Assembly: GCA_021820465.1 (NCBI GenBank)
Contig: JAKADP010000016.1
Span: 1-39,312, forward strand
DNA: 39,312 nt
From: Bacillota bacterium
GTDB taxonomy: Bacteria; Bacillota; Sulfobacillia; Sulfobacillales; JAIMBI01
Direction of reading: 5' to 3'
Part shown: one piece after another, positions 1-39,312 of the stretch
Layout of the letters: each line of letters begins with the position of its first letter
Position numbering within the stretch: position 1 is the stretch's first letter
Translations under genes and position numbers: made by a program
Notes under the pieces: model-generated
Told to the model about the DNA's origin: nothing
Seen by the model: only the letters and a program-made list of their open reading frames with translations
Databases searched by the model: none

Positions 1-102
1 CACCGCGTCAGCGTCTCGTTCATGGCCGTAGTATGCGCAGCGGGCACGCATACCCATGCGCACGGGCGGCACGCTACGGGGAGATGCGCGGGAGGTGAGG
101 TT
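1..102. other. Upstream flank, no gene seen
   Basis: No coding signal is convincing here. The only notable element is the purine-rich stretch GGAGGTGAGG at 91-100, which probably serves as ribosome binding site for the small gene that follows. An ATG at 22 is in frame with that gene, but the codons between 22 and 102 do not look like coding sequence and no ribosome binding site precedes it. Confidence 0.4.
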
Positions 103-351
103 TTGGCCAGCCGAGCAGCGGGTGTCGGGCCATCTCGCGGGGACTCTCCCTTGGTGGGGTGGGACCTCAGAGCCAGCACATATCCGTTCTACGACCCGGC
201 CGACCGGGCCTTCGCCGTCTACCCCTGGTCTCCGCACGACGACGGCTGGGACATGTTTGAGTGGGGGGCCGACGCGCCGGACGAGCGGGAAAGCCTGTAC
301 ACGGTGCATGAGCGCTTGGCTCGCGATCCGTCGTCCAGCACGCCGCCCTAA
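103..351 (+). CDS. Small unknown acidic protein (82 aa)
   Basis: I do not recognise this protein. The TTG at 103 is chosen because GGAGGTGAGG lies just upstream (91-100). From about base 181 the third codon positions are strongly G/C, as expected for a real gene in this genome. The product is rich in aromatic and acidic residues (motifs YPFYDPADRAF, DGWDMFEWG) and ends in a short Ser/Pro tail; no membrane segment or signal peptide is visible. It converges on the dipeptidase gene with a 21-base gap. A start further in (TTG 151 or GTG 154) is possible. Confidence 0.45.
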   Translation: MASRAAGVGPSRGDSPLVGWDLRASTYPFYDPADRAFAVYPWSPHDDGWDMFEWGADAPDERESLYTVHERLARDPSSSTPP

Positions 352-372
352 CGGCGGGGTCGGCGGCGCCGG

Positions 373-1356
373 CTAAGGGGTCCCCTCGTGACTCCACCGC
401 TCCCGCAGCAGTGTGAGGAAGTTGCCGCCGGCGATGCGCTGCACCGTCTCGTCGGCGAGGCCGCGGTCCGCCAGATCGTCCAGCAGCTGGGGCCAGAGGG
501 TCGCGTCCTCTAGGCCGACGACCGGAGTCGGCACGCCGTCAAAATCGCTCCCAATGCCCAAATGGCGATCGTCGCCCACCACCTCCAGATGGTGGAGAGC
601 ATGGTCCACCACCCGCCCGCGGTCGTGGTCGCCCCCCAAGAAGTCGGGGACAAAGGTGATGCCCTGCACGCCGCCCGCGCGCGCCAGCGCCCGGATCTGC
701 GCATCAGTGAGGTTCCTCGCATGCGGGGCCAGGGCCCGGCAGTTGGAGTGCGACGCAATCGGCGGCTCCTCGGACGCGCCCAGCACGTCCCAGAACCCTT
801 GCGCCGCCAGGTGCGAGACGTCCACGACCATGTGCACGCGGTTCATCTCGGCCACCATCGCGCGGCCAGCGCGGGAGAGCCCCCCGCCGCCCGGATCTTC
901 TCCGGCCCCGTCCGCCAAGGCGTTGCGCTGGTTCCAGGTGAGCGAGAGCAGGCGCACGCCCAAGCGCCACAGGATCCGCAAGATGGCTGGGTCGGTCCCC
1001 AGCGCCTCGGCCCCTTCGACCGAGAGCACCGCGCCCAGCCGTGGAGGGCCGCTCTCCAGCGCGGCCAAGCTGGACAAGCCAGTCACGGGGACCACGCGCG
1101 GATCGGTCGCCACGGTGGCATGAAAGGCATCAAGATATTGCAGCAGGCGCGGCAGCGCCCGCTCGGGCTTGTAGGCAGACTCTACCCAGCACGAAAAAAA
1201 CTGCAGGGTGACGCCCGTATCCACCAGCCGCGGGATGTCGGCTTGGCCCCGCGGGGGATCGTCCGTCACCGAAAGCGAGCGCGCCCCCCCCAGAACCGCG
1301 CCCAAGCTGTCTGCATGGGTGTCCACGACCGGAAACTCTGCACCATGCCAACGCAT
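373..1356 (-). CDS. Membrane dipeptidase, peptidase family M19
   Basis: Zinc-dependent dipeptidase of the renal dipeptidase family, a TIM-barrel hydrolase that cleaves dipeptides, often with a D-residue at the second position. The family's metal ligands are all visible in the 327-residue product: H14 and D16 in DTHAD, E114 in SVEG (bridging glutamate), H182 in DVSH, H203 in SHSN, and D271 in GSDFDG. The length is normal. No signal peptide is seen, so it is probably cytoplasmic as in other Firmicutes. A GAGGCGAGG-type ribosome binding site precedes the ATG. It is the last gene of the cinA-recA-ymdB series, 20 bases after ymdB, and is probably co-transcribed with it. Confidence 0.93.
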   Translation of the reverse strand: MRWHGAEFPVVDTHADSLGAVLGGARSLSVTDDPPRGQADIPRLVDTGVTLQFFSCWVESAYKPERALPRLLQYLDAFHATVATDPRVVPVTGLSSLAALESGPPRLGAVLSVEGAEALGTDPAILRILWRLGVRLLSLTWNQRNALADGAGEDPGGGGLSRAGRAMVAEMNRVHMVVDVSHLAAQGFWDVLGASEEPPIASHSNCRALAPHARNLTDAQIRALARAGGVQGITFVPDFLGGDHDRGRVVDHALHHLEVVGDDRHLGIGSDFDGVPTPVVGLEDATLWPQLLDDLADRGLADETVQRIAGGNFLTLLRERWSHEGTP

Positions 1357-1376
1357 CTTGCACCTCGCCTCTGCTG

Positions 1377-2162
1377 CTACGGGGATAGTGGCTCCCGCTC
1401 AAACAGCCGCTCCAAGGCCACCGTGCGGCCCGCCTCAATGGTGGCAATCAAGCCGCAGAGCTGAGCGGGGCCGGTCGCCGTCTCAAACCGCACCGGACGC
1501 TGGGTCAAAAACTTTTCCAGGACCAGCTCCGTGCGCACCCCGATGACTGAGCGATACGGCCCGCACATGCCCAGGTCACTCAGGTAGCCCGTGCCCTGCG
1601 GCAGAATCCACTCATCGGCGGTTTGCACATGGGTGTGCGTGCCCACCACCAGCGACACGCGGCCATCCAGGTACCAGCCCAAGGCCACTTTCTCGGAGGT
1701 GGTCTCGGCATGCACATCGACCAGCACGGCGTCCGCCGCCGGCAGCGCGTCCAGGGCGGCATCGAGCGCGCGAAACGGATCATCGTAGGCTTGGGGGAGA
1801 AAGGCCCGGCCCGACACGTTAATGACGCCCACACGCGTGCCATCCTGGGCTTCGACCACCACCGCTCCATGTCCGGGAGTGCCCGGCGGATAGTTCAGGG
1901 GTCGCAGGAGGACGGGCAGGTCATCAATAAACGTGAGCACGTTGTCCTTGTCAAAGATGTGGTTGCCAGAGGTCAGGACGTCAATCCCCGACGACAGCAA
2001 CTCGTCCGCCACCTCGTGCGTCAGGCCGTTGCCTCCCGCCGCATTTTCGGCGTTGACCACGACCAGATCCAGATGATGCTCGCGCCTCAGGCGCGGCACC
2101 GACGCGCGGACTAAGCGGCGCCCGGGCTTCCCCACGACGTCGCCCAACATCAGGACGCGCAT
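1377..2162 (-). CDS. ymdB: YmdB-type metallophosphoesterase (TIGR00282)
   Basis: Calcineurin-like phosphoesterase of the YmdB family, known in Bacillus as a 2',3'-cyclic nucleotide phosphodiesterase that affects the choice between biofilm and motility. The di-metal ligands sit at the family positions: D8, E39-N40, N67-H68 (SGNH), H151 (DVHAE), H176 and H178 (GTHTH). The 261-aa length is standard. The ATG at 2162 begins exactly at the conserved MRVLMLGD start and has AGGAAGG upstream; the open frame further upstream is not coding-like. In Firmicutes ymdB usually follows rny after recA. Here rny is missing and an unknown gene precedes it. Confidence 0.95.
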   Translation of the reverse strand: MRVLMLGDVVGKPGRRLVRASVPRLRREHHLDLVVVNAENAAGGNGLTHEVADELLSSGIDVLTSGNHIFDKDNVLTFIDDLPVLLRPLNYPPGTPGHGAVVVEAQDGTRVGVINVSGRAFLPQAYDDPFRALDAALDALPAADAVLVDVHAETTSEKVALGWYLDGRVSLVVGTHTHVQTADEWILPQGTGYLSDLGMCGPYRSVIGVRTELVLEKFLTQRPVRFETATGPAQLCGLIATIEAGRTVALERLFEREPLSP

Positions 2163-2223
2163 CGCCGAGGGCCCTTCCTGCCCGCAGGCTGTCCGGTATG
2201 CACTGTGGGGGCGCCGGCCCCCG

Positions 2224-2766
2224 TCACGTATTGAACACCAGCACGCGTCCCTCTTCGCGCAGCGCGAACAGGCGGCGGCCCGGCTCCTGGCCAAGCGAGT
2301 CCAGAGCTGCCTGGATGGTCTCTTCCTGGTCCAGCAGGTCGTCTTCGCTGAAGTCATTGGGATCCATCAACAGGTCGACGCCGCACTGGTCCCGCAGGAG
2401 GTCAATAACCATGCCCACTTCGTCGGGCGTCAGGCTCTCGATGTCGCGGGCCAAGCGCAAGATCGTCAGGGGCTCCACGTACTCGGTCGTGAACTCCGCC
2501 ACGCCGTCACCGGCCAGTGGGAAGCGCAGGAGGTGATGGTAGGTCAGCAACACTTCCATGAGAGCGTCGGCCAGAGCCGCTGCCCGGTCCCGCGGCAGGC
2601 GGCCGCGGAGGCAGAATGACAGCGTCACCCGGCCGCCATCGCCGCCCTCAGGCTGAAAGTCCAAGCTGGACAATTCGGGATACCGAACCAGACTGGCAAT
2701 CAGGGCCCCCACTCCGCGAGCCCCCATCCGCCCCCCGATTGCACTCGGTGACGAGTGTTCCGCCAT
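2224..2766 (-). CDS. Conserved-looking unknown protein (180 aa)
   Basis: Function not recognised. The ATG at 2766 is preceded by a G-rich GGAAGGGGG stretch; the open frame extends upstream but that part has no protein-like character. The N-terminal third is small and basic, then comes an alpha/beta-looking region (about residues 25-95). The C-terminal half is strongly acidic (for example LMDPNDFSEDDLLDQEE) and ends with FALREEGRVLVFNT. No signal peptide, membrane helix or cysteine motif is visible. It occupies the slot between recX and ymdB where RNase Y is normally found, but shows no KH or HD motif, so it is not a shortened Rny. It is probably co-transcribed with both neighbours. Confidence 0.75.
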   Translation of the reverse strand: MAEHSSPSAIGGRMGARGVGALIASLVRYPELSSLDFQPEGGDGGRVTLSFCLRGRLPRDRAAALADALMEVLLTYHHLLRFPLAGDGVAEFTTEYVEPLTILRLARDIESLTPDEVGMVIDLLRDQCGVDLLMDPNDFSEDDLLDQEETIQAALDSLGQEPGRRLFALREEGRVLVFNT

Positions 2767-2813
2767 TGCCGCGCCCCCTTCCCCAACATGCCGCCTTGCT
2801 TGCCTGGCCCCTG

Positions 2814-3260
2814 TCAGCCGCCGTCGCCGCCCTCGGGCCCCAGACGGTCCAACACGCGGGCAATGATGGCAGCCGGATATCCCTGGCGGGCCAGGCGCCG
2901 GGCCAGTCGGGCCCGCTGCCCCTCGCCGGGCGGCGCTCGCTGGGCTTCGCGCCAAGCCTGCTCCCACCAGGTGTCGGGGTCCACCGCCCCCACCGTCTCC
3001 CGGGCCAGGGCCTCATCCACCCCGCGCTGGCGGAGCCGATGCGCCAGCCGGACCGGGCCGTCGCGGCGCCGCCGCGCTCGGTCAAGTTCTGACCGGGCCA
3101 CCGCCTCATCGCTCAGCCACCCTTGGCGCTCCAAGGCGTCCAGGAGCGCGTCGGGTGACTCGGCGCCCGCCCGCTGGAGGCGAGCCGCCAGCTCCCGCCG
3201 GGTGAGTGAACGCAAACTCAACCAGCGGAGCGCCAACCGCCGGGCGTCGGCCTCCCCCAA
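2814..3260 (-). CDS. recX: RecX regulatory protein
   Basis: RecX modulates RecA by capping or inhibiting filament growth. The 148-aa product is almost entirely helical, Arg/Ala/Leu-rich, and carries the family pattern of three-helix repeats, beginning with LSLRSLTRRELAARL and continuing with WLSDEAVARSELDRARRRR and LARRLARQGYP. Its position directly after recA is diagnostic. The start is uncertain: the frame has no ATG or GTG near recA's stop, so the TTG at 3260, 11 bases after the recA stop, is chosen because it leaves the normal short N-terminus. TTG at 3236 is an alternative with a better placed GGGGGAGG but an overlong spacing. Confidence 0.85.
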   Translation of the reverse strand: MGEADARRLALRWLSLRSLTRRELAARLQRAGAESPDALLDALERQGWLSDEAVARSELDRARRRRDGPVRLAHRLRQRGVDEALARETVGAVDPDTWWEQAWREAQRAPPGEGQRARLARRLARQGYPAAIIARVLDRLGPEGGDGG

Positions 3261-3271
3261 GGCACCGCTGC

Positions 3272-4306
<1,035 letters not shown>

Positions 4307-4336
4307 CGTTCAGTCCTCCCCCGGCGTCGCTGGCCG

Positions 4337-5968
4337 CTATATTCGCGGTCTGGGGGCAGACTCCTCTCGCGGTCGCGCCGGTTCGATGCTCACCGGGCGC
4401 CCCTTAATCGACAAGCGCTGCGCGGCCGCCATAATCTTGCGCGCGGCCTCATCGGGCACCTCGACAAACGTAAACCGATCGTAAATGTCGATGAGCCCAA
4501 TCATGCTGCCGCGGATGTTGGTGGACTCCGCGACCCCGCGCACCACGTCAGCCGGCGTCAGCCGGTCCACGTGGCCCAGGTTCAAGAACAGGCGGACCAT
4601 TCCGGGCTCTGCGCCCGTGTCGCCGTAGCTGCTGGCGGCGGCCGGCTCGCGGCCCTTGTCGTTCAGCAGCCGCATCGCGGCGGCGGCAATGTCTATGGAG
4701 TCATAGTCCTCCGCCAGCGCCAGCGCAATCTCGCGATACTCCGGCACGACGCCGCGCTCCACTTCTTCGGCCAGCCGCCCGCGCAGGGCCTCACGCTGCT
4801 TGGCCGCGACGTCGCGCACGGAGGGCACGGGCCGGCGGGGAATTCTGAGCCGGAGTGTCCGCTCCAGCAGGCGAATCTGGCGCACCTCGCGCGGATGCAC
4901 TAGGGAGATGGCCGTCCCCGTTCGGCCGGCGCGCCCCGTCCGCCCAATCCGATGGACATAGCTTTCGGGGTCCTGCGGCAGGTCGTAGTTGACCACGTGG
5001 GACACCCCTTCGATGTCCAGGCCGCGTGCTGCGACATCCGTCGCCACCAAAATCTCCGTGGCGCCTTCGCGAAAACGCTTCATGACGCGGGTGCGCTGGG
5101 ATTGATTCAAGTCGCCGTGAATGGCTTCGGCCGAGTACCCCCGGGCCTGCAGGGCCTCCGTGAGCTCATCCACCCGCTGTTTGGTGCGGCAAAACACGAT
5201 GGTCCGCTCCGCCGCCTCAATGTCCAGAATGCGGCTCAACGCCTCAGCCTTTTCGTGCTCGCGCGCCTCGTAGTACGCCTGCTCCGTGAGGGGCACGGTC
5301 AGCCGCTCGGGATTGACGGACACCCGCTCGGGGTCCTTCAAGTAGCGCTGGGCCAGCCGGGCAATGGGATCCGGCACCGTCGCGGAAAACAACAGGGTCT
5401 GCCGCTCGGTTGGGACCTGATTCAAGATGAACTCCACGTCCTCGATGAAGCCCATGTCGAGCATCTCGTCGGCCTCGTCCAGCACCACTTGGTGCACATG
5501 GTCCAGCTTTAAGGTGCCGCGCTTGATGTGATCAATCACGCGACCCGGCGTCCCAATCACCACCTGCGCCCCGTGCTCCAACGCCCGAATCTGGCGGTCA
5601 TACGACTGGCCCCCAAAGATGGGAACCACCCGGAGCGCGTTGTGGCGGCCAATGCGCGTGATTTCCTCGGACACCTGAATGGCCAGCTCGCGCGTCGGGC
5701 ACAGCACCAGCGCCTGCACGTGCCGTCCCCGGTGGTCCAGCCGCTCCACGATGGGTATGCCAAACGCCGCCGTCTTGCCGGTGCCGGTTTGGGCCTGCCC
5801 GATCAGGTCCCGCCCCTCCATGGCCACCGGCACGGCTCTGGCCTGAATCGGGGTCGGTTCCTCGAATCCCATATCGGCCAGCGACCGCAAAACGGCATGG
5901 GAAATGCCCATGTCGCGAAAGGGGTTGCTGGGGGTGGTTGTGTTCTCGTCCAGTTCTTCCTGTCCCAT
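4337..5968 (-). CDS. DEAD-box RNA helicase with DbpA RNA-binding domain
   Basis: ATP-dependent RNA helicase of the DeaD/CshA group, expected to remodel structured RNA in ribosome assembly, mRNA decay or cold adaptation. In the 543-aa product the motifs are: Q motif FRDMGIS...PTPIQ, motif I AQTGTGKT (59-66), DEAD (164-167), SAT (195-197) and HRIGRTGR (339-346). The region from about 460 to 533 is a DbpA-type RRM-like domain. The tail is short and basic. The ATG at 5968 with GGAGACAAG upstream is preferred; a TTG at 6031 overlapping the end of cinA would add 21 residues of unusual composition. It stands between cinA and recA, an uncommon insertion in this otherwise conserved order. Confidence 0.95.
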   Translation of the reverse strand: MGQEELDENTTTPSNPFRDMGISHAVLRSLADMGFEEPTPIQARAVPVAMEGRDLIGQAQTGTGKTAAFGIPIVERLDHRGRHVQALVLCPTRELAIQVSEEITRIGRHNALRVVPIFGGQSYDRQIRALEHGAQVVIGTPGRVIDHIKRGTLKLDHVHQVVLDEADEMLDMGFIEDVEFILNQVPTERQTLLFSATVPDPIARLAQRYLKDPERVSVNPERLTVPLTEQAYYEAREHEKAEALSRILDIEAAERTIVFCRTKQRVDELTEALQARGYSAEAIHGDLNQSQRTRVMKRFREGATEILVATDVAARGLDIEGVSHVVNYDLPQDPESYVHRIGRTGRAGRTGTAISLVHPREVRQIRLLERTLRLRIPRRPVPSVRDVAAKQREALRGRLAEEVERGVVPEYREIALALAEDYDSIDIAAAAMRLLNDKGREPAAASSYGDTGAEPGMVRLFLNLGHVDRLTPADVVRGVAESTNIRGSMIGLIDIYDRFTFVEVPDEAARKIMAAAQRLSIKGRPVSIEPARPREESAPRPRI

Positions 5969-6014
5969 CTTGTCTCCGTTCACTCGCCACCTGATGCCCT
6001 GGGCATCCGCGGCA

Positions 6015-7280
6015 CTAATGTCGCGACTCAATTTCCTCGGCTCCGGGCGCCCGCTGCCCGGCCAGCGCCAGCGCTAGGAGATGGCGCCCCGTCTCGGCGG
6101 CCGCTCTCCGCACCCACTCGCGGTCGGACCGCGAGCGGCGCCGATACACCGTGCTGACTCCAGGTCCCGTCAATGCCACGTAGTATGTCCCGACCGGATG
6201 ATCCGGGTCGCCGCCCTGCGGCCCCGCATAGCCCGTCGTTCCCAGCCCCCACGTGGCCCCGGACCGGTCTCGGACGGCGTCGGCCAACGCCAGCGCCACG
6301 CGGCGACTGACCGCGCCCTCAGTCAGCAACAAAGACCGGGGCACGCCCATGCGCACCTTCGCGGCCTCAGTATACACGACCTGTCCCTCCAAGACCACGC
6401 GAGACGCCCCGGGCACCGCCGTGAGCTCGGCAGCCAGCATCCCTCCGGTCAGGGACTCCGCGATCGCCACGGTGTCGCCACGGTCGGCCAGGCTCCGGAC
6501 CAGAGCCACCGCGTCGGCAGACGGCTCCTCCCCATAGAGAGGCACCCCTGCCCGCCGCTCGGCCTCAGCCACCAGCTCCGGGAGGCGGGCCGCTTCCGGA
6601 GACCCTTCGGCCACTTCCACGCGCCACTCCACCACACCCGGCCGGACGTACAGGCCGGTGCGCGGGCCCTCAGCCGCCGTCAGCAGGGTGCCCAGGCGAA
6701 AGGACAGCTCCGACTCGGTCAGGTCGTACACGCGCCACGTGCGGCGCACGATGCGCCGCCCCGTGGCCCGCTCCACCCGCGCCGTCAGCGCGACCGCCAC
6801 CGAGCGGCATTCCGCGGGCGGGCCCGGCAGGAGCGCCACAGCCCCGGCCGGGACGACCACCAGCTGGCCTGGCGCCGTGCCGACCTGATTCACCAGCAGG
6901 TCCGCTCCCGCCAGCCGCATGGCCTGAGCGTCAATGGACCGGGTGCGCGACGGCCCCTGCCCCCCGTGCCGCTGCTCCAGGGCCGCCGCCCAGTCGGGAT
7001 CCACCGCCATCGTCACGCCCAAGCCCGCGGCCACTCCGGCTCGCGTCCGGTCGTCGGGGGTTGGGCCCAATCCTCCGACCAGCACGAGGAGGGGCACCGA
7101 CTGGAGTCCCCGGCGCACCGCTTCCGCAATAGCCCCTTCATCGTCTGGCACCACCAGCTGCCACGCCACGCGGCTGCCGGCCTGCAGCAGGGCCTGCGCC
7201 AGCCAGGCGCCGTTAGTGTTGATCGTCTCCCCCGTGAGCACCTCGTCGCCCACCGCCACAATGCCCGCCCGCTCCCACAT
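6015..7280 (-). CDS. cinA: CinA-like protein (competence/damage-inducible)
   Basis: CinA family protein with an N-terminal MoCF/COG1058 domain and a C-terminal nicotinamide-nucleotide amidase domain. Family members act as NMN deamidase and ADP-ribose pyrophosphatase in pyridine nucleotide recycling. In the 421-aa product the N-terminal motif GDEVLTGETINTN and the GGLGPTPDDRT loop are intact. The C-terminal domain starts around residue 265 with AESLTGGMLAAELT. The ATG at 7280 has GGTGGAGGG six bases upstream; open frame above it is not coding-like. It sits upstream of recA (with the helicase between), as in most Firmicutes. Confidence 0.95.
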   Translation of the reverse strand: MWERAGIVAVGDEVLTGETINTNGAWLAQALLQAGSRVAWQLVVPDDEGAIAEAVRRGLQSVPLLVLVGGLGPTPDDRTRAGVAAGLGVTMAVDPDWAAALEQRHGGQGPSRTRSIDAQAMRLAGADLLVNQVGTAPGQLVVVPAGAVALLPGPPAECRSVAVALTARVERATGRRIVRRTWRVYDLTESELSFRLGTLLTAAEGPRTGLYVRPGVVEWRVEVAEGSPEAARLPELVAEAERRAGVPLYGEEPSADAVALVRSLADRGDTVAIAESLTGGMLAAELTAVPGASRVVLEGQVVYTEAAKVRMGVPRSLLLTEGAVSRRVALALADAVRDRSGATWGLGTTGYAGPQGGDPDHPVGTYYVALTGPGVSTVYRRRSRSDREWVRRAAAETGRHLLALALAGQRAPGAEEIESRH

Positions 7281-7333
7281 GGCCGTCCCTCCACCCCTAT
7301 TGTAGCGGTTGGCGGCCGTCCGGATTTGCCTAG

Positions 7334-8845
7334 TCAGCCCGCCGCCTCCGTGGCCAGCCAGCGGCGCAGGGTCGGGCCGTCGACAGTTTCCTCGGCCACG
7401 AGCGTGTCGGCCAGGCGGGCGAGCTCCCGCCGGTTCTCCTCGAGCAGTGCGCGCACGCGCGCGCGGGCTCGGCGCACAATGCCCTGCACGGCGCCAAACA
7501 TTTGGTCCTTGGTCAGCGCCTGCTCGTCCACGACGCCGAGCTCCGTGAGCCCCGCCAAGACCATGCGCCGGGCGATGGCCCACGCTTGCTCAAAGTCGTT
7601 GGCGGCGCCGGTGGAGCGCTCACCCAGCTGCAGCACCTCCGCTTCCGACCCGGCGAGGCACACGACGATCTGGCCCTCCAACTCGCTAACCGTTTCCAGC
7701 AGCGGGTCGTCGTCAGGCGACTGCCGAACGTACCCCAAGGCACGCCCGCGGGGAGCAATCGTGACCTGGGAGACGGATCCCGGGCGCACCAGCTCAGCCG
7801 CCAGCGCGTGGCCCCCTTCGTGCACTGCGACGCGCCGGCGCTCGGCGCTCCGCACGACCCGGTCCATCCGCTCCCCCATCAACACCTTGTCCACCGCCTC
7901 GTGGAAGTGCTGCCGGCTGAGGGCCGGCGCCCCATCGCGCAGCGCCAGGATCGCGGCCTCATTGCACAGGCTCTCGAGGTGCGCGCCGGAAAACCCGAAG
8001 GTATCGTGCGCCAAAGCGTCAAGGTCCACATCGCCGGCCAACGGCTTGTTGGCGGCGTGCAGAGCCAATATCTGGCGGCGCGCCATGCGGTCAGGCAGGT
8101 CCACGCGCACCTGGCGGTCAAGCCGGCCGGGCCGGGTCAGTGCCGGATCCAGCAGGTCCGCCCGGTTGCTCGCCGCCATCACGAGCACGCGGACGTCGTC
8201 GTGTGGCGTGAGGCCGTCCAGCTCCACCAGCAGCTGGTTCAGCGTCTGGTCGTACTCCAGATGACTGGTGTGCTGGCCACGGCGGCCGGCCATGACCTCG
8301 ACTTCATCAATGAACACGACGGCGGCGCCCCGGCCAGCCTGCCGCGCGGCCGTGCGTGCCTCGTGAAACAGCTGTCGCACCCGCTGCGCGCCCACCCCTG
8401 CGTACATTTCCACAAATTCGGAGCCGCTGGCGCTGAGAAAGGCCGCATCCGAATAATTAGCGGCCGCCTTCGCCAGCAAAGTTTTTCCGGTGCCGGGCGG
8501 GCCCGTGAACAAAATGCCCTTCAGCGGACGCACCCCCAGGCGCTCCGCTGCCTCGGGGCGCTTGAGAAAGTCCAGCGCCTCCACCAGCTCCTGCTTGGCA
8601 TGCTCGTGACCGCCGACGTCGTCAAAGCGCACGCGCGGCACCGCTCCGCGCGCCGGCGCCACCGGCGCCCCGATCCGCGTGCGCGACGCGAGCTGCCCCA
8701 TCGCGCCACTCCACTTCAGCACCCCCACGAGCGCGAGAATCAGGAGCAGGGGCCAGATGTTCACTCCCACCCAGGCCAGCCCGCCCACCAAGCCCGCGCC
8801 CGCCCCCAGCGCTGCCCACCACCAGACCTCCGCCGGCTTACGCAC
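7334..8845 (-). CDS. Short FtsH-like membrane AAA+ zinc protease
   Basis: AAA+ zinc metalloprotease of the FtsH family, which extracts and degrades membrane and cytosolic proteins. In the 503-aa product: two closely spaced membrane helices (about 7-28 and 30-44), Walker A GPPGTGKT (115-122), pore loop FVEMYAGVG (144-152), Walker B VVFIDEVE (176-183), arginine-finger region RPGRLDRQ, zinc motif HEGGH (342-346) and the third ligand D417 in GAANDFEQA. All catalytic residues are present. The GTG at 8845 has GGGAGGTG six bases upstream and overlaps the end of the preceding gene by eight bases, implying translational coupling. Unlike typical FtsH (600-650 aa), the loop between the two helices is only a few residues, so the external domain is missing. 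It is probably a second FtsH-like paralogue rather than the housekeeping copy. Confidence 0.9.
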   Translation of the reverse strand: MRKPAEVWWWAALGAGAGLVGGLAWVGVNIWPLLLILALVGVLKWSGAMGQLASRTRIGAPVAPARGAVPRVRFDDVGGHEHAKQELVEALDFLKRPEAAERLGVRPLKGILFTGPPGTGKTLLAKAAANYSDAAFLSASGSEFVEMYAGVGAQRVRQLFHEARTAARQAGRGAAVVFIDEVEVMAGRRGQHTSHLEYDQTLNQLLVELDGLTPHDDVRVLVMAASNRADLLDPALTRPGRLDRQVRVDLPDRMARRQILALHAANKPLAGDVDLDALAHDTFGFSGAHLESLCNEAAILALRDGAPALSRQHFHEAVDKVLMGERMDRVVRSAERRRVAVHEGGHALAAELVRPGSVSQVTIAPRGRALGYVRQSPDDDPLLETVSELEGQIVVCLAGSEAEVLQLGERSTGAANDFEQAWAIARRMVLAGLTELGVVDEQALTKDQMFGAVQGIVRRARARVRALLEENRRELARLADTLVAEETVDGPTLRRWLATEAAG

Positions 8846-9362
8846 GGGCCGCACCTCCCTTCGGCAGGGGCACCACCCGAATGAGCCGGTGGCCGCGGCC
8901 ATCCGCCATGGTGACGTACAGATGCGCACTGCCCAGCGCCAGCGCCAGGTGCAGGTGCGCGGTGCGCGCGTCCGCCACCAGGGTCCGCTGCATTGCGACA
9001 TATTGGCCCGTGGCGGTGCCGGTGGCCACGACGAACTGCAGATTGGCCCACAGCGCCCGCTCGCGCGCCGTGGCATTGTCTTGGACGGCGATGGGCACCG
9101 GGTGGCCCACGGCGCCACGCGCGGCCGCCTCCACCGCAGGATAGACCCGGGCCACATCGGCACCAGGCGCCAGTGTGATCGTGAGGCCCGTCTGGCCCGG
9201 AGGCCCCAGCGCGGTGTGGGCCAGCCCGGGGATGCCCGCCGCCTTGGCGAGCGGCGCCTCGACGGCTGCGCGATGGTACCAGCCCACAGCCAGCAGGAGC
9301 GCGGCCGCCATGATGGCCGCCCCGGCCGCCGCCACGCCCACATGCATCAGCGACACGCGCAT
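8838..9362 (-). CDS. Unknown single-pass membrane protein coupled to the FtsH-like gene
   Basis: Not a recognised family. The 174-aa product has one N-terminal membrane helix (about residues 7-26, MHVGVAAAGAAIMAAALLL region) without a signal peptidase site. A soluble alpha/beta-looking domain of roughly 145 residues follows and would lie outside the membrane. The ATG at 9362 has GGGGTGA five bases upstream; a GTG at 9371 overlaps that site and is less likely. Its stop overlaps the start of the FtsH-like gene by eight bases. Because that protease lacks the usual external domain, this protein may supply an equivalent module or act as a partner; this is inference from position only. Confidence 0.75.
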   Translation of the reverse strand: MRVSLMHVGVAAAGAAIMAAALLLAVGWYHRAAVEAPLAKAAGIPGLAHTALGPPGQTGLTITLAPGADVARVYPAVEAAARGAVGHPVPIAVQDNATARERALWANLQFVVATGTATGQYVAMQRTLVADARTAHLHLALALGSAHLYVTMADGRGHRLIRVVPLPKGGAARA

Positions 9363-9375
9363 GAAAGTCACCCCC

Positions 9376-9399
9376 GCCGATTTGTCTAGTGAAATCGGC
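9376..9399 (-). promoter_or_regulatory. 8-bp hairpin in the leader of the membrane protein/FtsH-like operon
   Basis: The arms GCCGATTT (9376-9383) and AAATCGGC (9392-9399) form a perfect 8-bp stem with an 8-base loop. The hairpin lies between the putative -10 element and the GGGGTGA ribosome binding site of the 9362 start, so it would be at the very 5' end of the transcript. It could stabilise the message, control translation or act as an operator. As it also lies downstream of the MFS gene it could terminate that transcript, but no U-run follows on that strand. Confidence 0.5.
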
Positions 9400-9402
9400 C
9401 GG

Positions 9403-9411
9403 AGTATATCA
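9403..9411 (-). promoter_or_regulatory. Extended -10 promoter element for the 9362-to-373 operon
   Basis: On the minus strand the bases read TGATATACT, an extended -10 element (TGn followed by TATACT). There is no good -35 box at 16-18 bases, which is tolerated by extended -10 promoters. Transcription would start near 9396, just at the hairpin. The surrounding AT-rich patch is conspicuous in this GC-rich sequence. Confidence 0.4.
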
Positions 9412-9470
9412 TTGAAATCCGCTTCCAGGACTCGTCACCTTGCGCCAGCAATGGGTTGGCTGACCAGACG

Positions 9471-10721
9471 CTATCCGCCGGCTCCCGAAGAGGCAGGCGC
9501 GGGGGCCGCACTGCTGCCGGCGGCGCTCGCCGCCCGTGCCAGCCAGAACACCGACAGCCCGGCAGCCGCCACCGCAAACGCGGCCAGCACCAGGAGGGTG
9601 ACGGGCAGGGTCCAGATACTCACCACCCAGCCGGTCAGGAGTGCCGCCAGGGCTGCCGTCGACCCAATGCCCATCCCGCGGGCGGCGAAGACGCGCCCGC
9701 GCATGTCTCGAGGCACGGTCGTCTGGAGCCAGGCCCGGATCGGGAGCTGGTACACGGCGTTGCAGAACCCGCCTACCACATAGAGGCCAATGGTCACCAG
9801 CAAGTCGCGCGACCACGCCACTCCGGCGGTTTCCAGGCCAAAGCCGAATAGGCCCAGCGCGATGAACAGGCTGTAGCGGCGACGGTCGTCGCCCAGCCGC
9901 CCCATGAGACTCGACCCCACCCACATGCCTGCAGCGATGCCGGCCAAGAGCCAGCCCAAATCCCCCTCCGGCCGTCCCAACAGGCGCTGAATGACGGCGG
10001 CAGACGCCACGTTGACGCCGGCCACGCCGATGACGCCCACCATGGATAGCACCAGCAGGCGGCCCACCACGGGCGTCTTCCGGTGAAACGCGACGCCGTC
10101 GCGGAGATCTGACCAGAAGCTGGTGGCGGCGGCGCGTCCCGCCGCCACCGATCCGGGCAGGGTCAGCGTGGCCAAGGTGCCCCCGGCCACCAAGAAGGCC
10201 GCGGCATCGATGAGGAAGGGGGATGCGCTGCCAGCCCGCGCCACAATGACGCCCACAAGCAGGTAGACGGGAATATCGATGAGCGACTGCGCCATGGACA
10301 GCGCGCTGCCGGCGGCCATCACCTGGCCCTCGCCCACAGTGTCCGGGGTCATCGCGCGGACGCCGGGCTTGTAGACTAGGCCCACGGCTTCCACCAAAAA
10401 TACGGCCCCGTAGGCCCACCACAGCTGATTCACCATCGGCACGGACAGCACGAGCAGCGCCCGAATGATATCCCCGGCCACCATCGTGCGCTTGCGATCC
10501 CACCGGTCGGCCACTCCGCCCACGGCCCACCCCAGCACCACGGCGGGAATCATGCCGGCAAAGATGATGCCGCCGTACGCCGCCAAGTCCCCCCGGGCGA
10601 CGCGTAAGGCAAACACCGCCAAGCCCACCTCGACAAAGTTGGCGCCTGCCTTCGACACCACCTGCGACACCAAAAGCTTGACGAAATTTTTGGACCGATA
10701 TACCGACGGGAGCTTGGCCAT
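9471..10721 (-). CDS. MFS transporter (EntS/MFS_3-like)
   Basis: Major facilitator superfamily permease of 416 residues with about 12 predicted membrane helices. It resembles the MFS_3 group that includes the enterobactin exporter EntS and many drug or metabolite exporters. The loop between helices 2 and 3 carries the family motif GGVADRWDRKRTMV. A second basic loop, MGRLGDDRRRYS, follows helix 8. The C-terminal tail is Ala/Ser/Pro-rich. The ATG at 10721 is preceded by GGGAGATCCGGC. It is a single gene, divergent from the deacetylase gene. The substrate cannot be told from the sequence. Confidence 0.88.
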   Translation of the reverse strand: MAKLPSVYRSKNFVKLLVSQVVSKAGANFVEVGLAVFALRVARGDLAAYGGIIFAGMIPAVVLGWAVGGVADRWDRKRTMVAGDIIRALLVLSVPMVNQLWWAYGAVFLVEAVGLVYKPGVRAMTPDTVGEGQVMAAGSALSMAQSLIDIPVYLLVGVIVARAGSASPFLIDAAAFLVAGGTLATLTLPGSVAAGRAAATSFWSDLRDGVAFHRKTPVVGRLLVLSMVGVIGVAGVNVASAAVIQRLLGRPEGDLGWLLAGIAAGMWVGSSLMGRLGDDRRRYSLFIALGLFGFGLETAGVAWSRDLLVTIGLYVVGGFCNAVYQLPIRAWLQTTVPRDMRGRVFAARGMGIGSTAALAALLTGWVVSIWTLPVTLLVLAAFAVAAAGLSVFWLARAASAAGSSAAPAPASSGAGG

Positions 10722-10950
10722 GCCGGATCTCCCTTCTGTGCATTAATTACGGCTGAAACATCCCGAGGAACCTGCATCTCGGCAACGTGTGCGATCGTTC
10801 GCCGCCTTGGTCGACTTTTCCTGCCGACTGGGCCCGGCCCGCCGGGGATGTCTAGCCCGGGTGCCCCAGGCATAGCCCTGAAGGGATCCTGCGCGGGAGA
10901 TTCGGGCGGCGGTGGCTGCCACAGGCACAGAGCCGGAGACGGAGGCAAGC

Positions 10951-11709
10951 ATGCGGATTGTGGCCCTGTCGCGCCGCAACGCCGGACGTGTGGCGATCCT
11001 GGTGGCGGCGCTGGCGCTTTTCGGGTGGCTTATGGGGTGGCTCGTGAGTCCGGGCACCGCCCCGGGGGCGGCCATGGCGCCGGCGGACCGGTACACGCTG
11101 CGCGGGGTGGACACCACCCAACGCGCCCTGGCCCTCACATTTGACATTTCCTGGGGCACGGAGATGCCGGCCAAAGTCCTGGCCATTTTGGTCCGGGATC
11201 ACGTCCCGGCCACGTTCTTCCTCTCAGGCCCGTGGGCCGAGGCCAACCCGGACTATGTGCACCAGCTGGTGGCGGATGGCTTTCAGGTAGAGAGCCATGG
11301 ATGGGCCCACGTCAACTATTCCAGCCTGGGGTATCAAGGCGTGGTTGCCAACATTCGCCGCGCCAACCAGGTGCTCGCCACGCTCACGGGGCATGCCATC
11401 ACGTATGTGCGCCCCCCCAATGGAGATTTCAACGCAGCGGCTCTGGCCGCCGCCCATGCGTTGGGCTATACGGTCGTCACGTGGGGGACCGACTCCCTCG
11501 ACTGGATGAACCCCGGCGTGTCGGTCATCATCCACCGCGTAGTCAGCCGCGCCCATCCGGGCGACATTGTGCTGCTGCACGCGTCCGACACCTGCAAGCA
11601 AACCAACCTGGCCCTGCCCGCCATCATTCACGACCTGCGCGCCAGGGGCTATCGGCTGGTGACCCTGGCCGAGCTCCTGCGCATGGGCCCGCCCCAATAC
11701 CGCGGCTAA
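10951..11709 (+). CDS. PdaB-like polysaccharide deacetylase
   Basis: NodB-fold deacetylase resembling the sporulation protein PdaB, which acts on peptidoglycan during spore formation. The 252-aa product has an N-terminal membrane anchor or signal (residues 13-33). The catalytic domain has the TFDISWG motif (D65), a metal-binding H116-x3-H120 (ESHGWAH), RPPNG (154-158), D184-W185 and H210 (LLHAS). The TFDISWG form, rather than TFDDG, is typical of PdaB-type proteins. The ATG at 10951 has a strong GGAGGCAAGC upstream. It converges on the DapB homologue, overlapping by four bases. The sporulation role is inferred from the subfamily. Confidence 0.9.
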   Translation: MRIVALSRRNAGRVAILVAALALFGWLMGWLVSPGTAPGAAMAPADRYTLRGVDTTQRALALTFDISWGTEMPAKVLAILVRDHVPATFFLSGPWAEANPDYVHQLVADGFQVESHGWAHVNYSSLGYQGVVANIRRANQVLATLTGHAITYVRPPNGDFNAAALAAAHALGYTVVTWGTDSLDWMNPGVSVIIHRVVSRAHPGDIVLLHASDTCKQTNLALPAIIHDLRARGYRLVTLAELLRMGPPQYRG

Positions 11710-12548
11710 AGCTCAGGCAAGAGCTGCTCTAGGCCGCGAACCAGCCCCAACAGGGTGGGTACCCGCCGAATGGCGAGGAGCGTCCCCGCCAGATACGGCG
11801 CCGAACTCTGGCCCGCGTCATAGCGAATCGTGAGACGCTCGTCCCCCGCCCCCGCCAGCAGCGCAGTGGACAGCACATAGCCCGGCACGCGAACGGAGTG
11901 GACCTGAACCCCCGCAATGGTGGCGCCCCGCGCTTCGCGGTGGCCCACCACGTCAGAGGTGGGCACGGCCGGCGGCCTCCCATGGGCGCTCCCCAACGCT
12001 ACCGCCCACTCGAACGCGGTGCCGCTGGGGGCGTCGGGCTTGCCTGGGGCGGCATAGTCCACCAATTCCCACCCCGGCATCTCAGCCGCGGCTATGAGGG
12101 CGAGGCGCTTTGCCAGTGTGGCCACCAAGCTGAAGTTGCCTGCGACCATCACGCCCACACCCTTCGCGCGGGCCAGGGCGTCCAGGCGGGCGTCGTCGCC
12201 CGGATCCAGCCCCGATGCCCCCACCACGACATGGACTCCCCGCTCCACCGCGGCCAGCACATGCTCCTGCACGCTGGCGGCACTGGTGAAGTCCACCAGC
12301 ACGGTCGCCGGCGCGGCCAGCGCCTCTGCCACGGTGGCGACCAGCGTCACCCCTACAGGAGCGGCGCCCAGCGCCGTGCCCACATCCTGACCCGCCTGTC
12401 GCCGGGCTACCGCCCCCACCAGCCTCATGTCCGGCGCGGCCAAAATGGCCGGCACCAGCGCCGACCCCACCCATCCGGTCGCCCCCGCCACCACCACGGC
12501 GATGGGCGCGGCACCCGGCCCCTCCACCACCGCACCGTCCCGCTGCAT
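11706..12548 (-). CDS. DapB-like 4-hydroxy-tetrahydrodipicolinate reductase, variant active site
   Basis: Homologue of DapB, the NAD(P)H-dependent reductase of lysine and dipicolinate synthesis. In the 280-aa product the nucleotide-binding loop GATGWVG is at 22-28. VDFTSAASV (85-93) and GASG (110-113) match the dinucleotide domain, and KPDAPSGTA (170-178) is the hallmark substrate-binding motif with K170 retained. The residues just before it read DYAAPGK where Escherichia coli DapB has HHRHK, so the catalytic histidine is replaced by alanine. The ATG at 12548 has GGAGGGGGC upstream. The gene follows the carboxypeptidase gene by 97 bases. It may be a functional variant subfamily or a related reductase with another substrate. 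Confidence 0.82.
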   Translation of the reverse strand: MQRDGAVVEGPGAAPIAVVVAGATGWVGSALVPAILAAPDMRLVGAVARRQAGQDVGTALGAAPVGVTLVATVAEALAAPATVLVDFTSAASVQEHVLAAVERGVHVVVGASGLDPGDDARLDALARAKGVGVMVAGNFSLVATLAKRLALIAAAEMPGWELVDYAAPGKPDAPSGTAFEWAVALGSAHGRPPAVPTSDVVGHREARGATIAGVQVHSVRVPGYVLSTALLAGAGDERLTIRYDAGQSSAPYLAGTLLAIRRVPTLLGLVRGLEQLLPEL

Positions 12549-12645
12549 GGCCGCCCCCTCCTGACAGCATCCCGCCGTCCACGCGCCGTCGGCCCGTCGC
12601 GTAAGCATACGACGGGCCCCGCGCTCTCACGATACATCCTCCGCA

Positions 12646-13788
12646 CTACGCCGGGAAGTGAAGGACGGTCCAGGGCCAGGCGCGGCGCCGCCTGGCCCCG
12701 CGGCGCGCCACACCGGCCCCAGCCACCAGAACCCGCGAGCCCACGGGGGTGCCATTTACCACGACCGTGACCCGACCCAGCGGGGCACCACGGCCTACGG
12801 GCGCCTTCAGGGCCGCCGGCGAGGTGGTCACGAAGCGCGCCGCCTCGACGGCGCCGCGTGGCACCAGCGTGGTGAGGGCGGCCCGGGGGACGGCCGCCAC
12901 CATGCCTGGCTGGCCGCCGGCCACCGGCAGTCGCACGACGGCACGGGTCGGGGTGAGCCAGGTGACCCGGCGCCAAGCCGAAAAGCCCCACTGAAGGAGC
13001 CGAGCGGCTGCCTGCCAGCGATGGGGAGCTTGCAGCACCACGGCGATAAGTTGGGTGCCGCCGCGCGTGGCCGAGGCCACCAGGCACGGCCCGGCCGCGT
13101 TGGTGGTGCCCGTCTTCACGCCATCTGCCGCCGGAAACGCCTCCAAGAGCCGGTTGCTGTTGTGCAGCACCCGCCTCTTGCCGCGGCGCAGTTCCGTCAC
13201 GCGGTCTATGGGGGTGCTGACGAGATGCTGGAACACCGGGAGCTGCAGGGCTGCTCGAGCGATGAGGGCCAAGTCGTAGGCCGAGCTGTAGTGGCCGGGC
13301 TTCGTGAGCCCGTTGGGATTCACAAAGTGGGTTTGATACGCCCCCAGCGCACGGGCAGTGCGGTTCATCTCAGCCACAAACGCCTCCACGGAGCCACTTT
13401 CCGACTCCGCCAGCGCCACGGCTGCATCGTTGCCGGACGGCAGCAGCAGTCCCCGCAAGAGATCGAGGCGCGTGTAGCGGTCGCGGGGTGCCAGGTGCAT
13501 CCGGGATCCGGGTGTGCCCGCCGCGCGGGGGCTGACCACCACGGTGCGCTGCAGGCCGCCCGCCCGAATCACCAGATACGCGGTCATCATTTTGGTCGTG
13601 CTGGCGGGGTCCATCTGGCGATACGCGTGCTGTCCCCACAGCACTTGTCCGGTGGCCGCATCCATCAGCACGGCGGCCCCCGCCTCCACCCTGGGGGCAG
13701 GCACCGCCGCTGACCGCCCGGGGACTTGGGGCATTGACAGACTCAGAAGGCTCACCGCCGCGAGCGTCGTCCACGTGTTCAGCGCCAT
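12646..13788 (-). CDS. D-alanyl-D-alanine carboxypeptidase, S11 family (DacF/DacB-like)
   Basis: Penicillin-binding D,D-carboxypeptidase that trims peptidoglycan stem peptides. The 380-aa product has an N-terminal signal peptide ending near the Ala/Pro-rich segment at 25-32. Active-site motifs are S63-x-x-K66 (ASTTK), SGN at 118-120 and KTG at 225-227, all intact. The C-terminal 90 residues form a PBP5_C-like domain with a basic tail (RRGARRRR). In Firmicutes such enzymes often shape the spore cortex, and the PdaB-like gene nearby fits this. The start is ATG 13788, or GTG three bases upstream; the best Shine-Dalgarno (GAGGAG) is about 20 bases away, which is unusually far. Confidence 0.92.
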   Translation of the reverse strand: MALNTWTTLAAVSLLSLSMPQVPGRSAAVPAPRVEAGAAVLMDAATGQVLWGQHAYRQMDPASTTKMMTAYLVIRAGGLQRTVVVSPRAAGTPGSRMHLAPRDRYTRLDLLRGLLLPSGNDAAVALAESESGSVEAFVAEMNRTARALGAYQTHFVNPNGLTKPGHYSSAYDLALIARAALQLPVFQHLVSTPIDRVTELRRGKRRVLHNSNRLLEAFPAADGVKTGTTNAAGPCLVASATRGGTQLIAVVLQAPHRWQAAARLLQWGFSAWRRVTWLTPTRAVVRLPVAGGQPGMVAAVPRAALTTLVPRGAVEAARFVTTSPAALKAPVGRGAPLGRVTVVVNGTPVGSRVLVAGAGVARRGARRRRAWPWTVLHFPA

Positions 13789-13838
13789 CACCCGTGGTAG
13801 GGTGCCCGCTCCTCAGCGATTCTTCCGCGGGGACGCCC

Positions 13839-14462
13839 TTAAGCCGTCACCAGTGCGCGGCCGGCGCTGACCCACTGCGCCACGGTCACCAACCGGCGGG
13901 TTTGCGCTTTGACGGCCTCCACCACGGCTCCTGGCAGTTCTCCCTCGGTCAGGCCCACCGTGCTGGTGCCGTAGGGATTGCCTCCGGCGGCATACAGGGC
14001 GGGATCGGTGTAGCCCGGCGCCACCACCACGGCACCCCAATGGTACATGGTGTTGTACAGTGCCAGAATGGTCGATTCCTGCCCGCCGTGCGGGTTGCCG
14101 GCTGTCGCCATCGCCGATACCGCCTTGTTGGCCAGCTTGCCCTGAGCCCACAGTGGGCCGGCCGTGTCAAAAAACTGCTTCATCTGCGCAGCCACGTTGC
14201 CAAACCGTGTCGGCACGCTGAAGAGGTAGGCGTCGGCCCACTCCAGGTCCGCCAGCGTCGCATCGGGCACGTGGCGGGTGGCCTCGCGAAACGCCTGCCA
14301 CTGGGGGTTCCTGGCGATAGCTTCGGGTGGGGCCAACTCAGGCACCTGGCGGAGCCGCACCTCCGCCCCCGCCTCCCGCGCCGCGTCCGTGGCCGCCACC
14401 GCCATTTTGTGGTTCGTGCCGGTGGCGCTGTAGTAAATGACTGCCAACTTCACATCTGCCAT
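13839..14462 (-). CDS. wrbA: WrbA-type NAD(P)H:quinone oxidoreductase
   Basis: Flavodoxin-like protein of the WrbA family (type IV NAD(P)H:quinone oxidoreductase), which reduces quinones by two electrons and protects against redox stress. In the 207-aa product the FMN phosphate loop is at 12-18 (SATGTNH). The family motif PTRFGNVAAQMKQFFD, the GQEST segment and the Tyr-containing GGNPYGTST follow. The ATG at 14462 has AAGGAG eight bases upstream; the preceding codons in frame contain that ribosome binding site, so they are not translated. It appears to have its own promoter and may read on into the carboxypeptidase gene 50 bases later. Confidence 0.93.
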   Translation of the reverse strand: MADVKLAVIYYSATGTNHKMAVAATDAAREAGAEVRLRQVPELAPPEAIARNPQWQAFREATRHVPDATLADLEWADAYLFSVPTRFGNVAAQMKQFFDTAGPLWAQGKLANKAVSAMATAGNPHGGQESTILALYNTMYHWGAVVVAPGYTDPALYAAGGNPYGTSTVGLTEGELPGAVVEAVKAQTRRLVTVAQWVSAGRALVTA

Positions 14463-14483
14463 GGGATCAACTCCTTCGCCCAC

Positions 14484-14500
14484 ACTATATCACGGATAGT
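14484..14500 (-). promoter_or_regulatory. Extended -10 with overlapping inverted repeat upstream of wrbA
   Basis: The minus strand reads TGATATAGT (extended -10, hexamer 14484-14489) in the gap between rodZ and wrbA. It overlaps an inverted repeat with arms ACTAT and ATAGT separated by seven bases (14484-14500). This is the arrangement expected of a small operator that blocks the promoter. No good -35 is seen. Confidence 0.4.
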
Positions 14501-14547
14501 CGCTTGTAGTATTCCCGCATTCGCAGATCGTATGCGCCGAGGAGATG

Positions 14548-15429
14548 CTACGAGCCGGCGTTGACGAGGAGGTCGGTGGCGTTCGTGCCCAGCGGCGGGA
14601 TAGTTTGCCCGTTGGCCACCACCGTGGTGCCGCCGGGATGCCCCAGCCGCACCTCGACCGAGTGCGATCCTGTGAGGGTCACCGACTGGCCGGGCTGATA
14701 GACATGGCCATACGGATTGGACGTGCTGCCGTTCACCCACACCTCGACCCAGCAGGGATGGGCAAACGACAGCTGAAGCGTCACCGGTGCGTGATGCGCC
14801 TGGTAGGTGGTGAGGCTGGCCGTCTGACTCACCAGCACCACGCCGGGCGCGGCGGCCGTGCCCGACCCGCTCGGCGTGCTGGATGCCTTGGACGTCTTGG
14901 GCGCCGTGTGCCCCTTGTGAGACACCCGCTTCGCAGGCGCGGTGGTGTGATGGCGCCCGGACACCGCCGTCGGGCGCGGCGCGGCCCGGTTCATCAAGAC
15001 GAGCACGAGCCCCACCAGCACGACGCCCAGCAGCATGCCGACGACCCACCAGCCACCGGATCGCGGTGGGCGGCCGGGGCGGCCGGGTGCGGCGGTGGAG
15101 GGCGCGGGCCGGTGCGGGCCCACCTCCGAGCGGGCAGCGGGCGCGGCCGCAGCAGGAGCGGTGGCGCCGGGGCTGGCGGCGGCGACGTCGCGCGACTGAG
15201 CCCGCCAGCGGTCCACCAAGGCCGTGGCATCTAGGCCCAGATGCCGGGCATACGCGCGCAGAAATCCCAACGCGTAGACGTCGGCGGGCAGGCGCTCCCG
15301 ATTGTCGTCTTCAAGCGCTTCGAGGTACCAGGCACGAATCTTGGTCGACTCGGCCACCTCGTCCAGCGACAATTCCAGGGCCATGCGCTGCCTCTTGAGT
15401 TCCTGCCCCACGCTCTCAGCCGGGGCCAT
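14548..15429 (-). CDS. RodZ-like helix-turn-helix membrane protein
   Basis: RodZ/YmfM-type protein that links the MreB cytoskeleton to the membrane in rod-shape maintenance. The 293-aa product has an N-terminal HTH_25 domain (about 7-70, including LSLDEVAESTKI), a Pro/Ala-rich linker (82-125), one membrane helix (126-147) and an external part. The latter begins with a Thr/Ser/Lys-rich stretch and ends with a DUF4115-like beta domain (about 200-290). The ATG at 15429 has GGGAGGTGA upstream. In many Firmicutes rodZ stands between ftsK and pgsA-cinA; here it follows asnS by 35 bases and pgsA is absent. Confidence 0.88.
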   Translation of the reverse strand: MAPAESVGQELKRQRMALELSLDEVAESTKIRAWYLEALEDDNRERLPADVYALGFLRAYARHLGLDATALVDRWRAQSRDVAAASPGATAPAAAAPAARSEVGPHRPAPSTAAPGRPGRPPRSGGWWVVGMLLGVVLVGLVLVLMNRAAPRPTAVSGRHHTTAPAKRVSHKGHTAPKTSKASSTPSGSGTAAAPGVVLVSQTASLTTYQAHHAPVTLQLSFAHPCWVEVWVNGSTSNPYGHVYQPGQSVTLTGSHSVEVRLGHPGGTTVVANGQTIPPLGTNATDLLVNAGS

Positions 15430-15464
15430 GGGCTCACCTCCCTCTCGCCATGGCGGCCCGCCGC

Positions 15465-16760
15465 TCAGGGCCACACCCGATTCAACGTGCGGGGAAACGG
15501 AATCGTTTCACGCACATGCTCTAAGCCGCCAATCCACGCCACCAGGCGCTCCAGCCCCAAGCCAAAGCCGGAGTGGGGAACGCTGCCGTAGCGGCGCAGA
15601 TCTCGATACCAGGAGTACTGAGCAGGGTCCAGTCCCTGCTCGGCGAGGCGCGCCGCGAGCAGGGCTTCGTCATGGATGCGCTGGCTGCCGCCCACGATCT
15701 CCCCGTAGCCCTCCGGCGCCAGCAGGTCTGCGGCCAACACCACCTCCGGGCGCAGCGGATCCGGCTGCATGTAAAACGCCTTCTGACGGGTCGGAAACCG
15801 GTGCACGAACACCGGCCGGTCAAACATCCCCGCCAATGCCGTCTCTTCGGGCGATCCGAAGTCATCCCCCCACGCCACGGGAAAGCCGGCCGCCGCCAGC
15901 CGCTCGATGGCCTCGTCGTAGGAGATGCGCGGAAACGGCGGCTCCACACGCTCCAGCACCGTGGTGTCCCGTCCCAGCACGGCCAGCTCTGCCCGCCGAT
16001 GGGTCAGGACATCGGCCACCACGTACGCCACGAGGCGCTCCTGCCACTCGAGGTTTTCTTCGAAGTCGCAAAAGGCCATCTCAGGCTCGAGCATCCAAAA
16101 CTCCGTCAAGTGGCGGCGCGTCTTCGACTTTTCGGCCCGGAATGTGGGCCCAAAGGAATACACCCGCCCCAGCGCCATCGCGGTGGCCTCCAGGTACAGC
16201 TGGCCGCTCTGGCTGAGAAACGCGGGCTCGCCAAAATAGTCCACCTCAAACAGCGTGCTGGTCCCCTCCGCCGCCGAGGGCGTGAGGATGGGCGGGTCCG
16301 TCAGCACGAAGCCGCGGTCGTCCAAAAACGCGCGCAGCGCATGGGCAATACGAGCCCGCAGGCGGAGCGCCGCCGTCTGCCGGGAGCTGCGCACCCACAG
16401 GTGGCGGTGGTCCATCAGGAACTCCACCCCATGCTCTTTGGGGGCAATCGGATACCCCTCGGAGGGTCCGACCACCGTCAGCTCGGTGGCCGCCAGCTCC
16501 ACGCCACCCGGCGCACGCGGATCCGCCCGCACCAGCCCGGCGACCACAACGGCCGTCTCCTGCGTCAGGACAGCCATCTGTGCCAGCAGCGCGTCGGGAG
16601 CTTCCTGGGCACGCGCCACGACTTGCAACTCACCCGACCCGTCTCGCAGGGCGCAAAATCGCACCTTGCCCGACGAGCGCACGTGCGTGACCCAGCCCGC
16701 CACGCGCACTGGCGCTCCAATATGCTCTGCCAGCTCGGCAATGGCCCGCGTGCCGGTCAT
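15465..16760 (-). CDS. asnS: Asparaginyl-tRNA synthetase
   Basis: Class IIb aminoacyl-tRNA synthetase charging tRNA-Asn. The 431-aa product has an N-terminal OB-fold anticodon-binding domain (about 1-110, [14 protein letters not shown]). The catalytic core includes the motif 2 loop [21 protein letters not shown] and motif 3 [10 protein letters not shown], and the protein ends in the NRVWP tail typical of AsnS. The WMLEPE reading rather than an AspRS signature, and the absence of the large bacterial AspRS insertion, favour AsnS. The ATG at 16760 overlaps the stop of the acyl-CoA dehydrogenase gene (ATGA), so its translation is coupled. No T-box leader is present. Confidence 0.95.
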
Positions 16761-17923
16761 GAGCTCGCCACCGGCGGCAGGTTCCGGTAAATCACGATGC
16801 GCTGCACTTGGTTGGTCCCTTCGTAAATCTGCGTGATTTTGGCGTCGCGCATCATGCGCTCGACGGGGTAATCCCGAATGTACCCGTAGCCGCCAAACAG
16901 CTGCACGGCGTCGGTCGTGACCTGCATCGCGGTGTCGGAGGCCATGAGCTTCGCCATGGCCGACATGCGCGTGACCTCGGGGCTGGAGTCGATGCCAAAG
17001 CCTGCCGCCTCCACCACGTCGCAGGCGGTGTACAGCAGCTGCCGGCTCGCCTCGATGCGCGTGGCCATGTCGGCCAGCATCCACTGCAGCCCTTGGAACT
17101 CGGTCAGCGCGCGGCCAAACTGGCGCCGTTGGGCGAGGTGGCTCTGGGCCGCGTCAAAAGCGCCCTGCGCCAGCCCGAGAGCTTGGGCCGCGATGCCCAG
17201 CCGAGAGCGGTCCAGGGTCCGCATGGCAATTTTGAACCCCTCCCCCACGCGGCCCAGCAGCTGGTCCCGCGCCACGCGGACGCCGTCAAACTGCAGCTGC
17301 GCCGTTTCGGACCCGTGAATGCCCAGTTTTTCTTCCACGTGGCCCACGTGGAATCCCGGAGCGTCGCTCGGAACCACAAACGCCGACATCCCCCGGGACT
17401 GCCCATCGGCTTCCGTCGCCGCAAACACCACGAGGGTTTTCGCGACGCTGCCATGCGTGATGAAAATTTTGGTGCCCGTCAGGCGCCACCCGTCGCCGTC
17501 CGCCACCGCGCGGGTGCGCGCGGCGCCGGCATCGGAACCCGCCTCCGGCTCGGTCAGCGCAAATGCGGCCAGCTGCTCGCCCCGCGCCACGGGCGTCAGG
17601 AATCGGCGCTGCTGCTCGGCGGTGCCCGCCAGCATGATGGGCAGCGCGCCCAAGTGCTGCACGGCAATGAGCAAGCTGGCCGTCCCCGAGACGCGGGCGA
17701 CTTCTTCGATGGCCAATGCCGTCGTCAGCATGTCCGCCCCGCCGCCGCCGCACGCCTCCGGCATCCCGAGGCCCAAGAGGCCACTGTCGCGAAACAGCGC
17801 GACCAAGTCCCACGGAAACTTGTCCTCCCGGTCGATGTCCGCTGCCCGCGGCGCGACGCGCTCCTGGCTCAAGCGGCGCACCGTCGCCTGGAACAGCTGC
17901 TGCTCCTCCGTCAACCCTCGCAT
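16757..17923 (-). CDS. Acyl-CoA dehydrogenase
   Basis: FAD-dependent acyl-CoA dehydrogenase, which introduces the alpha-beta double bond in fatty or branched acyl-CoA oxidation and passes electrons to ETF. The 388-aa product has the normal three-domain length. It includes [14 protein letters not shown], the [11 protein letters not shown] region, [16 protein letters not shown], and [21 protein letters not shown] before the catalytic base E368 in QIYEGTNQ. That position of the glutamate is typical of short-chain/butyryl-type enzymes. The ATG at 17923 has GGAGGAG upstream. It is the first gene of the series leading to asnS, an unexpected partner. Substrate length cannot be judged. Confidence 0.93.
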
Positions 17924-18109
17924 ACGTCTCCTCCGTTCACGCTCGGCCGCTCGCGACCGGGCTGATCTTTGGATATGGTGCCGGAGCCGGGCCGACTTGG
18001 CAATGTCCCCTGCCAGACACGCTGCACCCGCCGGGCGCACGGCGCGATACAATACCAAGAAGCGGCCCTGTCGGGCAGCCCCGTGGAACCAGGTGGGAGG
18101 AGGAAGGCT

Positions 18110-18730
18110 ATGGCATCCAGCCGCGATACGATGGCGCTGCCCCTGCTGCCGGCGGCGGCGGTCGTGTACCCAGGGGTCAAGGTATCGTTGCATGTGCGCG
18201 AGGAGCGCTTTCGCCGGGTGGTGGCGGAGTGTCTCCACCATGACTTGCCCTTGGGTGTGGTGTGGAAGCGCGAGGAAGTGCCCCCCGGCGATCCGCTAGT
18301 CCTGGCGTCGGTGGGCACCGTCGCGCGGGTCCTCAAGACACAGCGCCTGCTGGACGGCCGGCTGTCCGTCACGCTGGCGGGGGTGGCGCGCTTTCAGCTG
18401 ATCAGCTGGCGTCAGGGCACGCGGCTGGTGGCTGGCCAGGTGCGCCTCCTGCCCGATTTGGATGAGCGCCCCGGGCGCGCGCTGTCGGATGAGGCGTATG
18501 CGCTGGCCTCGGAGTGCGAAGCCTTGGCTCTGGAGCCCGGTGAGGCGCCTTTCCTCCCTCAGGATCCCGAGGCGCTGTCCTACTGGGTGGCGCATCGGCT
18601 GCCGCTGTCCGTAGCCGACCAGCAGGCCCTGCTGGAACAGCCCAGCTTATCCGAGCGCCTGAGCTACGAGGTGACCCTGCTGAGGCGGATGATTGATGAG
18701 GCCCGGCTGCCACCCCGCCGGTCCCGCTGA
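18110..18730 (+). CDS. Lon N-terminal (LON substrate-binding) domain protein
   Basis: Stand-alone LON domain protein (PF02190-like) of 206 residues, with no ATPase or protease domain. Features matching the domain are LPLLPAAAVVYPGVKVSLHV at the start, the regular GTVARVLKTQRLLDGRLSVTLAGVARF core, and the helical C-terminal half (EALSYWVAHRLPLSVADQQALLEQPSLSERL). Such proteins are widespread but their role is not settled; a chaperone-like or regulatory function is assumed. The ATG at 18110 has a very strong GGAGGAGGAAGGCT upstream. It is divergent from the acyl-CoA dehydrogenase and followed by the small HTH gene. Confidence 0.88.
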   Translation: MASSRDTMALPLLPAAAVVYPGVKVSLHVREERFRRVVAECLHHDLPLGVVWKREEVPPGDPLVLASVGTVARVLKTQRLLDGRLSVTLAGVARFQLISWRQGTRLVAGQVRLLPDLDERPGRALSDEAYALASECEALALEPGEAPFLPQDPEALSYWVAHRLPLSVADQQALLEQPSLSERLSYEVTLLRRMIDEARLPPRRSR

Positions 18731-18755
18731 GCGATCCTATTCCGGTCCCGCTCAA

Positions 18756-18800
18756 GGCAAGAAGGGCAGAAAGGGCAGAAAGGGCAGAAAGGGCAAGGAG
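18756..18800 (+). repeat. 9-bp tandem repeat (GGCAGAAAG) in a leader
   Basis: Five 9-base units in tandem: GGCAAGAAG, three perfect GGCAGAAAG copies (18765-18791), then GGCAAGGAG. The last unit contains part of the AAGGAGG Shine-Dalgarno sequence of the HTH gene starting at 18808. The tract is all purine except one C per unit. Because the unit is a multiple of three and lies outside the gene, copy-number change would alter leader length only. Confidence 0.9.
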
Positions 18801-18807
18801 GGTGACT

Positions 18808-19068
18808 ATGGCCGATGCGCATGCCTCCCAGGTGGACGCGGTGGACCGCGATCTGCTTCAGCTGATTATTGATAACGCCCGCATTCCCAGCCACGTCCTG
18901 GGTGCCGAACTGGGTATTGCGGCCGATGACGTGGACCGCCGCATCGCCCGCCTCGAGGCCATTGGCATCATCAAAGCCTACCGGGCGGTGGTGGATCCGT
19001 ATCTCTATTCCCTGTATTTCATCGAGCACGGGCCGCTGGGGACCGAGCCCGGCCGCCAGCAAGCCTGA
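18808..19068 (+). CDS. Stand-alone AsnC/Lrp-type helix-turn-helix protein
   Basis: The 86-aa product corresponds to the DNA-binding half of an Lrp/AsnC regulator: VDRDLLQLIIDNARIPSHVLGAELGIAADDVDRRIARLEAIGIIKAYRAVVDP. After the strand following the HTH it ends, without the RAM ligand-binding and oligomerisation domain of about 80 residues found in full-length members. There is no trace of the missing domain downstream, so it is either a genuine single-domain regulator or an old truncation. The ATG at 18808 has AAGGAGG six bases upstream, within the repeat tract. It may control the neighbouring FAD oxidase gene, 88 bases on. Confidence 0.82.
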   Translation: MADAHASQVDAVDRDLLQLIIDNARIPSHVLGAELGIAADDVDRRIARLEAIGIIKAYRAVVDPYLYSLYFIEHGPLGTEPGRQQA

Positions 19069-19156
19069 GCGCGGGCCCAAACACCAGGGGTGGTGCGGCC
19101 CGGCCAGCACTCGCCCCGCGGGGGCGGAGATGACAGGGCCACAGGAGGGCGCACGG

Positions 19157-20395
19157 GTGTCGTCGGTGTACTGGCAGAGTGTGGGCCCGCGGTGGACATG
19201 CCCCCGCCCCGACGTGCTGCCCGCCACCCTGGACGTGGCGGTGCTGGGGGCGGGATTGACCGGCCTATCCGCAGCGCTCGCCATGCGCGCGGCGGGCCTG
19301 TCGGTCGTCGTGGTGGATCGCGGACGCGTGGGGGATGGCGCCAGCGGACGCAACGGGGGCCAAGTGCTGACAGGGCTCAACCCCTCGTATCGAGAGCTTC
19401 GCCGCATCGGGGGCGCCGACGCGCCGACTTGGTGGGCGCAAGGCGCAGCCGCCGTACAGGATGTGGCGGCCCTGGTGGAGCGGCATCACATCGCCTGCGA
19501 CTGGCACCCGGGCGGACATCTGGCGGTGGCCGCCAGCCCCCACCGCTGGCGCCGTCTGCTGGCGGATGCGGCGCTGCTGGCGGCTGATGGCTTCCGGATC
19601 GGCGTGCTGGAGGGACCGGCCGTGGCCGAGCGCGTCGGGGGATCGGGGTATGTGGGCGCGCTGTTTGACCGGGCGTCCGCCACGGTCAATCCGTACCGAT
19701 TGACCGTGGGCTTGGCTGACGCGGCGCTCAGCGCCGGTGCGCTGGTGGTGGAGCAGGCCCCCGGCACGATCGAGGGGCCGGGATCCGGCTGGTTTCGGGT
19801 GCAGGTGGGCGGGCGGGCCATCACGGTCCAACGCGTCCTGGTGGCCACCAACGCGTTCCTGCCTGAGCTGGTGCCGACCTTGGCGGGCCACGTGCGGCGC
19901 GTGGACAGCCCGATGCTGGCCACCGGGCCCCTGCCCCCCGCTCTCGCCGGCCGCCTCCTGCCCGGCCGCCCAGCCGTCTTTGAGGAGTCGCGTCGAACAG
20001 CCCACTTTCAGATGACACCCGGCGGCCGCCTGGTATTTGGCAGCCGCCTCCCGGACGGCACCCCCGCGACACCCGCCGCCCTGGGTGCCGTCCTGCGCCG
20101 GGTGCTGCCGGCCGTCGAGGGGGTCCCCGTGGAGTACTACTGGCAGGGCCCGCTGGCCGTCAGCCCCGCCGGCCTCCCCACCCTGGGCGAGACGCCTGGG
20201 GGCATCCGCTGGGTGGGTGGCTACGGCGGGCATGGCGTGGCGCTGGCCGTCCGACTGGGGATGGCGGCCGGGCGCTGGATAGCCACCGACCGCCCGCCGG
20301 CGTGGCCCGAACCCCGCCGGCACGGCGGTGCTAGGGCGACCCGGAATCCTCGGCGTCGTCCGCCGGCCCCCCATAGCGGTGAAACCACGCGGTGA
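19157..20395 (+). CDS. FAD-dependent amine/amino acid oxidase (DAO family, PuuB-like)
   Basis: Glycine oxidase/D-amino acid oxidase-fold flavoprotein, 412 residues. The Rossmann motif GAGLTGLSAA is at 31-40 with the ribose-binding D54 (VVVVDRG). GASGRNGGQV at 61-70 is characteristic of gamma-glutamylputrescine oxidase-type members, and GGYGGHGVALA near the C-terminus closes the FAD site. The GTG at 19157 is preferred over an ATG at 19130 because AGGAGGG lies seven bases upstream. The C-terminal 25 residues are Arg/Pro-rich and overlap the convergent S9 peptidase gene by 65 bases, so the tail is probably not conserved. The exact substrate is unknown. Confidence 0.88.
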   Translation: MSSVYWQSVGPRWTCPRPDVLPATLDVAVLGAGLTGLSAALAMRAAGLSVVVVDRGRVGDGASGRNGGQVLTGLNPSYRELRRIGGADAPTWWAQGAAAVQDVAALVERHHIACDWHPGGHLAVAASPHRWRRLLADAALLAADGFRIGVLEGPAVAERVGGSGYVGALFDRASATVNPYRLTVGLADAALSAGALVVEQAPGTIEGPGSGWFRVQVGGRAITVQRVLVATNAFLPELVPTLAGHVRRVDSPMLATGPLPPALAGRLLPGRPAVFEESRRTAHFQMTPGGRLVFGSRLPDGTPATPAALGAVLRRVLPAVEGVPVEYYWQGPLAVSPAGLPTLGETPGGIRWVGGYGGHGVALAVRLGMAAGRWIATDRPPAWPEPRRHGGARATRNPRRRPPAPHSGETTR

Positions 20396-22511
20396 TGCGC
20401 CGAATGCGGTCGCGCGCCCGGGACGGGCGGGATTGCCAGGCGTGATGCTCACCCGGGTAGACGACCAGTTCTGCCGGGACACCGCGTCGGATGGCCGCCG
20501 CGTACAGCGCCTCGGCCTGCGCCACCGGGCAGCGCCAGTCGTGTTCACCTGCGGTGATGAGCAGCGGGGTGGTGAGCCCATCCGCGGCCGACAGCGGCGA
20601 GGAGCGGCGGTACCCCTCGGGATTTTGCCAAGGCACGCCCCACCCATCCTGCCAGTGCGGGTCGGTGTCGCCGTGCCCAAACATGCTGGCGTAGTCCCAC
20701 ATGCCGTGCTCGCTGGCCGCTGCGGCAAATCGCCCCGTGTGGCCCACGGCCCAATTGGTCATCACGCCTCCATACGAAAAGCCCGTCAGGAACAGGCGCG
20801 CCGGGTCGGCAATGCCCTCGGCTACCAGATGGTCGACGCCGGCCATTAAGTCCGCGTGCTCGCGCGGGCCCCAGTCGCCGCGAATGACCCCCTGCCAGTC
20901 CGGCCCGTAGGAGACAGACCCGCGGTAATTCACCAGCAAGACCGCGTACCCGAGTCCTGCCCAGTATTGGTGGTCAAACCGAAATGTGAGCGCATCCGCC
21001 GCTTGAGGGCCTCCGTGGGGCACCACAATGAGGGGCAGGGCCCCGGCCGCCTGCACGGGGGTGACCAGCACCCCCTCCACCTGATCCTGGTCGGGATTGC
21101 GAAACTGCACCCAGCGGTGATGGGGCACGGCGCGCCCTTCAAAGGCGTGGCGGTTAAACGTGGTGAGCGCGGCCAGTGTCCCCCCCGGGTCTACGCGGTA
21201 AAGCTCCCCCGCCGTCTCGGGCCGGTTCACAATCACGACGGTCGTGCCGCCGCGGTGAGCCAGCCCCTCCATGGTGCCCACGCGATCGTGCGGCGCGACC
21301 TGCTGAAAGCCGCCGGCCTCGGTGTCCACGCGCACGAGACGCGCGGGCCCATGGTCCGCCAGAAGCGCCAGCACGTGGCGGTCGTCCACCCAATGCGGCG
21401 CCGAGCGCAGCGGGCCGGGCGCGCCTTGGGTCAAGACGTGGCGCGGTGTCTGCCGCTCTGGCCGGGGACCCACGCGCCCGTTGGCCACCGGGTCCGCTCC
21501 AGGAGCGAGGGGCGGCACAACGCCTTCGGTGCGCGAGAACCCCACCCCCAGGCGCGCCAGCTGCTCCACCGGCGTGGCATCGTCGGTCGAGACGCGCATC
21601 AGATGGGACGGCGTGTAGCCGGTGTTGGGATCCAGCGGGCTGACCAGCGCGACGGATCGCCCATCGGGCGAGAAAGCCGCCGAGGACACGGAGACGTCGC
21701 CGTGTGTCAGGCGGCGCGCCGCCCCGCCCACGCCCGCCACCATCCACAGATCGACGCAGGCGTTCAGGTCGGCGCGGCCGGTGCGGTTGGACCGAAACAT
21801 CACCCACGTCCCATCCGGTGACCAGTGCGGATCCTCCTCGGAGGCATCCCCGTCGGTCAGCTGGAGCACCGCTGCCGTGGACACGTCCACCCGAAACAGA
21901 TGCGTCGGCACGTCATCGAGGTAGCCTTCGCCGTCCCGCTTGCTTTGGGGTCGGGTGATTACCCACGGCCCCGGGTGGCGAGGCTTCCGGATCGCAGCGA
22001 GATACGCCGCCTGGGCAGGCGACGGGGTGCGGGCGGCGATGGCCAGCTGCCGACCGTCGGGCGACCACTCAAACGCCGCCACCCCTTCGGGTTGGTTCGT
22101 GAGCGGCGCCGGCTCTCCTCCCTCGACCATATCGAAAGCCCACACTTGGGGCTTGGGCCCGGCGCCTTCCCGCGGGGGCTTTCCTGAACCGTCGTCCGGT
22201 CGGCCCTCACCCAGGGGGCTCGGCCAGGACGCAGCCGGGGGGCGTGCGGCGATAAACCCGAGATAGCGGCCGTCGGGCGACCACTGGGGGGCCTTCACGC
22301 CCTCGGCCCCCTGGGTGAGGCGATGGGGCGCGGATGAGCCGTCGGCGGCCACCACGTACAGGGCGGCCACCCGGTCGTCCTCCTGATCGCGAAACGCGTC
22401 CACCACGACCGCCACCCGCCGGCCGTCCGGCGACACCGCTGGCTCCCGCAGCGTCCGCACCTGCCCAAAGTCGCCCAGAGTCCACCGCCGATCCGTCCCT
22501 GCCTGCTCCAC
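20331..22511 (-). CDS. S9 family prolyl oligopeptidase-like peptidase
   Basis: Serine peptidase with an N-terminal beta-propeller of WD40-like PD40/TolB repeats (several SPDGR-type repeats, roughly residues 20-440) and a C-terminal alpha/beta-hydrolase domain. It resembles acylaminoacyl peptidase/DPP-type enzymes. The catalytic triad in the 726-aa product is S579 in GFSYGG, D658 in AGEHDW and H690 in GEHHAW. The start is uncertain: GTG 22511 with AAAGGTGGA upstream is chosen; GTG codons at 22523 and 22535 are alternatives. No signal peptide is seen, so it probably digests cytoplasmic peptides. Its end overlaps the convergent oxidase gene. Confidence 0.92.
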   Translation of the reverse strand: MEQAGTDRRWTLGDFGQVRTLREPAVSPDGRRVAVVVDAFRDQEDDRVAALYVVAADGSSAPHRLTQGAEGVKAPQWSPDGRYLGFIAARPPAASWPSPLGEGRPDDGSGKPPREGAGPKPQVWAFDMVEGGEPAPLTNQPEGVAAFEWSPDGRQLAIAARTPSPAQAAYLAAIRKPRHPGPWVITRPQSKRDGEGYLDDVPTHLFRVDVSTAAVLQLTDGDASEEDPHWSPDGTWVMFRSNRTGRADLNACVDLWMVAGVGGAARRLTHGDVSVSSAAFSPDGRSVALVSPLDPNTGYTPSHLMRVSTDDATPVEQLARLGVGFSRTEGVVPPLAPGADPVANGRVGPRPERQTPRHVLTQGAPGPLRSAPHWVDDRHVLALLADHGPARLVRVDTEAGGFQQVAPHDRVGTMEGLAHRGGTTVVIVNRPETAGELYRVDPGGTLAALTTFNRHAFEGRAVPHHRWVQFRNPDQDQVEGVLVTPVQAAGALPLIVVPHGGPQAADALTFRFDHQYWAGLGYAVLLVNYRGSVSYGPDWQGVIRGDWGPREHADLMAGVDHLVAEGIADPARLFLTGFSYGGVMTNWAVGHTGRFAAAASEHGMWDYASMFGHGDTDPHWQDGWGVPWQNPEGYRRSSPLSAADGLTTPLLITAGEHDWRCPVAQAEALYAAAIRRGVPAELVVYPGEHHAWQSRPSRARDRIRRITAWFHRYGGPADDAEDSGSP

Positions 22512-22718
22512 CTTGTCGTCCACCTTTCGCCACACGACGGGTCGTGCGATGCTGACTCCTTCGCGGTCGCCGGCGCGATTCCTCTGGGTGCAGCGTCCAG
22601 GCGGCCCGATCCGAGGCATGGGCATGCAGGACAGCTGCCGGGGTGGTATGGTGCGAGCAAGCACGCGCGCTCGCCGGCGGGCCCCCGAGCCCGGCGGGCG
22701 CGGTCAAGGGAGGCAGCC

Positions 22719-23405
22719 ATGTCTTTTCAACATGTGGCGCTGATGCGCTTTCCACACACGCTGACCCCGGGCGATTTGGCGGCGATGGACGACGTGATTC
22801 GGGCGTGGCCCCAGGCGATCGGCGGGATCGAGTCGCTCGCGTGGGGCACCGACGTCAGCGGCCGTGCCCAGGGATGCCAGTTTGGCATCGTGGTGCGATT
22901 TCGCGATGAGGCGGCGGCCCAGGCCTACCAGGACCATCCGCGCCATCAGGCCCTGGTGCACTGGATCCGCGAGCATGCCGGCGAGGTGCAGGCGTTCGAC
23001 TTCCCCATCCTCGACAGGGAGCCGCCACGGGCTGAGGGCCGGGAGGCGGGCGGCGGCGCGGCGGTCGTGGGATGGGGCCCGGTGCTGCTGTTCGCGGAGC
23101 GCTTCGCCGAGTGCCGCGCCTTCTATGAAGGGGGCCTCGGCCTGGTGCCCGCGACAGAGCGCCCCGGCTACGTCGAATATGTGGTCGGGGCGGTGACGCT
23201 GGCGCTCCACGCTACCGATCACCGGCGCGCGGGCCCGGGTCCGGTCGCGCTGCACCTCTACGTCGACGACGTGCACGCCATGGCGACCCAGCTGACGGAC
23301 GCTGGATTTCCCCCACCGGGACCGGTGGCGCAGCAGCCGTGGGGCCGGGAGCTCAGCGTGATGGACCCGGACGGCTTTCAGTTCGACCTGTTGGAGAAGG
23401 CTTAG
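22719..23405 (+). CDS. Dabb (stress-responsive barrel) - VOC domain fusion protein
   Basis: Two-domain protein of 228 residues. Residues 1-97 match the stress-responsive A/B barrel (Dabb) domain: MSFQHVALMRF start, GCQFGIVVRFRDEAAAQAYQDHPRH and the WIREH helix. Residues about 113-226 form a glyoxalase/VOC module: FAECRAFYEGGLGLV, ALHLYVDDVHAMATQL and the closing MDPDGFQFDL. Both modules are dimeric small-molecule-binding folds. The ATG at 22719 has GGGAGGCAGCC upstream. The LigB-like dioxygenase gene follows after 38 bases, suggesting joint action on an aromatic or oxidised compound; the reaction is not identifiable. Confidence 0.85.
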   Translation: MSFQHVALMRFPHTLTPGDLAAMDDVIRAWPQAIGGIESLAWGTDVSGRAQGCQFGIVVRFRDEAAAQAYQDHPRHQALVHWIREHAGEVQAFDFPILDREPPRAEGREAGGGAAVVGWGPVLLFAERFAECRAFYEGGLGLVPATERPGYVEYVVGAVTLALHATDHRRAGPGPVALHLYVDDVHAMATQLTDAGFPPPGPVAQQPWGRELSVMDPDGFQFDLLEKA

Positions 23406-23443
23406 GTGCTGGCCGCAAGGCTGGCCGAGAAGGGGGTCTGGTG

Positions 23444-24274
23444 ATGTCTCTGGTTGTCGGCGCGATTGTGCCGCACGGAGGAGAAGCCATCCCGGCGCTG
23501 GCCGGGGAGCGGCTCGAGTTGTTTCGCCCCACCCGCGAAGGATTGGAAGCGGCGGGGCAGGCGGTCCAGGCCGCCGCACCCGACGTGCTGGTGGTGGTGA
23601 CACCCCACGGCATCCGGGCCGAGGGGCGCCTGGCCCTCTCGTACAGCGAGCGCACCGAAGGGGTCATGGAGCATGGCGGCGCGCGCGTAGTGGCCAACCA
23701 CCCGGTGGATCGCGGGCTGGCCCGTGCGCTGTCCGAGGCGGCGGAGGCGGCCGGGATTCCGACCGCGCTGTTGAGCTACGGCGCCTCGTCCGGGCCCCAC
23801 TCGTGCCTCCCGATGGATTGGGGCGCCCAGGTGCCGCTGCACTTCCTGGCCCCGGCTCCCTCGGGCCGAGAGGCCCCGCGCGTGGTCACGGTGGTGCCGT
23901 CGCGGGCCCTGTCGTTTGAGGCCCTGGCGCAATTTGGCGAGGTGCTCTATGCGGTGGCGGCGGCGCGCCAAGATCGGGTGGCACTCATTGCAAGCTCCGA
24001 CTTGTGCCACGCGCACGACCCCGAGGGCCCCTACGGGTACCACCCAGCGGCCGCCGTGCTGGACGCCCACATCGTGGACCGCGTGAAGGCCGACGATCTG
24101 CCGTCCCTGCTGGAAGTGGATCCGGCGCTGATCGAGCAGGGCAAGCCAGATGGCCTTTGGCAAATTGCCGTCCTCACGGGCGCGCGGCGGCACGTCGCGT
24201 GGCGGTCCACCTTTCTGCAGTATCAGGTGCCCACGTACTTCGGAATGCTCTCGGCCGTATACACCGCGCCCTAA
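23444..24274 (+). CDS. LigB-like class III extradiol dioxygenase family protein
   Basis: Member of the LigB/MEMO superfamily (class III extradiol ring-cleavage dioxygenase, subunit B). In the 276-aa product the likely metal ligands are H11 (PHGG), H55 (TPHG) and E231 (LIEQGKPD). Further conserved histidines occur in SSDLCHAHDP and GYHPAA. The enzymes of this superfamily use non-haem Fe(II) to open catechol-type rings, while MEMO-type members have other roles, so dioxygenase activity is plausible but not proven. The ATG at 23444 has AAGGGGGTC upstream. It is probably co-transcribed with the Dabb-VOC gene. Confidence 0.85.
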   Translation: MSLVVGAIVPHGGEAIPALAGERLELFRPTREGLEAAGQAVQAAAPDVLVVVTPHGIRAEGRLALSYSERTEGVMEHGGARVVANHPVDRGLARALSEAAEAAGIPTALLSYGASSGPHSCLPMDWGAQVPLHFLAPAPSGREAPRVVTVVPSRALSFEALAQFGEVLYAVAAARQDRVALIASSDLCHAHDPEGPYGYHPAAAVLDAHIVDRVKADDLPSLLEVDPALIEQGKPDGLWQIAVLTGARRHVAWRSTFLQYQVPTYFGMLSAVYTAP

Positions 24275-24292
24275 GGGCGTGGCGCGACACAC

Positions 24293-24313
24293 GAGGCCGG
24301 GCGCCCTGGCCTC
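24293..24313. terminator. Bidirectional hairpin terminator between convergent genes
   Basis: Arms GAGGCCGGG (24293-24301) and CCTGGCCTC (24305-24313) form a 9-bp stem with one G-T pair and a CGC loop. It lies 18 bases after the stop of the dioxygenase gene and 8 bases after the stop of the AhpD-like gene on the other strand. No clear T-run, so the strength is uncertain. Confidence 0.55.
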
Positions 24314-24321
24314 ATCCCGCG

Positions 24322-24651
24322 TCACGACTCTGGGGGGCGCGGCTTTCTCCACCAATAGTGATGCGTGTCGGCTGCCTGCCGGGCGCGGTCAGCCATGGCC
24401 AGCACGGCCCCCGCAGCAACCGCGCCGGCCATCTGCACGGTTTCTTGGATCTCGTCTTCCGTGGCGCCCAGCTTCTTCGCCCCTGCGAAGTGGGACACCG
24501 CTCACGGCTCGCAGTGGAACGCCAGCACGAGCGCCAGGTGCATCAGCTCTTTGGTCTTGGCATCGAGCGCTCCGGCCTCGTGCGTCTCCCGAAAGTACTG
24601 GTGGTAGCTGTCGTGATGGAACATGTAGCGCGGCGGCTGAATCTCGGGCAT
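24322..24651 (-). CDS. AhpD-like carboxymuconolactone decarboxylase-fold protein, candidate selenoprotein (CxxU)
   Basis: Read from the ATG at 24651 (AGGAGGAGGTG six bases upstream) the frame meets an in-frame TGA at 24504-24502 and continues for 59 further codons to a TGA at 24324-24322. With the internal TGA read as selenocysteine the product has 109 residues, a usual length for this fold. The AhpD active-site spacing E-x11-C-x2-C-x3-H is matched exactly by E35, C47, position 50 (TGA) and H54: HCEP-U-AVSH. The sequence after TGA stays coding-like (GAKKLGATEDEIQETV, typical of the family; G/C-rich third positions). A SECIS-like hairpin follows. The family are thiol peroxidase or disulfide reductase proteins. 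The alternative is a nonsense mutation of a TGC/TGT codon. Confidence 0.85.
24467..24494 (-). promoter_or_regulatory. SECIS-like hairpin downstream of the in-frame TGA
   Basis: On the minus strand CTTCGC (24490-24485) and GCGAAG (24480-24475) form a perfect 6-bp stem with the loop AGGG. The stem is extended by CCCA (24494-24491) pairing with TGGG (24470-24467) across a four-base 3' bulge. The loop begins 17 bases after the TGA and has G at its second position. Both features fall within the known bacterial SECIS model (loop about 16-37 bases downstream, G in the first two loop positions). It is inside the coding region, as bacterial SECIS elements are. Confidence 0.7.
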
Positions 24652-24694
24652 CGGGGCACCTCCTCCTGTGCGGTGAGGCGATTCTCAGGCCCTC

Positions 24695-24723
24695 ACTATA
24701 GCCCCGCGGCGACCCCCTGTCCA
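24695..24723 (-). promoter_or_regulatory. Sigma-A-type promoter of the AhpD-like gene
   Basis: Minus strand: -35 TGGACA (24723-24718), spacer of exactly 17 bases, -10 TATAGT (24700-24695). Each hexamer differs from consensus at one position. Transcription would start near 24688, giving a leader of under 40 bases to the ATG at 24651. This is the best housekeeping promoter I see in the window and shows that the gene is separately transcribed and not a relic. Confidence 0.7.
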
Positions 24724-24841
24724 CAGCAATACGGAACCGAGGTCGCCTCGTGACGGCGTCTGCTGCCCACGACGCCTGGGGACCATGGGCACCGGGCCGC
24801 CGCCGCTGAGCGATGCTCCGGCCGTGGTGCCTCGCGCAGGA

Positions 24842-24856
24842 GCGCCCTTTGGGCGC
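24842..24856 (-). terminator. Possible terminator hairpin after prkA
   Basis: GCGCCC (24842-24847) and GGGCGC (24851-24856) form a 6-bp all-GC stem with a three-base loop, 52 bases after the prkA stop. There is no T-run on the prkA strand, so the call is weak. No gene is seen in 24652-24908 apart from this and the promoter. Confidence 0.35.
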
Positions 24857-24908
24857 GCGATACCCGACTCCCCTATTCGTCGCTATCGGGAGCGCCCGCC
24901 GCCGGTGG

Positions 24909-26810
24909 TCATCGGGCCAACAGCGTCCCCACATATTGGAGGATGGCGTTGGCGCACTCGGGACAATACCCGTGCTCGCTCATCAAACGGGCGGCCACAT
25001 CGTTCAGCTTCTTCAGCTGCTCCTGGTCCGGAGTCTTGGTGGACGTGGTGATTTTCACCACGTTCTTCAAGTCGCTGAACAGCTTGTTTTCGATAGCCTC
25101 CCGAAGCCCCGCATGACAGGTGTAGTCAAACGATTGCCCGCGCCGCGCCAGTGACGAGATGCGAATCAAAATTTCCTCCCGAAAGGCGCGCTTGGCATTT
25201 TCTGTGACGCCGATCTGCTCTTCGATGCTGCGCATGAGCTTCTCGTCCGCGTCAAGCTCCTCACCTGTCAAGGGGTCCGACAGCTTTGTTTTGTTGACGG
25301 ACGCCTCGATGTTGTCCAGGTAGTTGTTCAGCAGCGACCGGGCTGACGCCTCGAAGGAGTACACGAACGCCTTCTGCACTTCGATTTTGGCCATCTCGTC
25401 GTATTCGCGGCGCGTCTCGTAGATGAGGTTCAAGAGGCGCTCTTTTTCGTCCCGAGAGAACCCGGTGTGCTGCTCCAGCCCGTCCTTGAGCGCGCGCAGC
25501 GCATCGATCGGGTTGATGCAGCGCACCCCGGGGCGGACCAGCGCCGTCGACAGCCGGTTGATAATATAGCGTGGCGAGATTCCAGCCATGCCCTCATCCG
25601 GATGTTCCTCACGCAGGTCCTTCACGTCCTTGGCGGTAAACCCCTCCACCGCCATGCCGTCGTACAGCTTCAACTTCTTCACCAAACTCAATCCCTGGCG
25701 CTTGGACTCCTTCAGGCGCGACAGCACGGCAAACATGCTGGCCACCCGAAGCGTGTGCGGTGCCAAGTGCACTCCGTCGAGCCCTGACTCGCGAATCAGC
25801 TTGTCGTGAATGCGCTCCTCGTCGGCCACCCTCAGGTTGTAGGGCACCCGAATCAAAATCATGCGATCCCGCAGGGCCTCGTTCTTGTCATTTTCGACAA
25901 AGCGCTGGTACTCGGCCTCGTTGGTGTGGCTGACGATCACCTCGTCCGCATAAATCAGCGAGAAGCGTCCCGTCTTGATGCTCTGCTCCTGACTTAGAGT
26001 CAGCAGGCCATAGAGAAACTTCTCGTCGCTCTTCAGCAGCTCGATGAACTCCATGAGGCCCCGGTTGGCGATGTTGAGCTCGCCGTCGAAGCGGTACGCG
26101 CGCGGGTCCGACTCGCTCCCGTACTCGCCGACCGTCGCCAGATCGATGCTGCCGGTCAGCTCGGCGATGTCCTGGGACTTCGGGTCACTGGGCGCAAAGG
26201 TGCCAATGCCCACGCGATGCTTTTCATCCAAGGCCAAGCGCTCCACGGGCACGTGGTCAATGTCGCCGCGCCACTCGGTTTCCAGGCGCTGCTGGCACAC
26301 TGGACACAGGTCGCCCTCGATGTAGAGGCCGTATTCGCTGGCCAGCTCCGGCCGCAGGGGCCCGGGGATCAGGTGCAGCGGCTCTTCGTGCATGGGGCAC
26401 CCGGCAATCGCATACAGCGCGCCGGATGGCGTGCGGGAATACGCCTCGAGGCCGCGCTTCAAGAGAGTCACCAGCGTTGACTTGCCGCCCCCGACCGGGC
26501 CCATCAGGAGCAGGATCCGCTTACGCACTTCCAGGCGGCGCGCAGCCGAGTGAAAATAGTCTACCAGCTGGCTCAACGTTCGCTCTAGGCCAAACAAATC
26601 GTCAGCGAAGAACAGGTAGCGCGGCCCCTCCGGCCCCTCTTCCACGCCCGCATCAGCGATGAGATCGTACACCCGAGCGTGCGAGAGGCGCGCTAGGCGC
26701 GGATTCTCGCGCACGCGGTCAAAATATTCCCAGAATGTGCCGGTCCAGCGCAGTTCGGCCTCCTGGGCCCGCCACCTCCGCACTCGTTCCTGCAGCGCTG
26801 ACGCATCCAT
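24909..26810 (-). CDS. prkA: PrkA serine protein kinase / AAA+ protein
   Basis: PrkA family protein (YeaG in enterobacteria), an AAA+ ATPase with a C-terminal PrkA kinase-like region, tied to sporulation in Bacillus and to starvation response elsewhere. The 633-aa length is standard. Walker A GPVGGGKS is at 104-111; a zinc-like CPVC is at 169-172; FAPSDPKSQDIAELTGS and NIANRGLMEFIELLKSDEKFL are near-invariant in the family; the C-terminus carries a second CPEC pair. The ATG at 26810 has GGAGGGAG upstream. In many genomes prkA is clustered with yhbH and spoVR; here those two lie about 9 kb away on the same strand. Confidence 0.96.
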   Translation of the reverse strand: MDASALQERVRRWRAQEAELRWTGTFWEYFDRVRENPRLARLSHARVYDLIADAGVEEGPEGPRYLFFADDLFGLERTLSQLVDYFHSAARRLEVRKRILLLMGPVGGGKSTLVTLLKRGLEAYSRTPSGALYAIAGCPMHEEPLHLIPGPLRPELASEYGLYIEGDLCPVCQQRLETEWRGDIDHVPVERLALDEKHRVGIGTFAPSDPKSQDIAELTGSIDLATVGEYGSESDPRAYRFDGELNIANRGLMEFIELLKSDEKFLYGLLTLSQEQSIKTGRFSLIYADEVIVSHTNEAEYQRFVENDKNEALRDRMILIRVPYNLRVADEERIHDKLIRESGLDGVHLAPHTLRVASMFAVLSRLKESKRQGLSLVKKLKLYDGMAVEGFTAKDVKDLREEHPDEGMAGISPRYIINRLSTALVRPGVRCINPIDALRALKDGLEQHTGFSRDEKERLLNLIYETRREYDEMAKIEVQKAFVYSFEASARSLLNNYLDNIEASVNKTKLSDPLTGEELDADEKLMRSIEEQIGVTENAKRAFREEILIRISSLARRGQSFDYTCHAGLREAIENKLFSDLKNVVKITTSTKTPDQEQLKKLNDVAARLMSEHGYCPECANAILQYVGTLLAR

Positions 26811-27184
26811 CGCGACTCCCTCCTTCGAGGCTTCCGTAGGACGTGGCTTCAGTAGGATCAGTCGGGTTGCTCAGAGGACCCGTCTTGCGCGGCCCGCCCT
26901 GTCCACTCCCGGATCCGATGGCAAAGCCCCCGCCAAGCGCCGGCCCTTCGGCGTGAGTGTTACAGGGTATTCGCCCGCTGGCGCCTCGTGCCCCCTTTCG
27001 ATCGGCGGATGGTGGCAGCCAGGGATCGTGCCCCCAATCGCGCCACCCTTCGCCAGATTCGGACAACTCGGACCCGTCCGCTGGGGGACTGCCACTTTCC
27101 CTGAGACCTCTCACCCGCCGGCCTCTCTTTTCTGTTAACCTGATTAGGAATCTCCGGGTCTTCCCGTGGAAGAGGTGCGCTCGC
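26811..27184. other. Divergent intergenic region between prkA and ABC exporter
   Basis: No gene is apparent in these 374 bases. A GGTGGC/GCCACC inverted repeat (about 27011-27047) could form a long-loop hairpin. The AT-rich patch around 27128-27150 (TTTTCTGTTAACCTGATTAGG) is the likeliest promoter area for the exporter, but no clear -35/-10 pair is found. A short hairpin, TCTTCC-CGT-GGAAGA (27159-27173), runs into the GAGGTG ribosome binding site of the exporter gene. No T-box or riboswitch motif was recognised. Confidence 0.4.
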
Positions 27185-28930
27185 TTGAAGCCCCAGGACC
27201 TGATGCGGTCGTTTATCGGAAGTCATAAGGCCGCCTACCTGCTGGCCATCGTGGCCATCGGTGGCGCCGAGTTTCTGCAGGTGCAGATCCCCAACATCTT
27301 AGGGCAGTTTATCAACCGCCTGAAGGCGGGTGCGACCCAGAACGCCGTGGAGCACTATGCCTTGGAGCTAGCCCTGTTCGCGGCGTGCTACGTCGTGGCG
27401 TTTGGCCTGGGGCAGATGCTCATGGGTCAGTTGGCCCGCACGATGGAGTACGACGTGCGCCAGGTGCTGTTCCGCCACTGGGAGCGGCTGTCCTCGCACT
27501 ACTTCCAGCAGCATAGCGTCGGCGATTTGCTGAACCACACCCTCACCGACGTGACGCGCGTCCGCCAGGCACTCTCCCAGGGGATCAACCAAATGTCCCA
27601 GGCGGTATTTCTGTTTGCCGCCACGCTCTACATGACGCTCGGCACCATCAACGTGGAGCTGACGCTGCTGAGCCTGCTGCCGCTGCTGGTCATCCCCGCT
27701 GTGATCGTGGCCATGGGGCCGCGCGTGCGCATGCGCTCGCGGCGGGTTCAGGAAGCCCTCTCAGATATGGCGGAGCGGGCAGAGGAAAGCTTTCTGGCCA
27801 TCCGCCTCATCAAAGCCACCTCCAACGAGGACACGGAGAGCGGGCGCTTTGCCGACCTCACCAACGAAGTGCTGGCGCGGCAGATGAAGCTCGTGGAGCT
27901 CAACACGCTGTTTCAGGCGGTCCTGCCGATGCTGAGCGGCATCGCGTTTACGGTGGGGCTGCTCCTGGGCGGCTATGACGTCATTCACCACGTCATCAGC
28001 CTGGGCGGCTTTGTCGCCTTCTCGGCCTATTTGGCGATGATGGTGCAGCCCCTCATGCAGTTTGGCCGCGTCATCAACACGTTCCAAAACGCGTCCGCGT
28101 CGCTGACCCGGCTGCAGGTCCTGCTCCTCGTCGAGCCCACCATCGTGGATCCCGCCCAGCCTGTGCACCGCGACTGGCGCGGCGAGATGACCATCACGCA
28201 CTTGACTTATCGATATCCGGGCACGGACGCCCTAGTGTTGGACGACGTCACCGTCCACATCCCTCGAGGATCCGTCCTGGGGATCGTGGGGCGCACCGGC
28301 GCCGGGAAAACCACCCTGCTCAATCTCATCCTGCGCGACTACGATCCCCCCCGGGGCACGATTGCGCTGGACGGCACCGACATCCGAGACATTAAGCTGG
28401 AGGCACTGCGCGGGCTCATCGCGTACGTGCCCCAGGATGGGTTCCTCTTCTCCACCACCATCGGAGAGAACATCGCCTTCTCCATGCCCGTGGTGGTGCC
28501 CGACGCCGTGGAGCAGGCCGCCTCTAAATCCCATATACTGGACGCCATTCGTGAAATGCCCGACGGGATCCACACGGAGATTGGCGAGCGCGGCGTCACG
28601 CTGTCGGGCGGCCAGCGCCAGCGCACGGCCATTGCCCGGGCGCTCATCAAGAGCGACGCCCAGCTGTTGATTCTCGACGACAGCTTGTCCGCGGTGGACA
28701 CGCGCACGGAGACCGACATCCTGCGCGTGCTCCACCGGTCGCGGGGCCGGCAGACGACGATTATTGCGGCGCACCGCCTGTCCGCCCTGCGCGACGCCGA
28801 TCACATCATCGTGCTGGACCACGGGGCGGTGGTGGAGCGTGGCACGCATGAGGAGCTGGTGCGGGCCGGGGGCCTGTACGCCGAGCTGTTCCGCATTCAG
28901 ATGGGTCAGGAGGTGGGTGTGAATGCCTGA
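27185..28930 (+). CDS. ABC exporter half-transporter, degenerate-site subunit
   Basis: Type IV ABC exporter subunit of 581 residues: six membrane helices (about 15-295) fused to a nucleotide-binding domain. Walker A GRTGAGKT is at 369-376, signature LSGGQ at 473-477, Walker B LLILDD at 494-499 and H-loop H530. The residue after the Walker B aspartate is Asp (D499) instead of the catalytic Glu. This is the mark of the degenerate half in heterodimeric exporters such as TM287/288 and BmrCD. The TTG at 27185 is chosen because GAGGTG lies eight bases upstream; ATG 27203 lacks a good site. It overlaps the next subunit gene. Confidence 0.93.
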   Translation: MKPQDLMRSFIGSHKAAYLLAIVAIGGAEFLQVQIPNILGQFINRLKAGATQNAVEHYALELALFAACYVVAFGLGQMLMGQLARTMEYDVRQVLFRHWERLSSHYFQQHSVGDLLNHTLTDVTRVRQALSQGINQMSQAVFLFAATLYMTLGTINVELTLLSLLPLLVIPAVIVAMGPRVRMRSRRVQEALSDMAERAEESFLAIRLIKATSNEDTESGRFADLTNEVLARQMKLVELNTLFQAVLPMLSGIAFTVGLLLGGYDVIHHVISLGGFVAFSAYLAMMVQPLMQFGRVINTFQNASASLTRLQVLLLVEPTIVDPAQPVHRDWRGEMTITHLTYRYPGTDALVLDDVTVHIPRGSVLGIVGRTGAGKTTLLNLILRDYDPPRGTIALDGTDIRDIKLEALRGLIAYVPQDGFLFSTTIGENIAFSMPVVVPDAVEQAASKSHILDAIREMPDGIHTEIGERGVTLSGGQRQRTAIARALIKSDAQLLILDDSLSAVDTRTETDILRVLHRSRGRQTTIIAAHRLSALRDADHIIVLDHGAVVERGTHEELVRAGGLYAELFRIQMGQEVGVNA

Positions 28931-30737
28931 ATCCGACTGGGACGAGGGCCGCGAAGTCCGGATGACGGATTCCCGGACGGCGCTCACGCGCTTGGGGGGA
29001 TACGCTCAGCCCCATCTCAAGGGCTTGCTGGTGGTGGGGGGCTTAGCGGTGCTGTACGTCGGCGCCCAGGTTATCCAGCCCTGGCTGGTGCAAATCGTCA
29101 TTGATAAGGACCTGCTGATCCCCCACCCTGCTTTTGCACCCATTTTGCTGCTGGCGCTGTTGTACCTGGGTGTCACCCTCATGGGCCTTGCGGCCAACCT
29201 GGTGCAAAACCGCCGGCTGCAGTGGATTGGCCAGCGCATCGTGCGCAACATGCGCCAGGACCTCTTTACCCACGTCGAGTCCCTGGCCATGCGGTTCTTT
29301 GACACCCACGCCACCGGGCGGCTCATCACCAACGTGTCGAGCGACACCACCAACGTCAGCATGTTCTTCACGCAGTTTCTGCTCAGCGTCATTCAGGATG
29401 GCCTGATGCTGCTGCTGGTGATGGGCGCCATGCTGGCGCTCAACTGGCAGCTGGCGCTGATGAGCTTCCTGGTGATTCCCGTCATCGTCTTGATTTCCGT
29501 CCTGTTTCGCAAGAAGCTCCACCAGAGCTACCAGTACACCAGGACCCAGTTCTCCCGCCTCATCGGATACATCGCGGAAAACTTGGGCGGCATGCGCATC
29601 ACGCAGATTTTCCACCAGGAGCCCAAGCAGTACCTGCGCCATACGGAGCTCAACCAACGCTACACCGATGGAAACATCCGCGAGTATCGGTGGTCGGTGC
29701 TGTTCAACCGCAGCTTCGATGCGCTGGGCAACCTGTCGGTGGCGCTGATGGTGTGGCTGGGGGGCTTAGCCGTGCTGCATCACGCCATCGAGATTGGGGT
29801 GCTGTTTGCATTCACGTCGTATATTCGACAATTTTTCCAGCCCATCAACTCGCTCACCCAAAACTGGAACACCCTCCAGTCCTCCCTGGTGTCGGCGGAA
29901 CGCATCGGGGGCGTGCTCCTCGAAAAGCCAGAAATTACGGACCCCGCCGACCCTGTCCCGGTGCGGTGGGACCCCGGCGGCCGGGCCGACGTGCGCGGCG
30001 AGGTGGCGTTTGACCACGTCTCCTTTGGCTACCTGCCCGGCCAGCCCGTCCTGAAGGACGTAACCTTCACCGTGGCACCCCAAAGCTTCGTCGGCTTCGT
30101 GGGGGAAACCGGGGCCGGCAAAAGCACGCTCATGGGGCTGCTGACCCGCTTCTACGACGGGCAGCAGGGTCGCATCACCGTAGACGGGGTGGACATCAGA
30201 CGCTACCGGCAACACGACCTCCACCGCATGATGGCCATCGTCCAACAGGACGTCAACATCTTTTCGGGCACCGTGGCGGACAACATCCGGCTGTTTCGCC
30301 CCGACGTAACCGACCAAGCGGTTCAGCAAGCTGCTGAACTGGCCGGCGCGGACGAGTTCATTCGCAAGTTGCCGGGTGGGTATCAGGCATGGCTGCGCGC
30401 CAAGGGCGCCAACCTCTCCCTGGGCCAGCGGCAACTGCTGGCGTTTGCTCGCGCACTCACCCTCAACCCGAAAATTCTCATTCTCGATGAGGCCACCGCC
30501 AGCTTGGACTCTCACACCGAGATGGTGCTGCAGCGAGGACTCACGCGCATTGCGGAGGGCCGCACCACCCTCGTGATTGCCCATCGGCTGTCGACGGTTC
30601 GCGACGCAGACGTCATCTTCGTCATGGATCAGGGCCGCATCGTGGAGCGGGGAAGCCACCGGCACCTGATGGCGCAGGACGGCCTGTACGCCGACCTGGT
30701 GCAGCGCTCGGTGCCCGACACCATGGCTGCGCTGTAG
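28923..30737 (+). CDS. ABC exporter half-transporter, consensus-site subunit
   Basis: Partner of the preceding subunit; 604 residues with six membrane helices (about 33-320) and a nucleotide-binding domain. Walker A GETGAGKS is at 394-401 and Walker B ILILDE has the catalytic Glu (E523). The signature reads LSLGQ (498-502) instead of LSGGQ, which together with the Asp in the partner completes the degenerate ATP site seen in TM287/288-type pairs. The ATG at 28923 overlaps the upstream stop by eight bases and has AGGAGGTGG upstream, so the two are translated together. Drug or lipid export is the usual role; the substrate is unknown. Confidence 0.93.
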   Translation: MPESDWDEGREVRMTDSRTALTRLGGYAQPHLKGLLVVGGLAVLYVGAQVIQPWLVQIVIDKDLLIPHPAFAPILLLALLYLGVTLMGLAANLVQNRRLQWIGQRIVRNMRQDLFTHVESLAMRFFDTHATGRLITNVSSDTTNVSMFFTQFLLSVIQDGLMLLLVMGAMLALNWQLALMSFLVIPVIVLISVLFRKKLHQSYQYTRTQFSRLIGYIAENLGGMRITQIFHQEPKQYLRHTELNQRYTDGNIREYRWSVLFNRSFDALGNLSVALMVWLGGLAVLHHAIEIGVLFAFTSYIRQFFQPINSLTQNWNTLQSSLVSAERIGGVLLEKPEITDPADPVPVRWDPGGRADVRGEVAFDHVSFGYLPGQPVLKDVTFTVAPQSFVGFVGETGAGKSTLMGLLTRFYDGQQGRITVDGVDIRRYRQHDLHRMMAIVQQDVNIFSGTVADNIRLFRPDVTDQAVQQAAELAGADEFIRKLPGGYQAWLRAKGANLSLGQRQLLAFARALTLNPKILILDEATASLDSHTEMVLQRGLTRIAEGRTTLVIAHRLSTVRDADVIFVMDQGRIVERGSHRHLMAQDGLYADLVQRSVPDTMAAL

Positions 30738-30763
30738 GGCGAGCCTCCCGCCATCCGAGATCG

Positions 30764-33700
30764 TTAGTCAGGAACGGCGGACAGATCAGGAAGGTCCGCC
30801 AGCGTCAGCAGGCTGTACGCTTCGGGCGATCGCTCGGCGGCGGGCAGCGCCATGACCCGCAGCGCCATCTGCCCCTGAATTTTCTCGTATACGTTGCGCA
30901 CAAAGCGCCCGTTGGAGAAGTGCTGCGGCCCGGACTGCAATCGCTGTTGAAACTGCCGCCGGAGCTCCGCCTGGAGTTCCTCCGTGAGACCCAGCTGGGC
31001 ATGCCCCGCCAAGTCCCGAAAGATGTGCAGCAGCTCGTCGATGCTGTAGTCGGCAAAGGTCCAGCTTTGGGCGAACCGCGACGCCAGGCCAGGGTTGGCG
31101 TCCAGAAACGTCCGCATGTTGTCGGGATAGCCCGCGCAGATGACCACAAACGCGTCGCGCAGATCCTCCATGGCCTTCAGCAAGGTGTCGACGGCCTCCC
31201 GACCGAAGTCTTGCCCCCCGCCGCCCGTGAGAGCGTAAGCCTCGTCGATGAACAGCACCCCGCCCTGCGCCTCATCGATGGCGCGCTGCGTCTTTAAGGC
31301 CGTCTGGCCGATATACCCCGCGACTAGGCGCCCGCGGTCCACCTCCACCACATGACCCCGCTCCAGCACGCCTAAGCTTTTGAAGACCCTCCCCATCAGG
31401 CGCGCGACCGTCGTTTTGCCAGTCCCCGGGTTGCCGAGAAACACCAAGTGATAGCTGGCCCGAGAGAGATTCGGCAGGTGAAGCGCCCGCCGCTGCTGCT
31501 GGTATTCGACCAGCGCGGCCATCTGCTTGACCGCCTCCTTCACGGCGGCCAAGCCCACCAACCGCTCCAAGTCGGCCATGATGACGGACAGGGGTTCCGC
31601 CTCTTGCACACCGCTCACCAGCCGGACCATGGGCTTGACGTCCTCCAAGCTCACCTGCATCAGCGCCTCGCGGGTGCGCTCGGCGTCGGGCAAGCGCGCG
31701 AGGCGCCTGGCCTGCTGGACGGCCACCTGCTCCACCCAGGTTCGCACCAGGCGCGCATTGGCGAACGCATTGTCGCGCCGCGCGTACAAGGCTTGAAACT
31801 CTTCCGCCACGAGTCCGCGAGCCTCCGGGTCTACCCGCAGGCTTGCTGCGACCGCCGCCCGGTCAAAAATCTGCATCAGCTCGTCCGGGGTGTAATCTTC
31901 AAAGGCAAAGGTATACCCAAACCGGTTCCGCAGTCCCGGGTTGGCATTCAGAAAATCCAGCATTTGGTCTGCATACCCGGCGGCAATCACCACAAATTCG
32001 TTACGATGGTCCTCCATCGCCTTCAGCAGGCCGTCAATGGCTTCGCGGCCAAAGTCTTGGCCCGGGCTGGCGTGGGGCATCAGCGCATAGGCCTCATCGA
32101 CAAACAGCACGCCCCCCATCGCGCGGGCGATGGCCGCCTGCGTCTTTTGGGCTGTCTCGCCAATGTACTGGCCCACGAGCTGCGAGCGATCGACCTCCAC
32201 CACGTGGCCCTGAGGCAAGACGCCCAACGCGCGGAAGATGCCGCCCATGAGGCGGGCGACGGTGGTCTTGCCCGTTCCGGGCCGTCCCAAAAACAACGCA
32301 TGCAGCGTAGGCAGCGCGGTATCGCCCAACTTCAGCTGCTGCCGCTCAGCCGAAATCTTCAGCAAGGCGGCTAAGTCCCGCACCGCGTCCTTTACCTGCA
32401 CCAGCCCCACCAGCGAATCCAATTCGCCGAGAGCAGCCTCCAGCCCCACCCCGCCGCCCTCGGCCGGTTGGACACCCTGCGCGGTAATGAAGTTCCCCTC
32501 GGCTTGCACAAACGAGCCGCGAGCCACGTTCAGCACCGGCTCTTGATGGGCGCCCCTGACGATGCACCGGGTAACCGTGCCCACCGACTCGGCGTCGGCT
32601 AGGATGGCCGAACCTCCGTTGCCATCCATGACGCACGCCGTCATGGTCACGTCGGAGAGCGCTTCAATCCAAATCCCATGGCTCTTGGATCCCTGAATCG
32701 TGGTTTCCGCAAGCACGCCGAAGGACCGACCTGCCAGCGCCATCCCCATCGCACCACTCTGGTCAATCGTACAGCGGGTCAGCTGCACGTGGGCCCCGTG
32801 ATCGGCGGCGACCGCGGGGTGGCCCTCGACGCTGGGGCCTAGCCGGCAGCCTTCTAGCGTGGCGGTGCCTCCGTCGGCAAACACGGCGTTCTGGAAGCCG
32901 GAGGCTTCCAAGCGCTGCGCCGACACGGTCGCGGATTCCGCCACGAAAATTCCCACCCCGCGTGTCCCCCGAACCGACGCGCCGCTGAGGGTGATGCTGG
33001 CCTGGCCCCTGGCTTGCAGGGCGCCCGCGCTCACGTCCACCACGATGGTGCCGCCGTCCACCCGAAGTTGGGCCGTGTCCGCCACGCTGAAAAAGAAGCC
33101 GGCCGAGGCGTCTGGGTTCCCTCCCTCCAGCGTACAGTGGGCCAGGCTGGCGCGACTTTGCTGGTAAGCCAGCACCCCGGTTCCCTTCTGTGAGTGCATC
33201 TCCGCTCCGTCCGCGGCAAATTGGGCGGCGCCCGCGATGCTCACCAAGGCCTGCGAGCCGGCGCTGCTGGCCAGGCGGCCGCTGGACATCGACACGTCTC
33301 CCTGCTCAGTGGCCCAGATGACTCCGGCCTCGGCGGCGGTCAGCGTGCTGTCGCGAATTTGAGCGACGGCGGAGCCGGTGGCGCTCAGCACGGGGTAGGA
33401 CTGACTGTCCGACGTCAGTTGGCTGGAGGTGATGGCGGCGCGCGCCCCGTGCAGGAGGTTCACGGCGTTGCTTCCCGCGGAGTGAATCTGCGCGTCCACC
33501 AGGGTGACCGTCGCCCGGTCACGCACATACAGCGCGGGAGACGCCCCTGACCGCACGGTCACCACGCAAGATGTCAGCGACACGGCTGCGTCACCGTCGC
33601 AGAACAGGGCGTTGGACTGCGCGGCCGCGACCTCACAGCCCGTCAGCACCGTCGTCGACCGGCCGCGAGCCCATATCGCGGCCGTTTGCTCTGCCGAAGT

Positions 33701-34198
33701 GACCAGGGTGCACCCGTCAAAATTGCAGGAAGCCTGGCCGTCCGTCTGGAGCGCGTTGGCGGTGGCTCCATCGATACGGCTGGCGGTGGCTTCGACCCGG
33801 CCGCCGTCGGCGACCCACAGCGCCGTGGGAGCGCCGGGAGCACCGATGATACTGGTGTGGTCCAGCGTGAGCGTGCCTCCCACGCCAGCGGCGACGGGAG
33901 TGGACCCGGCGTGTGCGCGAATCGTGCAGCGCTGCACCGTCGCCGACGCTTGGGCCGCGACGGTCAAGCCTCCCTCCCACGCCAAATCCACCAACACCGC
34001 CGAGGCCGCCCTCACCGCGAACTGGGCCGCCAACACGACCCCGGGCTCCGCACGAATCACTACGGGGCGGCGAATGGCCACGTCGCCAGCGTCATAGGTC
34101 CCTGCCGTGAGGAGCACTTCCGTCACGTTCGGCCGCATGAGAGCGTCCTGCAAGGTTTTGGTGGGATAGCGCAACCCCCGGCCCACCTTGATTTGCAC
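30764..34198 (-). CDS. Beta-helix protein fused to two CbbX/SpoVK-type AAA+ domains
   Basis: Very large protein (1144 aa). Residues about 1-580 are a right-handed parallel beta-helix: many 20-24-residue repeats of the kind GxATVTLxxCxI, opening with the pectin-lyase-like YPTKTLQDALM. Two AAA+ modules of the CbbX/SpoVK type follow. The first has Walker A GRPGTGKT (about 636-643) and Walker B GGVLFVDEAYAL; the second has GNPGTGKT (about 920-927) and GGVLFIDEAYAL. Both have the QDFGREA segment and sensor motifs, so both should hydrolyse ATP. No signal peptide or membrane helix is present, so the helix is cytoplasmic. The GTG at 34198 with AGGCGG upstream is chosen as start; GTG 34258 would add 20 residues. 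It lies between prkA and spoVR-yhbH, convergent with the ABC exporter. Confidence 0.9.
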   Translation of the reverse strand: MQIKVGRGLRYPTKTLQDALMRPNVTEVLLTAGTYDAGDVAIRRPVVIRAEPGVVLAAQFAVRAASAVLVDLAWEGGLTVAAQASATVQRCTIRAHAGSTPVAAGVGGTLTLDHTSIIGAPGAPTALWVADGGRVEATASRIDGATANALQTDGQASCNFDGCTLVTSAEQTAAIWARGRSTTVLTGCEVAAAQSNALFCDGDAAVSLTSCVVTVRSGASPALYVRDRATVTLVDAQIHSAGSNAVNLLHGARAAITSSQLTSDSQSYPVLSATGSAVAQIRDSTLTAAEAGVIWATEQGDVSMSSGRLASSAGSQALVSIAGAAQFAADGAEMHSQKGTGVLAYQQSRASLAHCTLEGGNPDASAGFFFSVADTAQLRVDGGTIVVDVSAGALQARGQASITLSGASVRGTRGVGIFVAESATVSAQRLEASGFQNAVFADGGTATLEGCRLGPSVEGHPAVAADHGAHVQLTRCTIDQSGAMGMALAGRSFGVLAETTIQGSKSHGIWIEALSDVTMTACVMDGNGGSAILADAESVGTVTRCIVRGAHQEPVLNVARGSFVQAEGNFITAQGVQPAEGGGVGLEAALGELDSLVGLVQVKDAVRDLAALLKISAERQQLKLGDTALPTLHALFLGRPGTGKTTVARLMGGIFRALGVLPQGHVVEVDRSQLVGQYIGETAQKTQAAIARAMGGVLFVDEAYALMPHASPGQDFGREAIDGLLKAMEDHRNEFVVIAAGYADQMLDFLNANPGLRNRFGYTFAFEDYTPDELMQIFDRAAVAASLRVDPEARGLVAEEFQALYARRDNAFANARLVRTWVEQVAVQQARRLARLPDAERTREALMQVSLEDVKPMVRLVSGVQEAEPLSVIMADLERLVGLAAVKEAVKQMAALVEYQQQRRALHLPNLSRASYHLVFLGNPGTGKTTVARLMGRVFKSLGVLERGHVVEVDRGRLVAGYIGQTALKTQRAIDEAQGGVLFIDEAYALTGGGGQDFGREAVDTLLKAMEDLRDAFVVICAGYPDNMRTFLDANPGLASRFAQSWTFADYSIDELLHIFRDLAGHAQLGLTEELQAELRRQFQQRLQSGPQHFSNGRFVRNVYEKIQGQMALRVMALPAAERSPEAYSLLTLADLPDLSAVPD

Positions 34199-34563
34199 TG
34201 TGTTTCCGCCTTCCACTCGCCATCGTTGCCCGGCCGCTCCGCCACCAACTGGCACCACCGTGAATCGTCCGTGGTGCTGGGAAGCACGAGGCCGGTCCCC
34301 TCCGTCCCGCCGCCCGCGAGCACGGCGGCTTCGTGACGCTGGGCCCCATGGAGTCGGACTGATCCCGCCGCCGCAGCGACACGCCCGCGAGCAGGATGGG
34401 CATTGATTCGCTGGTGCCGCGCGGTATTCCTTCTGCCACGTCGGGCGGCCGCCGGCCAGGTTGACGTGGCCTCCCCACTCCCTCGCTCTGGCTCAGGCAG
34501 CCGCCCGAGCGTGTTGTGCACGCGATCAATTTCTGTTAGAAGTTGTATGACACGCTCCGCTTG
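34123..34563 (-). pseudogene. Frame-disrupted reading frame upstream of the beta-helix/AAA+ gene
   Basis: Coding-like segments occur here in different frames. One frame starts at ATG 34563 with a good helix (MQAERVIQLLTEIDRVHNTL). Around 34480-34390 the coding signal (third-position G/C) moves to another frame that includes VNLAGGRPTWQKEYR and a CPSC-x4-CRC cysteine cluster. Around 34340-34200 it is strong again in the first frame (GTGLVLPSTTDDSRWCQLV), which runs to a stop at 34123 overlapping the start of the large gene. This suggests a small gene or an N-terminal extension of the large protein broken by compensating single-base changes, or sequence errors. Ribosome binding sites are weak, and it may be non-coding. 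Confidence 0.3.
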
Positions 34564-34628
34564 CATGGAAAGCCGCATTCGCTCGCCGCGCCGCACTTGC
34601 CTTGGTGGGGATACGCAGGCCGCTCAGC

Positions 34629-34649
34629 GACTCCCCGATCGGGGGAGTC
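34629..34649. promoter_or_regulatory. 8-bp palindromic hairpin upstream of the 126-aa gene
   Basis: GACTCCCC (34629-34636) and GGGGAGTC (34642-34649) pair perfectly around a GATCG loop, 25 bases before the ATG at 34675. It could be an operator, an mRNA 5' hairpin or a terminator for transcription entering from the left. No T-run follows. Confidence 0.45.
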
Positions 34650-34674
34650 CGAGTCATTGAGAAAGGATTGAGCG

Positions 34675-35055
34675 ATGACCATTCGGCGGACAGTCGTGGG
34701 GAAGATCGTCGAGGCCCTGGACGGGCCCAGGCTGAAGCGACTGCGCTTCGGCACCCTCAGCATCGACGACCAGGGAATCCACTTCCAGACCCGCATCATG
34801 CTGATCCCCGCGTATGCATGGCACCTTCCGTGGGATGAGGTCGCGGACATCCAGTTGGGGAACGACACCGCAAGACGCTTGAACGCCACCTTAACGTGGT
34901 GGGGGTCGTATCAGGCCACTCATGTCACCATCGTGGACACCGAAGCGCGTCATCACGGCTTCATCGTGCCCAAAGTACCCCATGAACGGGTGCACAACGT
35001 GTTTCTCCCCTCGATGCCGCGATGGAATGGTGGAACCGGCCCGCGTCAAGCGTAA
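34675..35055 (+). CDS. Unknown small protein (126 aa)
   Basis: Not recognised. The ATG at 34675 has AAAGGA seven bases upstream. The product is mainly beta-strand-like: TVVGKIVEAL, LRFGTLSIDDQGIHFQTRIMLIP, then a Trp-rich middle (WHLPWDEVADIQLGN, TLTWWGSYQATHVTIVD) and a basic end. The alternation of strands and the LPWDEV motif recall bacterial PH-like domains, but this is only an impression. No signal peptide, membrane helix or cysteines. It is the only + strand gene in 30738-39312. A strong hairpin terminator lies downstream. Confidence 0.72.
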   Translation: MTIRRTVVGKIVEALDGPRLKRLRFGTLSIDDQGIHFQTRIMLIPAYAWHLPWDEVADIQLGNDTARRLNATLTWWGSYQATHVTIVDTEARHHGFIVPKVPHERVHNVFLPSMPRWNGGTGPRQA

Positions 35056-35138
35056 CGGCCGGCGTGAGGCGTCGGGGATCCCTGGCGGCCGCAGCCGCAG
35101 ACACCCGTTCGCGATGGCTCTCCTCCCTAGGGGGCGTC

Positions 35139-35164
35139 GGCCCGGCTGACAAATCAGCCGGGCC
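35139..35164. terminator. Perfect 11-bp hairpin, likely bidirectional terminator
   Basis: GGCCCGGCTGA (35139-35149) and TCAGCCGGGCC (35154-35164) pair perfectly with a CAAA loop. It sits between the stop of the 126-aa gene (35055) and the convergent spoVR stop (35276). It lacks a T-run, but its position and stability make a terminator the best explanation. No gene is seen in the rest of the 220-base gap. Confidence 0.65.
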
Positions 35165-35275
35165 GCCCGCACACTGAGCGCCGGAGCGGCTCCCGGCCTG
35201 CCCCCCGGTGCCCGGCGCGGCACCCATCGCCGCGCGGGTGCGGGGTCCGGCTTGGCGGTGCGCTCGCTCACCGGG

Positions 35276-36601
35276 TCACAGCATCAGCTTGGTGTTGGCC
35301 TTGCCGTCATAGGACAGCACCACGCGCCGGCTCTGGCCGCTGGGTGCGTCCAGCAGGCGCGTTTCGAGGTGGACCGGGCGGCCCCACAGCGCGGCCACGT
35401 GGCGCAGTGCCCGCTCCGCGTAGGGAATGTCCAAATCCTGACCCTCGTGCCGGTGGATGAGATACAGCTCGCGGCGCCGGTGGAAGTCCCCGTCTTCGAC
35501 GTGCAGCACCGGAATCCCGCCGTGGGTGAGTTCCTGCACCAGCTGCTGGCGCACCACCTGCCAGGAGGTTGATTTGACCTCCACCTGGTTTTGGCGAACG
35601 CCCCAGGTGTAAAGGTCCAGTGATTTGACCAAGTCTTCGGTGAGGTAGTTGCGGACAAATGACACGTCGTCGTCCACCTCCCGAGCCAGCCACACCGCGT
35701 CCGGCCCCCCGCTCGCATTCAGGTGCTCAAAGATCCGGTATCCCACCAGGTACGGGTTTAACCCGAGGTGGCCCGGCTGCAGGACCGAGGCATGCAGCCG
35801 GGCAAAGTCCACGGCGTCTGCGTCTGACAGATCCAAGACCCGCATGATCCGGGTGTGCCAGTACGTGGCCCAGCCCTCGTTCATGATTTTGGTGCGGATC
35901 TGGGGCCAAAAGTACTGCATCTCCACCCGCACCATCGACAGCACGTCCCGCTCCCAGTCCTCTAGGTCCGGCGCGTGCTCGGCCAAAAAGCCCAGCACAT
36001 CGGGATTGGCCTCGGCCGTCTTCCCCGACCGCTCCCCTGGGGGTGGACTGGGCTCCAGGTCCCGATAGGGGTCGGGGGCGAGGCCGGCCGCCTGGGGCGC
36101 GCGCCTGGGAGAGGCGTCCGGCGCCGGCCAATCGACATGCTCCGCCAGCGCCAGGGCGGCATCCAGCAGCTGCTCGACCCTCCTGCTTCCGTGGTCAAAC
36201 TCATATTGGCGCACCCGCTCGGCGTGGCGCGCCACCTGCTCCGTCATGTCGGCCGGCGTGCTGCGAAAGCATTGGTTGTGGGCAAAAAAATCTACGTGGC
36301 CCATAACGTGAGCCATGACAAACACGTCTTCGAGCGGCGTATTGGTGTCCAGCAGGAATGCGTAGGCGGGATTGGCGTTGACCACCATCTCGTAAAGCTT
36401 GGCCAGGCCGTAGTCGTAGCGGGTCTTCATCGCATGAAATGCCTTCCCGTAGCTCCAGTGGTTCATCCGCCCCGGGACCAAGTACGCGGCAAACTCGTAC
36501 AGGACGGAGGCCGGCACCTGTTCAAACTGGACGGGCCACGGATCAAGCCCCAGTCTTTTGGCCGCCTCCCAAATGGTGTGTGCGTCAGGAAGCCGGCTCA
36601 T
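35276..36601 (-). CDS. spoVR: SpoVR family protein
   Basis: SpoVR (YcgB in enterobacteria), linked to spore cortex formation in Bacillus and co-regulated with the PrkA kinase. The 441-aa product contains the family landmarks GRMNHWSYGKAFHAMKTRYDYGL, VMAHVMGHVDFFAHN, MNEGWATYWHTRIM and the LNPYLVGYRIFEHL region. A Pro/Ala-rich, apparently disordered linker interrupts it around residues 160-200. The ATG at 36601 has GGGGGTGG upstream and lies within the last 17 bases of yhbH, so translation is coupled. Its biochemical activity is not established in the family. Confidence 0.96.
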   Translation of the reverse strand: MSRLPDAHTIWEAAKRLGLDPWPVQFEQVPASVLYEFAAYLVPGRMNHWSYGKAFHAMKTRYDYGLAKLYEMVVNANPAYAFLLDTNTPLEDVFVMAHVMGHVDFFAHNQCFRSTPADMTEQVARHAERVRQYEFDHGSRRVEQLLDAALALAEHVDWPAPDASPRRAPQAAGLAPDPYRDLEPSPPPGERSGKTAEANPDVLGFLAEHAPDLEDWERDVLSMVRVEMQYFWPQIRTKIMNEGWATYWHTRIMRVLDLSDADAVDFARLHASVLQPGHLGLNPYLVGYRIFEHLNASGGPDAVWLAREVDDDVSFVRNYLTEDLVKSLDLYTWGVRQNQVEVKSTSWQVVRQQLVQELTHGGIPVLHVEDGDFHRRRELYLIHRHEGQDLDIPYAERALRHVAALWGRPVHLETRLLDAPSGQSRRVVLSYDGKANTKLML

Positions 36602-37739
36602 GGTTCCACCCCCCTGCCTCGGGCTGGAAGAAGCGCCGCAGGGCCCGCAGCACGTCCGGCGCCTGGGCGATCGCCACCGTCCGAAACCGGGGATGCTGGA
36701 CCTTGTTAAAAGCCGTCATCAGCGTGGAGGCATAGCCTCCCTCACGAATTTCGGCGTATCCAAACAGGCTGACCGACGGCAGCATCTCCTCCAGCAGCTC
36801 CACCGTGTGCCGGTTGTCTGCGTCCGACCAGTTGTCCCCATCCGAAAAGTGAAACGGGTACACATTCCACTGAGAGGCCGGATAGCGGGTCCCCATCAGC
36901 GTGCGGCACAGCTCATAGGCCGACGACACCTTGGTGCCTCCGCTCTCGCCCAGCTGAAAGAAGCTCTCCTCATCCACGACCCGGGCCTGGGTGTGGTGCA
37001 CGATAAACACCACATCCACCTGGCGGTAGCATGTGCGCAGGAACCGCAGCATCCAAAAGAAAAAGGCGCGCGTCATCCGCTTTTTGAAATCCCCCATCGA
37101 TCCGGAGACGTCGCGCATGGCAATTACGACCGCTGAGCCCACCTGGCGGCGGTCCTCGACCCAGGTTTTAAAGCGCAGGTCGTCGGGCCGAAGGTTGTGG
37201 ATGCGCGGCCCGCCCGCGTCGCGCGCATTGCGCATCAGGTTGGCCTTGAGCGTGCGCCGCTTGTCCAGGTTGCCCAGCAGCCCCACCTTCCGGATATCGC
37301 GAAACACCGGCCCCGCCTGCTCAAGCGAGCGCCCCCCGCGGGGCTCCAGGTAAGGCAGTCGGAAGTCCGGAAACAAAAGCCCCGCCACCTCGTCCACCGT
37401 GACCTCGACGTCGTAGACGTCGGCCCCGGGTGCATCCCCGCCGTCGCCCCCCGGGTCCGCACGAGGGGTGGGCAACCGGCCCAGCACCTCGCCGGGCTCG
37501 GTCCCCCCCGGCCCCTGGCCAGTGTGGTCTCCTCGCCACGGGTCGAAGCGGAACTTGAACTCCTCGAGGTTTCTGAGGGGCACGCGCACCACTTGGCGTC
37601 CGTCCGAGGCAATAATGGCCTCTTCCGTCACGAGATCCCCCAGCCGCTCGCGCAGCGCGGCCTTTATCCGCGCTAAATGCCGAGCCTGATCGACCGGCCC
37701 CTTGCGCTGCAGGGACCAATCCTGCCCTAATCGCGCCAC
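36585..37739 (-). CDS. yhbH: YhbH family protein (DUF444, VWA-like)
   Basis: YhbH/YeaH family sporulation-associated protein of 384 residues with a von Willebrand factor A-type domain; the metal-binding MIDAS motif DVSGS is at 210-214. Other family motifs are HNLRPDDLRFKTWVEDRR, SYELCRTL-like AYELCRTLM, and FHFSDGDNWSDAD. The start is GTG 37739, with GGGGAGGTG five bases upstream; the open frame above it overlaps the end of ftsK and is not coding-like. It overlaps spoVR by 17 bases. In other bacteria it works with PrkA and SpoVR in a starvation or sporulation pathway. Confidence 0.95.
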   Translation of the reverse strand: MARLGQDWSLQRKGPVDQARHLARIKAALRERLGDLVTEEAIIASDGRQVVRVPLRNLEEFKFRFDPWRGDHTGQGPGGTEPGEVLGRLPTPRADPGGDGGDAPGADVYDVEVTVDEVAGLLFPDFRLPYLEPRGGRSLEQAGPVFRDIRKVGLLGNLDKRRTLKANLMRNARDAGGPRIHNLRPDDLRFKTWVEDRRQVGSAVVIAMRDVSGSMGDFKKRMTRAFFFWMLRFLRTCYRQVDVVFIVHHTQARVVDEESFFQLGESGGTKVSSAYELCRTLMGTRYPASQWNVYPFHFSDGDNWSDADNRHTVELLEEMLPSVSLFGYAEIREGGYASTLMTAFNKVQHPRFRTVAIAQAPDVLRALRRFFQPEAGGWNHEPAS

Positions 37740-37812
37740 TGGCACCTCCCCGCGGTCCTCCGCGACGCTGGAGGCTATGCGGACCGGGCAGTCTCTGTGC
37801 CAGTCCGAGGCG

Positions 37813-39312
37813 CTAGTCGTCGGGTCCGGCGGCGGACTCGGCGCCACCCCCGTACCGCCGGTGGAATTCCTCCGGGGACAGGCGGACTTCTCGCCCCCGC
37901 GCGCCGTCAGCAGGGCTCACGTAGCCCAGCTCCTCCATGCGGTCCACCAGCCGCGCGGCACGGGTGTACCCCACCCGCATCCGCCGCTGCAGCAACGAGG
38001 CCGAGGCTTGGCGGTTTTCCACCACGACGGCCAGTGCCTCGACAAAGCGGCTGTCCTCCTCCTCGCGACTCGCCGGGGCGTCGTCGTCGCCCACTGCGGT
38101 CCAGGGGAGCTGGTCATCGGGAGGACGAGTGCCGGGGTCCAGGGCCCGCAGGACGTTCTCGATCTCGGTCTCCTGCACGAATGCCCCCTGAATGCGCTGG
38201 GGCTTGGCGGCACCCACTGGGTGAAACAGCATGTCCCCCCGCCCCAAGAGCCGCTCGGCCCCCGCGGTATCCAGGATGGTCCGCGAGTCTACCTGGCTCG
38301 AGACGGCAAAGGCAATGCGGCTCGGGATATTGGCCTTAATGGTGCCGGTGATGACGTCCACAGACGGCCGCTGGGTGGCGACCACCAGGTGCAGGCCGGC
38401 CGCGCGGGCCATCTGAGCCAGGCGGGCGATGGACTGCTCCACCTCAATGGGAGCCACCATCATGAGGTCCGCCAGCTCGTCGATCACGATGACGTAATAC
38501 GGCAGCGGCTCGTCCGCCGCACGGTTGTAGCGCGCAATGTCGCGAGCCCCCGACGCGGCAAACAGCTGATACCGCCGCTCCATCTCGGCCACGGCCCACT
38601 TGAGCGCGCGGCTCGCCCGCTTGGGATCGGTCACCACGCCATCCACCAAGTGGGGCAGCCGGCCGTAAATCGACAGCTCCACCACCTTCGGATCAATCAG
38701 GATAAGCCGCAGCTGATCCGGTCCGGCCTTGTACACCAGGCTCAGGATGAGGCTGTTGATGAGGACACTTTTGCCGGACCCCGTGGCCCCGGCCACCAGG
38801 AGGTGCGGCATGGCGTCGAGCGCGGCCACCACCGGCTGGCCCGCGATATCTTTGCCGAGGGCCACCGTGAGGGGCGACGGGCTCTCGCGGAAGGCCCGCG
38901 ACTCCAACACCTCCCTCAGGGCCACGATGGCCACCTCTTCGTTGGCAATCTCGATGCCGATGGCGCTCTTGCCGGGAATGGGAGCCTCCAGCCGCACCCC
39001 CGTGGCGGCAAGCGACAGCGCAATGTCGTCCGAGAGGTTGAGGATTTTGGATACCTTGACCCCGGGCGGTGGCACGATCTCAAACCGAGTCACCGCAGGT
39101 CCCTGACTCACATCCGCCAGGCGCACGACGACGCCAAACTGCCTCAAGGTCTCCACGAGAATCTGCCCCCGCTCCGCCGCGGTGCGGCCGCGCCCGGGGC
39201 CCCGGGGCACAGGGGCGTTCAGCAGCGCCAGCGACGGCGGGCGATAGGAGCCTGATGGCGCGGGCGCGAGGGGGAGTGGCGCCGCGGGCGGCCGCACGTC
39301 GGGCGCCCGGGG
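37813..39312 (-). CDS. ftsK: FtsK/SpoIIIE DNA translocase (partial, N-terminus outside window)
   Basis: C-terminal 499 residues of a septum-located DNA pump that clears chromosomal DNA during division or into the forespore. The frame is open to the window edge, so the membrane domain lies beyond it. Visible parts: the alpha/beta motor with Walker A GATGSGKS, Walker B VIVIDELADLMM and ATQRPSVDVITG, then a C-terminal winged-helix gamma domain (SASLLQRRMRVGYTRAARLVDRMEELG) that reads polar DNA sequences. It is followed after 73 bases by yhbH. Whether it is FtsK or SpoIIIE in function cannot be told from the fragment. Confidence 0.96.
   Translation of the reverse strand, partial: PRAPDVRPPAAPLPLAPAPSGSYRPPSLALLNAPVPRGPGRGRTAAERGQILVETLRQFGVVVRLADVSQGPAVTRFEIVPPPGVKVSKILNLSDDIALSLAATGVRLEAPIPGKSAIGIEIANEEVAIVALREVLESRAFRESPSPLTVALGKDIAGQPVVAALDAMPHLLVAGATGSGKSVLINSLILSLVYKAGPDQLRLILIDPKVVELSIYGRLPHLVDGVVTDPKRASRALKWAVAEMERRYQLFAASGARDIARYNRAADEPLPYYVIVIDELADLMMVAPIEVEQSIARLAQMARAAGLHLVVATQRPSVDVITGTIKANIPSRIAFAVSSQVDSRTILDTAGAERLLGRGDMLFHPVGAAKPQRIQGAFVQETEIENVLRALDPGTRPPDDQLPWTAVGDDDAPASREEEDSRFVEALAVVVENRQASASLLQRRMRVGYTRAARLVDRMEELGYVSPADGARGREVRLSPEEFHRRYGGGAESAAGPDD

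Follow-up and report, generated by a model that had tools for sequence, protein, structure and literature searches.

A predicted CxxU selenoprotein of the CMD/AhpD-like superfamily in a Bacillota bacterium and its relatives

AhpD-like proteins with selenocysteine (Sec) in a CxxU motif were described in 2005 in a survey of the Sargasso Sea, which reported 27 of them alongside 4 CMD-domain selenoproteins (PMC1088965). The GOS survey found 299 AhpD-like 1 and 70 AhpD-like 2 selenoproteins (PMC2398784), and a review from 2026 lists such selenoproteins under TIGR01926, PF02627, NF041047 and NF041238 (PMC13188914). For the AhpD of M. tuberculosis the catalytic residues are Glu118, Cys130, Cys133 and His137, arranged as E-x11-C-x2-C-x3-H, with Cys130 and Cys133 both catalytic (PMC3141380). 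The protein described here shares this catalytic arrangement with M. tuberculosis AhpD, which is larger and uses Cys only, and its assignment to the already known PF02627 CxxU kind is well supported. The initial annotation of this DNA was right that AhpD-like selenoproteins occur in environmental surveys, but its term "rare class" does not hold for proteins that are long established and abundant there (PMC1088965, PMC2398784, PMC13188914).

The window, that is, the whole stretch of 39,312 nucleotides that was analysed, contains the following features of the gene and its signals.

24322..24651, minus strand: predicted AhpD/CMD-like selenoprotein gene, 109 codons plus terminal TGA (Pfam CMD and NCBIfam ahpD_dom matches, orthologues, purifying selection)
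24651-24649, minus strand: ATG start codon
24511..24513, minus strand: codon for Cys47, the partner of Sec50 in CxxU (invariant in an alignment of 11 orthologues)
24502..24504, minus strand: in-frame TGA, codon 50, predicted to be read as selenocysteine (CEPU, a CxxU motif; TGA in 14 of 14 intact copies, Cys here in distant CMD proteins)
24475..24490, minus strand: predicted SECIS upper hairpin, CUUCGC-AGGG-GCGAAG (fit to the bSECIS model, synonymous freezing, two compensated pairs)
24463..24499, minus strand: predicted extended SECIS stem-loop, lower stem GGUG.CCCA/UGGGCGCC (MFE structure)
24324-24322, minus strand: terminal TGA
24659..24667, minus strand: Shine-Dalgarno sequence AGGAGGAGG, ending 7 nt before the ATG (from the sequence)
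24695..24723, minus strand: sigma-70-like promoter TGGACA-17-TATAGT (consensus scan)

The initial annotation had named an AhpD-like gene with an in-frame TGA, and this is confirmed, with the minus strand now supplied. The signature E-x11-C-x2-(C/U)-x3-H is present with E35, C47, U50 and H54, exactly the positions that had been given, and the TGA replaces the second cysteine. A strong ribosome binding site and a promoter of the gene's own had likewise been claimed; besides the Shine-Dalgarno sequence we find a promoter that agrees with the consensus at 10 of 12 positions, where 0.1 such matches are expected in shuffled sequence, and that lies upstream of the gene on its strand.

With codon 50 read as Cys, the product exceeds the curated cut-offs of both superfamily models, Pfam CMD (PF02627; E 1.4e-13, 51.1 bits against a cut-off of 23) and TIGR00778 ahpD_dom (38.9 bits against 27.8). 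The Pfam match covers residues 23-85 and thus spans the TGA. In the alignment of 11 orthologues C47, position 50 and H54 are invariant and E35 is nearly so. An AlphaFold2 model is all-helical (pLDDT 84) and consistent with the CMD fold, with E35 on one helix and Sec50 and H54 on the next; the best Foldseek matches in the PDB are all CMD/AhpD proteins, RclX (7y4r) first, at modest E-values of about 1e-3. The candidate is the sole CMD-family protein of its genome. One peroxiredoxin with a 1-cysPrx_C domain is encoded elsewhere in the genome, unlinked to the AhpD-like gene.

Together with the comparative evidence and the decoding machinery described below, these data point with very little doubt to a 109-residue AhpD/CMD redox selenoprotein, a CxxU thiol/selenol enzyme whose UGA codon 50 would be decoded as Sec via SelB and a SECIS. 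In the model that we propose, SelB recognises the hairpin just downstream of the UGA and brings the Sec-tRNA-Sec that decodes codon 50. The parts needed for decoding are all present and conserved, and from them we infer that Sec is actually incorporated. The predicted fold of the product is that of a small, all-helical CMD protein, where the CxxU redox pair would consist of Cys47 and Sec50, beside Glu35 and His54, an equivalence taken from the alignment. Judging by its family, it would most likely act as an AhpD-type thiol/selenol peroxidase or disulfide reductase, and a peroxide or a peroxiredoxin-like partner may be reduced through a selenenylsulfide. The TGA does sit at the more C-terminal cysteine, as had been noted, but to call this residue "the reactive thiol" simplifies matters, since both Cys130 and Cys133 are catalytic in the M. 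tuberculosis enzyme (PMC3141380).

Orthologues that are 44-91% identical occur in 13 further genomes, each with one in-frame TGA at the same codon. Among 151 genomes, comprising relatives and the window's own, 12 have a copy interrupted by a single in-frame TGA, which always lies in CEPU; two further orthologues, found in other parts of the phylum, have CEHU instead. The search of 154 genomes of the class returned no TGA orthologue beyond those already found, and an intact Cys orthologue was found neither in these 154 nor in 398 genomes of the phylum. A scan of genome contigs gave just three distant CMD proteins, from a Deltaproteobacteria MAG, Mesorhizobium and Geomonas. Distant CMD proteins have Cys at the Sec position (CPYC, CEGC, CVPC, and likewise in PDB sequences), so that alignment with CMD/AhpD proteins bears out the expectation of Cys or Sec at codon 50, with Cys in distant CMD proteins and TGA in the 13 orthologues. 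Between the window's genome (G000) and G003, dN is 0.013 and dS 0.41 before the TGA, and dN is 0.020 and dS 0.51 after it; in every other pair tested, dN is well below dS on both sides. Because dN is far below dS past the TGA, this segment appears to be translated and constrained.

The bacterial SECIS model calls for a loop of 3-9 nt with a G within its first two positions, a stem of 4-16 bp, a distance of 16-37 nt and an energy of the whole stem-loop below -7.5 kcal/mol (PMC13188914). The hairpin agrees with this model: the 4-nt loop AGGG starts A-G and begins 17 nt after the UGA, the stem has 6 bp, and the energy is -20.2 kcal/mol for the whole stem-loop and -7.0 for the upper hairpin alone. 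Judged from the window sequence alone, such a fit is uninformative, since of the window's 903 TGA triplets, 143 are followed by a hairpin that satisfies the model and is at least as stable, and the z-score of the fold is -1.56; an Rfam scan of the window gave no match. It is therefore the comparative tests alone that decide on the predicted SECIS, and their signal is strong. The loop can be written AGGN, closed by CUUCGC/GCGAAG. Codons +1, +4, +5, +6, +8 and +9 are identical in 10 genomes, whereas the mean pairwise codon identity is 0.40 over 30 other degenerate codons whose amino acid is conserved (permutation p about 1e-5 for the freezing of the hairpin codons in these genomes). The frozen positions comprise the codon adjoining the UGA together with the stem and the first base of the loop; the remaining loop bases belong to codon +7, whose third base varies. 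Among the 14 sequences, in the three divergent copies L029, L040 and L041, stem pairs have changed from U-A to C-G and from C-G to U-A with pairing kept, although these two compensated pairs, coming from divergent copies, may represent few evolutionary events. The lower stem of the extended structure is variable among orthologues, and its pairs are not individually conserved.

The window's genome (2.88 Mb in 165 contigs, 96% complete, estimated contamination 3.35%) encodes the apparatus for selenocysteine, although its split into many contigs and its contamination call for some caution. The initial annotation had made its reading depend on selB and tRNA-Sec, and both are found, as are selA and selD: profile searches give 338.9 bits for SelB, 507.9 for SelA and 351.2 for SelD, and tRNA-Sec scores 67.8 bits, over the Rfam cut-off, with ARAGORN also calling a tRNA-SeC (tca). 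SelB is over its cut-off in all 14 genomes with a TGA-bearing orthologue, and tRNA-Sec reaches at least 59.9 bits in all 12 of these genomes that were scanned. The selD gene (G000:C127:17158-18081, L016) has an in-frame TGA in SGUGCK and is otherwise open, giving the genome a second apparent Sec codon, at that enzyme's usual Sec/Cys position; SelD is thus a selenoprotein candidate itself. For the organism and its relatives, decoding of UGA as selenocysteine is very probable, as is the use of this residue in a small protein of peroxidase-like type.

Could the TGA instead be a nonsense mutation that struck the catalytic cysteine by chance and left a young pseudogene? The genus offers some grounds for asking. 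In the congener G001, the copy (L028/L043, G001:C122 near 39650) has a 2-bp deletion and substitutions exactly at the TGA, which shift the frame, and farther on the protein is altered radically (E to G, L to S, R to P), while the genome retains SelB and tRNA-Sec; these downstream changes resemble decay, or an assembly error may be responsible. Another congener, G002, is without the gene. The gene is therefore dispensable, but its occasional loss or breakage does not count against a Sec reading in other genomes. Decayed relatives had been named in advance as a sign against a selenoprotein, and G001 alone provides one, the other 13 orthologues being open save for the single TGA. A pseudogene would also have to account for the recurrence of this TGA in 13 other genomes, which span families of the class and phylum, for a dN that stays far below dS past the codon, for a conserved SECIS and for a full set of Sec machinery. 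We therefore reject a nonsense mutation or decayed gene, to which we attach only a very low probability, on the conserved TGA and the low dN; the initial annotation's remark that a random nonsense mutation would not be expected at this residue is borne out by the same evidence together with the synonymous conservation of the hairpin. Codon 50 is almost certainly a selenocysteine codon, as predicted from these comparisons.

A milder version, in which a real selenoprotein gene is decaying or little used in the genus, draws on the same frameshift in G001 and the same absence from G002. It is at odds with the intact copies of G000 and G003, whose compared codons show 3 nonsynonymous against 20 synonymous differences, and we consider it unlikely. 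That the UGA is read by other means than Sec insertion, either because the codon is reassigned or by stop-codon readthrough involving a near-cognate tRNA, is highly improbable: the gene's own stop codon is TGA, past which no conservation is seen, the genome has Sec machinery, and the internal TGA coincides with the Cys position and has a conserved hairpin behind it.

With the decoding of UGA as Sec as the preferred reading, the place of the protein among known selenoproteins can be considered. It shares with the CMD-like (PF02627) and AhpD-like selenoproteins of the surveys the domain family, a CxxU with C-terminal Sec and a downstream bacterial SECIS, whereas the CEPUAVSHFAGAK core and the HYWWRPPR tail mark a specific subfamily. 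Over the AhpD domain, the highest NCBIfam scores, 57.2 and 44 bits, come from the models of the ArsM/AhpD selenoproteins (NF041537) and MduS (NF045649); both are listed with a CxxU motif, as here, but they are fusions with a methyltransferase domain, which is absent here, and with cut-offs of 510 and 380 both scores fall far short. The GSU3128 family (seleno)protein NF041047, a distant AhpD homologue, is likewise a small CxxU CMD-type protein, and the score of 41.5 bits against its equivalog cut-off of 110 places our protein outside that family as far as this model goes. TIGR00777 ahpD is reached, weakly, in just 2 of 11 orthologues. No NCBIfam selenoprotein model thus scores the protein near its cut-off, the nearest being the AhpD domain of NF041537, and standard annotation is for this reason likely to truncate or miss the gene. 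Tentatively, and at slightly less than even confidence, we suggest a distinct, apparently Sec-only CMD/AhpD-like subfamily, with the CEPU core and mostly the HYWWRPPR tail; the genomes searched yielded no intact Cys orthologue of it, and annotation would routinely miss it because it falls below these cut-offs. The orthologue set, with its clean bacterial SECIS, synonymous-site conservation and compensated pairs, should be useful for building an annotation model.

The gene neighbourhood, in genomes of the genus and of the order, allows no function to be deduced for the AhpD-like gene. In the window it is flanked by a convergent gene for a LigB-type dioxygenase-family protein (23339-24274, plus strand) and by a gene for a PrkA serine kinase (24909-26810, minus strand), an order that is apparently kept within the genus only. 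Genes of the PrkA and SpoVK types in the window suggest a lineage of Bacillota resembling spore-formers. In at least four genomes of the order, though not in the window, a gene for a HAD-family hydrolase follows the AhpD selenoprotein gene on the same strand (L045 7444-8304, L049 6219-6860 and L046 7272-7628, where three carry the Pfam match, and L026 406-1077, recognised by similarity). Further along the window (30764-34258, minus strand) lies the gene for a protein of 1164 aa that joins a right-handed beta-helix region to two AAA domains of the SpoVK/CbbX type, an unusual combination.
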